A DNA stretch of 64,000 nt from Nitrospirota bacterium (GCA_016215155.1 JACRLQ010000009.1:1-64000); one strand, 5' to 3'; counted from the stretch's first letter, positions 1-64,000 are shown. Numbers and translations: made by a program. The notes: generated by a model not told the origin, from the sequence alone.

Positions 1-479
1 CATTCAGTAGCGGAGGCTGCCCAAGGGGTGCTCCGGAGGAAATCAAAAGCAGGGGCGCGGACGACGGTGTCAGGCTCGATCGATCCGACGGAAGAAAGCC
101 TGCTGATTTCATCTATCAGCGAAACCGGGACGGTCGCGGCGACGGAGTTGGTGAGCCAGAGCGGTTTTATATTCTTCGCGCCCCTCGCTTTAAGAAGGGC
201 TGCCGCCTCCCCCTGCGTCCTATCGGCTTTGTCCTTAAGAGCTCCGACAAGCGCGCCGTATCTCGCGGCCTTCCCGCCTGTCCCCTTTGCGCCTGAGAGC
301 GCGGAAATATCCTCGGGCCGGATACTGTCGGCAAGGTTTACGACGACTGCTATTTCGTCAGATGACCCAGCGGCGGCAAGCCTGCCCCGAAGTTCCGTCG
401 ATATGAGCGCTGAATCGGCCGATGAAACGGCCAGGGAAATTATGAAGAATACGGTATATACATATCTGCTGCTCGTCAT
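1..479 (-). CDS. S8 (subtilisin-like) serine peptidase, N-terminal part only
   Basis: The gene runs off the left edge, so only about 159 N-terminal residues are visible. Reading from the ATG at 479, the protein opens with a hydrophobic export signal (MTSSRYVYTVFFIISLAVSS). A region typical of the inhibitor/propeptide of secreted subtilases follows, with segments such as ALKDKADRTQGEAAALLKA, then a stretch ending near PDTVVRAP just before the catalytic domain would begin. Family knowledge: such propeptides help the protease fold outside the cytoplasm and are then cut off. No catalytic Asp, His or Ser lies inside the window, so the assignment rests on the propeptide only. The oxidase gene upstream on the same strand ends in a strong hairpin, so this gene probably has its own promoter between 480 and 495 or relies on read-through. 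Confidence 0.6.
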   Translation of the reverse strand, partial: MTSSRYVYTVFFIISLAVSSADSALISTELRGRLAAAGSSDEIAVVVNLADSIRPEDISALSGAKGTGGKAARYGALVGALKDKADRTQGEAAALLKARGAKNIKPLWLTNSVAATVPVSLIDEISRLSSVGSIEPDTVVRAPAFDFLRSTPWAASATE

Positions 480-494
480 TATTAATGATAACAG

Positions 495-529
495 AAGAAA
501 GGACGGCTTTATTAAAGCCGTCCTTTCTT
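495..529 (-). terminator. Hairpin terminator after the multicopper oxidase gene
   Basis: Arms 495-510 and 514-529 are perfect 16-bp inverted repeats around a 3-nt loop. On the minus strand the stem is followed by TTCTGTT, so the U-tract is weak, but the stem is exceptionally stable. It lies between the stop of the oxidase gene (582) and the start of the protease gene (479). Confidence 0.7.
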
Positions 530-581
530 ACCGGTCAACCTGAATATATGGGAAAGACCTCTCCGGTCAGTCCCCCTAGCG

Positions 582-3500
582 TTACCAAAGAATCAGCTTA
601 TCGACAACCAGCGCCTTGGGCCCGCTGATCGAGAGCACCCCGCGAAGGGTGGTCATAAACGGGTTGGTGACGAAGGTATTGTCGTAACCTCCGCCGAAGG
701 TCACGGTGCCGACCCCCAGAGAATTGAAGTCGATCAGGGGCTCGGTAAACTGCACTCCCCAGGCCTGGATGGTGTCCAGGTCAGCCGCGGCGGCGAATGC
801 GGACGCCAGATTCCCATAAGGCACGGTTGTGGCAGGCGGGGTCATAATCTGTACCCCCCCTGCTATCTGGATGTTACTCATCGTCGTCGAGGCGTCGGGG
901 GTCAGTGAAGTCGTGTTGGTCCTGACCTCGACAGTTAATGTATGCGTTCCCGGCAGAGTCGAGGCCGGCATTATCCAGGCGTTGGCAACACCAAGGGCGC
1001 CGAAGTCTCTCACCATCACCCCGTCGAACCAGAATCTGTACTGGCAGGTCAGTGTCGTCCCCGTGCAGTTAGCGGTAAACTGGACCGCCGTCCCTGCAAG
1101 GATAGGGCTGGCCGGGTTGGAACTCAGAGTTACACCCTGGGCGCCGGTCCACGCCGGGGTCGTCGCCGCCCCGATATTTAAAGCAGGGGCCGTCGTAGCG
1201 GTCGAATATCCGAAGGCGTTGAACGCCCTTATACGATACGTATATGTAGTGGCCGAGGCCACCGTAGTGTCGGAATAGGTCGTCATGGGAGAGTACACGG
1301 TTGCCAGGTAAGCAAAATTGTCGCAGACGCCCGTGCACCTCTCTACCTCGAACCCGACCTCCATATTCCTGTTTAGGACCAGGGGGATCCCGGCCACCCA
1401 GCTAAGGTCCACCCTGTTGCCGGGCGCCACGGTCACGACAGTCAGACCGGTGGGGTCCGCGGGCGCAGCGGTAGGCACGTCAAAGACGACTGAACGCATC
1501 ATATCGTTTTCCTCATGGCTCAGGATATGACAATGCCATACATATTCATGGCCGAAGTTCATTATCTGATTGAGCTGGAGCGGGAGCATGTCAGCCCCTG
1601 TCAACGGGTCTATCTGCGAAAACCCCATGTCGGTCCCCAGAGGAGTCGAAGGGTTCAGAGGGCGAATGCTGTCAGGAAGAAACGCCTGGAAGGGGACTGT
1701 AGGCTTGACCGGGCGCAGGGCCACGATCGTGTCCTCAAGAGGGGCCATTCTTATCGTGTCCTTCCAGCCCAGTTCGTTGGGGTCAGGCAGTCTGATAAAC
1801 CCGTCCCAACCGACCCTGTTGAGCAGCTGCACGTCATACAGGTGAAAGTGGATCGGATGCGCGTCGACGCCGTTATGCGTAATCTTCCATATCTGCGTCG
1901 CGCCTTCAGGGATTATCTCCGTAGGCGGATCGACGTAGTTCTGGAGTGCAAAAGTCGCAAGCGCGGCATTTGCAAACGGCACTTCGAGCCCGAGCTTGGC
2001 GCTCATCCGGCCGTAGTCGTCGAAGGTGCCGCCCATCTCGTCATGAATGGCCTTGGGCCTTATGGGGTAGTTGACGAAAGGGGTGGTGACCCCTGTGGCA
2101 TCTGGCTGTTGGAAGCTCAAAAAGTTGTCCGATATCCTCGAAACACCCCAGTTAGGCCATGTCGCCGGGAATATCGCGTTGTAGGCTGAATCATACGCCG
2201 ACTGTCCGACTATTACCGGGTCCTGGGAAGCGGCAAACACGCCGGGGACATAGCCGCCCGTGCCCGGGGCGCCGGTCGACCGGAACGCGGCCTGCAGGTT
2301 CGTAAGGGTCGTCGCATTATAGTCGTTGGCAGGCGCAAGCCCGCTGCCGCCCGGCGTCACCGTGATCTTCATAAGTGTGCGGACGTTCGGGCCTACTCCC
2401 GGAGGTGTAGACCTGACCCCGCCTATGTCGGTCCTGTCAGGGGCCGCGGTGTAATAGTTGTACTGAGGCACAAGCGCCGGGAAAGCGGTAGGCGCGTCGT
2501 TGTACAGGATGAGCGTCTGGCCTCCGTAATTGGAAAAGTCAACTATTACGTCGGCACGCTCAGCGGGGCCCAGGATGAGGGTGCCGCCGCCTTCGGGCTG
2601 CTGGAGCACGTTGCCGACATTAAACATCGTCGGGTCCAGGTTCCACTGAATAGGCTGGTTGTTAAGGAGCACTGGAGCAGGCAGAAATCCGCCCTCCGTC
2701 CCGATCTGGATGAAAGCCGGTCCGGATTTGGCCGGGTCCGGCACGCCGCCCTCCCTGCCGTCTTTCGGCCAGGTTGGCGGAAAGCCCGTTGTCAACGAGG
2801 CCGGGACCATGCCTACTTCCGTTAACGGAGTGTAAATTGTCGCGATAGCGGTTGCGGCCACGGCGCCTGGCGCCGTGGGCGGCGCAATATTCACAAGCGG
2901 GACCGTGGTATAACCGCTGCCTACCGTATCGAGCGAAATGCCCGTAACGACCCCCGAGGCTATGGTAGCAGTGGCGGCCGCTCCTGTCCCGCCGCCGCCG
3001 AAGAAGGCTACGGCCGCTGTTGTATAGCCGCTGCCGCCATTGGTCACCGTGACCCCCGAAATAGCGCCGAGGCTTATGGCTGCCGTTGCGGTGGCGCCCA
3101 GGCCGTCGCCCGTAATGGTAACCACAGGCGGGATTGTATAGCCGCTGCCGGCGTTTGTCAGGACAATACCGGTAACAACGCCGTTACCTATTGTCGCGGT
3201 AGCAGTCGCGCCCGTTCCGCCTCCGCCGGTAATGGTAACGGTGGGAGCGACGGTATATCCGCTGCCGCTTCCGGTAAGAGTGATCCCGCTGACGATAGGC
3301 GTCGCCTTATACAGCTGCAGGTTCAGGAACCGGTCGTGAGAGGCGTTCAGGACCCGGAAGCGATAGGCCTGAGGGGCGACAGTGAGACTGGGATACGCAG
3401 TGCCATTTATTATAGGCGTATCCAGAAATGCCTCGGCTCCCCATGATACGTTGGGCGTTCCAGGGATCTCCGGCGGCTGGCAGAAGCCCGTGACTGCCGG

Positions 3501-4997
3501 ATTACATGTCGGATCGTAATAGAGGTTCGGGGCCGCTCCGTATGTGACGCAATACGGGGGCACGGCATCAGGGACCGACCCGCACTTCGGCGTCGGAGGC
3601 CAGAACCAGGGACCGTAATGCCACCTGCCGAACGGGTTTATACCGCTGCCGTCGGGATTGAACGGGTTCTGGGCGGGCATATAAACGTGTGGCCACCAGA
3701 GGTCGCCGGTGACCGGGGTCGGGTATCCGGTGGCAGGGTTTATCGGGCCTGAGCCCCAGCCCCACGTCGGGTCTGTCGCGCGGACATAAGTCGGACTGGC
3801 CGGGTTTGCGTCAACATAGGTCTTGTCCTGGATGATCAGCGGGACCCCATAACTAAATGGGGCGAGCAGCCCGCCGGGGGCCATCAACGCCTGTTCCGTA
3901 GCGTCCGTTATCAGGTAACCCGCGGCCTCGCCGACATACACGTTGAGACGCGTAATACCCCAGGCGTGATCGTGATAGAACATAAGCCTGGCGCTCTGAC
4001 CGTTGGTATAATAAAACGTCTGGGAGCCGGGTCCCGGATCATTCGTAGCGCCCTGAGCGCCACAGGTCGTCTGGCCGGCGCAGGGCTGGATTGTGACCCC
4101 GGCCGCATCAAACCACATGTCCGGGACGTTTTCCACGCTGATGCCCTTGGGATATGTCGTAGTCTCCAGTTTGGGAGTTATCCACTGGTGCGGCGTCCCG
4201 TCGCTGATCCATGGGGTGCGTCCGCCATGCAGATGCAGGGTCGCCCTGTTCTGGGTGAACATGCCGGCATTCATGGTGCCGGGAGGGAGCAGTTCGGCCA
4301 ATGTGTCCAGATCGTAATTGACCTGAAAAGCCCCGGAACCCATGATCGAGGTATCAACAGGGATAAAGAGATTGCCGCCGGCGCCGATGGGAAGGTTGTT
4401 CGTGAACTTGATTCGTACCGGCCTGTCCTTTGTGGCTATGATGACCGGTCCGAGATAATGGAACTGGCTGACGTTAGCATCCGTTGTATTGGTCTGGCGG
4501 TAGCCGCGCAAAGTCGTAGGGCTCAGGTCAGAATGCATCTTCTCGGTATATTGCCCCAACTCAATCTCATAATAATCGGACCCGCCGTATGTTGCCTGGT
4601 CAGGAACCGCAACGGGGATATATTGTGATCCCGGAGCAGGCGCCGGGCTTACTCCGCTGATGTAGAGCCCCGGCAGAGGGTCGACGAATTTCCTGATCGG
4701 GGGGGTGTTGGCCCAGTTGGGCACGGTGAAGTAATCAGGCTGGTCCCCGGGGCCGGGAGGTATCGCAAGAGGGATTATGTTTCCATTGCTTATTGCCTTA
4801 TCACGGGCGGCCTTTGCCCTGGCAGCCGCGGCCTTCTGTTCCGAAGGAGTGATCCTCCCGGACACTTTGGCCAGGAAATCGTCAAGGGGTTCGTTCAGGA
4901 TGGTCTGCGTTTCACCGGGCGCTATACCATACCCCCCAAATAATAAAACGGCAGACAACAGAAACACCAGAGTAACTATATTTCTCGTCATTTTCAT
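582..4997 (-). CDS. Large exported multicopper oxidase with repeat, FN3 and C-terminal modules
   Basis: 1471 residues from the ATG at 4997, chosen because AAGGGAGG sits just upstream and the protein then begins with a good signal peptide ([20 protein letters not shown]). An upstream ATG at 5114 lacks this. All four copper motifs of the multicopper oxidase family are present: HLHG (about residues 255-258), HDHAWG (342-347), HPIHFH (1047-1052) and [13 protein letters not shown] (1155-1167), the last supplying Cys, His and Met to the type 1 copper. The enzyme should oxidise a substrate (metal ion, phenol or similar) outside the cytoplasm and reduce O2; the substrate cannot be told. Oddities: four 38-residue Gly-rich repeats (about 568-721) inserted inside the oxidase, a fibronectin type III domain (about 1178-1276), an Ig-like stretch, and a C-terminal module also seen at the end of the FG-GAP protein at 58414-60234. 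It is about twice the usual family length. Confidence 0.9.
2835..3290 (-). repeat. Four tandem Gly-rich repeats inside the multicopper oxidase
   Basis: The coding sequence encodes four successive units of about 38 residues, each with the pattern [28 protein letters not shown].. . The units diverge enough that this is an old protein repeat, not a recent DNA duplication. They interrupt the cupredoxin core between [18 protein letters not shown] and the next copper-domain segment, so they probably form a surface insert. Confidence 0.8.
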
Positions 4998-5168
4998 ATT
5001 TACCTCCCTTTTATCCGGACAGTTTTTTTTCGGTTCATAATACGTTTCTCTCGACATCCCTCTAATACCTATTGAAATATGCCTTGACCCTATGATTACA
5101 AAGAATAGACTCAACCGTAACCTGGATATGCATAAATATTATTATTAATAACCTGCAATCTTGCTGAC

Positions 5169-5197
5169 ATCATTTCACTCTCTGCTTTACATGTCAA
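5169..5197 (-). promoter_or_regulatory. Candidate sigma-70 promoter of the multicopper oxidase
   Basis: On the minus strand TTGACA (5197-5192), a 17-nt spacer and AATGAT (5174-5169) lie about 165 nt upstream of the start codon at 4997. The -35 box is perfect; the -10 box matches 4 of 6. The surrounding 200 bp are AT-rich compared with the genes. Confidence 0.45.
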
Positions 5198-5384
5198 ATT
5201 AAATTTTAAACAAGCATCTATTACCTGAATGTTCTTTTATCATATTATATTTATGCGGGTTCTAATATAAGTAAGAACACCTGATCACTGTATGCTTTAA
5301 CACTGCGGATGTAAGGCTTTTCTTACATGAGATTACTTACTTTGTTTCCATTATCCGGCTGCTGCGGACAACTAAACAGACTAA

Positions 5385-5412
5385 TGGATTCCCGCCTTCG
5401 CGGGAATGACGG
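5385..5412. repeat. Dispersed palindromic repeat core (short copy)
   Basis: The core ATTCCCG...CGGGAAT forms a hairpin. The 28-bp segment matches 19271-19298 at 25 of 28 positions, showing it is a copy of the same family as the larger element at 19190-19373. It sits just beyond the 3' end of the bioA operon. Confidence 0.65.
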
Positions 5413-5463
5413 CAAAAATTGCGGGGAACTCCTGAATCAAATTTATGAATGGACCCCTGTTCG

Positions 5464-5916
5464 TCAATGGTATAGCGGGAGGCCTTCGGTCCTCACCACC
5501 ATCCAGGTTGTTCTGTCTTTTTCGAGATGGAATTTCATTTTAAGAGGGTCGGCTGCGTCCCCGGCGATATACCCCGCCTCCGGCCCCCGCCCGGCGATCA
5601 CCCTCACCTCGACCTCGACCGCCGCACCGTCCTTCCGCACCTCGATATTTCTGATCGTATAATCTACCCTAAGGTCGGGGAACCGGGTAAAAAGACGCGC
5701 CAGGCCCTCTTTCAGATAGAGATAGCTGAGGCCGTGTTCATCCGTAAAATTAAATGACACCTTTGCCATTACATCCTCTGTCTTCCGCGCGTGGACCGCT
5801 GCCGCGCCCTCCCTGAAGAGCTTCCTTATCCGGCTTTCATCGGACGGCCATATAAGGTAAACGACAATCGGGGCGGCAAATAAAAATATCAGAAACGCCG
5901 TCATCTTCCTGCTCAT
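5464..5916 (-). CDS. Small membrane-anchored NTF2-like protein of unknown function
   Basis: 150 residues from the ATG at 5916, which overlaps the bioA stop codon as ATGA and follows GGAGGT. An N-terminal membrane or signal segment (FLIFLFAAPIVVYLIW) is followed by a soluble domain resembling the SnoaL/NTF2-like fold: a helix with LFREGAAAVHARKTEDVM, then beta-strand-like stretches such as GAAVEVEVRVIAG and TTWMVVRTEGL. No catalytic residues can be named. It is the last gene of the operon that starts with cobA-hemD, so it is probably coupled to bioA translation. The fold call is inference from pattern only. Confidence 0.65.
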   Translation of the reverse strand: MSRKMTAFLIFLFAAPIVVYLIWPSDESRIRKLFREGAAAVHARKTEDVMAKVSFNFTDEHGLSYLYLKEGLARLFTRFPDLRVDYTIRNIEVRKDGAAVEVEVRVIAGRGPEAGYIAGDAADPLKMKFHLEKDRTTWMVVRTEGLPLYH

Positions 5917-7283
5917 GTGACCTCCAAGATGGATTCCCCGATAACATCCATCATCCATGACAGGTCCTTTTCAGTTATGATCAGAGGCGGCATTATCACG
6001 AGGATATTTCCAAGGGGCCTGATCAGAAGACCCTTCTGCCTTGCCCTGTGCGTGACCTTCCATCCCATCTTCTCTTCCCATCGGTAGGGCTCTTTGGTCT
6101 GTTTGTCGCTGACCAGTTCAATTCCGGCCATAAGACCCTTCTGCCTGACATCCCCGACATGCGCCAGCGCTGCTATGCCGTCGAGTTTCGCGGTCAACAG
6201 GGCGATCCTGGGCGCAAGTCCCTCTATCACGTCCTCATCCCTGAAGATATCGAGACATGCCAGGGCGGCCGCGCATCCGAGCTGGTTCCCTGTATATGAA
6301 TGGCCGTGGAAGAAGGTCTTAAGGTCCCTGAACTCGCCTAAAAAGGCATTATATATTTCATCCGTCGCCATCGTGACGGCAAGAGGCAGGTAGCCCCCGG
6401 TCAGGCCTTTGGATATGCAGACGATGTCCGGGACGACCCGTTCATGTTCGCACGCGAACATCTTCCCCGTGCGGCCAAACCCGGTTGCCACCTCATCCGC
6501 TATCATCAACACGCCATATTTGCGGCAAAGGTCCCTGATGCCCCCCAGATAGCCCGGAGGAGATACGATCATCCCGCCGGCCGCCTGGACGATGGGTTCG
6601 ATGATGAACGCGGCGATCTCCCGGTGGTTTGTCCTCAGTATCTCTTCGGTCTTCTCAAGGCATTCAAAGGAGCATTCCGCCCGGCCCCTTCCTGATCCAC
6701 ACCTGTAGCAATAAGGTGAAGGGGCGTGAAACGTCTTAAAAAGAAGGGGAGAAAAGGTATTATGGAAAATGTCTATGCCGCCCACGCTTACCGCGCCGAT
6801 AGTGTCGCCGTGGTAGGCGTTATCGAGGCACAGGAAACTGCTCTTGGCGGTATCGCCCTTATGCATCCAGTATTGAAAGGCCATCTTCAGGGCCACCTCG
6901 ACCGCGGTAGAGCCGTTATCGGAATAAAAGACACGGGACAACGAAGAGGAGGGTTGAAAGTTGAGGGTCGAGCCAAAAAACGCAACCAGTCTTTCGGCCA
7001 GTTCGATCGCGGGCCTGTTGCTCAGACCAAGGAGGGTGGAGTGGCTTATCTTGTCGATCTGGGCCTTTATCGCACCGTCCAGCGCCGCGTTTTTGTGTCC
7101 GAACAGATTGACCCACATCGATGATATCCCGTCGAGGTACCACCTGCCGTCGAGATCTTTAAGAAAACATCCCTTTCCCTCGTCTATTATCAGAGGGTCC
7201 TCCCTCTGCCAGTCCTTCATCTGGGTAAAGGGATGCCATACGAACTTCTTATCGGCATCCTGGAGTTCGCGTTTGTTCTTCAT
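5913..7283 (-). CDS. bioA: Adenosylmethionine-8-amino-7-oxononanoate aminotransferase
   Basis: 456 residues, normal for the family. BioA is a PLP enzyme that uses SAM as amino donor to make 7,8-diaminopelargonate in biotin synthesis. Visible hallmarks are HPFTQM near the N-terminus (17-22), YHGDTIGA (about 157-164), IADEVATGFGRTG (about 261-273) and the PLP lysine in SKGLTGGYLP (K292). A small cysteine cluster (about 191-208, CYRC...C...C) is unusual but occurs in some homologues of this branch. No other bio gene is in the window. It sits between a flippase-like gene upstream and a small NTF2-like gene whose start overlaps its stop by 4 bp. Confidence 0.93.
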   Translation of the reverse strand: MKNKRELQDADKKFVWHPFTQMKDWQREDPLIIDEGKGCFLKDLDGRWYLDGISSMWVNLFGHKNAALDGAIKAQIDKISHSTLLGLSNRPAIELAERLVAFFGSTLNFQPSSSLSRVFYSDNGSTAVEVALKMAFQYWMHKGDTAKSSFLCLDNAYHGDTIGAVSVGGIDIFHNTFSPLLFKTFHAPSPYCYRCGSGRGRAECSFECLEKTEEILRTNHREIAAFIIEPIVQAAGGMIVSPPGYLGGIRDLCRKYGVLMIADEVATGFGRTGKMFACEHERVVPDIVCISKGLTGGYLPLAVTMATDEIYNAFLGEFRDLKTFFHGHSYTGNQLGCAAALACLDIFRDEDVIEGLAPRIALLTAKLDGIAALAHVGDVRQKGLMAGIELVSDKQTKEPYRWEEKMGWKVTHRARQKGLLIRPLGNILVIMPPLIITEKDLSWMMDVIGESILEVT

Positions 7284-7292
7284 CGGCTCGTG

Positions 7293-8207
7293 TCAGGAGT
7301 TTTTGACTTCGGGTTTGTTGCTGTGGCGGATATAAAATACAAGCCCCGGCAGACTGCCCAGAAAGACCGAAAAAAACCAGGCAAGGGAAAGTGATGTCGC
7401 GGTCTCCGGGCTGACGCCTATGAGTCCGAACAACAACACAAAGGCCCCTTCCCTGACGCCTATCCCTGAGATCGAGATCGGAAGGGTCGTTATGGTAATT
7501 ATGATGGGAAGGAACACAAAAAGCATCTTAAGCGGTATGTCTTCTCCCATGGCGGAGGCCAGCAGGGCGACCGATGAAAAACCGATGACCTGTATAACGG
7601 CCGAAATCGCGACCGCCCTTACGATAACATCCTTTTTGCCCCTGAGCATCTTGAAATATTCATAAAACTCGGAGACGAAATTAAACCTCCTGCCCAGCTG
7701 AAGGCCGAAAAAAAGGAGGCTGCCTGTAAGAAAAGAGACAAAGATGGCCGGCATGATCCATTTGAAGGGGGACCCGCTGATAAGGCCATACGCAAAGGGG
7801 AACGCAAGCATCCCCATAAGGACCAGAGCCACATAACCGAGGTACCGGTCCATGAATATCGAGGCGAGCGTAAGGCTGAGTTTTTTCGCGTCCTTATTGA
7901 GATAATACGCCTTCACCGCGTCCCCGCCGATCACCCCTGGAAGAAAACTGCTGAAAAAGGACCCGATCATGTAAAGCGAAAAAAGTCGTCTCAGGGTGAA
8001 CCTTTCAGGCAGGAGCATCTTCCACCGGACCGTGGCCCCGAAAAGAGAGACTATATACAGGCAACTGGCGGACAAAAACATAAGGGGCCCGATTCTCCAT
8101 ATGGTATTTAAAACCGGACCGATGTCGGTCTTCGAAAATACGAGATACATGGACCCGGCGCTTACGATGAGCTTGAGGATAAATAAAAGGTATTTATTGA
8201 GCTTCAT
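7293..8207 (-). CDS. Flippase-like (LPG synthase transmembrane domain, UPF0104) membrane protein
   Basis: 304 residues with about eight hydrophobic segments throughout, matching the integral membrane domain shared by lysylphosphatidylglycerol synthases and many flippase-like proteins. Typical pieces are FSLYMIGSFFSSFLPGVIGGDAVKAYYL cut around residues 85-112, and ISISGIGVREGAFVLLF late in the protein. It has no catalytic synthase domain, so it is unlikely to make LPG itself. Its start overlaps the end of the upstream GT2 gene by 14 bp, the usual pairing for lipid-linked sugar or lipid modification and movement across the membrane. The substrate is unknown. Confidence 0.8.
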   Translation of the reverse strand: MKLNKYLLFILKLIVSAGSMYLVFSKTDIGPVLNTIWRIGPLMFLSASCLYIVSLFGATVRWKMLLPERFTLRRLFSLYMIGSFFSSFLPGVIGGDAVKAYYLNKDAKKLSLTLASIFMDRYLGYVALVLMGMLAFPFAYGLISGSPFKWIMPAIFVSFLTGSLLFFGLQLGRRFNFVSEFYEYFKMLRGKKDVIVRAVAISAVIQVIGFSSVALLASAMGEDIPLKMLFVFLPIIITITTLPISISGIGVREGAFVLLFGLIGVSPETATSLSLAWFFSVFLGSLPGLVFYIRHSNKPEVKNS

Positions 8208-9141
8208 CGCCGTTTATTCTCCTTATGACATAGATCGGTTTTTTCTGGGCCTCATGATAGACGCGCACTACCATCTCCCCCAGCAGTCCCATCCCGATAA
8301 TCTGCACCCCGACAATGATCAGCAGCGCCCCCAGGAGAAGCAGCGGCCTCCCGCCTATGTCCGTCCCCGAGATGATCTTTTCAATCGTAAGATACAGGGA
8401 TATCAGGAACCCCGAGGCAGCGGAGATAAGTCCGAAAGGCCCGAAAAACTGGAGCGGCCTCGTCGAAAAACTCAGGAGGAACTTGACGGTTATCAGGTCC
8501 AGGATCACCCTTACAGTCCTCGATATCCCGTATTTTGATTTGCCCCTCAGCCTGGGGTGATGGACCGTCTCGACCTCGGCCACCCTGACCCCGTACCACT
8601 TGGCCACGGCAGGTATGAACCTGTGCATCTCCCCATAGAGCCTGATGTTTTTGACCACATCGCTTTTGTACGCCTTCATCGAACACCCGTAATCATGGAG
8701 AGGGACCCCTGTCACGCGGCTTATCAGCCAGTTGGCGAGCATGGAGGGAAGCCTGCGGGACATGAAGGGGTCCTTTCTGGATCTGCGCCAGCCGCTGACA
8801 ATGTCGTTGTCTTTTATCAGCTCGAGGAGTTTTGATATATCGGCGGGGTCGTTCTGGAGGTCGCCGTCCATCGTGATGATGACATCTCCTTCCGCGTGGT
8901 CGAACCCGGCTGCAAAGGCCGCCGTCTGTCCGAAGTTCCTCCTGAAATTGATGACAGTCACTTTTTTGTCCGTGGTCCTTATCTTGTCCAGGATCACAGG
9001 GGTCGAATCACTGCTTCCATCGTCAACGAAGAGGATCTCATACTCATTGGGCAGGGCCTCGAGGGAGGTCTTCAGCCTGGTATAAAGCTCGGGGACGTTC
9101 TCTTCCTCATTGTAGAGCGGCACGACAACGGAAACCTTCAT
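8194..9141 (-). CDS. GT2-family glycosyltransferase, polyprenyl-phosphate type
   Basis: 315 residues. The N-terminal half is a GT-A catalytic domain: VSVVVPLYNEEENV at the start, FVDDGSSDST (about 38-47), and the metal-binding MDGDLQNDP (about 91-99). Two C-terminal membrane helices (around 230-255 and 265-290) make it like the DPM1/ArnC/GtrB group, which transfers a sugar from a nucleotide to polyprenyl phosphate on the cytoplasmic face. The downstream overlapping flippase-like gene may move the product. The sugar cannot be read from the sequence. Confidence 0.88.
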   Translation of the reverse strand: MKVSVVVPLYNEEENVPELYTRLKTSLEALPNEYEILFVDDGSSDSTPVILDKIRTTDKKVTVINFRRNFGQTAAFAAGFDHAEGDVIITMDGDLQNDPADISKLLELIKDNDIVSGWRRSRKDPFMSRRLPSMLANWLISRVTGVPLHDYGCSMKAYKSDVVKNIRLYGEMHRFIPAVAKWYGVRVAEVETVHHPRLRGKSKYGISRTVRVILDLITVKFLLSFSTRPLQFFGPFGLISAASGFLISLYLTIEKIISGTDIGGRPLLLLGALLIIVGVQIIGMGLLGEMVVRVYHEAQKKPIYVIRRINGDEAQ

Positions 9142-9204
9142 TAATTTCTCTCCTTCTGCCCGTGGCCCGGTCTTTTAAAATAACAGCGCTCCGGATCGCC
9201 CAAT

Positions 9205-9552
9205 TTATTGTGGATCACAAAGCATGTCTCCGACTTTCCTTCTCAAATCCTCCAGGCTGAAGGGCTTTTCTATAAAATGCGAGTGTCCGAGGGTGTTATG
9301 ACCCCCGCTTATCACCAAAACAGGCACGGACGGCGAGACGCCCCTGACCCGGCTTATAATGTCTTCGACATCGGCGTCTTCCAGGTGAACGTCCGAAATA
9401 AGGAGATCGAACGGGGCGCAGGTCTCAAGGACCAGAGAGAGTTCGGTCATGTTCCGGGCCTTGACCGTCACGTAACCCACCCTGCCCAGGGCCCTTTCAA
9501 TAGTGGTAAGTATCAGGGCCTCGTCATCTACGACAAGTATCTTCTTTGGCAT
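9205..9552 (-). CDS. Stand-alone response regulator receiver domain
   Basis: 115 residues from the ATG at 9552 (MPKKILVVDDEALIL), preceded by GGAAAGG; an upstream in-frame ATG at 9567 would add five residues. A CheY-like fold is clear: acidic pair VDDE, phospho-acceptor Asp in LLISDVHLED, the Ser position in LVISGG, and the conserved Lys in FIEKPFS. There is no output domain. The gene overlaps the upstream acyltransferase by about 29 bp and is embedded in a lipid/cofactor operon with no kinase, so its partner must be encoded elsewhere. Confidence 0.88.
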   Translation of the reverse strand: MPKKILVVDDEALILTTIERALGRVGYVTVKARNMTELSLVLETCAPFDLLISDVHLEDADVEDIISRVRGVSPSVPVLVISGGHNTLGHSHFIEKPFSLEDLRRKVGDMLCDPQ

Positions 9553-10375
9553 GACCTTTCCTTGCATCGGCGCCGGGGCCGTCTTTGTCCGCCCAGGCGC
9601 TCAGGTTATCACTGATAAAGTCAACGATCTTTTCATGCTCCCCCGCGCCGCGGCCGGAAATGGTCATCGGCTCCCCGAACCTGAAATAGACCTTCCTGCC
9701 GACATCGATAGGACCAAATTCCTTCAAGACCCCCCCGATGCCCCACGCGTCGGTCTTGAGAGCGACGGGCACTACCGGCACACCTGCCCTGGCGGCCAGT
9801 TTGACCCCGAGGGTGTTGAAGTCCCCGGGATTAAAGCTGACGGACCGGGTGCTCTGAGGAAAGACAACGACGGATATTCCGGCCCTCAGCTTCTCAGCCC
9901 CTTTTTCGAGAACGGCCCTCAAGTCGTCCCTCGGGTTAACCCTTCCTACTACGACAGGGTCCCTGGAACGCATAATGGGCCCGAAAAAAGGCATCGTGAT
10001 AAGACTCTTTTTTACAACGAAGGTCGCCGTCTTTAAGGGCTGTATCAGACACGGCAGCACCATCGTCTCGAGCGTGCCCATATGATTGGCGATGAACACC
10101 GCCGGTCCTTCGAACTTTCTCATCATGTCCATGCCCGTTATCTCGAACTCCACCCCGGCCTTTTCAAGGGCGCGCAGGATCTCGAAGCTGCTTTCAGCCC
10201 ATTCCCTGTCGCCATATCGCCCTTTGAGCGCCCTCTTGCCGTTTCGGTAAACGATCCAGAAGGCGCGGGGATAAAATATCCAGCCCGGCAGGTGTAATCT
10301 TCTCGACAAGGCAGACCGTTTCGGGCCGGAGACTGTTATGTATGTATCGGCGTCGGTTATGCTCGAATGGCCCAA
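9524..10375 (-). CDS. PlsC-like 1-acylglycerol-phosphate acyltransferase family protein
   Basis: 283 residues. The acyltransferase block is present as ANHMGTLETMVLP (usual motif NHxxxxD, here with Glu in place of Asp) followed by a substrate-pocket motif FPQSTRS (usual FPEGTRS). These substitutions suggest a lysophospholipid or glycolipid acyltransferase rather than the housekeeping enzyme. There is an N-terminal basic and hydrophobic region but no clear membrane helix. The gene overlaps cobA-hemD upstream by 19 bp and the receiver gene downstream, consistent with one transcript. The start is uncertain. Confidence 0.8.
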   Translation of the reverse strand: MGHSSITDADTYITVSGPKRSALSRRLHLPGWIFYPRAFWIVYRNGKRALKGRYGDREWAESSFEILRALEKAGVEFEITGMDMMRKFEGPAVFIANHMGTLETMVLPCLIQPLKTATFVVKKSLITMPFFGPIMRSRDPVVVGRVNPRDDLRAVLEKGAEKLRAGISVVVFPQSTRSVSFNPGDFNTLGVKLAARAGVPVVPVALKTDAWGIGGVLKEFGPIDVGRKVYFRFGEPMTISGRGAGEHEKIVDFISDNLSAWADKDGPGADARKGHAKEDTCRR

Positions 10376-11910
10376 TCTTTTATCCCTTTGACCATTGCCT
10401 CGACCGTCGCCTCCTCCGGCATTATCCCGACCTTAAGCCCCGCCTGCGTGATGGCCCTCTCAGTAACAGGCCCTATTGCCGCTATCGTTACCTTCTCAAG
10501 CAGAAGGTCCGCGTCCTCACCCAGGATCTCTCTGAAGTTATTGAAGGTCGCGGCGCTCGTAAAGGTAGCGACAGTGACCCTCCCCTCCGCGAGGAACCTT
10601 TTCAGCCTCTTGCCATGGAACTCCGGTTTTACGGCCCTGTATGCAACCGGGACGTCGATCGTGCCGCCCAGCTCACGGACCTTCTCCGGGAATATCTCGC
10701 GCGCCTTCTCGGCGCGCGGCAATAAGAACTTAATACCTTTGAGGGAGGGAGGGCCTGACGTCTCTTGCTCTCTTCCCAACTTCCGCACTATGGCGCTGAT
10801 CAGGCCTTCGGCCCTGAATTCCTCGGGGACGAGATCGACCCGCAGGCCGAATTTCTTTATCTCGGACGCTGTCTTCGACCCGATGGCGCATAGCTTAAGT
10901 CCCTTAAGCTCCCTGATGTCCGACTCTTTTTCGATCAGCCGTCTGAAGAAATACTTTACGGCGTTTCCGCTCGTGAATATCAGCCAGTCATAGGTCTGTA
11001 TTTTTTCTATGGCGCTGTCGAGCTGCTCCCATGTCTCGGGAGGTACGATCTCGACAGTAGGGAAGAGCAGGATCTCGGCGCCGAGGTCTTCAAGAGGATC
11101 GAACCCCTCCGCGTGCTCCCTTGTGACGAGTATCCGGTGTCCGAACATCGGCCGCTTTTCATACCATTTAAGCTCTTCCCTGAGTTTAACCACATCACCC
11201 ACGACCATCACCGCCGGGGGTCTGATCTCGTTTTCCCGGACATCAGAGGCGATATTCCCGAGCGTACTCACCAGGGTCTGCTGGTCGGGCCTCGTGCCCC
11301 ATCTCACCACCGCGACGGGCGTCTCCGGGGACCTTCCGTTTTCCATAAGCTTCCGGGTAAGCACGTCGATGTTCTTGACGGCCATAAGAAACACAAGCGT
11401 CCCGACCCCGGTCGCAAGCCTTGCCCAGTCGATCGAGGACTCCTCTTTCGTGGTGTCCTCGTATCCGGGGATCACCGCAAAGGTCGAGGAATAAAGCCTG
11501 TGGGTAAGCGGAATGCCCGCATATGCAGGGGCCGCCACCGAGGAACTTACCCCCGGCACGACCTCGAACCTGATGCCCTCCCTGACGAGCGCCTGGGCCT
11601 CTTCCCCCCCGCGGCCGAAGACAAAAGGATCACCGCCTTTGAGGCGGCAGACCGTCTTTCCTTCCTTCGCCTTGCCGACAATCGCCGCGTTGATCTCGTC
11701 CTGGGTCATCGTATGATGACCTCCGCGTTTCCCCGCGTATATGAACTCGGCGTCATGCCTGATGTAGTTGAGGATCTGGGCGTTCAGATGGAAATCATAT
11801 ATGACGACATCGGCCTTCCGGAGGTATTTGAGCCCCTTCACCGTAAAGAGCCCGATGTCCCCGGGCCCCGCGCCGACAAGATAGACAACACCTTTTGATA
11901 TATCTTCCAT
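10357..11910 (-). CDS. cobA-hemD: Uroporphyrinogen-III C-methyltransferase / uroporphyrinogen-III synthase fusion
   Basis: 517 residues made of two enzymes of tetrapyrrole synthesis. Residues 1 to about 250 are a SAM-dependent methyltransferase (VYLVGAGPGDIGL at the start, then GGDPFVFGRGGEEA) that converts uroporphyrinogen III to precorrin-2, the entry to siroheme, cobalamin and heme d1. Residues about 265-517 are HemD, which cyclises hydroxymethylbilane. This fusion is common in Desulfobacterota, Nitrospirota and Firmicutes. It is the first gene of the minus-strand operon reaching to 5464; no hemA, hemB or hemC lies nearby. The start has no strong Shine-Dalgarno sequence. Confidence 0.94.
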   Translation of the reverse strand: MEDISKGVVYLVGAGPGDIGLFTVKGLKYLRKADVVIYDFHLNAQILNYIRHDAEFIYAGKRGGHHTMTQDEINAAIVGKAKEGKTVCRLKGGDPFVFGRGGEEAQALVREGIRFEVVPGVSSSVAAPAYAGIPLTHRLYSSTFAVIPGYEDTTKEESSIDWARLATGVGTLVFLMAVKNIDVLTRKLMENGRSPETPVAVVRWGTRPDQQTLVSTLGNIASDVRENEIRPPAVMVVGDVVKLREELKWYEKRPMFGHRILVTREHAEGFDPLEDLGAEILLFPTVEIVPPETWEQLDSAIEKIQTYDWLIFTSGNAVKYFFRRLIEKESDIRELKGLKLCAIGSKTASEIKKFGLRVDLVPEEFRAEGLISAIVRKLGREQETSGPPSLKGIKFLLPRAEKAREIFPEKVRELGGTIDVPVAYRAVKPEFHGKRLKRFLAEGRVTVATFTSAATFNNFREILGEDADLLLEKVTIAAIGPVTERAITQAGLKVGIMPEEATVEAMVKGIKDWAIRA

Positions 11911-11986
11911 GGAATTTTAATTTTAACATAAGTGGGCGTCTCAGATACTGAATTGATCGAAATCATTTGACCTGACGTCGTCCGGT

Positions 11987-12016
11987 TTGACTAATATTTC
12001 CCCTGTATGCCATAAT
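11987..12016 (+). promoter_or_regulatory. Sigma-70 promoter of the RRM protein / rpsU transcript
   Basis: TTGACT (11987-11992), an 18-nt spacer and CATAAT (12011-12016). Transcription from here would give a long 5' leader of about 255 nt before the GTG at 12278. Long leaders are common for RNA-chaperone genes controlled by temperature, but that function is only inference here. Confidence 0.5.
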
Positions 12017-12248
12017 TTAACAGGAGTTTTTGGGGCATCTTTGGGAACATAGGTCCAGAGGCTTTAACCGTTCAAAGCTTTAACCTTACGTTGCAGGAAC
12101 CGTAAAGGGAGCTGTCTTCTCCATTTTCACCTCTGATTCTGCCATATTGACCGTAAAGGCTTTTCAACCATGTCGGTTAAATGGCATAGTATTTAGTTGA
12201 AGATATTACCTGATATCTGCGGCAGGGCACAAAAAAATGTATGCGTAG

Positions 12249-12260
12249 AGCGCATGCGCT
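12249..12260. promoter_or_regulatory. 12-bp perfect palindrome before the RRM start
   Basis: AGCGCATGCGCT is self-complementary and lies directly upstream of the AAAAGGAGA ribosome binding site. It could be a protein operator or a leader hairpin that affects translation. It has no loop, which favours a DNA or dimer site. Confidence 0.3.
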
Positions 12261-12277
12261 GAAAAGGAGAAGCAAAC

Positions 12278-12640
12278 GTGGCAAAGAAAATTTATGTGGG
12301 AAACCTTCCCTACACCGTGGGAGAGGAAGAATTAAAAGAGATGTTTGAAAAGATAGGGGAGGTCCTTTCCGCGAAGATCATCACCGACAGCGCGACCAAT
12401 CGTTCAAAAGGCTTCGGGTTTGTCGAGATGTCGTCCGACGAAGACGCCGACCGCGCGATCACTACGCTTAACGGCACTACGCTTGATCAGAGGAATATCA
12501 ATGTCAGCGAGGCAAAGCCTCAGGTCAATAAGGCGAGGCCAGGGGGCTTCAGGCCAGGCGGAGGCGGAGGCGGAGGCAAGGGCAGGCCTTCTTCATTCGG
12601 AGGCGGCGGCAGGGGCAAAGGGACCGAAAGGTGGAGATAA
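12278..12640 (+). CDS. RNA-binding protein with one RRM domain and a Gly-rich tail
   Basis: 120 residues from a GTG start preceded by AAAAGGAGA. The RRM carries both RNA-contact motifs: IYVGNL (RNP2, residues 5-10) and KGFGFVEM (RNP1, 44-51). After about residue 85 the chain becomes Gly/Arg/Pro-rich and disordered, as in bacterial Rbp proteins related to eukaryotic glycine-rich RNA-binding proteins. It probably acts as an RNA chaperone in the cytoplasm. It overlaps the following rpsU gene by 10 bp, so the two are translationally linked. Confidence 0.93.
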   Translation: MAKKIYVGNLPYTVGEEELKEMFEKIGEVLSAKIITDSATNRSKGFGFVEMSSDEDADRAITTLNGTTLDQRNINVSEAKPQVNKARPGGFRPGGGGGGGKGRPSSFGGGGRGKGTERWR

Positions 12641-12825
12641 AAGTAGAAGGAACCGATATTGAAAAAGCCCTGAAGGTCCTGAAGAAAAAAATACAGAGGG
12701 ACGGTCTGATGGGGGACCTCAAAAAGAGGCGTTATTATGAAAAACCCTCAGTCAAGATGAAGACCAAACAGAGACTGGCGCGCAAGCGCAAGGCAAAAAA
12801 TACGAGATGGAAGCAGGAAGGCTGA
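12631..12825 (+). CDS. rpsU: 30S ribosomal protein S21
   Basis: 64 residues, typical length. The sequence has the S21 pattern: an N-terminal helix with VEGTDIEKALKVLKKKIQRDG, then a very basic tail with RRYYEKPS and KRKAKNTRW. S21 binds the platform of the small subunit and helps initiation. The GTG start lies inside the end of the RRM gene, with AAAGGGA seven bases upstream. Coupling of S21 to an RNA-binding protein is plausible as a shared stress or cold response, but that is inference. Confidence 0.93.
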   Translation: MEIKVEGTDIEKALKVLKKKIQRDGLMGDLKKRRYYEKPSVKMKTKQRLARKRKAKNTRWKQEG

Positions 12826-12864
12826 CATAGATGATTATATCTTTTTTTCTTTCAGGAGGGCATG

Positions 12865-13074
12865 ATGTCGAAACGCGCAGGGGCCTATAAGAGCGAAAAA
12901 AGAAAGAAAGAACTGATGCGCCAGAAAAAGCAGGAAGCCAAAAGGCATAAACGCACCAGCGTATCAGGGAGTGAACCGGAACTGACCGAGACGGAAGGGG
13001 CGACAGAGACCGCCGAACAGGGGTCTGAGGCCGGACCTGCCGCCGAACCGGACGTTAACGTTCAGACTCAATAG
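12865..13074 (+). CDS. Small basic/acidic conserved protein of unknown function
   Basis: 69 residues from the second of two adjacent ATG codons; AGGAGG at 12854-12859 is five bases before 12865 and too close to 12862. The N-terminal half is highly basic (MSKRAGAYKSEKRKKELMRQ) and the C-terminal half is acidic and Ala/Glu/Pro-rich, so it is probably disordered. The N-terminal phrase recurs in small proteins of related bacteria, often near translation genes. No function can be assigned. It is followed by a strong terminator at 13106-13158, which ends the RRM/rpsU transcript. Confidence 0.75.
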   Translation: MSKRAGAYKSEKRKKELMRQKKQEAKRHKRTSVSGSEPELTETEGATETAEQGSEAGPAAEPDVNVQTQ

Positions 13075-13105
13075 CGGCCCCGACATAAACATATAAGCTG
13101 TCTCG

Positions 13106-13158
13106 AACAACCAGGGTCCCGGCCTCGATACTTTGCCGGTAGGTCCTGGTTGTTTTTT
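13106..13158 (+). terminator. Rho-independent terminator after the rpsU transcript
   Basis: Arms AACAACCAGG (13106-13115) and CCTGGTTGTT (13145-13154) run into a T tract ending at 13158. It separates the rpsU transcript from the UPF0182 gene. Confidence 0.85.
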
Positions 13159-13204
13159 GTGTTAAGATGTCATCAATGAACCGGAATGTCCTTGAGGGGG
13201 TATA

Positions 13205-15904
13205 ATGCCAGGAAAAGGTCCGCGAAGAAAGATATTTTTTGCGCTTGTTCTGTTGGCCGTAGTTTTATCTCTGCCTCAGTCTCTTTCTCTTTATATCGAC
13301 TGGCTCTGGTTTAAGGACATCGGGCTCGAAAAGATATTCAGGGTCAAGCTTAATTCGCAGGGCCTTTGCGCGCTTGCCGGCGGTCTCGCGGGTTTTGTGT
13401 TCACCTATATGAACATCTGGTTTTCGATGCGTTCAACGAAAGGCAGACCGGTCGTCGTCACCCCGTACAACCAGTCTCTTCCCCAGTTCGACCTGACAAA
13501 AAATTTCGACAGGCTTAAAATAGCGGTCCCTGTCGGGGCCGGACTTCTCACCGGCGCGGTCTTCGGAGGGAACTGGCTCCCGTTTCTCTACTATTTTAAC
13601 GGCGCAGCCGCGGGTCATGTTGACCCTGTCTTCGGGAAGGACATATCCTTTTATCTCTTTGCCCTCCCTTTTCATGAGATCATCTCCACGACGCTTCTTC
13701 TTCTTTTGGGGATATCGGTCGCCGTGTCGGCAATCAACTACGCGCTGAAGGGGGCGCTTTTTATTACCCCCAAGGGCATCGTCTCCGAGCGTTACGCCTC
13801 GGCCCATCTTATGATATTGGGGGCCCTTGTATTTCTTGGGCTTGCCTATAAGGCCTACATCGGCATGCACTCGATACTCTATTCGACTCACGGGCATGTG
13901 ACCGGGGCGACCTATCGCGACATACACGCGGTAATACCTTTGTTAAAGGCGCAGATGGCCGTCTCGATGGCCGCCGCCGGGATATTCCTGGCAAATATTT
14001 TCCTCCGGCGCAATATCGCGCTGATATTGAGCGCGACGGTCTATCTTGCGGTCTCATTTATCGGGAGCGCCGTCTATCCGGCGTTACTCCAGAAATTTGT
14101 CGTGGCCCCTAACGAGCTCGTAAAAGAGACCCCTTACATAAAAAACAATATCTCCGCGACGAGGAAGGGGTTCGGCATAGACACGGTCGAAGACAGAAAC
14201 ATATCGGGCAGTACGGCGCTTACAAAGGACGATATAAGGAAAAACAGCGCGACCATAAAAAATATCCGTCTGTGGGACCATCGCCCCCTGCTTGATACCT
14301 TCAGCCAGATCCAGGAGATACGCACTTACTACGACTTCTCCTCTGTCGGGAACGACCGCTATATGATAAACGGCGAATACCAGCAGACGATGCTCTCGCC
14401 CAGGGAGCTTTCCACCGAAAACATACCGACACGAAACTGGATAAACGAGACCCTCACCTTTACCCATGGCTACGGGATCACGCTGGGACCGGTCAACCAG
14501 GTGACCCCGGAGGGACTTCCCGTGCTTCTTGTCAAGGACATACCGCCTGTTTCCGCCGTCGGAACGATGAGAGTCAGCAGGCCTGAAATATATTACGGCC
14601 GGCTGTCCAGCCGTTATGTAATCGTCAATACCAGGTCGAAGGAGTTCGACTACCCCTCGGGCGAGGAGAACGTCTATACCGAATACTCGGGGAAACCCGG
14701 CGTTGCCATAGACTCGGCCTTCAAAAAACTTGCCTTTGCCGCCTATTTCGGCTCGATGAAGCTCTTTCTCTCAGACGACGTACACGAAAAAAGCAGGGTG
14801 CTCTTCCACCGTAACATCCAGGAGAGGGTCTCGAAGGTGATGCCTTTTCTCATGTATGACAGCGACCCTTATATGGTGGTCACCGACGACGGGCAGCTCG
14901 TCTGGATCTACGACGCCTATACCGTCAGCAGGCGGTTCCCCTATTCTCAGCCGATCAGAAACGGACTCAACTACATCCGTAATTCCGTGAAGATCACGAT
15001 AAACGCCTACGACGGCAGCATGAAGTTTTACATGGCCGACCGCCAGGACCCTCTCATAAGGACCGTCGAAAAGATATTCCCCGGCGTCCTCCACCCGCTC
15101 TCTGAAATGCCGCCGGACCTGAAAAGACATATCAGATATCCCCTTGATATCTTCGGGATCCAGACCATGGTGTATTCGACATACCATATGGAAGAACCTC
15201 AGAACTTCTATAACCGCGAGGACCAGTGGGAGATACCCTCAATGGGGAAGGCGGCCAAGGAAGAGCTCATGGAGCCCTATTACACGATCATGAAACTTCC
15301 GGACGAAAAGAAAGAGGAGTTTCTCCTTATGCTCCCGTTTAACCCCAAGAAAAAGGACAACCTCTCCGCCTGGATGGTGGCCCGCAGCGACGGTGAAAAC
15401 TACGGGAAGCTGACTGTGTATCGTTTCCCCAAGGACAGACTCGTCTATGGCCCCAAGCAGATCGTCGCGAGGATCAATCAGGACACCGAGATATCGAGAC
15501 AGATATCGCTCTGGGACCAGAGGGGCTCCCAGGTGATACAGGGCACGCTTCTGGTCATCCCCATAGAGAATTCGCTCATATATGTGCAGCCGCTGTATCT
15601 CAGGGCCGACAAGGGAAAGATCCCCGAGCTTAAGCGGGTCGTAGTGGCCTACGAAAACAGGATAGCCATGGAGGAGACCCTGGACGCCGCGCTTTCGAAG
15701 ATATTCGGGGACGTAAGGACCCAGGAACCCGCCGCAGCTGCCGCGCCGCTTAGTGTCTCTCCCGCCTCAGGAGATAAAGACCTGGCCGCTTCCGCAAAGG
15801 CCCATTTCGACCGGGCGATAAAGGCGCAAAGAGAGGGAAACTGGGCACAGTACGGCGAAGAGATAAAGAAACTCGGCGAAACCATAAATAAGATGAGAAG
15901 GTAA
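13205..15904 (+). CDS. UPF0182 (COG1615) family large membrane protein
   Basis: 899 residues, the usual size for the family. The start ATG at 13205 follows GAGGGGG. The first 310 residues or so contain about seven membrane segments (for example KIFFALVLLAVVLSLPQSLS at the start), followed by a large domain outside the cytoplasm with family phrases such as VDTVEDRNISG and RLWDHRPLLDTFSQIQEIRTYY, split around residues 345-390. The C-terminal 60 residues are Ala-rich then helical. The family is widespread and its function is not known. It is transcribed alone: a terminator lies before it and the next gene is convergent. Confidence 0.9.
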   Translation: MPGKGPRRKIFFALVLLAVVLSLPQSLSLYIDWLWFKDIGLEKIFRVKLNSQGLCALAGGLAGFVFTYMNIWFSMRSTKGRPVVVTPYNQSLPQFDLTKNFDRLKIAVPVGAGLLTGAVFGGNWLPFLYYFNGAAAGHVDPVFGKDISFYLFALPFHEIISTTLLLLLGISVAVSAINYALKGALFITPKGIVSERYASAHLMILGALVFLGLAYKAYIGMHSILYSTHGHVTGATYRDIHAVIPLLKAQMAVSMAAAGIFLANIFLRRNIALILSATVYLAVSFIGSAVYPALLQKFVVAPNELVKETPYIKNNISATRKGFGIDTVEDRNISGSTALTKDDIRKNSATIKNIRLWDHRPLLDTFSQIQEIRTYYDFSSVGNDRYMINGEYQQTMLSPRELSTENIPTRNWINETLTFTHGYGITLGPVNQVTPEGLPVLLVKDIPPVSAVGTMRVSRPEIYYGRLSSRYVIVNTRSKEFDYPSGEENVYTEYSGKPGVAIDSAFKKLAFAAYFGSMKLFLSDDVHEKSRVLFHRNIQERVSKVMPFLMYDSDPYMVVTDDGQLVWIYDAYTVSRRFPYSQPIRNGLNYIRNSVKITINAYDGSMKFYMADRQDPLIRTVEKIFPGVLHPLSEMPPDLKRHIRYPLDIFGIQTMVYSTYHMEEPQNFYNREDQWEIPSMGKAAKEELMEPYYTIMKLPDEKKEEFLLMLPFNPKKKDNLSAWMVARSDGENYGKLTVYRFPKDRLVYGPKQIVARINQDTEISRQISLWDQRGSQVIQGTLLVIPIENSLIYVQPLYLRADKGKIPELKRVVVAYENRIAMEETLDAALSKIFGDVRTQEPAAAAAPLSVSPASGDKDLAASAKAHFDRAIKAQREGNWAQYGEEIKKLGETINKMRR

Positions 15905-15920
15905 AAATATAAGGGACTTT

Positions 15921-17894
15921 TTATATCGGCAGGATATTCAGAGAGATAAATATCGATGTTCCCTCTCCCGCCTTACTGGACAGATCAATACTGCCGCCGT
16001 GCAGTTCAATCAGTTTTTTGCTCAGTGAAAGCCCAAGGCCGGTGCTGCGCTGCCTCGTCGTATAGAAGGGATCGAAACATTTCAGAATATCTTTCTCACT
16101 AATGCCTGTCCCATTGTCCCGGATGCTGAAATTAACCCTGTCTCCATCGAAATAATAATCGCGATGGATATCGATATCCAGCTCGGTAGCTCCGGACTGA
16201 CAGCCGTTTTCGAGCAGCTGATCAATGGCGTACGAAAGCTGGGATTCGTCTCCTTTGACCGTCATCGCAGACTCAAGGTTGACCCTGAAGGTGATTTCGG
16301 GATATTTTTCCGAATATTTCTGTTTTAACGTATCGATCAATGACCCCATATCTATAAGGGACAAAACCGGGGCTTTCGGCTTGGCATACATATTCAGATC
16401 GTTTATGAGATCGGCGATCCTTTTGGACTCGGTGTTCAAGGCCCTGATCATGGGGGCATATTTTTCATCCAGGTCCGCCCGCTGCAGTATCTGACTTATG
16501 GAGGAGATCCCGAATAGCGGGTTTCTGATTGCGTGGGACAGACCCGCTATCAATTTCCGCATCGCCTCGAACCGGGTGTTCATAAGATGTATTTCCCTGG
16601 CCGACTTTCTCGCGGAAATGTCCTGGGCAATGCCCTGAAGCCCGGTCACGCCGCCGTGTATGTCCGTGACCGGAAGTTCGACGACCTCAAGCCATATCTT
16701 CCTGCCGTCTTTATGATATATCTCAAGTTCATATGGGGGATGCGCCTTGCCGCGCAGTCCCAGTTCGGTGAATTCTCGCGCGGACTTATTGACGGGATGG
16801 TCGGTCAGGTACGTTTCATAATGGCTCATGAACTCCCCGGGAGAATATCCGAGGATCTCGGTGACCGAGGGGCTGAGATACGTGAAGACCCCCTCAGGAT
16901 TGTGATTATAGATAAAATGCCGTTGCTCAATATTATTGACCAGGGTCCGGAATTGTTCTTCACTTCGCTTGAGGTCCTGCACTGCCTTGTTCTTCTCGCT
17001 GATTTCGGCATGGAGCCGGCGGGTCATATCGGCAACTTCCTCCATATTAACGACCATGGCGTCAATCAGCTGCGAGTTGGTCAAGGCTATCGCTGCCAGC
17101 TCTCCGAAGGCCTTAGCGATGGAGGCGTCCTCATCCGAAAACCCGCCCTCTTTATCTGCCAGGACCAAAAGGCCGACAGCGGCACTGTCAAGTGAAAGGG
17201 GGACTAACATTACGTTCGACAGCGGGGCCTGACATTGGGGAATAAACTGCTTCCATTGACCGTTTTGGAAATCATTATCGATTACTATCCCGCCACTGCG
17301 GGACACCTGCGCGGCCATGGACCCTGTGCGTCCGGGCAGAGCTGACCTTGGGACGAATTGTATTTCGTCGGAGTCGGAAAAAAGGATTTCGCTGACCGAC
17401 CTGTCTTTATTGAAGAGCTCGATATATCCCGCGGTCGCCCTCACCAGCTGCCTGAACGAATCGAAAATAATCCTCGCTCTTGTCTTATACGGCCGTTCCA
17501 GAAGTACTGCATGTATGGCGGTCAGCAAGGCCGTCTTTTCGTCGTTTCTCCGCATCAGCCGGTTCTCTGCGTCTTTTCTCTCCGTGACGTCTCTCAAGAT
17601 AACCAGCTTGGCGGGGTCCCCCCCGGCGTTAATTATCGGAGAGATTTTGGAATCGAAATATTTATCGGCCTTCTTGAAGTAGTTCTCCGAATGATAACTT
17701 TTCCCCGCCATTACTTCTTCGTGTCTGCACCATCCGCAGGGGCCGTCAAAATCATGAAAATACTTATAACACTTTATCCCGTTGGTATGTGGGCCGAATA
17801 TTTCACTGCAGGCCCGGTTTACGAACTCTACCTCAAAATTTCTGTTCGTAATATGGACCGGATCGGCCATGGAGTTCAATATATTTTCAATCAA
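15921..17894 (-). CDS. PAS-GAF-PAS sensor histidine kinase, soluble
   Basis: 657 residues from a TTG start; a stop codon lies in frame just upstream and the next Met is residue 9. Domains in order: PAS (1-105) with a Cys-rich loop KCYKYFHDFDGPCGWC (41-56) typical of redox or metal-linked PAS domains, GAF (about 120-275), a short coiled coil (about 285-312), PAS (about 312-430), HisKA with the phospho-accepting H454 in GLSHAIRNP, and an ATPase domain with LLENGCQ (N box), DNGTGI and GLGLSLS. No membrane segment, so it senses something cytoplasmic. No response regulator is adjacent. It lies downstream of the two-CW protein and may share its transcript. Confidence 0.92.
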   Translation of the reverse strand: MIENILNSMADPVHITNRNFEVEFVNRACSEIFGPHTNGIKCYKYFHDFDGPCGWCRHEEVMAGKSYHSENYFKKADKYFDSKISPIINAGGDPAKLVILRDVTERKDAENRLMRRNDEKTALLTAIHAVLLERPYKTRARIIFDSFRQLVRATAGYIELFNKDRSVSEILFSDSDEIQFVPRSALPGRTGSMAAQVSRSGGIVIDNDFQNGQWKQFIPQCQAPLSNVMLVPLSLDSAAVGLLVLADKEGGFSDEDASIAKAFGELAAIALTNSQLIDAMVVNMEEVADMTRRLHAEISEKNKAVQDLKRSEEQFRTLVNNIEQRHFIYNHNPEGVFTYLSPSVTEILGYSPGEFMSHYETYLTDHPVNKSAREFTELGLRGKAHPPYELEIYHKDGRKIWLEVVELPVTDIHGGVTGLQGIAQDISARKSAREIHLMNTRFEAMRKLIAGLSHAIRNPLFGISSISQILQRADLDEKYAPMIRALNTESKRIADLINDLNMYAKPKAPVLSLIDMGSLIDTLKQKYSEKYPEITFRVNLESAMTVKGDESQLSYAIDQLLENGCQSGATELDIDIHRDYYFDGDRVNFSIRDNGTGISEKDILKCFDPFYTTRQRSTGLGLSLSKKLIELHGGSIDLSSKAGEGTSIFISLNILPI

Positions 17895-17975
17895 GGGTAT
17901 CCGTCCTTATCATAAAATGACTTTTGCGGGTCCTGCGTCAGGTTATCTGCGATGTGGTCAAGCCCGGTTAATATA

Positions 17976-18266
17976 TTATCTCTCCAACTGAGACAGTATT
18001 GTTGCGGAAAGCCTGAATGAGCCTTTCTCCTCCCGCTTCACCAGCCTGTAAAAATCACACTCCATGCAGTTACGGAACTTGTCGCCGAATCTGCCCTGTG
18101 TCACACCCCCGCATTTTGTGTGGGGGATCGTCCAGCAGGCCCTGCCGCCGTTGAGTCCTTCATGCACGCCATGCAATTTGCTTTCCCTGCAGACGGGACA
18201 CGAATCATCCCCTATGGCAGACGTGCACCTCTCGCAATTCATCACTTCCCAGCAATTTCTTTTCAT
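17976..18266 (-). CDS. Small two-CW Cys-rich protein
   Basis: 96 residues from the ATG at 18266, which follows GAGGGGGG. Cysteines are arranged as NCWEVMNCERC, CPVCRES, ACWTIPHTKCGG and NCMECDFY, the pattern of small two-CW proteins in sulfate- and iron-reducing bacteria and Nitrospirota. These may bind a metal or an Fe-S centre and are often next to PAS kinases, which fits the kinase gene just downstream (81 bp). No enzyme activity is known to me. The residues around the last cysteines (GRFGDKFRNCMECDFYRLV) are the most recognisable block. Confidence 0.75.
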   Translation of the reverse strand: MKRNCWEVMNCERCTSAIGDDSCPVCRESKLHGVHEGLNGGRACWTIPHTKCGGVTQGRFGDKFRNCMECDFYRLVKREEKGSFRLSATILSQLER

Positions 18267-18366
18267 GTTGTTATCCCCCCTCAATTTTACCTGAGCTTGT
18301 TCTGTAACTCAGGCCTCAATGTGCATTTTCGATAAAACATAAAGTTAGAATTATAATATAACCTTA

Positions 18367-18395
18367 ATATTATAATTTTATATCAGACTTGTAAA
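18367..18395 (-). promoter_or_regulatory. Candidate sigma-70 promoter of the two-CW gene
   Basis: On the minus strand TTTACA (18395-18390), a 17-nt spacer and TAATAT (18372-18367). The leader would be about 95 nt and contains a small inverted repeat, CCTGAG...CTCAGG (18291-18314 region). Confidence 0.45.
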
Positions 18396-18553
18396 TCCTA
18401 CCCCGGTAGGGGGAGACTTCATAAGAGGCGAACCCGACGTTGGTCTGTGTTGCCCGCTGCGTCGAAAAGGACCGGGTCTTTACCGGAGAAGTGAAGTAAT
18501 CCCCGTCATTAGCGGGTTGATTGATGGCCGCGGCGGCGAAAGTTGTGCAGGAA

Positions 18554-18582
18554 TTGACATCGGTCGAAAATACGGTTAGTAT
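18554..18582 (+). promoter_or_regulatory. Strong sigma-70 promoter for the histone-like/DsrC-like pair
   Basis: TTGACA (18554-18559), exactly 17 nt, then TAGTAT (18577-18582). An interrupted inverted repeat GTCGAA...TTCGAC (about 18564-18587) covers the -10 box and may be an operator. The start site near 18589 rules out the longer open frame from 18521 as the true coding region. Confidence 0.7.
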
Positions 18583-18631
18583 TCGACAAGGGTGCTGCGC
18601 ACCTAAAATGACGGTTTACTTAGGAGGAGAT

Positions 18632-18817
18632 ATGTTCGGCAAAAAGACGGTGAAACAGAAAGTAGAGAAGGCGGTAAAAAAAGCCGTAAAAAAGGCGACG
18701 AAGGTCGAAGAAAAAGTGGCTAAGAAGGTGGTAAAGAAGGTCACGGCCGCAAAAAAGACCGTTGCGAAAAAAACCGCCTCCGCGGTAAAGACCGTAAAAA
18801 AGAAGATCTCCGGGTAG
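18632..18817 (+). CDS. Histone H1-like Lys/Ala/Val-rich basic peptide
   Basis: 61 residues from the ATG at 18632, placed by a perfect AGGAGG at 18622-18627. Twenty-three residues are lysine, arranged in heptad-like units such as VEKAVKKAVKKATKVEEKVA and VAKKTASAVKTVKKK, with Ala, Val and Thr between. This looks like the C-terminal domain of H1 and of bacterial H1-like DNA-binding proteins, so nucleoid binding is the best guess; an alternative is an amphipathic helix that binds acidic partners. It is 16 bp upstream of the DsrC-like gene and shares its promoter. Low-complexity composition makes homology claims weak. Confidence 0.75.
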   Translation: MFGKKTVKQKVEKAVKKAVKKATKVEEKVAKKVVKKVTAAKKTVAKKTASAVKTVKKKISG

Positions 18818-18833
18818 TCCGGAGGTCCGCGTT

Positions 18834-19178
18834 ATGCCCGTAATCGAATATCTGGGGACAAGGATCACTCTGGATGACGACGGCTATCTCGTAAATACCG
18901 GGGACTGGAATGAGACGGTCGCCCGGGCACTGGCCGAACGAGAAGGGGCCGGGGAAATGACCAAAGATAAGATGGACATCCTGAAATTCATGCGCCACTA
19001 CTACGAGGAATATAATTTTTTCCCCATCCTGCGCTTTGTATGCAAGAACGTAGGCCAGCCGAAGGACTGCGTGACCGAAAAGTTTATAGAGCCGGTCATT
19101 GCCTGGAAGATCGCCGGCCTTCCGAATCCGGGCGATGAGGTGAATATGTTCAGGAAATGGGAGCCGCTTGGCTTCTAA
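18834..19178 (+). CDS. DsrC/TusE-family protein lacking both C-terminal cysteines
   Basis: 114 residues, start after CGGAGGT. The fold is recognisable: LDDDGYLVNTGDWNE (13-27), ILKFMRHYYEEY (49-60) and the C-terminal AWKIAGLPNP (90-99). In DsrC proper the last block reads ACKIAGLPKPTGCV, whose two Cys carry the sulfur trisulfide. Here the first is Trp91, the second is replaced by acidic residues (GDEV, 100-103), and an 11-residue tail follows. It cannot do the DsrAB sulfur chemistry by the known mechanism. It does have C70 and C79 (CKNVGQPKDC), which might form a different redox pair. A regulatory or structural role is more likely. No dsrAB or tus genes lie nearby. Confidence 0.85.
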   Translation: MPVIEYLGTRITLDDDGYLVNTGDWNETVARALAEREGAGEMTKDKMDILKFMRHYYEEYNFFPILRFVCKNVGQPKDCVTEKFIEPVIAWKIAGLPNPGDEVNMFRKWEPLGF

Positions 19179-19652
19179 TGAAGAATGTACAGGCTGTTGA
19201 AAAAGTGTTTATTTTGTCAGTTAGAGACGTCATACTCGCGAAGGCGGGTATCCAAACTTCTTAAAAACAATGGATTCCCGTCTGCACGGGAATGACGGAA
19301 AAACATCTGAAAACACTTTTTCAACAGCCTGGAATGACGGAAAAACATCTGAAAACACTTTTTCAACAGCCTGTGTAGGTTTGACCCCAAGGTCTTAGGT
19401 TCAAGGTCTTTAGTAGACGCGCCTTATGCGGCGTCCTTCCGCCCAAGAGACCGGATCCTGAGAATACCGGCTGTCCGGCCTGTCTAGCTGTCAAGCACAC
19501 CGCGTATCTTTCGATGCGCTGCATACTCTTCTTGATAATTTCGTTTTCACATGTTAGTCTTTTTTATACATGGTTAAGGGAGTGTATTTCCACCCTGCTC
19601 TTTTCATGCATCGATTCTCAAAGATTCTATAAATTTTATAAGGGTTATTTTT
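19179..19652. other. Intergenic region with palindromic element
   Basis: 474 bp with no credible gene. The first part is the repeat element at 19190-19373. The rest (19374-19652) becomes AT-rich towards the RND adaptor gene and presumably holds its promoter; the best I see is TTGATA (around 19533-19538) with a weak TAGTCT 17 nt later. AAGGG lies before the ATG at 19653. Confidence 0.55.
19190..19373. repeat. MITE-like palindromic element with a 42-bp tandem duplication of its right end
   Basis: The ends are perfect 21-bp inverted repeats: 19190-19210 and 19311-19331. Inside them a second imperfect inverted pair (about 19229-19255 against 19271-19297) makes the whole 142 bp a long hairpin. 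The right end is duplicated: 19289-19330 and 19331-19372 are identical 42-bp units. The centre matches the short copy at 5385-5412. There is no transposase, so any movement would be in trans. Confidence 0.85.
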
Positions 19653-20774
19653 ATGAAAAAACGTATTATTCTGACTCTCGCATGTCTCATAATCCTCATA
19701 GCCATAATTGGCGGGGTCAAGGCCCTCCAGATAAGGGCGATGATAGACCAGGGCAAAAAATTCTCGCTTCCCCCCGAGACCGTGACCTCCTCACCGGTCA
19801 AGGCAGATTCCTGGGACACTTCGCTTAGCGCGGTGGGCACGCTCAATGCTGTTCAGGGCGTTACCGTGGCGGCAGAGATGGCGGGGAAAATAGTAAGTAT
19901 TGGTTTTGAGTCCGGCTCTTATGTCAAAAAGGGGGACGTCCTTATTAGACAGGACACCTCCTCGGAAGAGGCCCAGCTTCCGGGCGCGGAGGTCCAGGTA
20001 ACCCTGGCCAGGACAAACTTTGAGAGGGCGTCAGTGCTGCTTGATAAAGGAATAATATCAAAGTCCGACCGCGACAACGCGGTGGCGGCCGTTGCCCAGG
20101 CCGAGTCCCAGGCTGAAAACATCCGGGCGACAATCGCAAAGAAAAATGTGAAGGCCCCCTTCAGCGGACGCCTCGGCATAAGGCTCGTGAATCTGGGGCA
20201 GGTCTTGAGGGAAGGAGACCCTATCGTCACCCTTCAGTCGCTGGACCCGATATTCGCGGACTTTGCACTCCCTGAACAGCAGCTTCACCAGGTCCGGACG
20301 GGGCTGCCGGTCAAGTTGACTTCGGACGCTTCGCCCGGGCTGATCATCGAAGGCAGGATAACGGCGGTCAACTCCCAGGTGGACCAGGAAAGCCGCAACA
20401 TCAGGGTCCGGGCAACCGTTTCGAACAAAGCGGAGAAGCTTATGCCCGGCATGTTCGTAAACGTGTCGGTCGGCCAGCACGGCCGCCGGAACGTGCTGGT
20501 CATCCCGGCGACCGCGGTATCGTATGCGCCGTACGGCGATTCCGTATTTGTCATAGAAGAGGGCAAGGACGGCAAGGCAGGCAAGACACTCCGCCAGCAG
20601 TTCGTGCGGCTCGGGGAAAAACGCGGCGATCTGGTTTCCGTGGCTGACGGGCTGAAGGCAGGCGATACCATAGTAAGTACCGGGGTATTCAAGCTCAGAA
20701 ACGGACAGTCTGTCGTGATCGACAACAAACTGGCGCCCGCGTTCGAAAAGCAGCCAAAACCGGAGAACAATTGA
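19653..20774 (+). CDS. RND efflux periplasmic adaptor (membrane fusion protein)
   Basis: 373 residues. An N-terminal membrane anchor (TLACLIILIAIIGGVKAL) is followed by the adaptor layout: biotinyl-lipoyl halves around VTVAAEMAGKIVSIGFESGSYV (about residues 70-95) and VKAPFSGRLGIRLVNLGQVL (about 168-187), a helical hairpin between them (about 105-160), then beta-barrel and membrane-proximal domains (VTAVNSQVDQESRNIRVRA region and VIPATAVSYAPYGDSVFV). It links the inner-membrane pump to an outer-membrane channel. The pump gene follows after 35 bp. No TetR-like regulator and no TolC-like gene is adjacent. Confidence 0.92.
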   Translation: MKKRIILTLACLIILIAIIGGVKALQIRAMIDQGKKFSLPPETVTSSPVKADSWDTSLSAVGTLNAVQGVTVAAEMAGKIVSIGFESGSYVKKGDVLIRQDTSSEEAQLPGAEVQVTLARTNFERASVLLDKGIISKSDRDNAVAAVAQAESQAENIRATIAKKNVKAPFSGRLGIRLVNLGQVLREGDPIVTLQSLDPIFADFALPEQQLHQVRTGLPVKLTSDASPGLIIEGRITAVNSQVDQESRNIRVRATVSNKAEKLMPGMFVNVSVGQHGRRNVLVIPATAVSYAPYGDSVFVIEEGKDGKAGKTLRQQFVRLGEKRGDLVSVADGLKAGDTIVSTGVFKLRNGQSVVIDNKLAPAFEKQPKPENN

Positions 20775-20809
20775 CCACCGCGCGATAGCAGAGTCCATGC
20801 GTTAAAATC

Positions 20810-23800
20810 ATGAATATCACCGATCTTTTCATACGCCGCCCGGTCCTGGCCCTCGTGGTAAACATTCTTATCTTAATTGCCGGACTTCAGGCCGTGCGTT
20901 CTCTGAATGTGCGCCAGTACCCCCGGAGCGAAAACGCCGCGGTCACGGTTACAACAGTATACATCGGCGCGAGTTCCGAACTGGTACGGGGCTTTATCAC
21001 TTCACCCCTTGAGCGCGCGATAGCCGCCGCCGACGGTATAGAGTATATGGAATCCCAGAGCAGCCTCGGCCTTTCCACCATAAGCGTGAGACTGAAAATC
21101 AACTACGATGCTACAAAGGCCCTGGCTGAAATCAGTTCCAAGGTCGACCAGGTCAGGCGTGATCTCCCGCCCGAGGCCGAAGTCCCGGTCATTAACATAG
21201 AGTCGGCCGACAGCCGTTTCGCCTCGGCCTATCTGAGCTTCACCTCCGAGACCCTCAAACAAAACGAGATCACCGATTACCTTGTCCGGGTAGCGCAGCC
21301 CAGGCTGTCCGCCATCTCCGGGGTGCAGAGGGCCGACATCCTCGGGGGACGTACCTTCGCCATGCGCATATGGCTGAAGCCCGACCGCATGGCGGCTCTC
21401 AACGTGAGCCCGGCCCAGGTGCGGCAGGCCCTTGCCGCGAATAATTTCCTCTCCGCGTTAGGCCGTAGCAAGGGCTCCCTGATCCAGGTGAACCTGACGG
21501 CAAATACAAACCTTAATACTGTCGATGAGTTCAAAAAGCTTGCGGTGCGCGAACAAAACGGGGCGATAGTCCGGATGGGCGATATAGCCGATATTGTGCT
21601 GGGAGCGGAAGATTATGACGCTGAGGTCCATTTCTCGGGCCAGACGGCCGTCTTCATGGGCATATGGCCTCTGCCTAACGCAAACTCCATCGACGTAATA
21701 AAAAGGGTCCATGCCGAGATGGAGGCCATTCAACGCGGTCTTCCAAGCGGCATGCAGGCCAGGGTCGCCTATGACGGGACCGATTATATAAACAATGCCA
21801 TCCATGAAGTCATAAAGACCCTTGGCGATACCCTGTTGATCGTGGTGGTAGTCATCTTTTTGTTCCTGGGGTCGTTCAGGTCAGTTTTTGTGCCGGTCAT
21901 CGCCATCCCGGTGTCCCTGATCGGAGGCGTCTTTCTGATGCAGACCTTCGGGTTCACCGTCAACCTGCTTACCCTGCTTGCTATTGTGCTCTCTGTTGGG
22001 CTTGTCGTCGATGACGCGATAGTCGTTGTCGAAAATGTCGAGCGCCACCTGCGGGAAGGGAAATCTCCGCTTGATGCCGCATATCTGGCCGGGCGGGAGC
22101 TCGTAGGCCCGATCATCGCGATGACCATAACACTGGCGGCGGTATATCTTCCGATAGGACTTCAGGGCGGCCTGACCGGATCGCTCTTCCGCGAGTTTGC
22201 CTTCACACTTGCGGGTACGGTCACTATCTCCGGGATTGTGGCCCTTACGCTCTCGCCTGTAATGTCGGCCGCGCTTCTGAAGCCGGGGCAGCAGGAACAC
22301 GGCCTCGCGGGCCGCATCTCGCGCGATTTCGACAGACTCAAAAACGCTTACGGCAGGCTGCTCGATTCGACGCTTAAGGCGCGTCCAGCAGTATACGCCG
22401 TCTGGATTATCATCACACTGCTTACTGTCCCGATGTTTAACATGTCGGCCCGTGAACTCGCCCCCACAGAGGACCAGGGGGTCATCTTCGGTATCCTGGA
22501 TGCCTCGGCCAACTCCACCCTCGACCAGAACAGCAGGTATGCCGCTGCAGTCAATCAGGTTTTCCTCGGCGTTCCGGAAACCAAATTCACATTCCAGATC
22601 ACATTCCCGAATTCGGGGTTCAGCGGAATGGTCACTAAGCCCTGGAATGAGCGCAAAAGAAACATCTTCCAGATAATGCCGGAGGTCCAGCAGAAGCTCC
22701 ACGGCATTACCGGGATACAGATCTTCCCTGTGACCCCTCCGGCCTTGCCGGGAGGCGGGCAATTCCCTGTGGAGTTTATCCTCGCATCGACCGCTGAGAC
22801 GGGCGAGATCCTTGATTTCGCAAGACAGATACAGGTTAAGGCCATGAACAGCGGCATGTTCGCCTTCCCACCGCAGATTGACGTGAAGGTAGATCAACCC
22901 CAGTCGGAATTTCTGATCAACCGCGACAAGGTTGCCGCCCTTGGAATAAATCTGGCGCAGGTGGGCACTGACCTGGGCGGCATGGTCGGCGGGAACTTCG
23001 TAAACCGTTTTGACATCTCGGGGCGCAGTTATAAGGTAATCCCCCAGATTGAAAGGAAAGGAAGGCTCAACCCTGACCAGCTCAAGGATATTTATGTCAC
23101 AGGTCCCGGCGGCAAACTCATTCCGCTGAGCTCCATCGCGACTGTGCGCGATTCTGTTGTCCCCAGGTCTCTTAACCGTTTCCAGCAGTTAAACGCGGTT
23201 AAAATCAGCGGGGTAGCTGTCCGTCCGCTCGACGAGGCCCTGCGCTTCCTTGAAAACGAAGCTGCCTCGATCCTGCCGAAGGGATATGTCCTGGATTACA
23301 CGGGCGAGTCCCGCCAGCTGCGCACGGAGGGCGACAAATTCCTGCCCGCCTTTGGACTGGCCGTAATCCTGATATTCCTGGTGCTGGCCGCCCAGTTCAA
23401 CAGTTTCCGAGATCCCTTCGTAATTCTGGCCGGCTCGGTGCCTCTGGCGATGTTCGGCGCGCTGATGTTTACCTTTCTCAAGATGCCTGACCCTAACGTT
23501 CCATTCTGGACAAAGGGCTGGACGACAACGCTCAATATCTACTCTCAGGTAGGACTTGTGACCCTCGTCGGGCTGGTCTCAAAAAACGGCATACTTATAG
23601 TGGAGTTCGCAAACAGGATGCAGCTTGAGGGCCACTCCAAGATCGACTCGGTGCGTCATGCCGCGATGACAAGGCTCAGGCCTATCCTTATGACAAGCGC
23701 TGCGACCATCGCCGGACATTTCCCCCTGACCCTGGTCACGGGGGCGGGAGCTGCCGCGAGGAACTCCATCGGCCTGGTGCTGGTCGGAGGCATGTTCGTG

Positions 23801-23908
23801 GGTACTTTTTTTACCCTGTTTGTCGTCCCTTCAATATATATGCTCATAGCAAAAGACCATAGCAGGGACCGGGCAAAAGAAGCGGCGCCGAGAACCGCTG
23901 CAACCTGA
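20810..23908 (+). CDS. RND multidrug efflux permease, AcrB/MexF-like (HAE1)
   Basis: 1032 residues, normal for a full RND pump with twelve membrane helices and two large periplasmic loops. Starts FIRRPVLALVVNILILIAG as expected. The proton relay residues are present: the Asp pair in GLVVDDAIVVVENVERHL (TM4) and the TM10 Lys in GLVSKNGILIVEFANRM. It exports hydrophobic compounds using the proton gradient; the substrate range cannot be read off. It is in an operon with the adaptor upstream. The outer-membrane partner must come from elsewhere. Confidence 0.94.
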   Translation: MNITDLFIRRPVLALVVNILILIAGLQAVRSLNVRQYPRSENAAVTVTTVYIGASSELVRGFITSPLERAIAAADGIEYMESQSSLGLSTISVRLKINYDATKALAEISSKVDQVRRDLPPEAEVPVINIESADSRFASAYLSFTSETLKQNEITDYLVRVAQPRLSAISGVQRADILGGRTFAMRIWLKPDRMAALNVSPAQVRQALAANNFLSALGRSKGSLIQVNLTANTNLNTVDEFKKLAVREQNGAIVRMGDIADIVLGAEDYDAEVHFSGQTAVFMGIWPLPNANSIDVIKRVHAEMEAIQRGLPSGMQARVAYDGTDYINNAIHEVIKTLGDTLLIVVVVIFLFLGSFRSVFVPVIAIPVSLIGGVFLMQTFGFTVNLLTLLAIVLSVGLVVDDAIVVVENVERHLREGKSPLDAAYLAGRELVGPIIAMTITLAAVYLPIGLQGGLTGSLFREFAFTLAGTVTISGIVALTLSPVMSAALLKPGQQEHGLAGRISRDFDRLKNAYGRLLDSTLKARPAVYAVWIIITLLTVPMFNMSARELAPTEDQGVIFGILDASANSTLDQNSRYAAAVNQVFLGVPETKFTFQITFPNSGFSGMVTKPWNERKRNIFQIMPEVQQKLHGITGIQIFPVTPPALPGGGQFPVEFILASTAETGEILDFARQIQVKAMNSGMFAFPPQIDVKVDQPQSEFLINRDKVAALGINLAQVGTDLGGMVGGNFVNRFDISGRSYKVIPQIERKGRLNPDQLKDIYVTGPGGKLIPLSSIATVRDSVVPRSLNRFQQLNAVKISGVAVRPLDEALRFLENEAASILPKGYVLDYTGESRQLRTEGDKFLPAFGLAVILIFLVLAAQFNSFRDPFVILAGSVPLAMFGALMFTFLKMPDPNVPFWTKGWTTTLNIYSQVGLVTLVGLVSKNGILIVEFANRMQLEGHSKIDSVRHAAMTRLRPILMTSAATIAGHFPLTLVTGAGAAARNSIGLVLVGGMFVGTFFTLFVVPSIYMLIAKDHSRDRAKEAAPRTAAT

Positions 23909-23998
23909 GTCCTTCATTTATAAAGGCCACCGTCCCCGCTTTTGACGCCTTGTTATTTCAGACCAAATTTACCCATCGGTTGGGGTATAATAACTTTC

Positions 23999-24520
23999 AT
24001 GAACAAGCCCAAGTCTAGGGAATCAAAGCCTGTAACACATAAAACCAAAAAGCCGGCAAAGCAGACCAGGCCCGGCTGGGACATCTATTTCATAAACATC
24101 GCCAAGGCCGTTTCCACCCGCGCAACGTGCCTTAGAAGGCGTTACGGCGCCGTCATCACGAAAGACAATGTCATCGTCAGCACAGGCTATAACGGCGCTC
24201 CCTCAGGCATGATCGACTGCCTCGAAGCCGGCAAATGCACCAGGAAAGAACTCCAGATACCGCACGGCGAACGGTATGAACTCTGCCACAGCGTCCATGC
24301 CGAGGCAAACGCCATCATCCGTGCCTCCGCTGATGAACTGAAGGGTTCCACAATCTACATATCAGGGTGTGACGGCGAAGGCGAAGAGTGCGTGTCCGAG
24401 CCTTGCATGATGTGCAAAAGGATGATTTTAAACGCCGGTATATTCAAGGTGGTCTACTCGGACGGAAACGGATGCTATCATATTATAAACCCTTCCGACT
24501 GGCTCCGGAACCGTGTCTGA
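23999..24520 (+). CDS. dCMP deaminase / ComE-type cytidine deaminase family
   Basis: 173 residues from the ATG at 23999. The zinc deaminase signature is complete: HAEAN (H100, E102) and PCMMC (C136, C139). The extra Cys residues in the segment DCLEAGKCTRKE and ELCHSVHAE match dCMP deaminases with a second zinc. The enzyme converts dCMP to dUMP for dTTP synthesis. A Lys-rich N-terminal tail of about 25 residues precedes the fold. TATAAT lies at 23986-23991, only 7 bp before the start codon, so the message may be leaderless or the true start may be slightly downstream. Confidence 0.9.
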   Translation: MNKPKSRESKPVTHKTKKPAKQTRPGWDIYFINIAKAVSTRATCLRRRYGAVITKDNVIVSTGYNGAPSGMIDCLEAGKCTRKELQIPHGERYELCHSVHAEANAIIRASADELKGSTIYISGCDGEGEECVSEPCMMCKRMILNAGIFKVVYSDGNGCYHIINPSDWLRNRV

Positions 24521-24603
24521 CCAGCCCCTGACCGGGGAATGAAACAGACGACCGGCCCCGGTCAACCCGGATGTCTAAAACCCCCTTAACTGGCCGTGAT
24601 GAG

Positions 24604-26709
24604 ATGAACATACCTTTTTTTGTAACAGGCTTCAGTTCAGTCCTCCTCCAGATAGTATGCATAAGAAAACTCCTGACCGTTTTTTCCGGCAATGAGATGG
24701 TTATAGGTATGACCCTCGCCATATGGCTGGTCGCGGTCGGCGCCGGGAGTTACCTGGGCGCTAAATTCAGGAAACCCGGAGCGTTTGCCATATCATTTCT
24801 TATAATCTCCGTTTTGGGCCAGCTGACGGTCCTCCTGCTCGATCAGGCCGAACTCCTTCTGAAAACAAGCCCCGGCGAAACGGTCTCGCTGCCGCTGACC
24901 TTCGGGTTCACGCTGGCGTCGCTTTTTCCGCTCTGTTTTACGATAGGGACGCAGTTCCCGCTGTCCGTAAGGTATGCCGGAGGAGAGATCTCCAGGGTCT
25001 ATGGGCTTGAGGCTGCCGGTTCATTCGCGGGAGGCATACTCTTTACCTTTTTCCTTTCGGGGCGCTTTGAACCGGCCTTCATCACCTTTTCCGCCGCGAT
25101 GGTCAATATGGCGGTTGCCGCCCTTGTTTCAAAACGGGTGTCCCTTTTGCTTCTGCTTGCCGTGCCTCCGTTTATTTATGCGGGGGCCTCCATATATCCG
25201 GGACTGACCTCTTCAGATACCGGCGTCTCCGGTCTCAGGCATCTGGAGACCCTCCAGTCGAGATACGGCGAGATAAAGGTGAACGAGCTGGGCGGACAGT
25301 ACAATGTCTTCGTCTCGGGGAAGTTCGTATTCTCATATCCCGACAGACAGACCGAGGAGCCTGCCGCACACCTTCCGTTGTCGCTTCATGAACGCCCGTT
25401 ACGTGTGCTGGTCGTGGGAGGGTCGCTTTCGATGCTCCGGGAATATCTCAAGTACCCCCTGGTTTCGATAGACTACCTTGAAATTGATCCGATGCTCATA
25501 AAAGTTTCAGAGGCCCTTGTCAGGAAATCCGAACCCGGCCTGCTCAACGGCGGGAGGGTACATATTCATGCCGAAGACGCGCGAGGATTTATAAAATCCC
25601 GGGGAACTCCGGGATATGATCTCATTGTGCTCAACCTGCCCGAACCCTCGACCGCCTGGATCAACAGGTACTATACAACTGAATTTTTCAGGGAGGCCGC
25701 AAATATCCTTAAAGACGAAGGGATAATTTCCCTGTCGCTCCCCTCATCCTTTGGTTACATAGGCAGGAAAATGCAGGCGGCCAACGGGGCCATCTACAAC
25801 TCACTGAGGTCGGTATTCGGTCACGTGGAGGTGTCATCCGAAGAATACGGCTTCATGTTTGCATCCGACAGACCTATCGATACCAGCCCCGACCTACTTG
25901 AAAAAAGATTTTCAGGGAGGGGAATAAAGACTGATTATTTTCATCCCTCGCTTTTTCAGGACGCCTTCTCATCTCATAAGACGGCGATGGTAAAAGACAG
26001 GCTCTCGGCATCCGGACCGCTAAACAGCGACCTGAGGCCGATAGCCTATCTTCATAACCTGAGGTTATGGTCCGGCCTGCACGGGGGGAGACTCATGGAC
26101 CTGCTGCTTTCCGTGTCGGCCTGGACGGCGGCCGTGGTTTCGGCCCTTGCTTTACTGGCGATAATTATTTTATTCAGGCGAAATAAGGCGCCCGTATATT
26201 ATTCTCTGTTTTCTACAGGCTATGTAACGATGTCGTTTTCCGTGATTGTGATTATGGGGTATCAGGCCCGGTTCGGATATGCCTATGAAATGATCGGTCT
26301 GCTTACAGCGGTATTTATGGCGGGCCTCGCCATAGGGGCATATTCAGGCCGCGACAGTTCCTCCCCGCTGAGGCGCCTTAGGGAATTCGAACTCTTCTTT
26401 GTCCTGTTGTCAGGGGCGGCCCTCATGTCCGTCAGGAGCGAACTGCTGTATTTTATGCTTAATTTTTGCTGCGGCCTTTTGGGAGGGCTTGTATTCAGCA
26501 CAGTCCCGAATTGTTTCGGCCGGGACGCAGTGGAGGGCACGGCAGGCAGACTTTATGCTCTGGAGATGTCCGGTTCTTTTGCGGGGGCCTTATTGACCGG
26601 AATATTTACAGTCCCCGTCGCGGGCGTCAGAAATTCTCTTATACTGCTGATGGTCGTTAAATCAGTCTCTTTCATGCTGCTGCGCGGCATCGAAACCGAG
26701 GTCACATGA
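24604..26709 (+). CDS. Membrane protein with central spermidine-synthase-like domain
   Basis: About 701 residues from the ATG at 24604 (an in-frame ATG at 24571 would add 11). Layout: about six membrane helices (1-210), a soluble spermidine-synthase-like methyltransferase fold (about 230-460), then about six more helices. The usual SAM-binding GGGDG is VVGGSLSM here, so cofactor binding is doubtful; LEIDPMLI and DARGFIKS match later motifs. It is therefore a divergent member of the fused-membrane SpeE-like group and may not make polyamines. It overlaps the next gene by 4 bp (ATGA), tying it to the NosR-like and AmmeMemoRadiSam genes. Confidence 0.8.
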   Translation: MNIPFFVTGFSSVLLQIVCIRKLLTVFSGNEMVIGMTLAIWLVAVGAGSYLGAKFRKPGAFAISFLIISVLGQLTVLLLDQAELLLKTSPGETVSLPLTFGFTLASLFPLCFTIGTQFPLSVRYAGGEISRVYGLEAAGSFAGGILFTFFLSGRFEPAFITFSAAMVNMAVAALVSKRVSLLLLLAVPPFIYAGASIYPGLTSSDTGVSGLRHLETLQSRYGEIKVNELGGQYNVFVSGKFVFSYPDRQTEEPAAHLPLSLHERPLRVLVVGGSLSMLREYLKYPLVSIDYLEIDPMLIKVSEALVRKSEPGLLNGGRVHIHAEDARGFIKSRGTPGYDLIVLNLPEPSTAWINRYYTTEFFREAANILKDEGIISLSLPSSFGYIGRKMQAANGAIYNSLRSVFGHVEVSSEEYGFMFASDRPIDTSPDLLEKRFSGRGIKTDYFHPSLFQDAFSSHKTAMVKDRLSASGPLNSDLRPIAYLHNLRLWSGLHGGRLMDLLLSVSAWTAAVVSALALLAIIILFRRNKAPVYYSLFSTGYVTMSFSVIVIMGYQARFGYAYEMIGLLTAVFMAGLAIGAYSGRDSSSPLRRLREFELFFVLLSGAALMSVRSELLYFMLNFCCGLLGGLVFSTVPNCFGRDAVEGTAGRLYALEMSGSFAGALLTGIFTVPVAGVRNSLILLMVVKSVSFMLLRGIETEVT

Positions 26710-27950
26710 CCAGGGATATCAGGAATATCCGGACCGCAATCCTGAGCGTCGCACTTTCCGCCGTCGCCGTCGGACTGCTTTTTAATAACCAGACCCCGGT
26801 GATCGACGAGCAGGCCATCCTCAGGGAACTTGCCCCGGGCGCTTCATTTACACAAAAGGGCGGGACACCTCCCCATTACCTGTCAGAGGGTCTTGTGGCC
26901 TTCAATACGCATGACATCTCTCCTTCCGTAAGGGGATATGCCGGACCGATAAAGACGCTTGTCGTGATGGACAGGCAGGGGCGGATAACCGGGCTCAGGA
27001 TAATCGATCACAGGGAGACAAAAAACTATGTCCACTATATGGAGACGCCTGAATACCTGTCCCGCTTCATAGGCAGAAGCGTAAATGACCCCCTTGAGAT
27101 CGGCTCCGACATAGACGGCATCAGCCGGGCCACGATAAGCGTTCAGGCTCTGGCGCGGTCTGTCAGAGAATCCTCCGTAAAGGCCGCCTCGGACCTGTTG
27201 GGCGTCAGGGTCCTCAGGGCTGAAGCCGGGCGGGCGTCTGAACACGCGTGGATCATTTATACAGCGTACTTCTCGGCGGCGTTTTTTTGTTATTTTATGA
27301 CGAGGCACAACCCCCGCTTTCTTTATACCAGGGACGTCAGCCTTGTCCTTGGACTTATCATCCCGGGGATTTATCTTTCAACCCCGTTTTCGATGCTCCA
27401 GTTATTTAACATGGTCCTTTTCGGGCCGTCCAATTCTTATCTATGGCTGGCCCTTGTCATAAGCACCGCGATTTCGGTATTGCTCGCAGGAAGGTTTTAT
27501 TGCGGCTGGATCTGCCCTTTCGGGGCCCTCTCGGAACTCCTCGGCCGGCTGCCTGTCAGAAAATGGAACATTTCTTCCGGCAGTGACGGGGACTGGAGAC
27601 GGTTAAAATATCCGGCGTTGGGAATTTCCATCGCCGCGGCGCTCGCCGGAAGACGTCCGGAATCCGGAAATTACGAGACTTACGTCACCCTTTTTTCATT
27701 GAGCGGAAGTTACCTGTCGTGGGGTCTTGTAGGACTGACCCTTATTGCCAATGTGAGGGTAAGAAGGTTCTGGTGCAGGTATCTCTGCCCCGTCGCGGCG
27801 CTGACCGGCCTGCTTTCGAGGTCCGACAACCGCTACGTAAGCAACAGCCAATGCCCTATGGACAACAGACCGGGGCCCCACATATCCGAATGCATAAGGT
27901 GCAACAGGTGTTTTGTGCGAACGGAAAGGACTGGAGAGCAAAATGGGTGA
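26706..27950 (+). CDS. NosR/NapH-like membrane protein with FMN-binding and Fe-S motifs
   Basis: 414 residues. An N-terminal anchor is followed by an FMN-binding domain outside the cytoplasm with the flavinylation motif ISRATIS (T143 the likely acceptor). After about five membrane helices come polyferredoxin-type Cys motifs: FYCGWICPFG (C266, C270), WCRYLCPVA (C357, C361) and a final CIRCNRC (396-402). In NosR/NapH relatives this last motif is usually followed by a fourth Cys and a second cluster; here the chain ends a few residues later. It should pass electrons across or along the membrane. It overlaps the upstream SpeE-like gene and sits before AmrS. Confidence 0.82.
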   Translation: MTRDIRNIRTAILSVALSAVAVGLLFNNQTPVIDEQAILRELAPGASFTQKGGTPPHYLSEGLVAFNTHDISPSVRGYAGPIKTLVVMDRQGRITGLRIIDHRETKNYVHYMETPEYLSRFIGRSVNDPLEIGSDIDGISRATISVQALARSVRESSVKAASDLLGVRVLRAEAGRASEHAWIIYTAYFSAAFFCYFMTRHNPRFLYTRDVSLVLGLIIPGIYLSTPFSMLQLFNMVLFGPSNSYLWLALVISTAISVLLAGRFYCGWICPFGALSELLGRLPVRKWNISSGSDGDWRRLKYPALGISIAAALAGRRPESGNYETYVTLFSLSGSYLSWGLVGLTLIANVRVRRFWCRYLCPVAALTGLLSRSDNRYVSNSQCPMDNRPGPHISECIRCNRCFVRTERTGEQNG

Positions 27951-28143
27951 CGAAAAAAAATTCAGGGCGCTTCTGGTGTCGGCGGCGCTGCTGATCGCCT
28001 GCATATTTTCCTACAATATTTTTGGGGAATACTTGCGTGCTGATATTTTTGAATATATAAAAAGAAGGGCCTACTATGAAAACGTCCTGAAAAATAAGGG
28101 GCTTGATCTCAGAGAGGGCATGCATTGGAGAAAAAAACAGTGA
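27943..28143 (+). CDS. Small single-pass membrane protein of unknown function
   Basis: 66 residues from the ATG at 27943, overlapping the end of the NosR-like gene by 8 bp; an earlier start at 27913 is also open. One hydrophobic helix (ALLVSAALLIACIFSYNIF) is followed by a charged tail with YIKRRAYYENVLKNKGL. No homologue is recognised. Its position between the NosR-like gene and AmrS in a tightly packed operon suggests a small subunit of that complex. Confidence 0.6.
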   Translation: MGDEKKFRALLVSAALLIACIFSYNIFGEYLRADIFEYIKRRAYYENVLKNKGLDLREGMHWRKKQ

Positions 28144-29134
28144 AGCGTTAAAATACAGCATGGGTGACAAGGTCAGGTGTGAACTCTGCCCTACCGAATG
28201 TGAGCTCGATAATTATCAGATCGGAGGCTGCAGAACCAGGATCAACAAAAGCGGGGTGCTCTATAGCCTTGTCTATGGAAAACCCTGCTCGGTCGCCATT
28301 GACCCCATCGAAAAAAAACCTTTCTATCATTTCCTTCCGGCCACGGCCGCGTTTTCCATCGCCACCGCGGGATGCGTGCTGGACTGCAAATTCTGCCAGA
28401 ACTATCAGATCTCACAGGCAAGGCCGGAAGAGGTGGACCACAAAGACCTGCCCCCGGCGGACGTTGTGAGGCAGGCGCTTTATTACGGCTGCCGTTCCAT
28501 AACCTATACCTATACGGAACCGACGGTCTTTTATGAATATATGTTCGACACGGCGAAACTCGCAAGGGACTTCAAACTGAAAAACACGATGCATACCTGC
28601 GGGTATATAAACAGCAGACCGCTCCGGGAACTGGCCCCTTTTATGGATGCCGCCGATGTCGACCTGAAGGCATTTACAGAGGATTTCTACAGCCGTATCT
28701 GCGGCGGAAGGCTCCGTCCGGTGCTCGACACCCTTGTCGAACTAAAAAAAGCGGGGGTCTGGATAGAGATCACAAACCTTGTGATACCCACCCTTAACGA
28801 CGACATTAAAAAGATCTCGGAGATGACCGCCTGGATTGTGAATAACCTCGGTCGTGACGTGCCCCTTCATTTTTCGAGGTTCTTCCCTTATTACAAGCTC
28901 AAAAACCTGCCCCCGACGCCTCCCGGCACGCTCTCGGATGCCAGGAAGGCCGCACTGGACTCGGGACTCCGGTATGTGTACATCGGGAACCTGGCGGGGG
29001 GCGGACAGAACACGTCCTGCCATAAATGCGGAAGGCTCCTGGTCGAACGTTCAGGGTTCAGGGTCAATCAAAATAATATTATTAACGGCAGATGCGGGTC
29101 CTGCGGGACAGGCATCCCGGGAGTATGGGGGTAA
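28103..29134 (+). CDS. amrS: AmmeMemoRadiSam system radical SAM enzyme (AmrS)
   Basis: About 343 residues. The radical SAM motif is CVLDCKFC (C91, C95, C98), in the PflE-activase-like form CxxxCxxC. It is preceded by the family's own N-terminal Cys set (VRCELCPTECELDNYQIGGC, 25-43 region). A C-terminal zinc-ribbon-like tail (CHKCG ... CGSCG) is present. Family knowledge: AmrS is always found with AmrA (AMMECR1) and AmrB (Memo), and the reaction of the trio is not established. The start is uncertain: TTG at 28103 keeps the EALKYS stretch usual for the family, while ATG at 28160 would drop it. It overlaps the small membrane gene by about 40 bp. Confidence 0.9.
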   Translation: MISERACIGEKNSEALKYSMGDKVRCELCPTECELDNYQIGGCRTRINKSGVLYSLVYGKPCSVAIDPIEKKPFYHFLPATAAFSIATAGCVLDCKFCQNYQISQARPEEVDHKDLPPADVVRQALYYGCRSITYTYTEPTVFYEYMFDTAKLARDFKLKNTMHTCGYINSRPLRELAPFMDAADVDLKAFTEDFYSRICGGRLRPVLDTLVELKKAGVWIEITNLVIPTLNDDIKKISEMTAWIVNNLGRDVPLHFSRFFPYYKLKNLPPTPPGTLSDARKAALDSGLRYVYIGNLAGGGQNTSCHKCGRLLVERSGFRVNQNNIINGRCGSCGTGIPGVWG

Positions 29135-29135
29135 A

Positions 29136-29255
29136 ATGACGAGGAGATCATTTCTTGTTTTTTTCATTCTGGGGGGCCTTTCCGGTCTCCTTCGGAAAAA
29201 GACACGGACAACGGACAGTACTCATGTGGCCAGGTTCTGGCAAAAGGCATCATGA
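29136..29255 (+). CDS. 39-residue Tat-like or membrane peptide in the AmmeMemoRadiSam operon
   Basis: An ORF of 39 codons, start ATG 29136 after GGGGG, stop overlapping the next start as ATGA. The peptide begins MTRRSFLVFFILGGLSGLL, a twin-arginine-like or membrane-anchor sequence, and then has a short basic tail. The exact spacing (1 bp after amrS, 4-bp overlap with the next gene) argues that it is translated. It may be the remnant of a longer Tat substrate or a true small subunit. Confidence 0.55.
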   Translation: MTRRSFLVFFILGGLSGLLRKKTRTTDSTHVARFWQKAS

Positions 29256-30667
29256 GATTGCGCACCTTTATCTCAGCCTTGTACCTGCTTTCGTTTTTGC
29301 TGACGGGGTGTTCAGCGTCTGTAAAGGAGCCAAATGTTGCCGGAGCATTTTACCCCGCCGACGGGAAAGAGCTTGCCGGAATGGTGGACGGCTTTCTTAA
29401 GGGTGTTGACGGCAACAAGGTCGACGGCAGGCTTATCGCGCTCATCGCCCCGCATGCCGGGTATCAGTTTTCGGGGCAGGTCGCCGCTTTTTCATACGGC
29501 CGGCTTAAAGGCAGGGACATCGACACGGTCATTATTATAGGCTCCAGCCATTACGCCTCTTATACCGGGGCGTCAGTCTATACGACCGGCGGCATGATGA
29601 CACCGCTCGGCACGGTAAAGATAAATGAGAAGGTAGCGCGGGGCCTGCTGAGTGAAAAGGACCAGGTCACTTTCTTTCCCGCGGCCTTCGACAAAGAGCA
29701 CTCAATCGAAGTGCAGCTGCCGTTTCTGCAGAGGGTCCTGAAAAATTTCAGCGTAGTGCCGATACTCATTGGAGCCCCTTCCCGTGAGTCGTTCAATCAT
29801 CTGTCCAAAAAGCTCGCAGAGGTGATGAAGGCAAGCGACAGGGTCCTGCTCGTCGTCAGCACGGACCTTTCGCACTATCACGATTATCAGACCGCCGCCG
29901 CCATGGACCGCAAGGTCACGGATGCGGTACAGAGGATGTCCTCAGGCGACCTCGAACAGAAGCTGATGAGCGGAGAGGCAGAGGCCTGCGGAGGGTATGC
30001 CCTGCTTTATGCCATGGCCGCCGCCAGAGACCTCGGGGCCACGGACGGGCGGCTTTTTAAATACGCCAATTCGGGTGACGTAACCGGTGACGTCAAAAGG
30101 GTCGTCGGCTATGCCGCAATGGGGCTTTATAAAAGCGCCCTCGACATGGAGGAGAGGGCCGAACTTCTTTCCCTTGCCATAAAGTCGATCTCCGAATATG
30201 TCAAAACGGGCAAAGCGCCCTCCCATGAGACGTCAAACCCGAGACTCCTTGCAAACGGCGCCACGTTCGTTACCATTAAAAGAAAGGGCATGCTGCGGGG
30301 ATGTATCGGCAATATCAGCCCTGTAATGCCCCTCTTCAAGTCCGTTATCGCGAACTCGGTCTCCGCATCGTCTTTTGACCCCCGGTTCCCTAAAATGGCG
30401 CCCGAAGAACTTACGGACATGGAGGTGGAAGTAACGGTGCTTTCGCCCCTGGAACCCCTCCGGGACAGGAAGGACATCAAAATAGGGACCCATGGCCTCT
30501 TTATAGTGAAGGACAATAAAAGCGGCCTGCTGCTTCCACAGGTCGCCGAGGAGTTCGGGTGGGACGTCGATACCTTCCTCAGGGAGGTATCTCTTAAGGC
30601 CGGGCTTCCTGAGGCCGCGTGGAAAGACTCCCAGCTTTTTTCTTTCACCGCGGATATAATCCGATAA
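29252..30667 (+). CDS. amrB-amrA: AmrB (Memo) - AmrA (AMMECR1) fusion lipoprotein
   Basis: 471 residues. A lipoprotein signal (LLSFLLTGC, C20) starts the protein, so it should be anchored to a membrane outside the cytoplasm. Residues about 25-295 are Memo/AmrB: PHAGYQFSG (67-75), GSSHY (97-101), HSIEVQLPF (150-158) and DLSHYHD (205-211) supply the metal-site histidines of the dioxygenase-like fold. Residues about 300-470 are AMMECR1 with the hallmark LRGCIG (348-353). The natural pairing in one chain matches the known system, but export of the pair as a lipoprotein is notable because AmrS is cytoplasmic. Last gene of its operon. Confidence 0.93.
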   Translation: MRLRTFISALYLLSFLLTGCSASVKEPNVAGAFYPADGKELAGMVDGFLKGVDGNKVDGRLIALIAPHAGYQFSGQVAAFSYGRLKGRDIDTVIIIGSSHYASYTGASVYTTGGMMTPLGTVKINEKVARGLLSEKDQVTFFPAAFDKEHSIEVQLPFLQRVLKNFSVVPILIGAPSRESFNHLSKKLAEVMKASDRVLLVVSTDLSHYHDYQTAAAMDRKVTDAVQRMSSGDLEQKLMSGEAEACGGYALLYAMAAARDLGATDGRLFKYANSGDVTGDVKRVVGYAAMGLYKSALDMEERAELLSLAIKSISEYVKTGKAPSHETSNPRLLANGATFVTIKRKGMLRGCIGNISPVMPLFKSVIANSVSASSFDPRFPKMAPEELTDMEVEVTVLSPLEPLRDRKDIKIGTHGLFIVKDNKSGLLLPQVAEEFGWDVDTFLREVSLKAGLPEAAWKDSQLFSFTADIIR

Positions 30668-30711
30668 TCTGTTTTATTAATATATTAATGTATTAATTCG
30701 AAGTTACTTTA

Positions 30712-30717
30712 TATAAT
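30712..30717 (+). promoter_or_regulatory. Possible -10 box upstream of the diguanylate cyclase
   Basis: TATAAT lies in a very AT-rich gap (30668-30740) with several TTAATATATTAA-like palindromes. No convincing -35 is at the right distance, so this is tentative. Confidence 0.25.
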
Positions 30718-30777
30718 CAACAGATATGTTAAAATGCGTTGTCGGGAGGAAAAGACTTCCCAGATCGGCTTCTTTAT

Positions 30778-32316
30778 ATGAACAAACCAAGCAACGAATA
30801 TAGTGCAGCAGGGCCGGCGGGGTTCTCACGCTGGCATATCTTCTCCCTCGTCATGTCCGTTCTGGGCATATTTTCGATCGTATTGTTTGCGATAACGAAT
30901 TATATCTGGGAAGACCAGATGCAGGATTTCATGGTAGTCGATGCGGTCACTGACATAAAAAAGGACCTCGCCGCCTTTCAACTCGGTCTCGTGGAATATT
31001 TAAACGGAGACCCGGACAATGACGTGGGCAAGGCTCGGCAGAAATTTTTCAGGGCCTCGGACACCGCAAGAAAACTGCTTACGGGCGGCGAGGTAGAGAC
31101 GGGGAGATTTCTTCGCCCCATCGACAACCGGGATTTCCGCGCGCAGGCCGAGTCCATGCTTGTCTCTATGGACAAACTCCAGGACATAACTCTCCTGGGG
31201 CTTAGGGAGAGACGCTCAGGCTGGGCAGGCCCGGGCCCCGTCCGCGAATTTGACGCCGCCTTCAAGGTCGTGATGACGAAAACGGAAAAACTTGAAGAGG
31301 ACATGGAGAAAAAAATCATCTCGAGCATGGACCAGTTCCGAAGGCTTTACAGGACTATAATGATCGTCTGGTCCGTGATCATCACAGGCGCCGCAACGGG
31401 GCTTGCCATACTTTCCAAACGCAGAAAACGTTCAGAGTCGAGACTCTCCGCTCTGGAACAGAAATACAGGTCTCTCGTTGATTCTACGGACGACTCGATC
31501 TACCTTGTCGATTCTTCCTGTAATTATCTGTTCGTAAACAGAAAACATCTTTCGCGCATGGGTCTCAGCATCGAAAATGTCGAAAATGTCAATTACGGGG
31601 ACCTGCATTCGGAAACCGAGACGCAGGTATTTCAAGAGAGGGTCGAAAAGGTCTTCAGCACGGGGGCTTCCGCCCAATACGAGCACCAGAGCTTCAGGGA
31701 CAAGAGATACTTTCTCCAGACGTTCAGCCCCGTCAAGGACACCGAGGAAAAAATAACCGCGGTCACCGTAGTTTCGAAGAATATCACCGACAGAAAGCTG
31801 ATGGAGGATGAGCTTAGGGCCCTTTCTCTGACCGACGAACTCACCGGCCTCTATAACCGCCGGGGGTTTATGACGCTCGGGGAACAGCAGTTAAGGGTCG
31901 CCGGACGGCTGAAAAAAAGGCTTTATCTGATTTCAGCGGACCTCGATGACCTCAAGACCGTCAACGACGTGATGGGCCATAAGGCGGGAGATGCCGCCCT
32001 TCAGGAGACGGCGAACATACTGCGTTCGAATTTTCGCGAGTCCGACATAATCGCCCGCATAGGCGGAGACGAATTTGCGATCATACCGATCGAGATGACC
32101 GACGAGAGCGCCGAGGGCATATTAAAGAGGATCGGAGACAGCTTTGACAAAAACAACGACGGTAACGGCCGGGGCTATAAGCTTACCGTAAGCCTGGGCA
32201 TATCGTGGTGCGATCCTGACGGCGCCCGCTCGATCGAGCAGCTCCTCGAACTATCGGACGTCTCGATGTATGAACAAAAAAGGGTCAAGAAGAATTCTCA
32301 GGCAGCGGGGTCATAG
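30778..32316 (+). CDS. Membrane-bound PAS-GGDEF diguanylate cyclase
   Basis: About 512 residues from the ATG at 30778 (a TTG at 30739 in the same frame is possible). Two membrane helices (FSLVMSVLGIFSIVLFAITN early, and TIMIVWSVIITGAATGLAIL near 190) flank a helical sensor region outside the cytoplasm. A PAS domain follows (about 225-345), then a GGDEF domain with LTDELTGLYNRRGF and an intact active-site motif RIGGDEFAII. It should make cyclic di-GMP. No RxxD inhibitory motif is evident ahead of GGDEF. No EAL domain is attached. The gene is convergent with and overlaps the next one by 19 bp. Confidence 0.92.
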   Translation: MNKPSNEYSAAGPAGFSRWHIFSLVMSVLGIFSIVLFAITNYIWEDQMQDFMVVDAVTDIKKDLAAFQLGLVEYLNGDPDNDVGKARQKFFRASDTARKLLTGGEVETGRFLRPIDNRDFRAQAESMLVSMDKLQDITLLGLRERRSGWAGPGPVREFDAAFKVVMTKTEKLEEDMEKKIISSMDQFRRLYRTIMIVWSVIITGAATGLAILSKRRKRSESRLSALEQKYRSLVDSTDDSIYLVDSSCNYLFVNRKHLSRMGLSIENVENVNYGDLHSETETQVFQERVEKVFSTGASAQYEHQSFRDKRYFLQTFSPVKDTEEKITAVTVVSKNITDRKLMEDELRALSLTDELTGLYNRRGFMTLGEQQLRVAGRLKKRLYLISADLDDLKTVNDVMGHKAGDAALQETANILRSNFRESDIIARIGGDEFAIIPIEMTDESAEGILKRIGDSFDKNNDGNGRGYKLTVSLGISWCDPDGARSIEQLLELSDVSMYEQKRVKKNSQAAGS

Positions 32317-33230
32317 TGGTCCTTTTCAGGATGCTTCTCTGAGATCAGCGAGGTGTCGAATATATCGTCCACCGAAACGTCCTTTCTTATGTAGCCCAGC
32401 CGTTTGAGACACGCGGCAAATTTCATCGTAGCGGCGATATATTCATAAGGCAGCGCCGCGCAATATTTTGGGGATATTTTAAGGGTCTCCAGGACGAACT
32501 CACTGTCGATAAACCCCACATACCCGGAGATTGTCCCGGCCGCGCCCGAGGGGTCGTCTCTTAAGGACCTGGCCGCGTCCTCATGCAGACGGAGAAATTC
32601 TCCGGCAACGCCGCGTTCCGCCAGCAGAAAGTCCTGATCGGCGATAATCCCGTAACTGGGGTTATAGGGCCATATCATGGCCGGTGGGTAAAGAGGAGTA
32701 AAACCCTTATACCTCCTAAGTGCTGCGGCAAGCGCCGGGGTCCCGACCGCCGCCGCAAGGTCCCCTTTTACCGCGGCCTCCGTTATCTGGTCCGACCACG
32801 CGAAATTTATGACATTTATCTTGCCCGAAAGACCGTGCCTGTCCATGACGTCTTTCAGGATGACATCGTGGATGGACCCTCTGCCCGGCACACCGATACT
32901 GCGGCCCCTGAACTGACTCAATATTTTACTAAGGTCGGTCTCCCGGGGGAACCCGGCTGATCCCGACTCTCCGCAAAACACCGTCCCTTCGATATGTCCG
33001 CCGGCAATGCACTTTATCCTGACGCCGCGCTCAATGCCTATGATGACGGGAGGTAGTCCGACATATGCGATGTCGAGGGCCTTTTTTTCGAACGCGTCTA
33101 CGATTGCGGGGCCGGTGCCAAAGAGCCGCCAGTCAACCTGGCATCCGAGACGTTCTTCCACCTCCCCGCCTGCCATAAGAAGCACAGCTGTGTGATAAAA
33201 AGTCGACAGATGTCCGATTCTGAGCTTCAA
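32298..33230 (-). CDS. ABC-type solute-binding-like protein without a signal peptide
   Basis: 310 residues from a TTG start. It resembles the NMT1/SsuA/TauA-type periplasmic binding fold: KLRIGHLSTFYHTAVLLMAG at the start, FGTGPAIVDAFEKKALDIAYVG (about 37-58), GRSIGVPGRGSIHDVIL and FVLETLKISPKY. The usual signal peptide is missing; the fold begins at residue 2. No permease or ATPase gene is adjacent. It may be a cytoplasmic binding or sensing protein, or a menaquinone/thiamine-type enzyme of the same fold (MqnA/MqnD and THI5 relatives). It follows a helical protein gene by 51 bp. Confidence 0.7.
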   Translation of the reverse strand: MKLRIGHLSTFYHTAVLLMAGGEVEERLGCQVDWRLFGTGPAIVDAFEKKALDIAYVGLPPVIIGIERGVRIKCIAGGHIEGTVFCGESGSAGFPRETDLSKILSQFRGRSIGVPGRGSIHDVILKDVMDRHGLSGKINVINFAWSDQITEAAVKGDLAAAVGTPALAAALRRYKGFTPLYPPAMIWPYNPSYGIIADQDFLLAERGVAGEFLRLHEDAARSLRDDPSGAAGTISGYVGFIDSEFVLETLKISPKYCAALPYEYIAATMKFAACLKRLGYIRKDVSVDDIFDTSLISEKHPEKDHYDPAA

Positions 33231-33281
33231 ATGTCAAACCGTGGTTACATGGAATGATGACGGAAGAGGGCTCCGCCGCGG

Positions 33282-33863
33282 TCAGACGGCCTTTTTCTTT
33301 TTAATGGCCCCGAAGTTGGTAAGCAGGAGATCATATTTATGTTTAAGGTCGACGATAGACCTCAGAAGCACCGCATAGAGAGGGTTAAGTCTGAGGTAGG
33401 GCTTGAGGACGTTTGCCATCTTTACAAGGTTGGACTCGCATTCCTCAACGCAGCTGGAGGTCTGTTCCTTGACCAGCTCGTCATAGCAGTAGAATATCTC
33501 AAGGTAGATGTCCGTGACCAGGCAGAACTCGTTAAGGATCGTCTGAGTAATGGCCTCATCCTGGGCGATCCTTTTTTTCCTGAGCCTTCTCATGAATTCT
33601 ATGTGCTCGGCCTGGATGTTCTTGAGCTGCTTTATTATGGATTTCAGATCAGCGGTATTACGGTTGAACAGGTTCTTATAGACAAAGGTCTTTGATATTT
33701 TTTTCCAGTGTTTCAGGTGGCTTTTTTTCCACTCCGCCATGTCCATCCAGAAGGAAACAAGCGGACGGTCGAAGTCATCACGCTTCGAAAAAAGCGTATA
33801 GGTCTCGTACGCCAGTTCGTCGAGCCGCCTGCCCATATCTATTATCTCTTTTATCTCTTTCAT
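33282..33863 (-). CDS. All-helical protein, possibly ferritin-like, unknown function
   Basis: 193 residues, almost entirely helix-forming, with no membrane segment. The first part (ELAYETYTLFSKRDDFDRPL, later WKKSHLKHWKKISK) recalls rubrerythrin or ferritin-like helices with Glu and His residues, and the middle part has HIEFMRRLRKKRIAQDE; a complete di-iron set is not certain. Two Cys (SSCVEEC) lie in the second half. Just upstream of the solute-binding-like gene on the same strand. The ribosome binding site is weak. Confidence 0.6.
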   Translation of the reverse strand: MKEIKEIIDMGRRLDELAYETYTLFSKRDDFDRPLVSFWMDMAEWKKSHLKHWKKISKTFVYKNLFNRNTADLKSIIKQLKNIQAEHIEFMRRLRKKRIAQDEAITQTILNEFCLVTDIYLEIFYCYDELVKEQTSSCVEECESNLVKMANVLKPYLRLNPLYAVLLRSIVDLKHKYDLLLTNFGAIKKKKAV

Positions 33864-34025
33864 ATTGTGTTTGTTTTATACCTGAGAATTGGTCAAAAAC
33901 CGGTCCGGAATGAAATCCGCGTACATTCAGATTACCATATTCGGGGATAAAAATATAGATTTATCTTTCAGAAGGTCGTTTCCATCAGACAACCGGCGAC
34001 ACTCTTCCGGGCCTTCGGGTGGGGA

Positions 34026-34310
34026 TCAGCGGACCGCCAGGGCCAGTTCACGCTTATATCCGGACCGTCTTTTCCCGTCCTTTTGATATAATTGATGCCT
34101 GTTGGGGGCGCTGCAAGAGATGTTACCCGAGGCCTGGGATACCATTTGGAGCAGTTTTGCCTGTTCGAGAAGATTCATGCCGGCCAGGGCGGCGCAGGTG
34201 AGAAAATCATCGCCCTGAAAAAACGCAAGGCTCTCCTGTTTATGTTCATCGTTCCAGAGGTCCTCAATTGACTGTAATATTATGCCTTCCGCGAGATTAC
34301 CTAATTTCAT
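34026..34310 (-). CDS. 94-residue soluble protein of unknown function
   Basis: Start at 34310 chosen because AAAGGGGA lies seven bases upstream. The N-terminal 60 residues form a compact helical region (KLGNLAEGIILQSIEDLWND, then LAFFQGDDFLTCAALAGM); the tail is basic and low in structure. It lies 32 bp after the stand-alone receiver gene, so it is probably the last gene of the operon driven by the sigma-54-like promoter at 35183-35197. No family is recognised. Confidence 0.6.
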   Translation of the reverse strand: MKLGNLAEGIILQSIEDLWNDEHKQESLAFFQGDDFLTCAALAGMNLLEQAKLLQMVSQASGNISCSAPNRHQLYQKDGKRRSGYKRELALAVR

Positions 34311-34342
34311 AGCCAGTCCCCTTTCCATAGTATATATTCATT

Positions 34343-34738
34343 TCATGCCGAATATCTGTTTACGGTTTCCGCCAGCTGCTGATGCAAAAGAGGCTTGAAA
34401 ATCCAGGCGTCCACACCCGCCAGATCGCCCTCTGTTTTAATCCGCCCCCTTGACCTGCGGCTGGTAAGCATTACCACGGGGATGGATGCGGCCTGAGGGA
34501 TCCTCCTGAGTTGCCGGATGAAATTCAGTCCGTCCATCCGGGGCATCTGAAGGTCGGTAATGATCATATGGAAATCCGCCCCGTTCACCTTATCAAGGGC
34601 GTCGATCCCATTTACGGCCTCATATACGCAGTATCCCTCGCTTTTGAGAATCAGGGACGCAAGCTGCCGAATGGAGTCTTCATCGTCCACGATCAATATA
34701 TTCCTGACCATCATCTTCCCGGTGCCTGTATTATTCAT
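34343..34738 (-). CDS. Stand-alone CheY-like response regulator
   Basis: 131 residues. Phospho-acceptor Asp is in MIITDLQMPRMDGL; the acidic pair is in LIVDDEDS, Thr in VVMLTSR and Lys in IFKPL. There is no output domain. It starts inside the stop of the Cys-rich gene upstream (ATGA overlap), so the two are coupled. It may receive phosphate from the 1124-residue kinase at 37048-40422 or act downstream of the Cys-rich pair. Confidence 0.9.
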   Translation of the reverse strand: MNNTGTGKMMVRNILIVDDEDSIRQLASLILKSEGYCVYEAVNGIDALDKVNGADFHMIITDLQMPRMDGLNFIRQLRRIPQAASIPVVMLTSRRSRGRIKTEGDLAGVDAWIFKPLLHQQLAETVNRYSA

Positions 34739-34923
34739 GTCTTCCCCGCCTCAATTACACGTCCCTCAGACGCCCTGATATAAAAGGGACACCTGGCGTG
34801 CAGCGGTTTCCAACAGTATTCCTCGAGTTCAAAAATACTGGGCATATACAGCAGTTCCCATGCCCTGCATGAAAATATCTCCACCTGTCTCAGATGGGGA
34901 CATCTAGCCTTCCTCTCAGCCAT
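34735..34923 (-). CDS. Small Cys-rich protein B
   Basis: 62 residues from the ATG at 34923, which lies in the end of the upstream Cys-rich gene (8-bp overlap). Four Cys in the pattern RCPHL, FSCRAW, YCWKP and RCPFY, with LPS-like spacing MPSIFELEEYC. This matches a small Cys family I have seen in related genomes, with no assigned function; a metal or Fe-S site is plausible. Confidence 0.6.
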   Translation of the reverse strand: MAERKARCPHLRQVEIFSCRAWELLYMPSIFELEEYCWKPLHARCPFYIRASEGRVIEAGKT

Positions 34924-35146
34924 GTGTTTTGTTATGGCAATAGATTTCGCATTTTTCGAAATCACCGCCGCAGAACTTAATCGTGGATTCGACAAACATA
35001 CTGCTTGTGCTCCGGCAGTAACAGTTTTCAAAAGGCCCGGACACAAAAGGACAGACCCTCTTTTCGCCGCTGAGCCCCTGGGACATACTCTCCCCGATTC
35101 CGGATGGTCCGTATTTATCAGAGTTTAAATGAACTGAACCTATCAT
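34916..35146 (-). CDS. Small Cys-rich protein A
   Basis: 76 residues if started at the ATG at 35146, which has GGAGAAGG just before it; starts at 35158 or 35164 are also open. Cysteines lie in RVCPF, ENCYCRST, FCGGDF and KCEIYC. The phrase CYCRSTSS...FCGGDFEKCEIYC resembles a small conserved Cys domain. It is the first gene after the sigma-54-like promoter and is overlapped by Cys-rich protein B, so the pair is probably made together, perhaps as a metal- or redox-binding couple. Confidence 0.6.
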   Translation of the reverse strand: MIGSVHLNSDKYGPSGIGESMSQGLSGEKRVCPFVSGPFENCYCRSTSSMFVESTIKFCGGDFEKCEIYCHNKTHG

Positions 35147-35182
35147 GTCCTTCTCCATTTGCATAGTTTGATACTATGTACT

Positions 35183-35197
35183 ACAAGTATCGTGCCA
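35183..35197 (-). promoter_or_regulatory. Near-consensus sigma-54 promoter
   Basis: On the minus strand TGGCAC-GATAC-TTGT. The -24 element and the spacing are perfect; the -12 element is TTGT where TTGC is usual. The start site would be about 35171, 7-25 bp before the candidate start codons of Cys-rich protein A. It lies next to a gene for a sigma-54 activator (35352-37064). Confidence 0.6.
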
Positions 35198-35318
35198 CTA
35201 TTGGAGAAAATCTAAACTATTCTTTAAATACAGATTGTTACAATAATTACGGCAGGACAGTCAGGTATTTCTCTGAACATTTTAGAGATGGAATATGGAG
35301 ACAGGCACGCCACACTTA

Positions 35319-35332
35319 TGGGGCATGCCCCA
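35319..35332. promoter_or_regulatory. 14-bp palindrome, possible enhancer site for the sigma-54 activator
   Basis: TGGGGCATGCCCCA is perfectly self-complementary. It lies 120-150 bp upstream of the sigma-54-like promoter and right beyond the stop of the NtrC-type gene, the usual position of upstream activator sites. A related GGCACGCC is at 35304-35311, one and a half to two helical turns away. It is not followed by a U tract, so it is not a typical terminator. Confidence 0.4.
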
Positions 35333-35351
35333 CTTTACAAGAAGAACGCTG

Positions 35352-37064
35352 TCAATCAGAAAAATTCCCGGTGATGTTAAAGCGCGCTATCTTCCGGTAG
35401 AGTGTCTTGCGGTCGATTCCCAGAAGCCGGGCCGCTTTTGCCTTGTTCCACCCTGTTTTCTCAAGAGCGGAGACCAGGAGTTTTGTCTCATCGTCGTCAG
35501 TAAGCTTCATCACCGCCCGGTCCGCGGGAACATACTCTCTGATGCTCCGGGGGAGGTCCTCCAGCATGATCGTCTGCTGCCTGCAGACTATAAAGGCATG
35601 CTCCAGTGCATGTTCAAGCTCCCTTATATTGCCCGGCCACGGATATTCCATGAAAATCCTCTCGACATCCGCGGACACCCCCCTGATCTCCCTGCCCAGC
35701 TTCCGGTTTAACCTGCCGATCAGATGGCCTGCCAGCAGCGGGATGTCACCGGTCCGCGCCCTGAGGGGGGGCAGCGCCAGTTCCACGACCTTAAGCCTGT
35801 AAAACAGGTCTTCCCTGAATTCGCCTTTTCTGACCTTCTCCTGGAGGTCGCGGTTCGTCGCGGCGATGACCCTTACATCCACCTTTACAGGGGTCGAATC
35901 TCCGACCCTTTCAAACTCCATCTCCTGGAGGACCCTCAGAAGCCTGACCTGTGTCTGGGCTGATAACTCTCCGATTTCATCGAGGAAGATGGTCCCTCCA
36001 TCAGCCCTCTCGAACCTTCCGGTCTTGTCCTTTGACGCCCCGGTAAAAGCCCCTTTGACATGTCCGAAAAGCTCGCTTTCGAGGAGACCCTCCGAAAGTG
36101 CCGAGCAGTTGACCTTCACCAGCGGTTTTGAGCCCCTTATCCCCATATAATGAATCGCCTCTGCGACAAGCTCCTTGCCCGTGCCGCTTTCGCCCGTTAC
36201 AAGAACGGTCGTCTGGACGTCGGCAAGGCTCTCGATGAGCGAGTAGAGCGACTGCATCTCCGGACTGCCCCCAATGATGTTATGAAACTGCTGTCTCTGT
36301 CTCAAGTCACGCTCAAGGCTGTCGATGCGCGTTTCGTCTTTTATCACGATCACGGCCCCGGTAAAAAAACCCCTGTGGTCAAACAGCGGAGAGGTGGAAA
36401 AAGAAATGACATGACCCGCCCTGTTGTCGCCGGGGCACTCCACCCTCAGACGCTCCACTGAACGTCCCTCACGAAGGGTCTCGGCAAGGGCGTCCAGACA
36501 CTGCCCCCGGCAAGGACCGGAAAAAGACCCGAACGGCTTTCCGATCGCCTCGCGCTTCAGGCCGCATATCCTCTCCGCCGCGCTGTTGAACTCAACGAGC
36601 GATAGTTCCCTGTCGACCGTTATTATGGCGTCTTTTACGGACCGGAATATCGCCTCGAGGTTGGACCTGTATCTTTCTTTCTCGTCGTTGACCGTCTTAT
36701 GCTTCAGCGCTATCCTTGCGACACGGAGCAGGGTTTCCTGGTTGACCGGTTTGGGTATGTAGTCGAACGCCCCCAGGCGTACGGCCTCCGAAGCGGTCTC
36801 TATACTGGGGTCCCCGGTTATCATTACGACCGGGGTGGTAAGACCTTTCTTCCGGACCTCCCTAACCACATCCATCCCTGAACTTCCGCCAAGGATAATG
36901 TCGGCGAATACGAGGTCATATTCCCATTCATCGAGAAGAGACGCCGCCTCATCGAAATTGCCCGCGGTAAAGACCAGATACCCTTCATCCACAAGGAATG
37001 TCTCGAAAGTATATCTGATGCTCTCCTCGTCATCGACTATGAGAATGCTATGCTTGTCTTTCAT
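35352..37064 (-). CDS. Sigma-54-dependent response regulator, REC-PAS-AAA-HTH
   Basis: 570 residues. Receiver domain (1-120, Asp55), PAS domain (about 130-250) with Cys in SGPCRGQCLD, AAA+ domain with GESGTGKE (291-298), GAFTGA (338-343) for contact with sigma-54, and [10 protein letters not shown] (356-365), then a Fis-type HTH (about 530-565, KAARLLGIDRKTLYRKI). It opens sigma-54 promoters when phosphorylated. It overlaps the histidine kinase gene upstream by 17 bp, so that kinase is its partner. The likely nearby target is the promoter at 35183-35197. Confidence 0.95.
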   Translation of the reverse strand: MKDKHSILIVDDEESIRYTFETFLVDEGYLVFTAGNFDEAASLLDEWEYDLVFADIILGGSSGMDVVREVRKKGLTTPVVMITGDPSIETASEAVRLGAFDYIPKPVNQETLLRVARIALKHKTVNDEKERYRSNLEAIFRSVKDAIITVDRELSLVEFNSAAERICGLKREAIGKPFGSFSGPCRGQCLDALAETLREGRSVERLRVECPGDNRAGHVISFSTSPLFDHRGFFTGAVIVIKDETRIDSLERDLRQRQQFHNIIGGSPEMQSLYSLIESLADVQTTVLVTGESGTGKELVAEAIHYMGIRGSKPLVKVNCSALSEGLLESELFGHVKGAFTGASKDKTGRFERADGGTIFLDEIGELSAQTQVRLLRVLQEMEFERVGDSTPVKVDVRVIAATNRDLQEKVRKGEFREDLFYRLKVVELALPPLRARTGDIPLLAGHLIGRLNRKLGREIRGVSADVERIFMEYPWPGNIRELEHALEHAFIVCRQQTIMLEDLPRSIREYVPADRAVMKLTDDDETKLLVSALEKTGWNKAKAARLLGIDRKTLYRKIARFNITGNFSD

Positions 37065-40000
37065 GTCTCTCCTTGACAGGAAGTTCGATAGTCACCGAAG
37101 TAAATACGCCTTCCCTGCTTTCTATCCTGAGTTTGCCGCCATGATCGGCGATGATACCGTGACTGATGCTCAAACCGAGGCCGGTGCCCTCCCCGACAGG
37201 TTTGGTCGAGAAAAAGGGATTGATGATCTTATCGATGATTTCTTCCGGGACCCCGATGCCGTGGTCCCTGAAAACCATCCTGACATTCCTTATGCCGTCC
37301 TGTATGACTTCGCTGCCGTAAATTTCTAGTATTTTGTCGTCCGCCGCCTGGGGATATTTCCTGTTGAGCGCGTACCGCGCATTACTTATTATATTGAGCA
37401 AGACCTGCTGGATCTGCTGCGGGTTGACGAATATGTCCGGCAGGTCCTCGGGGATATCGGTCCTCAGATTGATGGAGTCCTTCCTGATCTGGGCCTCGGT
37501 AAGTTTAAGAGTGTCCATTACCAGCCCGGGGAAAGAGACGATCACCCTGTCCTCTCTTTTTTCCCGCGCGAACGACAGCAGCCCCCTGACGATTACCGCG
37601 ATGCGGTTGCCTTCCTTTACTATACGTTTCGCGATATCATTGTCCCTCGATCCCTCGACACTCCTGTTTACGATGATCTGGGCATAGTTGATGATGCCGG
37701 TGATGGGATTGTTGATCTCGTGGGCCACACCGGCCGAGAGCTCTCCAAGTGACGCCAGATGGGCGGCCCTCATCGCCTCCGCCTGGAGGGTGACCCTTTC
37801 GGTGATATCTCTGGCCACGATTATGACACTTTTTATATTTCCCGCCTCATCTGATATGGGGTAGGCGGTTATCTCCTGCAGCCTTCCGTCAGGGGCGGAC
37901 CTCTGGGCGTTCTGGGGAAGGCCGCTCTGGAAACACTTAAGCGCGTAACATTCGTCGCAGCGGTCCCCCCTGCCAAACCATACCTGGTGACAGGACTCTC
38001 CCGAGATGTCGGCAGAATGCCGCCCGCCCCTTTCCGCGAAGGCCTTGTTCACCCATAATATCCTTAAATCAGGAGAGACGAGAAGCAGTTCGTCCTTGAT
38101 CGCGTCAAGCACGGCATGGAATTCCTGGGAGAGACTTCTGAACTTCGATTCATTCTCCTTCAGCGTGTCTTCGGCGTTCTTCCGGTAGTTTATCTCGCTT
38201 GTAAGAAGGGCGACCGCCGTCCTCAATTCCGTCGTCCGCTCTTCAACCAGGTGTTCGAGTTTTCCGCTGTATTTCTGCAGTTGTTCCTCGGCCTTCTCCC
38301 GCTCATTCATTTCATGCCTCAGAAGCTGGTTCGTCTCTGACAATTCAATGGTCCTCACCCTGACCAGCGCCTCAAGGTCTTCCTGATACCTCCTGAGCTT
38401 TTCCTCCGTTGATTTACGATCGGTGATATCTATAAATATGCCCACTATATTCCTTGTCTTTCCATCCGCGTCCAGCACCGGACTGAGATTGGAACTCCAG
38501 AGGACCCGTATTCCGTCAGGCCTAATGCTTTCGGACTCATATGAGTATCTTGACCCGGCCGGCGCCTTGGCAACGGCGCTTTTAAGTCCCGCCGGCCTTA
38601 TTTCATGCCAAATGTCGTCGACGTGTCTGCCGACAATCTCGGTTTCACGAAACCCGGTCAGAAGAACGCCGGACTGGTTGACGGAAAGACATATGCCCCG
38701 GGGATCGAAGAGGGCAACACAATTCGGAGACCCCTCCACAAGGCTCCTGTAACGCCTCTCGGATGTCTCCACCTGCAAGGCGGAGATCCTTTTGAGGTAT
38801 ATGACGGCGAAAAAAACAGCGGTGATACTGAAAAAAATGAAGGTCGTAAATATGGAAAACATCCTGTAGGCCCTTATATGGGCCGTGGAATTCAGGAGCA
38901 CCAGGGACCAGCCGTCACGCCCCAATGATCGCCTTGTCGCGAGAAGTTTCCGTCCCTCGAACTCTACGGTCCCGCCGTCTTTGGCCTCACCCGCCAAAAG
39001 TGCGTGGAAAGGCCCGGGTCCGAACTGGCCGTACTCGACAAGATACCGCTGACGGGCGGCGCTCAGCGGCCAGAGGCCCCGGTAATGGAGGTCGTCCCTG
39101 CTCGACAAAAAAATTATCCCATAGGGGTCTATCAAAAAGCAGTACGCATGTTTTTTGAAGCTCGCCTCTATTTCATCCATGTTCTTAATGACGACTACCA
39201 CGCCCCGGACCTCTTCCCGGACATCCTTGACAGGATGATACGCATAATAATTTCTGGTCTTCCTGTCCGGTCCGACTGCGTAAAAAGCGGTAAAACCTCC
39301 TTCGAGCGCCCTTCTGAAATGCATGTCGGATATCCTGGTAGAGGCCGGATCGAATTTTACCGTCTCCCGGACGTCAGAAGAAGCAAGTGTTTTTCCGTAC
39401 TTATCGAGCAGGTATGAGGTAAACGACTCCGCGCCGGTGCTGTAATTGCACATACCAAGTAGAGACCTTACCCGTCCGATGCTCTCCGGCTGCCCATCCA
39501 CCAATGGGTCCAGCACCGCAGGATACTCGGCCAGATCCATGGCCCCCCGCTCGGCCTCGTCGATCTCGTCGGTGAAATGGTTCGCAAGCGTGCTGACATG
39601 AATATTGCCGTCCCTCACATCGATGTCCCGCGCGTGCCTTCCGGCCAGATCGGTCATGAGCCAACCGGTCAATATAATACAAACAACCGCCGCGAACGGC
39701 GCAAATATGTAGAACTTCTTCCCCCTGCCATCAATCATCCCCTCACCCTCGGATATCCTCAGCTGGGCATATGACCATACCGAAAGAGTGACGAAGAGGG
39801 CCAGGGTCCCCTTAATCAGCTGGACAGGCGCTCCGAGGGCCTCAAAAAATGTGGTCTCGTTTATTATCGACGCCGGAAATATGGAGGCGTGTTCAGGGAC
39901 CAGGCCGATCATAAGAGAATATGTCCCAAGGGCGATACTGCCGAACGTCAGCCAATTGCGGGCAGGGTTTTCCCCATGGAGCGCGATCCTGAACAGGTAT

Positions 40001-40422
40001 AGAGAGGACATTATCCCGCCAGGAAGGGCGATGGCATACCGTGAGGCCGCGTCAATACCGTCAAGTCCCCTTAGGCCGCCGGCCAGGGTAAGTAACAGTA
40101 CGGGGACATAGATCTTCCTTCCATAATGCCGCGGATGTCCGGATGACCCCATCTCACGTCCGAACTCGAAGAGGCAGAGAAACGATAATATGGACAAAAT
40201 CAGAGCGCTTACATCAAGAAAATTCGAATAATGTAATTCATTGGACAACACGCTCGTCCATTCCTGCAGCCCCTGTAACAAACCGAAGGCCCCAAGCAGA
40301 GACCACGACAATCCCTTCGCCTTCTGCCTGACGAGGACCATACATACAACAAAAAGCGTAATTAAAGCCAGGCCGTAAAAAAAACGTATATAGTCCGCCT
40401 GACCTTCAAAAAAACCGTTCAT
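37048..40422 (-). CDS. Large membrane sensor histidine kinase with periplasmic Cache-like and two PAS domains
   Basis: 1124 residues. The N-terminal 245 residues hold about seven membrane helices (a MASE-like module). After another helix comes a domain of about 270 residues outside the cytoplasm that resembles dCache sensors, closed by a helix (IFTTFIFFSITAVFFAVIYL). Two PAS domains follow (about 575-690 and 760-880), the second with CDECYALKC. A coiled coil joins them. The transmitter has H901 in AGVAHEINNP and an ATPase domain ending in GTGLGLS. It should phosphorylate the NtrC-type regulator that overlaps its end. The ligand is unknown. Confidence 0.93.
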   Translation of the reverse strand: MNGFFEGQADYIRFFYGLALITLFVVCMVLVRQKAKGLSWSLLGAFGLLQGLQEWTSVLSNELHYSNFLDVSALILSILSFLCLFEFGREMGSSGHPRHYGRKIYVPVLLLTLAGGLRGLDGIDAASRYAIALPGGIMSSLYLFRIALHGENPARNWLTFGSIALGTYSLMIGLVPEHASIFPASIINETTFFEALGAPVQLIKGTLALFVTLSVWSYAQLRISEGEGMIDGRGKKFYIFAPFAAVVCIILTGWLMTDLAGRHARDIDVRDGNIHVSTLANHFTDEIDEAERGAMDLAEYPAVLDPLVDGQPESIGRVRSLLGMCNYSTGAESFTSYLLDKYGKTLASSDVRETVKFDPASTRISDMHFRRALEGGFTAFYAVGPDRKTRNYYAYHPVKDVREEVRGVVVVIKNMDEIEASFKKHAYCFLIDPYGIIFLSSRDDLHYRGLWPLSAARQRYLVEYGQFGPGPFHALLAGEAKDGGTVEFEGRKLLATRRSLGRDGWSLVLLNSTAHIRAYRMFSIFTTFIFFSITAVFFAVIYLKRISALQVETSERRYRSLVEGSPNCVALFDPRGICLSVNQSGVLLTGFRETEIVGRHVDDIWHEIRPAGLKSAVAKAPAGSRYSYESESIRPDGIRVLWSSNLSPVLDADGKTRNIVGIFIDITDRKSTEEKLRRYQEDLEALVRVRTIELSETNQLLRHEMNEREKAEEQLQKYSGKLEHLVEERTTELRTAVALLTSEINYRKNAEDTLKENESKFRSLSQEFHAVLDAIKDELLLVSPDLRILWVNKAFAERGGRHSADISGESCHQVWFGRGDRCDECYALKCFQSGLPQNAQRSAPDGRLQEITAYPISDEAGNIKSVIIVARDITERVTLQAEAMRAAHLASLGELSAGVAHEINNPITGIINYAQIIVNRSVEGSRDNDIAKRIVKEGNRIAVIVRGLLSFAREKREDRVIVSFPGLVMDTLKLTEAQIRKDSINLRTDIPEDLPDIFVNPQQIQQVLLNIISNARYALNRKYPQAADDKILEIYGSEVIQDGIRNVRMVFRDHGIGVPEEIIDKIINPFFSTKPVGEGTGLGLSISHGIIADHGGKLRIESREGVFTSVTIELPVKERHERQA

Positions 40423-40537
40423 TCATTATCTCTTTTCAGGAACGTTGTCCTTGCGCATAATAATTTTTATTAAACCAGATTTATTAATGTTTTTGCCCGA
40501 ATCCGGCGCTATGGACCACTCCCAGCAGCGCAGGCCG

Positions 40538-41764
40538 CTACTTCGCGGGAAGGAACATGGTAAGGGAAAACAGGTCGCTTTCCGTATTGTTCAGCTTGAT
40601 GTCCCCTCCATGAGAACGGACGATATACCTTGATATGTAAAGGCCGAGCCCCTTGCCTTCCATTTTCATGTGGACGGCCTTCTCGCCCCGGTAGAAGGGG
40701 TCGAATACGTAAGCAAACTCCTCCTTCTTCAGTGAATCACAGGTGTTGGAAATCGTCAGGGAGATATGCCCCGCGACCAGAGAAAGGTCGATGTTTATCA
40801 TCCCGCCCTCGGGGGTGTATTTTACGGCGTTTTCGAGGAGATTTTCTATAGTCCGCCGAATAAGTCCTTCGTCGCAAAGGCAGGCGAGACCCGGTATCTC
40901 CGAGATGGTCAGTTTTATTCCCTTGGCATGAACGGAAGGCGCAAGCGCCGAGACCTGGTCCTTGATCAGGCGGTTGATCTCGACCTTGTTTTTGTACAGG
41001 TCGAGCTTCTTGAATTTCGAAGACGCAAGCAGGGAAAGATTGTTGAGGAGCTTAATGATCCTGTCGGTCTCCCTGAGCCCGAATACGATCACCTCCTTGT
41101 ATTCATCCGCGGAGCGTTCCTTCCTCAGAGACACCTCGAAATTCCCCTTCAGCGACGCAAGAGGCGACCTGAGTTCATGGGAAACGTTGGAGGAAAAGGT
41201 CTCCTGGAACGTAAAGATGTCGGATATCGGCTTCATCGCATGATTGACCAGGTAACGGCTGACCAGATAGGAGAGGAAAAACATCAGGGGCAGCACTATG
41301 GCCACCAGCCTGATAAAAGCCTTGTCATATCTGATCTCGCCGGCAAGTGACTTGGCGGCCCTGCCGACATAATTGCCGTCTATCGGGAAATAAAACACCA
41401 GGTGTGATTCGTCCTGGACAACGACGATCTCAAACGCCTGGACCCCGCCGAACGCCTCCTTCAGAAGCTTCCTGTTGAGGACCGGATAAAAATCCACTGA
41501 ATTCCTGGTAGACACGACGATCTGGCCGTCCCTGTTGAGGATCTGGAAATGGTGCTCATCCCACATGTTCCTGACAAAATCAATGCCGGACCTGTTGAAC
41601 TGGTCCAGAAATTCGGTCTTCATGTCCTCCATCAGGTGCCTTTTGACGCTGTTGACCATACTCTGGTGCCAGAAAAGATAACTTAATATTATTATCAGAA
41701 TATTGAAGATGACGATGACGGACGTAAATATTATGCTGAGACGTTTTTTGGTGGGGTCGATCAT
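40538..41764 (-). CDS. Membrane sensor histidine kinase, OmpR-pair type
   Basis: 408 residues. Two membrane helices (about 10-30 and 155-175) enclose a sensor domain of about 125 residues outside the cytoplasm. The transmitter has the His in NVSHELRSPLASLKG, an N box (ENAVKYTPEG), and GKGLGLYIS. It starts 11 bp after the response regulator gene upstream, the normal pair. It is the simplest kinase of the window. Confidence 0.93.
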   Translation of the reverse strand: MIDPTKKRLSIIFTSVIVIFNILIIILSYLFWHQSMVNSVKRHLMEDMKTEFLDQFNRSGIDFVRNMWDEHHFQILNRDGQIVVSTRNSVDFYPVLNRKLLKEAFGGVQAFEIVVVQDESHLVFYFPIDGNYVGRAAKSLAGEIRYDKAFIRLVAIVLPLMFFLSYLVSRYLVNHAMKPISDIFTFQETFSSNVSHELRSPLASLKGNFEVSLRKERSADEYKEVIVFGLRETDRIIKLLNNLSLLASSKFKKLDLYKNKVEINRLIKDQVSALAPSVHAKGIKLTISEIPGLACLCDEGLIRRTIENLLENAVKYTPEGGMINIDLSLVAGHISLTISNTCDSLKKEEFAYVFDPFYRGEKAVHMKMEGKGLGLYISRYIVRSHGGDIKLNNTESDLFSLTMFLPAK

Positions 41765-41775
41765 GCGTTTTGAGG

Positions 41776-42441
41776 TCAGTTCCCGATCATATAGCCGACC
41801 CCTCTGACGCTGTGAATATAGGCGGCCGACGAAACCTGCCCCAGTTTTTCCCTCAGTGATTTTATATGGACGTCAACGAAATTGGTTTGAGGGTTGAAGT
41901 CATATCCCCAGATGTCCGCGAGCATCTGGGACCTCGACATCACCTTGCCCTTGTTTTTGATGAGATACGCGAGCACTGCGTATTCCTTTGGTCTGAGTAC
42001 GACCTCTTTGTCCCCGATATATACCCGATGAGAGACGATATCGACCCTCAGGTCCTTGTAGGAAAGTTCCGTCGCCCTGTCCTGTTTGCGTCGCAGAAGC
42101 GCGTTGATCCTCGCAAGAAATTCGTCAAAGGAAAACGGCTTCGTGAGGTAGTCGTCGGCCCCGGTATTGAGGCCGAGCACCTTGTCCTTTACTGAGTCCT
42201 TTGCGGTAAGCATAAGGACAGGGGTCTGGATTTCGAGCCGCCTTATCTCTCCGCAGAGGTCTATTCCGCTCATGCCCGGCAGCATGACGTCGAGAATAAC
42301 GAGGTCGTAGCGGTTCTTCTTCACATACGACAGGCCGTCCTCTCCGTTGACCGCATGGTCGACCGTGAAGTGCTCTTCCTCAAGCCCTTTTTTAATGAAA
42401 TTGGCAACGCCCTGTTCGTCTTCAACAAGGAGAATGCGCAT
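41776..42441 (-). CDS. OmpR/PhoB-family response regulator
   Basis: 221 residues. Receiver domain with VEDEQGVA, phospho-acceptor Asp in LVILDVMLPGMSG and Lys in LTKPFS, then a winged-helix DNA-binding domain (about 125-220) with LRPKEYAVLAYLIKN and VDVHIKSLREKLG. AAGGAGG lies before the ATG at 42441. It should control transcription together with the kinase 11 bp downstream. An extended -10 promoter is at 42474-42482. Confidence 0.95.
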   Translation of the reverse strand: MRILLVEDEQGVANFIKKGLEEEHFTVDHAVNGEDGLSYVKKNRYDLVILDVMLPGMSGIDLCGEIRRLEIQTPVLMLTAKDSVKDKVLGLNTGADDYLTKPFSFDEFLARINALLRRKQDRATELSYKDLRVDIVSHRVYIGDKEVVLRPKEYAVLAYLIKNKGKVMSRSQMLADIWGYDFNPQTNFVDVHIKSLREKLGQVSSAAYIHSVRGVGYMIGN

Positions 42442-42473
42442 TATTGACCCTCCTTAGCATCAGGCATGGCTCC

Positions 42474-42482
42474 ATTTTACCA
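42474..42482 (-). promoter_or_regulatory. Extended -10 promoter of the OmpR-type pair
   Basis: On the minus strand TGGTAAAAT: an extended -10 TGn followed by TAAAAT. A weak -35 (CTGCAG) is 17 nt upstream. The leader would be about 26 nt. The TPR gene ends 50 bp upstream without a clear terminator, so read-through is possible. Confidence 0.4.
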
Positions 42483-42533
42483 TATTCAGCGGCCGTCTGC
42501 AGAGACGTGACCCAATTGACAAGGTCCTGCTTC

Positions 42534-43889
42534 TCATATCCTGTTTTTAAGCGCGACAAGCGTAGCGAAAATCTCATCGAGGCCCTGGTACCTCCCCGCC
42601 CTGTTTTTTTCGATGCATCTGAGCGTCAGTTCCTCAAGCCACTCAGGTATGTCGGACGAAACCTCTCTGGGGGTTTTCACCCCGACAGTATCAAGACCGC
42701 CGGTGATCATCTCATACAATATAAGCCCGAGGGAATATATTACGGAGATCTGGTCAGTGCCCTCTCCCTGGACCGCCTCGGGGGAAATATAGGAGAAGTC
42801 CTTCGGCGCATGTTCCTCAAAATCTATATTGTTTGTTTTGTCTATGAAAATCGTCTCAGGCGATATATACTCCGGAGAAGGACCCTGTTTATATCTCCGG
42901 TCGAGTTCTTTTAGTATCTGGACCCAGAGTCTGAAACTATACCGGGGCTCCATACGGCCCGTCCGCATAATGTTCCTGAGGGAGGTCGCCTGCCTTCCCT
43001 GAGGTTCGACAGGCCCGGCGTCAAAAGTCCTAACCGGCTCCGCGGGCGCGGGACCCGAAGAGGCCCCGAGGGCCCTAAGCCTTTCGGCAACATCCCTGTA
43101 CTGAGGGTCGACCTTCGATATCTCTCTTAACACTTCGGCCTCTTTTTCGATATCTCCGGCAGCCGCAAGGAAAGAGGCATAATTATAATATATGTCGATT
43201 GTGGACGTTCCGAACACTTTCCCTGAAAGCGAAAATTTATACATCTCCGCCGCTTCTTTAGGCATGCCCTCTTCCTTCAGGAGCGTCGCCGCTTTGACAT
43301 AGTCCTTTGCCTCACGATACGCCCTCACCGCGGCAAGCCTGTTGCCCGTCATCTCGAGGGCCCGTGCGGCCCTCATCTTGTCCCCATGCCTGTCGAATGT
43401 CTTTGCCGCCTCCACAAAGTCTCCGACCGCCATGCTGGCCTCAGCGGACTTGTCCAGGTCGCCGGATTTTTCATAAAGCTCCCTCGCCCTTTCCATCTCC
43501 CCGGTTGACTCGTAAATAGCCGCGGCCCGGACGAAATCACCGCCCTTTTCATAAAGAAGCGCAGCCTTTTGGAAGTCCTTGAGTCTCTCATAAATAAGCG
43601 CCGCCGAAACGAACCTGCCCGCCGCCTCATTCTTCTTAGCTTCAGCGGTCATCTCCTCGATAAGCCCCTTTTCCTTCAGCGCGCGGACAAATTTAAGGAC
43701 CCGGGGGACGACATAGACGGACAGGAAAAAAAGCGGGATGAGGATCAGTCCTGCAAAAAGCGCGATCAGACCTTCCCTCGGCGCTTCATCGACCAGCGTG
43801 CCGAAGGGCCCGGCCTCCGCGCGCAGGGCCGCGCCGAGCGTGAATAAAGACACACCATTGAGGACAAGGACGAGACGTTTATTATTCAA
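42534..43889 (-). CDS. TPR-like protein fused to a degenerate kinase-like C-lobe
   Basis: 451 residues. An N-terminal signal/membrane region has two hydrophobic stretches (1-25 and 40-62). Residues about 80-260 are short helical TPR-like repeats of the type AALLYEKGGDFVRAAAIYES. Residues about 310-450 resemble the C-lobe of Ser/Thr protein kinases: YISPEAVQG (APE loop), then VIYSLGLILYEMITGG and RCIEKNRAGRYQGLDEI. The whole N-lobe is missing, the HRD/DFG elements are degenerate (region SPETIFIDKTNNIDFEEH), and the structural Asp of SDIYSLG is Val. It is a pseudokinase or scaffold, not an active kinase. Last gene after the sigma-54 activator. Confidence 0.75.
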   Translation of the reverse strand: MNNKRLVLVLNGVSLFTLGAALRAEAGPFGTLVDEAPREGLIALFAGLILIPLFFLSVYVVPRVLKFVRALKEKGLIEEMTAEAKKNEAAGRFVSAALIYERLKDFQKAALLYEKGGDFVRAAAIYESTGEMERARELYEKSGDLDKSAEASMAVGDFVEAAKTFDRHGDKMRAARALEMTGNRLAAVRAYREAKDYVKAATLLKEEGMPKEAAEMYKFSLSGKVFGTSTIDIYYNYASFLAAAGDIEKEAEVLREISKVDPQYRDVAERLRALGASSGPAPAEPVRTFDAGPVEPQGRQATSLRNIMRTGRMEPRYSFRLWVQILKELDRRYKQGPSPEYISPETIFIDKTNNIDFEEHAPKDFSYISPEAVQGEGTDQISVIYSLGLILYEMITGGLDTVGVKTPREVSSDIPEWLEELTLRCIEKNRAGRYQGLDEIFATLVALKNRI

Positions 43890-43938
43890 CTGTCATTTCC
43901 TTTTTCATCGCGCCGTTATTATAGATAGTATAACCCAT

Positions 43939-45306
43939 TCATTTCAGGCCGTATTTATCGAGTTTATAAAAAAGTCCCCTCATCGATATGCCAAGAAGGG
44001 CCGCGGCCCTGGTCCTGTTCCCCTCCGTTTCCTTCAGCGCGTTTTGAATCGCGTTTTTTTCCGCCCCTGACACGGCCTTTTCGAGGGTCTGCAACTGCCC
44101 TGAGAAAACGGCAGGAGAGTTCATCTTTTCACACGGCATAAGAGGGAGGTGCTGGAGGTCGAGCGCCGTCTCGTTCGGACGCATCGATATCATTGCCCGT
44201 CCCAGTATATTTTCGAGCTCCCGGACATTGCCGGTCCAGTCATATGAGGTCAGGTCGTCCAGGGCGGCGTCGGATATCTTCCTGACCTCCCTTCCGAACT
44301 CCTGGTTAAGCCTGTAGATTATATGGCCGGCGAGCGTCCTTATGTCCTCCTTATGTTCCCGCAGAGGCGGGATATGGATAGGGATGACGTTCAGCCGGTA
44401 ATAGAGGTCCTCCCGAAATTCTCCCGCCCTTATCTTCCTTTCAAGGTCCGCGTTAGTGGCCGCTATGACCCTCACGTCGGTCTTTATCGGTTTTGTCCCC
44501 CCGACCCTTACCACCTCTTTTTCCTGGAGCACCCTCAGGAGCTTGGACTGGATCGACAGACTTATGTCCCCGATCTCGTCCAGGAATATGGTCCCGCCGT
44601 CCGCCTCCTCGAAGAGGCCTTTTTTCCCGCCTTTGACGGCCCCCGTAAAGGCGCCTTCCTCATAGCCGAAGAGTTCACTCTCCAGGAGGTTCTCGGACAG
44701 GGCGGCGCAGTTGACGCGCACGAACTGCCCCTTCCGCCGCCTGCTGGCGTTATGGATCGCGTGGGCGAAGAGTTCTTTCCCCGTGCCGCTTTCGCCCCTC
44801 AGAAGCACCGTCGCGGGCGTCTCGGCCGCTCTTTTGGCCTGCTCCTTGGCAAGCTCTATCGAAGGGCTGCTGCCTATTATATCGTCCCAGGTATATTTCG
44901 CCTTGATCTGCCGGATCAGCTTTTTGGCGTTCGCGAGCTCCGTGGTAAGAGATATGATCTCGGATATGTCATGAATCACCCCGACGCTGCCCTTTATCCT
45001 GCCGTCGACGATGATGGGCGCGACATTGACTATCACCTCTTTTTTGGCCGGCCCGACCTTCATCCTCACGTTTCTTACCGCCTTGCCCGTATTAAGCACA
45101 AGCATATGCATGCTCTCGCCCTCGGCGATGTCCACGGTCACCGGCTTGTCGATCACCGCCTCTTTCGGCAGACCTGTTATCCTCGTGTACGCCGGGTTTA
45201 CGATTATCGTATTCCCGTGTTCGTCGGCCACTGATATGGCGTCGTTGGTCGCCTCGATCACGGCCTCAAGAAGGCTCCGGACATTATCCTTCATGTCTTT
45301 GTCCAT
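43939..45306 (-). CDS. PAS-containing sigma-54 interacting transcriptional regulator
   Basis: 455 residues with no receiver domain. A PAS domain (about 1-115) replaces it, so the protein senses a signal directly. The AAA+ domain has [14 protein letters not shown] and [11 protein letters not shown]; the C-terminal Fis-type HTH has [18 protein letters not shown]. It lies 7 bp after the amidohydrolase gene. Its targets are unknown; no sigma-54 promoter was found right before the TPR gene that follows. A later start at 45294 is possible. Confidence 0.93.
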
Positions 45307-45313
45307 GGCCGGC

Positions 45314-46111
45314 TCAGACGGATTCCAGCAGTCTCACGGCATTGTCACGCAATATCAGCCTCTCCAGTTCTTCGCCGAGCCTGAGGTTTAAAAGGAGCGA
45401 CATGGTCGCCTCCTGGCCGGTCCAGGGGGAATCCGTGCCGAAAAGCAGAAGCTCTTTTGGATGTTTGAGGATTATGTCCCTGGCCCTCTCCTTCGTGAGA
45501 AGGTCCAGTGCGTATGAAATCTCCATATATATGTTTTTCCCGGCGATCAGCCTTTCGACCTCGTCCCAGTCGTCCCAGGCCCCCAGGTGCGACGTGACGA
45601 TCTTCAGGTCAGGAAACCTCCCGACCACGTTCAGCACTCTCTTTGGGTCTGCTATCCTTTCACGGTCGAACGCGAAATCAAAACCTGTGTGCATAAGCGC
45701 GATAAGGCCCGCCCCGGATATCTTTTCATACAGAGGAAAGACCCTCTCATCATCCAGAACAAAATCCTGATAGTAGGGATGGAATTTTATGCCCTTGAAA
45801 CCCTCGTCTTTGATCCTCTTTATCTTGTCGGCATAAGCAGTGTCGTCAGGATGAAGGGAGGGAAACGGAAGTATCCGGTCCGACATTATTTTTTTCGACC
45901 ACGAGATGATCGAATCATACTGGGCCGGCTTGGTGGCTATCGAACACACCACGCTCTTTTCTATCCCGCAACGGTCCATCGACGCAAGGAGCGTCGAGAC
46001 CCTCCCGTCGAGGTGGGCGTCTATCCCGCCCTCCTTTTCGAGCACCCTCATCGCCCTGGCGGCCAGTTCATCCGGAAAAGCATGTGTATGAAAATCTATC
46101 GCGTTCCTCAT
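45314..46111 (-). CDS. Amidohydrolase-2 family TIM-barrel metal hydrolase
   Basis: 265 residues. HTH of the metal site is at DFHTHAF (residues 7-13); later His and Asp residues lie in [36 protein letters not shown] and LLFGTDSPW, the pattern of the ACMSD/amidohydrolase-2 group. It hydrolyses or decarboxylates a small molecule; the substrate is not known. First gene of the operon with the sigma-54 activator and the TPR protein, with a good promoter at 46148-46176. Confidence 0.85.
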
Positions 46112-46147
46112 GGATCAGATGCCCCTCGCCCGGAATTTGTTTAAGTT

Positions 46148-46176
46148 AGTATAAGAAACCGGGTCTTATTTGTAAA
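46148..46176 (-). promoter_or_regulatory. Sigma-70 promoter of the amidohydrolase operon
   Basis: On the minus strand TTTACA (46176-46171), 17 nt, TATACT (46153-46148). Transcription would start near 46141, 30 nt before the ATG at 46111. Two tandem 19-bp repeats lie just upstream (46197-46234). Confidence 0.6.
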
Positions 46177-46196
46177 ATGCGTTTATGCCATTCAAT

Positions 46197-46234
46197 ATTA
46201 TTAATGTACCCCATGATTATTAATGTACCCCATG
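46197..46234. repeat. Two identical 19-bp tandem repeats
   Basis: ATTATTAATGTACCCCATG occurs at 46197-46215 and again at 46216-46234 with no gap. They lie 20-60 bp upstream of the amidohydrolase promoter -35 box and about 100 bp before the divergent nuclease gene, so they could be a pair of binding sites or a simple duplication. Confidence 0.85.
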
Positions 46235-46332
46235 CCGGACCGACCTTCAACTACCTTCCCCGGCTGAAGTCAAAAAGACAATATCAGGACTGTTTTATGT
46301 ATAATTAATAAATTTATCAGAGGGGTGAGGCG

Positions 46333-47712
46333 ATGAAGCTCAAATTCCTTGGAGGCGCGCGTACTGTCACGGGTTCATGTTTTCATCTTACCGCAGGCGG
46401 CAGTAACGTCCTTATAGACTGCGGCATGTACCAGGGCCCCGACGCCGAGACAGTAAACAAGATGGACTTCGCGTTCGACCCGGCGTCCATAAGCTGCCTT
46501 TTCCTTACGCATTCACATCTCGACCACATAGGGTTGGTCCCTAAACTTGTCAAAGACGGCTTCAGGGGCCGGATCATCACCACCTCGGCGGCCGCCGACA
46601 TCGCGGAGCTCATCCTCTACGACTCTGCCCACATACAGGAATCCGACACCGAGTGGTATAACAGAAAGGCGCTAAGAACAGGGCAGGAGTTGAAGGAACC
46701 CCTCTATACAAGGAAAGACGTCGACCGCGTGCTTCCTTTTATCGAGAGAAAACGATACGGCGCTGTCGAGACGCTCAGCGAGGGGATCACCTGCAGGTTC
46801 GTCGACGCCGGCCATATCCTGGGGTCCGCAACGTTAGAGCTCTGGTGCAGGGAGGGCCAAAGGGAAAAGAAATTCGTCTTCTCCGGGGACATCGGCAAAA
46901 AAGAAAACCCGATAGTCAACGATCCGGTCTTTGTGGAAGAAACCGACTACCTCACGATCGAATCAACCTATGGCAACAGAAACCACAAAGGGATGAAGGA
47001 GTCGATCGACGAACTGGTGTCGGTCATAAAAAATACCTTTATTAAAGGGGGGAACGTCATCATCCCTTCCTTCGCGCTGGGACGGACCCAGGACCTTCTT
47101 TTCATACTCAACAAGCTCGTGAAAGATGACCGCCTTTTCAGGATAAATGTATATATCGACAGCCCCCTGGCCACGGGGATCACAAGGGTGTATGAGGCCC
47201 ATGAGGAGTATTTCGACCCGGAGGCTAGGAAACTCTTCAACACCGAAAGCAGGGACGCCATCAGGATCCATTTCACGACTGATGTTGAAGACTCGATCAA
47301 GCTCAACAAGGTCCGGAAGGAGGCGATAATTATCGCGAGTTCGGGCATGTGCGAGGGAGGCAGGATCAGGCACCACTTAAAACACAACCTCTGGAGAAAA
47401 GAATCGAGCATCGTCTTCGTGGGATATCAGGCAAAGGGGACCCTGGGGAGGCAGATTATAGACGGCGCGCGCCGTGTCGATGTGCTGGGCGAAAACATAG
47501 TCGTAAGGGCCGGCATCCACACCCTTGGGGGCTTTTCCGCGCATGCCGACCGGTCCGAACTCCTGGGGTGGATCTCGCAGTTCAGGAAGGCCCCTGAGAT
47601 CTTCATCGTACACGGGGAAGAAAAGGCCTCGCTCGACTTCCAGCAGGCAATAGAGTCCAGTCTGGGCCTCACCTCCCACGTGCCCGCGAAGGGTGAGGAG
47701 TTCGAGATTTGA
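46333..47712 (+). CDS. Metallo-beta-lactamase / beta-CASP ribonuclease-like protein
   Basis: 459 residues. Metal site motif THSHLDHIG (about 59-67), further His in VDAGHILGSA and Asp in FSGDIGKKENP, then a beta-CASP domain (about 215-345) with IPSFALGRTQDLL and final His motifs in GMCEGGRIRHHLKH and HTLGGFSAHADRSELLGW. This is the CPSF73/YSH1-like bacterial branch, a probable endo- or exoribonuclease of the cytoplasm. Start follows GAGGGGTGAGG. It stands alone between divergent and downstream genes. Confidence 0.92.
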   Translation: MKLKFLGGARTVTGSCFHLTAGGSNVLIDCGMYQGPDAETVNKMDFAFDPASISCLFLTHSHLDHIGLVPKLVKDGFRGRIITTSAAADIAELILYDSAHIQESDTEWYNRKALRTGQELKEPLYTRKDVDRVLPFIERKRYGAVETLSEGITCRFVDAGHILGSATLELWCREGQREKKFVFSGDIGKKENPIVNDPVFVEETDYLTIESTYGNRNHKGMKESIDELVSVIKNTFIKGGNVIIPSFALGRTQDLLFILNKLVKDDRLFRINVYIDSPLATGITRVYEAHEEYFDPEARKLFNTESRDAIRIHFTTDVEDSIKLNKVRKEAIIIASSGMCEGGRIRHHLKHNLWRKESSIVFVGYQAKGTLGRQIIDGARRVDVLGENIVVRAGIHTLGGFSAHADRSELLGWISQFRKAPEIFIVHGEEKASLDFQQAIESSLGLTSHVPAKGEEFEI

Positions 47713-47794
47713 GCGAAGCGGGCCATCTATTGAAAAATGGAGGGAAGTGTTAAAATAGCCGGAAATACTCAGTCAGCTTTTAAAGGAGGCGGTA

Positions 47795-48883
47795 ATGGGA
47801 TTTTTTGATAAGGTCCGCGCGGAATTTATCGACATCATCGAATGGATCGACACCACGGGCAACACCCTGGTCTACAGGTTCGAGCGCTATGACAATGAAA
47901 TCAAGTATGAGGCCAAGCTTGTCGTACGGGAGGGCCAGCAGGCGGTATTCGTCAACGAAGGCAAGCTTGCGGATGTCTTCAAACCCGGCACATATACCCT
48001 TACCACCCAGAACCTCCCGATACTTACGACCCTCAAAGGCTGGAAATACGGCTTCCACAGCCCGTTCAAGGCGGAGGTCTATTTCTGCAGCACCCGCCAG
48101 TTTACAAACCTCAAGTGGGGAACACCGGGCGCGGTCACGATGAGGGACAAGGAATTCGGCCCTGTAAGGGTCACGTCTTTCGGGATATACTCGATCAGAG
48201 TGAAAGACCCGTCCGTATTTATCCGCGAGATAGTCGGGACCGACGGCAACTTCACGACGGAATCCATAGAGGACAACTTAAGGGGCAAGATCGGAATGCG
48301 TATCAAGGAGGTGCTTCCCGAGACCGGCATCCCGATCATAGACATGGAGAGCAAGGTCATGATGCTCGGGCAGATGCTCAAGGACAGGATCGCCCCTTCG
48401 TTTGAGGGGCTGGGACTGGAGCTCGCCGAAATCCAGGTCCAGGACATCGGCCTGCCTCAGGAAGTCGAGGCCGCCATCGACAAGGCCGGCGCGATCAAGG
48501 CCGTGGGCAACCTCGGGGCCTTTACACAATATGAGACCGCCGCATCGATCCCTGCCGCCGCGTCCAACCCGGGCGGCACCGCCGCTGCAGGCGTCGGCAT
48601 AGGAATGGGCTTTGCGATGGCCAACCAGATGACACAGGCCATGGCGGATCAGCAGGGGGCCTCACAATCGCCCCCCCCTCTTCCGGGTTTTTATGCCGCT
48701 ATAGACGGCAAGCAGGCCGGGCCGTTCAGCATGGATGCGCTCAGACAGAAGGTCCTTGCAGGCGAGATCGGAAGGGACACTCTGGTATGGAAGTCAGGCA
48801 TGAATGAATGGACCGCCGCCGGTCAGGTCCCCGAGACGGCGGCCTTGTTCCAGGACGTCCCGCCGCCGCTGCCGGGGAAATAG
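47795..48883 (+). CDS. SPFH-domain protein with C-terminal GYF_2-like domain (YdjI-like)
   Basis: 362 residues, start after AAGGAGGC. Residues about 10-240 are the SPFH/band-7 type domain of the virion-core-protein-like branch (TLVYRFERYDNEIKYEAKLV, FKPGTYTLTTQNLPILTTLKG). An Ala/Gly-rich linker follows (about 255-300), then a domain like GYF_2 (FYAAIDGKQAGPFSMDALRQ, ending WKSGMNEWTAAGQV). Such proteins gather on membranes and often recruit zinc-ribbon partners; the DUF4178 protein starts 7 bp later. It begins the cluster that runs to 54325. Confidence 0.88.
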   Translation: MGFFDKVRAEFIDIIEWIDTTGNTLVYRFERYDNEIKYEAKLVVREGQQAVFVNEGKLADVFKPGTYTLTTQNLPILTTLKGWKYGFHSPFKAEVYFCSTRQFTNLKWGTPGAVTMRDKEFGPVRVTSFGIYSIRVKDPSVFIREIVGTDGNFTTESIEDNLRGKIGMRIKEVLPETGIPIIDMESKVMMLGQMLKDRIAPSFEGLGLELAEIQVQDIGLPQEVEAAIDKAGAIKAVGNLGAFTQYETAASIPAAASNPGGTAAAGVGIGMGFAMANQMTQAMADQQGASQSPPPLPGFYAAIDGKQAGPFSMDALRQKVLAGEIGRDTLVWKSGMNEWTAAGQVPETAALFQDVPPPLPGK

Positions 48884-48890
48884 ATAGCGG

Positions 48891-50810
48891 ATGAAGGCGA
48901 ACTGCCCCTCCTGCGGGGCTGAGGTATCTTTTAAGTCAAGCGTCTCGGTATTTTCGGTCTGCGACCACTGCCGGTTCATGCTCGTACGGCACGATATGGA
49001 CATCGAGTCGCTTGGGAAGATGGCCCAGCTGCCGGACGATGTCTCGCCGCTTAAAATCGGAAGCAGGGGGAAGTTTAAAAACAGGGTCTTCGAGATTATC
49101 GGGAGGCTCAAGGTCGCGTGGAGCGACGGATACTGGAATGAGTGGTACCTGCTTTTTGAAGACGGAAAACGCGGGTGGCTGGCCGAGGCCATGGGCCTTT
49201 TCATGCTCAGTTTTGAGGTGGAGGACACCTCCCTGGTACCGGCCCGCGACAAGATCAGGGTCGGCGAGGGATATGACCTCATCCCGTCCCGAAGGTTTAT
49301 TGTCGACGATATAAAAGAGTCCACCTGCATCGGGAGCGAAGGCGAGCTCCCCTTTGTGGGGCTCGCGGGCAGAAAGGCCACGAGCGTTGATCTTAGCAGC
49401 GGCCCGGGAGAATTCGCCGCAATCGAGTATTCCGGCCAGGACGGGATCAGCCTTTACACGGGAAGATACGTTGAGTTCCAGGACCTGGAACTGTCGAACC
49501 TCCGCTACCTTGAGACCGACCTCAAAAAAATCAGGTCGGCCGAGGCCTTTAAATGCCCGTCGTGCGGCGGGCCCTTCTCCCTGCTGACCCCTGGAATTAC
49601 GGCATCGGCCGCCTGCAAATACTGCGGTTCGATAATAGACACGACGAACGAGAACCTCTCGGTCCTGTCGAGGGCCGAAAAGCAGATAAAGATAAAACCG
49701 CTTATTCCCCTGGGCTCGAAGGGGAGGTTGTTCGCAACAGAGTGGGAGGTCACCGGGTTCATGCGCCGTACCGACGAGTCGGGGAACTATCCATGGGACG
49801 AATATCTGCTTTTTAATCCCCGGAGAGGTTTTCGCTGGCTCACCACCTACCATGGCCACTGGAACTACGTCGAGATGCTCCGCGGCCGCCTTGCCGGTCA
49901 GGGCCCCCGGGTGACTTACGGAGGTAAGTCTTTCAGGCAGTTCCTGGCCGGAAAAGGCAGGGTATATTTCGTACTCGGGGAGTTTTACTGGAGGGTCCGG
50001 ACGGGCGATGAGGTATACATGACCGACTATATATGTCCTCCCGAGGTCCTGTCCCTCGAGGCTGAAAAGTCCGAGGTCAACTGGTCTTTGGGTAAATATA
50101 TCGAGCCGCAAGAGGTGGCGCTGGCCTTCGGCATAAAAGAGCAGATGCCTCCCAAACAGGGCGTTGCCCCTAACCAGCCGAACCCCTACGGAGGGCATTC
50201 GAAGCCGGTCTCTTTTGCCTTCCTGGCCTTCGCCATATTGGTTACCCTGGTCCAGTTTTATTTCATCTTTGCCTCACACGATAAGGAGGTATACCGCGGC
50301 AGTTTCACCTTCAGCGACCAGACGAAGTCTCAACCTATCGTGACGCCTTCGTTCGAGGTCCCCGGCGGTTCGGGCAACCTCTCTGTAACGCTTTCGTCTC
50401 CCGTGGTCAACGACTGGATCGAGGCGGGAGTTGACCTGATAGAAGACGGCTCGGGAAAGAGATATGAGCTGGGGCTCGGCGCGGAATATTATAAAGGCTC
50501 GGACAGTGATGGATCATGGGCTGAAGGAAGCCAGACCTCGGACCATGCCCTCTCTGTAATACCCGGAGGCCGTTACCATATGATCATTCAGCCCGGCGGG
50601 CCGGCGAACGCCGGCAATAAGGGCTTCACCTTATCACTGCGCAGGGACGTGGTCATCTGGTCCAACTATTTCGTGGCCCTCATGCTTCTTTCAATATACC
50701 CGCTCTGCGTATGCTGGAAGAGCTGGAGGTTCGAATTAAAGAGATGGTCCGAGAGCGATCTTTCGTCAGGGGGCGGCGCTGATGAAGAGGAAGGAGGCAC
50801 GGAAGAATAA
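48891..50810 (+). CDS. Zinc-ribbon DUF4178 membrane protein
   Basis: 639 residues. Two zinc ribbons (CPSC...CDHC at 5-27; CPSC...CKYC at about 222-245) each precede a DUF4178 domain, recognisable by DGYWNEWYLLFEDGKRGWLA and the second copy around NYPWDEYLLFNPRRGFRWL. A membrane helix (FAFLAFAILVTLVQFYFIFA, about 445-465) is followed by a beta-rich domain on the other side and a final helix near 600-615. The relatives in E. coli lie in the yjfIJKLMC region with PspA- and polyamine-type genes, which fits the neighbours here. Confidence 0.88.
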   Translation: MKANCPSCGAEVSFKSSVSVFSVCDHCRFMLVRHDMDIESLGKMAQLPDDVSPLKIGSRGKFKNRVFEIIGRLKVAWSDGYWNEWYLLFEDGKRGWLAEAMGLFMLSFEVEDTSLVPARDKIRVGEGYDLIPSRRFIVDDIKESTCIGSEGELPFVGLAGRKATSVDLSSGPGEFAAIEYSGQDGISLYTGRYVEFQDLELSNLRYLETDLKKIRSAEAFKCPSCGGPFSLLTPGITASAACKYCGSIIDTTNENLSVLSRAEKQIKIKPLIPLGSKGRLFATEWEVTGFMRRTDESGNYPWDEYLLFNPRRGFRWLTTYHGHWNYVEMLRGRLAGQGPRVTYGGKSFRQFLAGKGRVYFVLGEFYWRVRTGDEVYMTDYICPPEVLSLEAEKSEVNWSLGKYIEPQEVALAFGIKEQMPPKQGVAPNQPNPYGGHSKPVSFAFLAFAILVTLVQFYFIFASHDKEVYRGSFTFSDQTKSQPIVTPSFEVPGGSGNLSVTLSSPVVNDWIEAGVDLIEDGSGKRYELGLGAEYYKGSDSDGSWAEGSQTSDHALSVIPGGRYHMIIQPGGPANAGNKGFTLSLRRDVVIWSNYFVALMLLSIYPLCVCWKSWRFELKRWSESDLSSGGGADEEEGGTEE

Positions 50811-50812
50811 GG

Positions 50813-50947
50813 ATGAAGATCTTCATTGCGTACGGAATTCTGATTACTACATTATTTTTGGCGGCCGGGACGAGGGGGTTTGTCGTGACCAGCCTCATGC
50901 AGCATGTAAAATGGGGCCCGTCAGGTCACGGCATGTACCATAAATAA
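50813..50947 (+). CDS. 44-residue single-pass membrane protein
   Basis: A short frame that starts 2 bp after the DUF4178 stop. The peptide is MKIFIAYGILITTLFLAAGT at its N-terminus, clearly a membrane helix or uncleaved signal, then a tail with KWGPSGHGMYHK. The close coupling to the DUF4178 gene supports translation. No family is recognised; small genes at this place are common in such clusters. Confidence 0.55.
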   Translation: MKIFIAYGILITTLFLAAGTRGFVVTSLMQHVKWGPSGHGMYHK

Positions 50948-51062
50948 GAAGCACTTAATGTTGCGTTGCGGCAGACTTAAACCCCTCAAAAGCTCTGCAG
51001 TGACAACATGATTTAATTTTGATTCACGTAAATGCAGACGTATTAACAGTCCAAAAATAGTA

Positions 51063-51281
51063 TTGAATGTTCGTCATGCCCGAAGTTCTTACCTGGTATC
51101 GTCGGTTATTTTTTCTTTTTTCGGACTCGTCCTGTTTGGTCTTGCATTCTACATATTTGATAAACTTACGCCCGGGGACCTCGTCAAGGAGATCCTTGAC
51201 GACCATAACGTTGCGGCCGCCATAGTGATCGCCGCGCTGATAATCGGCATCTCCATCATCGTGGGGCTTGCGATCCACTGA
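51063..51281 (+). CDS. DUF350 (YjfL-like) small membrane protein, start uncertain
   Basis: 72 residues from a TTG start; no ribosome binding site is visible. The core is FGLAFYIFDKLTPGDLVKEI, then AAAIVIAALIIGISIIVGLAI, which fits the DUF350 repeat: helix, FDxLTP loop, helix. Typical DUF350 proteins have one or two such units. It is flanked by DUF4178 and an aminopropyltransferase-like gene, the same order as in known YjfK/YjfL clusters. Confidence 0.7.
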   Translation: MNVRHARSSYLVSSVIFSFFGLVLFGLAFYIFDKLTPGDLVKEILDDHNVAAAIVIAALIIGISIIVGLAIH

Positions 51282-51297
51282 AGGCGGGCGGGGCCTC

Positions 51298-52680
51298 ATG
51301 GCTTACGCCCTCCTTTTTTCGGTCTTTGTAATCTCAACCTGCGGGCTGGTTTATGAGCTCACCGCGGCCGCGCTTGCAAGTTACCTCCTTGGCGATTCGG
51401 TAACCCAGTTTTCGCTCATCATCGGGATCTATCTCTCGGCCATGGGCCTCGGCTCCTACCTGTCGAAATATGTCGTAAAAAATATCATTACGGTCTTCAT
51501 CAGGGTCGAACTGCTTATAGGCCTGATAGGAGGGTCTTCGGCCGCGCTCCTGTTCGGACTTTTCGAGGTGGCCTCCCATTTCCGCCCGATACTCTACTGC
51601 CTTATCTCTCTTACCGGGGTACTTGTGGGCCTCGAAATCCCGCTGATAATGCGTGTGCTTAAAAACAGGTTTGAATTCAGGGACCTCGTCTCTAAAATAT
51701 TCACCTTCGACTATATAGGGGCACTTTTGGCGTCCCTGCTTTTTCCGCTGCTTTTAGTCCCCCATCTGGGGCTTATAAGGTCGTCATTTCTGTTTGGGAT
51801 TATAAACGTTATAGTCGCCCTCTGGGCCTTAAGGCTGTTTAAGGACGAGACGGTCGGACCGTCGGCGCTGGCGTTATCGGGAGGTGTGCTGCTGCTGCTT
51901 CTTACAGCGGGTTTCGTCTATTCAGACAGGATACTTCATTTTACGGAGACCCTGAGTTACAGGGGGAACATAATCTACGCGAAGACGACACCTTATCAGC
52001 GGATTGTGGTGACAAGGGAGCAGGACAGCCTCCAGCTGTTTTTAAACGGGAACCTGCAGTTTAATTCCCGGGACGAATACCGTTATCATGAAGCGCTCAT
52101 ACATCCTGGCCTCCAGGGGCTTGAAGGGCCTTTAAAAGTGCTCGTGCTGGGCGGTGGAGACGGACTTGCCGTGCGGGAGATACTTAAGTATCAAAATGTA
52201 AGTTCCGTGACACTGGTAGACCTTGACCCCGCGATGACCGATCTCGATTTCATAGTGGTTGATTTCCCCGACCCGTCCAACTTTTCGCTTGGAAAACTTT
52301 ACACGAACACCTTTTACAGGCTTTTAGACAGGGCCTTAGAAGATGACGGCATCGCCGCCATCCAGAGCACGTCCCCTTATGTGGCTAGGCAGTCCTTCTG
52401 GTGCATCGTCAATACCCTTAAGTCCGTGGGACTCCTCGTGACCCCTTATCACCTGTACCTGCCGTCGTTTGGGGAATGGGGCTATGTCCTGGCCTCGAAA
52501 AAGCGCTTCCGCATGCCGGAGCGTTTCCTGCCTGACCTCAGGTTCATAACACCCGCGACCGCAAGGGCCATGACCGAATTCCCGCCCGATATGGGTCCGG
52601 TGATCACCGACGTGAATATGCTCAACAATCAGGCGCTGGTGAGATATTTTGAAGAAGAATGGGCAAAGGTAGTCCACTGA
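51298..52680 (+). CDS. Membrane spermidine-synthase-like protein with an apparent core deletion
   Basis: 460 residues from the ATG at 51298. N-terminal seven or so membrane helices (1-205) are followed by the aminopropyltransferase fold. Motif I is intact (VLVLGGGDGLAVREILKY), and LVDLDPAMT and VVDFPDPSNFSLGKLYT follow. Between these two blocks, however, only DL is left where relatives have about 40 residues that bind the adenine and carry the Asp-Ala motif. The second homologue in this window (24604-26709) has 41 residues there. The frame stays open. The protein is therefore probably inactive as a synthase or the assembly has lost about 115 bp. Confidence 0.85.
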   Translation: MAYALLFSVFVISTCGLVYELTAAALASYLLGDSVTQFSLIIGIYLSAMGLGSYLSKYVVKNIITVFIRVELLIGLIGGSSAALLFGLFEVASHFRPILYCLISLTGVLVGLEIPLIMRVLKNRFEFRDLVSKIFTFDYIGALLASLLFPLLLVPHLGLIRSSFLFGIINVIVALWALRLFKDETVGPSALALSGGVLLLLLTAGFVYSDRILHFTETLSYRGNIIYAKTTPYQRIVVTREQDSLQLFLNGNLQFNSRDEYRYHEALIHPGLQGLEGPLKVLVLGGGDGLAVREILKYQNVSSVTLVDLDPAMTDLDFIVVDFPDPSNFSLGKLYTNTFYRLLDRALEDDGIAAIQSTSPYVARQSFWCIVNTLKSVGLLVTPYHLYLPSFGEWGYVLASKKRFRMPERFLPDLRFITPATARAMTEFPPDMGPVITDVNMLNNQALVRYFEEEWAKVVH

Positions 52681-52687
52681 TTCCCAT

Positions 52688-54325
52688 ATGGATGAGCGCT
52701 TAAGCCGCAGATCGTTTCTTATCAAGGGCTCTCTCTTCATTGCCTCGGCGTCCGCCATGGGCGGTGCATTCTCGTGTACAAGCCGCGGGGCCGGAAACAG
52801 GGCGTCAATAACCGGAGGGATAGCCGGGGCAGACTGGCGGTCGGGACATAGGCTGATCGCGCCTGAAGATATCGCCCCGGAGGAGACGGAACAGACCGGC
52901 ATCGTTATCGTCGGAGGGGGGATTGCGGGCCTTTCCGCCGCGAGAGAGCTCCAAAAACAGCGCTTTTCAGACTTCCTTCTTTTGGAACTTGGCTCCAAAA
53001 CCGGCGGCAACGCCTCCTGCGGCAGAAACCCCGTCTCGGCATTCCCGTGGGGCGCGCATTATATACCGATACCCGGAGAAGAGGCGGTATTCGTACGGGA
53101 GCTCTTCGAGGAATTGGGGATCATCGAAGGTCACGGCAGGGACGGCCTTCCGGTTTACAATGAATTTTATCTTTGCGCCTCACCTCAGGAGAGGCTCCTT
53201 ATACACGGGCATTGGCAAGAGGGGCTGGTCCCCCAGCTTGGCATATCGGACAGGGACAGGCGGCAGTACACTGAATTCTTTCGGGCGATGGAGAGGTTCA
53301 GGACCGCAAAAGGGTCTGACGGCAGGCGCGCCTTTTCGGTCCCGCTTGAACTCAGCTCGCATGACGGAAAGTTCACGAGGCTGGATGCGATCAGCATGGA
53401 GCGTTACCTCTTTGAAAACGGCTGGGACTCTGAATATCTGCGCTGGTACGTAAACTACTGCTGCCGGGACGACTACGGGTGCAGCGCTTCGGACACCTCT
53501 GCCTGGGCCGGCATCCATTATTTTGCCTCCAGGGCAGGCAAGGCGGAAAACGCGGATTCCCATACTGTTGTTACGTGGCCGGAGGGGGTCGGCTGGATCG
53601 TCGAAAAGCTTGAGTCTAAGATGAAGGGGCATATACGGTGCGGCTGCTGTGTGCTGAATATCGAAGAAGGCGGAGGCGGTTATAATAATGTTGACTGTTA
53701 TGATGCCGGCAAAGGCCGGGCGGTCAGGATAAGGGCAAAGGCGGTGATCTATGCCGCGCCGCGATTCACCGCCTTCAGGACTGTAAGGGCCTTCCGGGAG
53801 ACCCTCCCGGACTACGCCGGCAGCTTCGCGTATGCCCCATGGATGGTGGCGAACATAACGGTCAAAGAAGTGCCGGAGGGCGCCGGGGCGCCTCTTTCAT
53901 GGGACAATGTAAGCTATAACAGTGATTCGCTGGGGTATATCCTGGCTAACCATCAGGACATCGCCTTAAGAAGGGGGAAATCCGTTCTCACCTATTACCT
54001 GCCCCTGACCGGGACTGATCCGGTTTTGGAAAGGAAGGAGGCCCTCGAAAGGTCTTATCAAAAATGGAGGGAGATCGTCATTGGCGACCTCTCGCGCATG
54101 CACCCCGGGATAGAGAACCTTATCGAGGAACTGAATGTCTGGCTATGGGGGCATGCGATGTTAAGACCTGTGCCGGGGTTTATCTGGGGAGCGGCAAGGA
54201 GGAAGGCGCTTGCCCCTTTTGGAAACGTCTTTTTTGCGCATTCGGACATGAGCGGCATATCGATCTTCGAAGAGGCGCAGTACAGGGGGATCATGGCCGC
54301 GAAGGCGGCGGTAAGAAAGGTCTGA
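52688..54325 (+). CDS. Tat-exported FAD-dependent amine-oxidase-like protein
   Basis: 545 residues. A twin-arginine signal (LSRRSFLIKGS, then a hydrophobic and Ala-rich region ending near FSC) should export the folded flavoprotein; a Cys after it could be lipidated. The FAD-binding motif is IVIVGGGIAGLSAARELQ (about 77-94). The flavin amine oxidase C-terminus is visible as FGNVFFAHSDMSGISIFEEA. It starts 7 bp after the aminopropyltransferase-like gene, and oxidation of a polyamine or a similar amine is a fair guess, but the substrate residues are not known. Confidence 0.88.
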   Translation: MDERLSRRSFLIKGSLFIASASAMGGAFSCTSRGAGNRASITGGIAGADWRSGHRLIAPEDIAPEETEQTGIVIVGGGIAGLSAARELQKQRFSDFLLLELGSKTGGNASCGRNPVSAFPWGAHYIPIPGEEAVFVRELFEELGIIEGHGRDGLPVYNEFYLCASPQERLLIHGHWQEGLVPQLGISDRDRRQYTEFFRAMERFRTAKGSDGRRAFSVPLELSSHDGKFTRLDAISMERYLFENGWDSEYLRWYVNYCCRDDYGCSASDTSAWAGIHYFASRAGKAENADSHTVVTWPEGVGWIVEKLESKMKGHIRCGCCVLNIEEGGGGYNNVDCYDAGKGRAVRIRAKAVIYAAPRFTAFRTVRAFRETLPDYAGSFAYAPWMVANITVKEVPEGAGAPLSWDNVSYNSDSLGYILANHQDIALRRGKSVLTYYLPLTGTDPVLERKEALERSYQKWREIVIGDLSRMHPGIENLIEELNVWLWGHAMLRPVPGFIWGAARRKALAPFGNVFFAHSDMSGISIFEEAQYRGIMAAKAAVRKV

Positions 54326-54490
54326 CCGATGGCCGCCCTATAGCTGGGCACTCGGGGACATGATGTGCAGCTACTACTTTCATGTAAGGCTCTTTCATCC
54401 TCTGCTCCATGCCGGTTTATCCCGGCGCTTTCGAGTTGACCCCATGCATGCATGCTCTCCATTGTTCAATGCGTTGTAGTATTATATCCA

Positions 54491-57400
54491 ATGGAAAAGA
54501 GTCCTCCACTGGTCAAAATCACACCCCCTGCGCCTTCAGGGGTCCTTTTAAGAGAAAGGTTGCTCGACCTGATCGACGCCGGCATAAAAAGACCTGTCGT
54601 CTGGGTATCCGGGCCCGCAGGCTCGGGCAAGACCACTCTCGTTGCAAACTATATTAAAGAACGTAAAATCCCCTGCCTCTGGTATCAGGTGGATGAAGGC
54701 GATGCGGACATTTCCACCTTCTTCTATTACATGGGCCTGGCCGCAAAAAAGGCCGCGCCGGGATACAAAAAAACGCTGCCTCTCCTTACCCCGGAATATC
54801 TTCAGGGCATTCCCGCTTTCACCCGGCGTTACTTCGAGGAACTTTTCAAGCGTCTGGCGTCCCTTCGCTCCCCCCGTGGAGCCATAACTCCCCCTTCCCC
54901 CTTTTATCCTAAGAGGGGGAAACGCGCAGCAGAGGGGCGTTATCCTGCAAAAGGGGTGGGGGGAGTTCTCGTTGTCCTCGACAACTACCAGGATGTCCCA
55001 TCTGATTCCGGTTTTCATGAGATGATCAATAACGGCATGGACGCGATACCGGAAGGGATCAATGTTGTTGTGCTGAGCCGTTCAGAGCCTCCTTCACGGC
55101 TTGTGCGGCTGAGGGCGAACAACAAGCTTTCGTTGCTCGGATGGAACGACCTCAGTTTTACCCTTGAGGAATGCCGCGTTTTTCTGAAATCAAAGGACGG
55201 CTCCGCCCTGCCGGAGGAGGAGGTTAAGCGGCTTCACGACAAAACAAACGGATGGGCGGCAGGGCTCATGCTCATAACCGAGATGGCGAAGACAAAAGAG
55301 ATCCAGTATCCATTGATAAGTGAGCTATCCCATGAGGCGGTGTTCAATTATTTCGCCAATGAGATATTCGATAAGACCGACACGGAAACCAGGGATTTTC
55401 TGCTGAAGACCTCGTTTCTGAATGCAATCGACGCGGAAATTGCCGAGAAGCTGACCGGCAACACCCGGGCCCGGGCCATCCTGTCGGCATTAAACCGAAA
55501 CAACTATTTCACGAACCGACAGATAAGACCCGAACCGATCTACCAGTATCATCCTTTGTTCAGGGATTTCCTTAAAGCCCGCGCAATAACAGTCTTCAGC
55601 TCGGGAGAACTTAATCGCGTGCGGCGCAGCGCAGCCGCCTTGATTGAGACAACGGGACAAATTGAAGAGGCTGTCGAGTTGTATAGCGAAGCCGGAGACG
55701 TAAAAGGTCTTGCGCGGCTCATTGTAACACATGCCCCGGGCCTGGTCTCTCAAGGCCGCTTCAGGATTGTCGGAGGCTGGTTGGATAAAATCCCCGCGGA
55801 TCGCCTGGACTCGGACCCATGGCTATTATACTGGCAGGGAGTATGCAAATTACTCTCCGGGGTTCTCTCGGAGGGACGCACCTGCTTTGAAAAGGCATTT
55901 GATTTATTCAATATGAATATGGACAAGGGGGGCGCGCTGCTTTGCTGGTCCGGAGTCGTCGAAAGCATTATTTATGCGTGGGATGATTTCAGGCCCCTCG
56001 ATAAATGGATCGAGTGGCTCGAAGAGCATTTGAAGGAAATGCCCATCGAGGAAACCGTGCCCGGCGCTAAGGCCGCGGCCTGCATGGTAATGGCATTGTA
56101 TTTCCGGAAATTTCATGACCCCGAAATTGAAACATGGATGGACCGCGCACTATCTCTTGCACGGAAGACCGGAGATGTGAATATGCTGATGCAGGCAAAT
56201 CTGAATGCGGTATGGTATCTGCTGTTCACGGATGTCCCCCGCTGCAGGGTCATGCTTGACCAGGCCGGAAACATGGTCAAGTTGTCAGGGTCTCCCTTTA
56301 TGAAAGTCAACCTCAAGGGCCTCGAGGCGGTCATTCACAGTTCCTTCCCGGAATGGGGGGACGACGCGATCGGCGAGATCCTTGAGGCAATGGAGCTGTC
56401 AGGAAAGGAGGGGTTTCATTTTTATGACCATGTACTCCTTCCGCAGGCGGCCTTTGCTTTCCTGAACCGGGGTGAGACCGCGCGTATGCCTGAACTCCTG
56501 GAGAAAATTAAACTTGCCATTCCTCCGAACATGCGAAATTTACGCGCTTGCTATCATATGCTGGTTGGATGGGAAAGACTGATAGCCGGGGATGTCCGGC
56601 TTGCGGTTGCGCATGCTCAAAGCTCTCTTGAGAATTCGGTCGAATCCGGAAGTCCCGGCGCGGAGGCTTTGAGCCATATACTTCTGGCCCAGGCCCTGCA
56701 CGAAGCGGGTGACGGGGAGAGGAGTTTAAGGCACCTCGGTTTTGTGAGACGGATGTGTCATGGTTCGAACAATTCACTGCTGCTGTACTTAAGCCTTTTG
56801 ATGGAAGCATTGTTTGCTTTGGACAGGGCAGACGAGAAGCGCGGCCTTCAGGTCCTGTCAAAAGCGATGTCCCTTGGGAACAACAGCGGCCTGAATACGA
56901 TTTTGTTTTGGTGGAACAGGCGGGGGATGGCGCGTCTGTGTTCAACTGCAATCGAGGCGGGCATCGCAGAGGCGCATGCAAAAAACCTCATTAAAACACT
57001 GGGCCTTGTCCCGGAAAGGCCTGTCGAGAACTGGCCCTATCCCATCAGGGTATACACGCTGGGCATATTCGAGATATTGATCGATGACAGGCCGGTACAG
57101 TTTTCAGGCAAAGTGCAGAAGAAGCCGCTCGATATGCTGAAGGCGCTGATCGCGCTCGGCGGAGAACATATCTCGGAAGGCCGGCTGTCCGACGCCCTCT
57201 GGCCGGACGCCGAAGGAGACTCCGCCCATAAGTCATTCGAGATGACCCTTCTCAGGCTGCGAAGGCTCCTGGGCAGGGATGACCTGGTGTCGCTCCAGGG
57301 GGGGGTGCTGAGTCTGGACCCGAGATACTGTTGGGTGGACGCACAGGTCTTCGAGCGCCTTTATTTAAGCGCGCAGGAAGCCTGGAGGGAAATGGGCGCA

Positions 57401-57808
57401 AATAAATCACGAGACAGGACTTCAGAGGCGGTCAGGTTGAGTGAAAAGGCCATAGGGATATACAAGGGAATGTTCCTTCCGAACGACATCGGTCTGGACT
57501 GCACCGCTATGATGCGGGAGAAAATGAGAAACAGGGCGCTTCAGCTGGTCTCCTCTTTGGGAGACCATTGGGAGAAGAATAGACAATGGGAAAAAGCAGT
57601 AGAGTACCATCGCCGGGGACTGGATATCGACAAACTCTCAGAGGAGTTTTACAGGCATCTCATGGTCTGCTGCGAAAAGCTGGGCCAAAGGGCCGAGGCG
57701 GTGAGAGTGTATGAACAGTGCAAGTCCGCCCTCTCTTCGTCGCTGGGAATCGACCCTTCCGGGGAGACGGAAGCCCTCCATCGCCGCATCCGAGGGAAGC
57801 ACCGCTGA
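54491..57808 (+). CDS. MalT/LuxR-like ATPase with C-terminal BTAD and winged-helix domain
   Basis: 1105 residues from the ATG at 54491 (no good ribosome binding site; a start at 54452 is possible). Walker A is WVSGPAGSGKTTLVANY (about 38-54), Walker B VLVVLDNYQDV (about 159-169). A helical TPR-like region follows (about 370-850), then a DNA-binding domain (about 865-960, LGIFEILIDDRPVQFSG) and a BTAD domain to the end. It is a STAND-type regulator with DNA binding at the C-terminus. Residues about 125-157 (SPRGAITPPSPFYPKRGKRA) look foreign: they are encoded by a C/G-tract repeat inserted in frame. No partner gene is adjacent. Confidence 0.9.
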   Translation: MEKSPPLVKITPPAPSGVLLRERLLDLIDAGIKRPVVWVSGPAGSGKTTLVANYIKERKIPCLWYQVDEGDADISTFFYYMGLAAKKAAPGYKKTLPLLTPEYLQGIPAFTRRYFEELFKRLASLRSPRGAITPPSPFYPKRGKRAAEGRYPAKGVGGVLVVLDNYQDVPSDSGFHEMINNGMDAIPEGINVVVLSRSEPPSRLVRLRANNKLSLLGWNDLSFTLEECRVFLKSKDGSALPEEEVKRLHDKTNGWAAGLMLITEMAKTKEIQYPLISELSHEAVFNYFANEIFDKTDTETRDFLLKTSFLNAIDAEIAEKLTGNTRARAILSALNRNNYFTNRQIRPEPIYQYHPLFRDFLKARAITVFSSGELNRVRRSAAALIETTGQIEEAVELYSEAGDVKGLARLIVTHAPGLVSQGRFRIVGGWLDKIPADRLDSDPWLLYWQGVCKLLSGVLSEGRTCFEKAFDLFNMNMDKGGALLCWSGVVESIIYAWDDFRPLDKWIEWLEEHLKEMPIEETVPGAKAAACMVMALYFRKFHDPEIETWMDRALSLARKTGDVNMLMQANLNAVWYLLFTDVPRCRVMLDQAGNMVKLSGSPFMKVNLKGLEAVIHSSFPEWGDDAIGEILEAMELSGKEGFHFYDHVLLPQAAFAFLNRGETARMPELLEKIKLAIPPNMRNLRACYHMLVGWERLIAGDVRLAVAHAQSSLENSVESGSPGAEALSHILLAQALHEAGDGERSLRHLGFVRRMCHGSNNSLLLYLSLLMEALFALDRADEKRGLQVLSKAMSLGNNSGLNTILFWWNRRGMARLCSTAIEAGIAEAHAKNLIKTLGLVPERPVENWPYPIRVYTLGIFEILIDDRPVQFSGKVQKKPLDMLKALIALGGEHISEGRLSDALWPDAEGDSAHKSFEMTLLRLRRLLGRDDLVSLQGGVLSLDPRYCWVDAQVFERLYLSAQEAWREMGANKSRDRTSEAVRLSEKAIGIYKGMFLPNDIGLDCTAMMREKMRNRALQLVSSLGDHWEKNRQWEKAVEYHRRGLDIDKLSEEFYRHLMVCCEKLGQRAEAVRVYEQCKSALSSSLGIDPSGETEALHRRIRGKHR
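54886..54967. repeat. Imperfect inverted-repeat element inserted in the MalT-like gene
   Basis: Left end AACTCCCCCTTCCCCCTTTT (54886-54905); the right end (54949-54967) read on the other strand is AACTCCCCCCACCCCTTTT. An internal CCCCCT...AGGGGG hairpin is also present (54896-54920). The segment codes for Pro, Gly, Lys and Arg-rich residues not expected between the Walker boxes, yet leaves the frame open. Confidence 0.7.
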
Positions 57809-57976
57809 TGTTTCCCGCATGACCTCCCGGCTTTTGCCTTCCTCGGCAAAGAGGGAATAATGTCCACGGGAATCCCGGAAGAACTAAAAAGAACTTCCTT
57901 GCCTTAAGATACCCTGCAGTCTTACATCAGGATTTCTCATTTTCTCTTCCCCCACTTTTATTCCTTATTTCCTAAT

Positions 57977-58357
57977 ATGTGGGTAATCCGTGGGTGGCCG
58001 TCTGATAGACTCCCGATGGTTACGAAGACGATAGTCGAAAACTGGGGCGAGCCGGGCAAGGACTACATGGCCCGCCTCAAGGCGGTCCGGAAGAGGGACG
58101 GAGCAATGGTTAGGAAGCTGGCCGAAATACCGCCGGGCACCTCCGACAAGGACCTGAAGGAACAGATGGAGATGGTGGCCGCCATAACGCCGACTGACCA
58201 GAAGATCGTCTCCGGAACAATGAACAGTGACAAAGCAATACTGAAAGTCACGGGCAAGTTGGAGGGAAAGAAACAATACGGGACGATCGAGATGCAGAAG
58301 AAGGGCGGTGTATGGAAGATCAAGAAGGAAGATTGGAGCGAGACGGAGAAGAAGTGA
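57977..58357 (+). CDS. Small protein of unknown function, possibly N-terminally truncated
   Basis: Up to 126 residues; the true start is unclear (ATG codons at 57977 and 58016, no good ribosome binding site). The region from MARLKAVRKRDGAMVRKL to the end reads as a complete small domain: helix, then GTMNSDKAILKVTGKLEG and YGTIEMQKKGGVWKIKKEDW, a pattern seen in exported DUF4878/NTF2-like domains. No signal peptide is present, so this may be a fragment of such a lipoprotein. It lies 56 bp before the FG-GAP gene. Confidence 0.5.
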   Translation: MWVIRGWPSDRLPMVTKTIVENWGEPGKDYMARLKAVRKRDGAMVRKLAEIPPGTSDKDLKEQMEMVAAITPTDQKIVSGTMNSDKAILKVTGKLEGKKQYGTIEMQKKGGVWKIKKEDWSETEKK

Positions 58358-58413
58358 TCTCAAAAAAATGGCAAGTGGATTATCCAGTGGTCGGGCGAAA
58401 GGGAGGCAGGGCA

Positions 58414-60234
58414 ATGGGAATTGGTAAATTCGGGGAAAGGTTTTCCGGCGGCGCGCGGAGGTCGTTTAATTTATTGGCGCTGTTTGCGATGTTTGCGGCA
58501 GGTTTTATCATGGACGCAGGCGCCGCGTATGCGACGGTGGAGCAGGCAGAACTGAGCGCAGCCGACGGAGTGGCGGGTGACGAGTTCGGCTATTCCGTAT
58601 CTCTGAGCGGAGACGGCAACACTGCCCTTGTCGGCGCACCAATCCATACAGTCGGCGCAAATACCGCGCAGGGCGCAGCTTATGTATACATTCGTACGAA
58701 CGGGGCGTGGCAACAGCAGGCGGAACTGGCAGCCCCTGACGGAGTGTCTGGCGGCCTTTTTGGCAATAGTGTCGCAATAAGCGGTGATGGTAATACCGCC
58801 CTTGTCGGCGCATTTGGAAAGCCGGGTTATATCGGGGCCGCGTATATTTTTGTGAGAAATGGCGGCGCCTGGGGCCTGCAGGCTATTCTTAAGGCATCTG
58901 ACGGATATAATGGCCTTTATTTTGGAGCCAGTGTGGCCCTCAGCGGCGACGGTAATACTGCCCTTGTCGGCGCATATGGTTATTATAATTATCAGGGGGC
59001 CGCGTATGTCTTCGTCAGGGACGGGACTGTATGGACGCAGCAGGAGAAGTTGACCGCCCCTGATCTCGTGATGTATGACGGCTTTGGCTCCGCTGTAGCG
59101 CTAAGCGCTGATGGCAATACCGCACTCATAGGCGCTCATAATAAGACCGTAGGGGCCAATGCCGGGCAGGGCGCGGCGTATGTGTTTACGCGGAACGGGA
59201 CCACTTGGGCGCAGCAGCAGAAACTGACTGCGGACGACGGCGATATTAACGCTCTCTTTGGTTCGGCTGTATCACTGAGCGGCAATGGCAATATTGCCCT
59301 AATAGGCGCGACGAAAGCGTCGGCAGGGCAAATTAACGATGCCGGGGCTGCGTATACGTTTATGCGGAGCGGGACTGTCTGGACCCAACAGTTTAAGCTT
59401 ATCGCCGGCGACGCGGCGAATAATGCTTATTTCGGCTGGTCGGTCTCTTTAAGCGGAGACGGCACTCTGGCGCTTATAGGCGCAATCGGAGATAACGCGG
59501 AGCGTGGCGCGGTATATGTGTTTAAACCATCGATGATCCTTTGGATCGAGCAAGAGAAAATAGTGGCCGGCGATGGCGCGGCAAATGATCGTCTCGGCAA
59601 CTCCGTGTCTTTAAGCAGTAACGGCGGCACTGCCCTTGCCGGTGCGCATGATAGCCTCGGTAGTCAGGGGGCCGCATATGTATTTGTCAAGGAATACAAT
59701 GTCAATGCCACGGTCCTCTATGGCACGGGCGGTGTCATATCCTGCTCGCCAAATCCGGTGCCGGAGGGCGAGGATTCCGTCTGCGCCATGACCCCGACAA
59801 ACGTCGATCCAAACTATTATCATATATCAGATGTTACCGCTGGCCCTGAAGGCGCGGCGGGCTCTGTCGGCCCTGCCTCCCGATACACCTTCAAAAATGT
59901 GGCCGGAAACAAGGACATACAGGTTACGTTTGTTACAAGTAATATCTGGCTCTACAATAACGCTTCCTATCAGGCTACCGAGCACACGATAGGCGGGGCG
60001 CTTGTTGCCGCCTGGCTAAACTACCAGGATACGAATACGTTACGGATAAAGACCGGCGCTTATTCAGAACCGGGCGGTGTAATATGCCTCGCTGTCGGCA
60101 ATGTCACGCCCAAGCTCTCCGGCGGCTGGAACACCGAGACTACCCGGAGTACATATTCGATGTCGGCTATCGCTGGACCGCTGAAGATCACCGGCTCATG
60201 CGCGCTGATCATCGATAGGATAACCGTGGAGTAG
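58414..60234 (+). CDS. Exported FG-GAP (beta-propeller) protein
   Basis: 606 residues from the ATG at 58414, set by GGGAGG at 58401-58406 and by the signal peptide that follows (RSFNLLALFAMFAAGFIMDA). About seven FG-GAP units of 50-60 residues follow, each with FG.SV.LSGDGNTALVGA, GAAYVF.R.G..W.QQ.KL; together they would close a seven-bladed propeller. A beta-rich stretch (about 430-520) and a last module (ending LKITGSCALIIDRITVE) complete it; the last module resembles the end of the multicopper oxidase. Probably a surface or secreted binding protein. Confidence 0.9.
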   Translation: MGIGKFGERFSGGARRSFNLLALFAMFAAGFIMDAGAAYATVEQAELSAADGVAGDEFGYSVSLSGDGNTALVGAPIHTVGANTAQGAAYVYIRTNGAWQQQAELAAPDGVSGGLFGNSVAISGDGNTALVGAFGKPGYIGAAYIFVRNGGAWGLQAILKASDGYNGLYFGASVALSGDGNTALVGAYGYYNYQGAAYVFVRDGTVWTQQEKLTAPDLVMYDGFGSAVALSADGNTALIGAHNKTVGANAGQGAAYVFTRNGTTWAQQQKLTADDGDINALFGSAVSLSGNGNIALIGATKASAGQINDAGAAYTFMRSGTVWTQQFKLIAGDAANNAYFGWSVSLSGDGTLALIGAIGDNAERGAVYVFKPSMILWIEQEKIVAGDGAANDRLGNSVSLSSNGGTALAGAHDSLGSQGAAYVFVKEYNVNATVLYGTGGVISCSPNPVPEGEDSVCAMTPTNVDPNYYHISDVTAGPEGAAGSVGPASRYTFKNVAGNKDIQVTFVTSNIWLYNNASYQATEHTIGGALVAAWLNYQDTNTLRIKTGAYSEPGGVICLAVGNVTPKLSGGWNTETTRSTYSMSAIAGPLKITGSCALIIDRITVE

Positions 60235-60612
60235 CGGGCCGGAAGCCCTCTCCCGGGTCCGCGCCTCTTTTCCCGTGGAGGGCAGAACCGGCTCTCCGAT
60301 AAGGTCATGCCATTGGGAGACATTGCACCGATAACAAGGGTCACCCGTTATGGCACAGTTATGGCGCATTTGGTGATAACCTCCTCTGCCATTTTCTCTT
60401 GTGCTTTCAAAATGCTATACCAAATCCCTGATCCCAATTGCCGTTTTTAGGATTATGTCCTTAGGGTCTTAAATCTCAAGCGCAAGAAACAGAGTCTGTA
60501 AATCGGCCTTTTTTAGAAAAACCCGCTCAAAAAAAAAAAAATGGTAAAATCAATTGTTTCATGAAATGGAGTCCGGTAATAATAGAATCACAATTACGGC
60601 GGGAGGTCAACA
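60235..60612. other. Intergenic region upstream of kaiC
   Basis: 378 bp with no gene. It contains two tandem 11-bp units (60347-60357 and 60358-60368), a run of 13 A (60529-60541) and the candidate kaiC promoter (60554-60582). No clear terminator for the FG-GAP gene was found. Confidence 0.6.
60554..60582 (+). promoter_or_regulatory. Candidate sigma-70 promoter of the kaiC operon
   Basis: TTGTTT (60554-60559), 17 nt, TAATAA (60577-60582). It is 31 bp before the kaiC start, with GGGAGG between. Confidence 0.5.
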
Positions 60613-62376
60613 ATGCCAGAGAAGACAAAATCCGACGCTAAGAAGAGAGTCCGCACATCATTACTTTCGAAAGTGCCGACCGGCATACAGGGGCTTGACG
60701 AGATCACACAAGGCGGACTCCCGAAGGGCCGGCCCACCCTTGTATGCGGGAGTGCCGGCTGCGGCAAGACCCTTCTGGCGATGGAATTCCTGGTGCGCGG
60801 CGCTGTGCAGTTCAACGAACCCGGCGTCTTCATCGCCTTTGAGGAAAATGCTGAAGAGTTGACAAATAACGTCGCGTCCCTCGGCTTCGACCTTGAAGAC
60901 CTGGTAAAGAAAAAGAAAATAGTTGTCGATTATGTTTATATCGAACGGAGCGAGATAGAGGAAACGGGCGAGTATGACCTCGAAGGATTATTTATCAGAC
61001 TCGACCATGCCATAAAGTCAGTCGGCGCAAAGAGGGTGGTGATCGATACCATCGAAGCACTTTTTTCAGGGCTGCCTAACCACAATATTTTGCGTGCTGA
61101 ACTGCGCCGTCTTTTCAGATGGTTAAAGGAAAAAGGGGTCACCGCTGTCATCACCGGAGAAAAGGGGGAAGGCACCCTTACCAGACACGGGCTTGAAGAG
61201 TACGTTGCCGACTGCGTCATCATGCTCGACCACAGAGTGACGGAACAGATATCCACACGCCGCCTTCGGGTTGTCAAATACAGGGGCTCTCTGCACGGCA
61301 CAAACGAATATCCCTTCCTGATCGATGAGACCGGCTTTTCGGTCCTGCCTATAACCTCTGTCGGGCTCAACCATAAGGCGACTGAAGAGCGGGTGCCAAG
61401 CGGCATACCGAGGCTCGACGCGATGCTCTCGGGCAAAGGCTATTACCGGGGCAGCAGCATCCTTGTTTCGGGCACGGCAGGCACGGGAAAAACGACAATT
61501 GCCGTGCACCTCATAAACGAAGCGTGCCGCCGGGGAGAGAGGTGTCTTTATATGGCTTCGGAGGAATCGGCAAACCAGATCATCCGGAATGCCAGGTCCA
61601 TCGGTATCGACCTGGCGCCCTGGGTGAAAAAGGGGCTTCTGCACTTTAACGTGGCGAGGCCGACGTACTCCGGCCTGGAGATGCATCTTGTTACTGTCAA
61701 CAAGCTGGTGAAAGAATTCAGGCCGACAGTAGCTGTTATTGACCCGATAACCGGCCTGACTAATATCGGATCAGTAGAGGAAGTCAAGGCGATGCTGATG
61801 AGGCTGATCGACATGCTCAAAAATAGCGGCATAACAGCCCTCTGCACGAGTCTGACGCATGGGGGCGAAAACCTGGAGCAGACCGAGGTCGCGGTGACTT
61901 CTCTCATGGACACGTGGCTTCTGGTCCGGGACATCGAGTATAACGGTGAACGCACCAGGGGGCTTTATGTACTCAAATCCAGAGGCATGGCCCATTCCAA
62001 CCAGATACGTGAGTTCCTGATAACGGACAAAGGCATAGACCTCACTGACGTATACATAGGCCGGGGCATGGTCCTGACAGGCGCGGCGCGGAAGCGACAG
62101 GAGATGAAGGAAGATGCGGAGGCCGCAGCCCGCAAGGAAGAGCTCGAAAGGGTCAAACGGGAGCTCGAAAGAAAGCGGCTGCTTATGGAGGCGAAGATAA
62201 ATGAAATCCGGGCACAGTACGAATCTGCCGAAGAGGAACTTCTGGCCGGCGTGAAGGCCCATGAGCTGATGGAAAAGGCCCTTACCTTTGACCGGGGAGT
62301 CATCGCAGGCATGCGCAAGGCGGATGCATCGAAACAGGGACCAAAAGACGGGCGGGACAGCGGGGGTAAAAGATGA
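60613..62376 (+). CDS. kaiC: KaiC family double-domain ATPase
   Basis: 587 residues, two RecA-like domains. [10 protein letters not shown] (46-53) and catalytic Glu pair E77-E78. [11 protein letters not shown] (287-294) and E317-E318. The region of the KaiC autophosphorylation sites, ISTITDT in cyanobacteria, reads VTSLMDT here, so T429 and S430 stand at the two sites in swapped order. A basic-acidic coiled coil (about 490-545) replaces the C-terminal segment that KaiA binds. Family knowledge: KaiC proteins outside cyanobacteria often work with KaiB and a histidine kinase without KaiA, in timing or stress control. Here two KaiB genes and a kinase follow at once. Confidence 0.95.
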
Positions 62377-62744
62377 GTGGGACGACAAAAACAGCCGGGA
62401 AGGCATCAACGAAGACCCGGGCAAAAATTCCGAAGGTATTATGCGGGCTTAAAAAAAGAGAATCGGGGGAAGTCTGGGACCTTAAACTCTACGTTGCAGG
62501 CCAGAGCCCTAAATCCGTCACCGCCTTTGCCAACCTCAAGAAACTATGTGAAGAGCATCTGAAGGGCAAATTCCGAATAGAAGTGATAGACCTTTTGAAG
62601 AACCCCCAGCTGGCAAAGGGAGACCAGATTCTCGCAGTCCCCACGCTTGTAAGAAAACTCCCGGTGCCGATAAGAAAGATAATCGGCGATCTCTCCAATA
62701 CCGAACGCGTACTCGTAGGGCTTGACCTGCGGCCCGGAGGCTAA
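62373..62744 (+). CDS. kaiB: KaiB-family protein 1
   Basis: 123 residues, ATGA overlap with kaiC. A basic N-terminal extension of about 35 residues is followed by a thioredoxin-like KaiB domain: [20 protein letters not shown], then [20 protein letters not shown] and [17 protein letters not shown]. KaiB binds the CI ring of KaiC. The C-terminal phrase [10 protein letters not shown] is shared with the second copy. Confidence 0.93.
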
Positions 62745-62756
62745 GGGGAGAGACCT

Positions 62757-63104
62757 ATGGCAAAGAAAAAAAGCGAAGACAGCACAAGGGAATTCGAGCA
62801 GGCGATCAAGAAGTCCGAGAAGGAGACGTATCTCCTGAAGCTCTACGTCACCGGGCTCACCCCGGCCTCTACAAGGGCTATAGCGAATATAAAGAAGATC
62901 TGCGAAGAGCACCTGAAGGGCCGCTATGAGCTGGACGTGATAGACATCTACCAGCAGCCGGTCCTCGCCAAAGGCGAACAGATCATCGCCGCGCCGACCC
63001 TTATAAGAAAGCTGCCCCTGCCTCTGCGCAAGTTCATCGGTGACATGTCAAACACGGAAAGAATACTTCTGGGCCTTGACCTTAGGCCGAAGAAGAATAA
63101 ATAA
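62757..63104 (+). CDS. kaiB: KaiB-family protein 2
   Basis: 115 residues, 12 bp after the first KaiB gene. The domain ([57 protein letters not shown]) is clearly paralogous to copy 1. The N-terminal extension is different and acidic-basic. Two KaiB copies beside one KaiC are common in Nitrospirota and Desulfobacterota; they might compete for KaiC or act on different partners. Confidence 0.93.
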
Positions 63105-63108
63105 AGAC

Positions 63109-64000
63109 ATGATGAAAAAGACCGCTGCCATTAAATCGAAAAAGGCGAAAGGGTCTGCAAGCCGCGTATCAAAGGCCGCAGGCGAAAAGATACAGGAATT
63201 AGAAACCCGGCTTGCCGAAGCAGAAGAGACTCTGGAGGCTATCCGAAGCGGGGCGGTCGACGCCCTGGTGGTATCTGCCCCTGAAGGCGACCAGGTATAT
63301 ACGCTAAAAGGCGCTGAATATCCCTACCGAGTTTTTTTCGAGACGATGAACGAAGGAGGGGCGGTTATTTCCCATGAAGGACTAATCCTTGCATGTAACA
63401 AAAGTTTTGAGCGAATGATCGGCACAAAACTGAAAAGGCTCGCCGGCAAATCTTTCTATGATTGTATCCCGTCCGAAGAGAGCCCGAAGATCAGCCACTT
63501 CATCAGTAGCATCTGCGAAACAAAGACCGGTGACGCCTGTCAGCAGGCCCTGAGGGTTGAGTCTGTGCTTCTGGCCCCCAGAGGCGGGAGGGTCCCCGTA
63601 CAGCTTGCATTAAGTGCAGTGCATGAAGTTGAAAAGGGCCACATCTGTGTCGTTATTACCGACCTGACCGACCAAAAAAGAGCTGAAGAAATATTGCGCA
63701 GGTCTCAGGATGAACTCGAATTCAAAGTCAGGCAGAGGACTGCCGAGCTTGAGGTGACACAGGAGGAGCTCCTGGCCCAGAATGAAGAACTGCGCGTAAC
63801 CCGGGATCAGCTGGAGAATTCAAACGACAGCCTCACGGATGTTAATAAGGAACTGGAGGCCTTCACCTATTCCGTCTCTCACGACCTGCGCGCTCCGGTC
63901 CGACACGTTTCGGGGTTTGCCAAAATCGTGCTTGAGGATTATGCTGACAAGCTGGATACGACGGGTAAGAACTATCTGGCCCGTATCCTCAGAGGATCGG
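63109..64000 (+). CDS. PAS sensor histidine kinase of the kai cluster, C-terminus cut by the window edge
   Basis: About 297 codons are visible from the ATG at 63109 (a second ATG follows at once). A Lys-rich start and short coiled coil lead to [13 protein letters not shown], a phrase typical of KaiC-associated kinases. A PAS domain (about 65-190) is followed by a long coiled coil and the start of HisKA with the His in [14 protein letters not shown]. The ATPase domain lies beyond 64000. It starts 4 bp after the second KaiB gene, so it is the likely output kinase of this KaiC module. Confidence 0.9.

Follow-up and report, generated by a model that had tools for sequence, protein, structure and literature searches.

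The window, a 64,000-nucleotide stretch of DNA from a Nitrospirota bacterium (GCA_016215155.1 JACRLQ010000009.1:1-64000), carries six ORFs at positions 24604-30667, all on the plus strand. They encode the AmmeMemoRadiSam trio (AmrS and an AmrB-AmrA fusion), for which we know of no function, together with a SpeE-like protein, a NosR-like protein and two tiny proteins. The initial annotation had proposed one packed operon of these genes, and the six ORFs, with domains above curated cut-offs, bear this out. Its stop/start overlaps at 26706, 27943 and 29252 stand, but not that at 28103, because orthologous AmrS proteins begin with 'MGKxVxC'. The TTG at 28103 was rejected as the AmrS start, since the orthologues begin at 'MGKxV', and the likely start is ATG 28163. 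A single nucleotide separates AmrS from the 39-aa gene downstream. The cluster is genuine and conserved, and the gene set is far beyond chance. Genes for an RND pump, dCMP deaminase, ribonucleotide reductase, DisA/GlmM and ABC proteins were rejected as parts because they are not common to the cassettes.

The first gene (24604..26709) encodes the SpeE-like protein, MFS-SpeE. Its Spermine_synth domain scores 61.8 bits (cut-off 22.9), and the protein lies below all SpeE equivalog and subfamily cut-offs (e.g. 107.6 versus 472 bits). The catalytic D-S/T-x-D-P has become an NLPEP-type sequence, while the E-x-D and D-x-R motifs of the nucleoside side are largely kept. The AF2 model (pLDDT 84.7) matches whole MFS proteins (SotB, Z 27.7; NorA, 26.3; FLVCR1, 25.9) in alignments spanning more than 330 residues, and its middle matches spermidine synthases (Z 28.5). 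A 12-TM MFS transporter is predicted, whose central loop, cytosolic in MFS proteins, holds a non-catalytic SpeE domain. What had been read as a degenerate SpeE membrane protein is thus a predicted transporter with that domain set into it. Simple hydropathy topology of this protein and of the NosR-like protein was inconsistent between orthologues and was not relied on.

The NosR-like electron-transfer protein (26706..27950) has an FMN_bind domain (42.9 bits) with the flavinylation-type motif SRATIS, TM helices, and a Fer4_5 domain (74.9 bits; cut-off 22 each), as well as two C-x3-CP motifs and CIRCNRC. The membrane redox partner that had been read into the operon is supported. The match to the NosR equivalog NF046105 stops at 71.1 bits, short of the cut-off of 1000. 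The flavinylation-type motif is found in 10/10 family members, in which the Fe-S motifs are also kept, and ApbE is encoded in all 20 genomes checked. In NosR, the FMN domain faces the periplasm and the Fe-S clusters face the cytoplasm. The main text of the eLife flavinylation survey makes no mention of AMMECR1, Memo or radical SAM.

The last gene (29252..30667) encodes the AmrB-AmrA fusion, which matches TIGR04336 (AmrB) at 263.9 bits (cut-off 26) and TIGR04335 (AmrA) at 161 bits (cut-off 99). Its Memo metal ligands are H68, H100 and C246 (H49/H81/C244 in human Memo; PMC11081632), and these H/H/C ligands and the LRGCIG of the AMMECR1 domain are invariant in 34 AmrB-AmrA proteins. The leader (29252..29311) ends in the lipobox LTGC, with C20 present as had been predicted; 17/17 Nitrospirota orthologues have a hydrophobic leader, and 15 of these have Cys at the lipobox position. 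The earlier suggestion that AmrB-AmrA acts outside the cytoplasm is supported. Elsewhere in the same genome lie genes for a canonical AmrS (contig C44:16072-17070; L159) and for a second AmrB, of a single domain (C37), so the window's genes form a second, specialised set.

AmrS and the two tiny proteins

The AmrS of the operon (28163..29134) matches TIGR04337 at 361.8 bits (cut-off 220), and its radical SAM motif CxxxCxxC (~28373-28396) is invariant in 61 AmrS. The protein is short at its N-terminus. The canonical AmrS proteins examined possess an N-terminal EAMFYxKL strand, and the one encoded by the window's genome starts with MKEAMFFERLEKKEVRC. Its AF2 model gives the ten N-terminal residues a pLDDT of 98 and shows two short strands there, so the segment appears to be integral to the fold. 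In 15/15 split Nitrospirota AmrS, the protein begins at the first Cys motif, the EAMFY-type strand is absent in cis, and its sequence is carried instead by two tiny proteins, Tat39 and TM66, whose tails resemble the canonical N-terminus (MKEAMFYEKLEDGKVRC and similar).

The Tat39 gene (29136..29255) is conserved directly 5' of AmrB-AmrA and encodes a 39-aa micropeptide with the Tat-type signal MTRRSFL and the C-terminal motif VARFWQKAS (29226..29252), the counterpart of the strand absent from AmrS. The family comprises 15 sequences of 38-50 residues with the pattern M-x-RR-x-FL, a hydrophobic stretch, a basic stretch and EAMFW[KR]R(L) before the stop; RR, A, F and W are invariant. RR-x-F/L precedes the hydrophobic stretch, with RR in all 15. 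By motif, the window's copy begins with a near-perfect Tat export signal; the Tat signal models PF10518 and TIGR01409 each match 4 of the 15 sequences and leave this copy unmatched. TM66 (27943..28143; 66 aa) belongs to a family with a single TM helix and LSLHKALYWRR-type tails, and its own tail, with the AmrS-type motif REGMHWRKKQ (28111..28140), likewise corresponds to the missing strand. The tail lies on the more basic side of the helix, so that by the positive-inside rule the motif would be cytoplasmic. The tiny proteins are key parts of the cassette, a point that the initial annotation overlooked. From these sequences, complementation of AmrS in trans by a strand supplied from a tiny protein seems rather likely.

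Distribution and relatives

The cassette was surveyed in 198 Nitrospirota genomes; the genomes used were mostly metagenome-assembled. Tat39 (matches at E<1e-10) occurs in 14/198, every one of which has a split AmrS; split AmrS is found in these 14 and in G101, where a contig edge cuts the locus. MFS-SpeE orthologues track split AmrS, with a divergent copy in G132. The NosR-like protein and TM66 occupy identical sets of 10 genomes, and in four of these (G032, G107, G132, G178) they lie on different contigs. Hypergeometric probabilities, which ignore kinship, are 5e-17 for NosR-like with TM66 and 1e-20 for split AmrS with Tat39. Eight families (f1, f2, f4, f5, f8, f9, f13 and f18) include both members that have the set and members that lack it. 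TatC was found in 19 of the 20 genomes checked, and not in the remaining one, G166.

Related arrangements occur in other phyla. Among Marinimicrobiota, 20 AmrS chosen for longer reading frames, and hence not a sample of all AmrS in the phylum, were read; in cis, every one of the 20 has both the motif and a consensus Tat leader. Nineteen of them adjoin AmrB-AmrA in the stretch read, all leader-bearing on inspection. In a further record of this phylum, L004, AmrS bears a Sec-type leader, and TatC was not found in the 1.2-Mb genome. By Pfam, two more proteins are encoded in the operons of L223 and L235, a DUF362 protein whose leader is Tat-type and a Fer4_5-containing membrane polyferredoxin; similar polyferredoxins, judged by size and Cys count, are found in 13/21 loci, and MFS-SpeE in 8/21. 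In Myxococcota, the phylum of the Myxococcales record L039, both Tat-AmrS with the motif in cis (L253-L256) and motif-less AmrS are present. MFS-SpeE is fused to the NosR-like protein in six Myxococcota loci, giving proteins of ~1150-1230 residues, and in two loci (L294, L298) the NosR part bears a fused TM66-like tail. The association of NosR-like and SpeE-like genes proposed for the window thus extends to other genomes, in which they are linked or fused, and functional linkage of the two is supported. In quick trees, which carry SH-aLRT support alone, all 61 leader-bearing and split AmrS form one clade (SH-aLRT 95) with no canonical members; that run counted L287 and L288 as split, though their Tat leader is in cis. 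The split Nitrospirota AmrS form a single subclade (support 98), and another tree was similar.

The same data bear on what the tiny proteins are. Where motif-less Myxococcota AmrS adjoin AmrB-AmrA, a Tat-type micropeptide ORF lies in the gap in 10/10 loci. The tail of one is KAMFFRKGA; the other nine have a different conserved tail, typically DLYRxHxLAG, and complementation does not explain these nine because theirs is another motif. Their Gly-ended tail is among the points in favour of a RiPP-like system, in which Tat39 and TM66 would be precursor peptides: AmrS and AmrB-AmrA would modify their EAMFW-type C-terminal core before export or display. A radical SAM enzyme does lie here beside short peptides whose C-terminal cores are conserved, aromatic and basic, and related radical SAM domains are contained in peptide-processing systems (PMC7159879). 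Yet canonical AmrS has this sequence as an ordered strand at its N-terminus, split AmrS lacks exactly that sequence, and in Tat-AmrS the motif lies in cis, so that these systems have no free peptide. We therefore consider precursor peptides improbable.

A more prosaic possibility is that the tiny ORFs are functionless remnants of an AmrS leader, left after gene fission, and that the neighbouring genes travel together by lateral transfer alone. The patchiness of the cassette, most of which is missing from the own-genus relatives G124 and G186, fits such decay. However, frame and motif of the tiny ORFs persist in many families, where differences fall mostly on codon position 3 (0.43/0.33/0.61), TM66 and NosR-like co-occur even when unlinked, and SpeE-NosR and NosR-TM66 fusions exist elsewhere. 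Decay products were rejected in view of the conserved frame, RR and motif, and this explanation is very improbable indeed.

Localisation and a proposed mechanism

Localisation was judged by motif, hydropathy and profile checks. Where AmrS has a leader, in cis or in trans, the neighbouring AmrB-AmrA is leader-bearing in 37/38 cases; where AmrS is leaderless, the neighbouring AmrB or AmrB-AmrA is leaderless in 53/54. These counts, made by script, are of neighbouring AmrS/AmrB(A) pairs, not all distinct since some loci of one genome overlap, and the two exceptions (L239, L127) proved on inspection to be misparsed N-termini. Such concordance speaks against an AmrS inside the cytoplasm with AmrB-AmrA outside. 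The initial annotation had kept AmrS inside, which is probably wrong: the closest relatives have Tat leaders in cis, and here leader and motif sit on the 39-aa gene. Two Tat-AmrS (L287, L288) also have CxxCH, a c-haem motif, in the segment that links ARxW to the core; it is absent from 133 other AmrS.

The main rival to export is that Tat39 and TM66 serve only to anchor AmrS to the membrane, completing it and keeping it at the inner face beside the NosR-type Fe-S clusters; the AmrS product would be made inside and passed out to AmrB-AmrA, perhaps through MFS-SpeE. In its favour, SAM and low-potential donors are known to reside in the cytoplasm, the more basic flank of TM66 is the one that bears the motif, and product export by MFS-SpeE is possible. 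Against such recruitment to the inner face stand the invariant RR-x-F/L Tat motif of Tat39, the cis Tat leaders of close AmrS relatives, with AxA-type sites, the Sec-type leader of L004, the CxxCH of the two Tat-AmrS, and the leader concordance with AmrB-AmrA. We regard the inner-face arrangement as unlikely, and AmrS itself as probably exported.

On the best reading of these sequence features, AmrS as well as AmrB-AmrA would be active outside the cytoplasm and be supplied across the membrane with electrons and perhaps with SAM. The chances are about even that the operon as a whole represents an exported form of the AmmeMemoRadiSam system. The AmrS core would fold in the cytoplasm with its clusters, bind the C-terminal strand of Tat39 in trans, and leave via Tat as a hitchhiker on Tat39. 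Outside, it would partner the lipid-anchored AmrB-AmrA, with its Memo-type iron site and AMMECR1 domain. The putatively flavinylated NosR-like protein, to which TM66 would tie AmrS, may take electrons from Fe-S clusters on the cytosolic side, bring them to the outer face and reduce the AmrS cluster, and such a supply is somewhat favoured. MFS-SpeE could carry SAM, a SAM-derived compound or a product across the membrane, although transport of a SAM-type compound by it is rather doubtful; a literature search on periplasmic transport or export of SAM found nothing of relevance. Radical-SAM chemistry outside the cytoplasm, with Tat export in cis or in trans, flavin/Fe-S reduction across the membrane and SAM fed by MFS-SpeE, is a tentative proposal. 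No exported or periplasmic radical SAM enzymes were found in the literature searched, and to our knowledge extracytoplasmic SAM is not known. The closest match to the AmrS fold (AF2) is pyruvate formate-lyase activase (Z 23), a match that leaves out ~45 residues at each AmrS end, with extra cysteines; because of this likeness, H-abstraction from a peptide or small molecule might be guessed. Several observations count against the favoured model: NosR-like and TM66 are missing in five family-f10 genomes; G162, G124 and G186 have a lipoprotein AmrB-AmrA without split AmrS or other parts; no TatC was found in G166; the Tat signal models match few Tat39 sequences; the TM66 tail is on the basic side; and nine Myxococcota micropeptides have another tail.

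Relation to known systems and significance

The cassette resembles AmmeMemoRadiSam (TIGR04335/TIGR04336/TIGR04337) in that all three proteins exceed the cut-offs and the Memo ligands and LRGCIG are intact. It differs in its split, leader-associated AmrS, in the predicted lipoprotein nature of AmrB-AmrA and in its dedicated membrane partners, and the window's genome retains a second, leaderless set. With NosR, NapH and RnfG, the NosR-like protein shares FMN_bind with a flavinylation-type motif and Fer4_5; unlike NosR, it is shorter and goes with AmrS and TM66 or is part of a fusion with MFS-SpeE, and the operon holds no N2O reductase genes. The Spermine_synth domain within an MFS-like membrane protein recalls SpeE and the fused MFS/spermidine synthase (NF037959), but the cassette protein lies below the cut-offs and has NLPEP for the catalytic motif. 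Tat hitchhiker export has precedent in Ni-Fe hydrogenases and formate dehydrogenases (PMC10924467). As there, the signal of a partner could export a folded, cofactor-bearing protein without a signal of its own; unlike there, the partner is of only 38-50 residues and bears a detached strand of its presumed client.

Memo and AMMECR1 are also human proteins, and Burroughs is said to have treated Memo-AMMECR1 evolution in 2019. 'AmmeMemoRadiSam' received passing mentions alone in the literature searched. If AmmeMemoRadiSam has an exported form that is served by its own electron and cofactor partners, this would offer direct, testable hints to its chemistry. Should AmrS indeed act outside the cytoplasm, the cytoplasmic-only view of radical SAM enzymes would need to change, and a bacterial SAM-type exporter would be expected. 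Together, the split AmrS and its two micropeptides would make a compact and clear example of export-coupled strand complementation.

Genes adjoining the operon and its components elsewhere

Ahead of the window operon lie an RND-type efflux pump gene (20810-23908) and a dCMP-deaminase-like gene (23942-24520); compare locus L149, where a dCMP-deaminase-like gene follows the split AmrS, the radical SAM enzyme that lacks the N-terminal EAMFYxKL strand. A gene of 742-759 aa recurs 3' of AmrB-AmrA at L103, L105, L106, L110 and L113, and the start of its product resembles class II ribonucleotide reductase, an identification made by eye only. In Marinimicrobiota (L223, L224 and L241), a formylglycine-generating-enzyme (SUMF1-type) protein, with a Pfam match at L223 and L224, adjoins MFS-SpeE, the predicted transporter with a SpeE-like domain. 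Lipoprotein AmrB-AmrA orthologues L101, L108 and L111 belong to Nitrospirota genomes G162, G124 and G186, respectively, which are without split AmrS, Tat39 (the 39-aa Tat-type micropeptide), MFS-SpeE and the NosR-like protein.

AmrS variants

Both a Tat leader and an ARxW motif occur in the radical SAM AmrS proteins of L287 (5169-6686) and L288 (3079-4305), which also bear a CxxCH c-type haem motif ahead of the core. None of 133 other AmrS has this haem motif. At L300 and L301 the product of the ORF immediately upstream of a lone motif-less AmrS gene resembles a membrane anchor or a lipoprotein and has the tail HEALFYEKNVNE or HPARFWTVDAEKEDAKP; this layout resembles the arrangement of TM66, the 66-aa single-TM protein, but is without AmrB-AmrA.

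Micropeptides with another tail

The gap between AmrS and AmrB-AmrA holds a Tat-type micropeptide with a non-EAMFW tail at nine Myxococcota loci (L289, L291, L292, L293, L296, L297, L298, L299 and L302). This tail is conserved, typically reading DLYRxHxLAG with Gly at the C-terminus.
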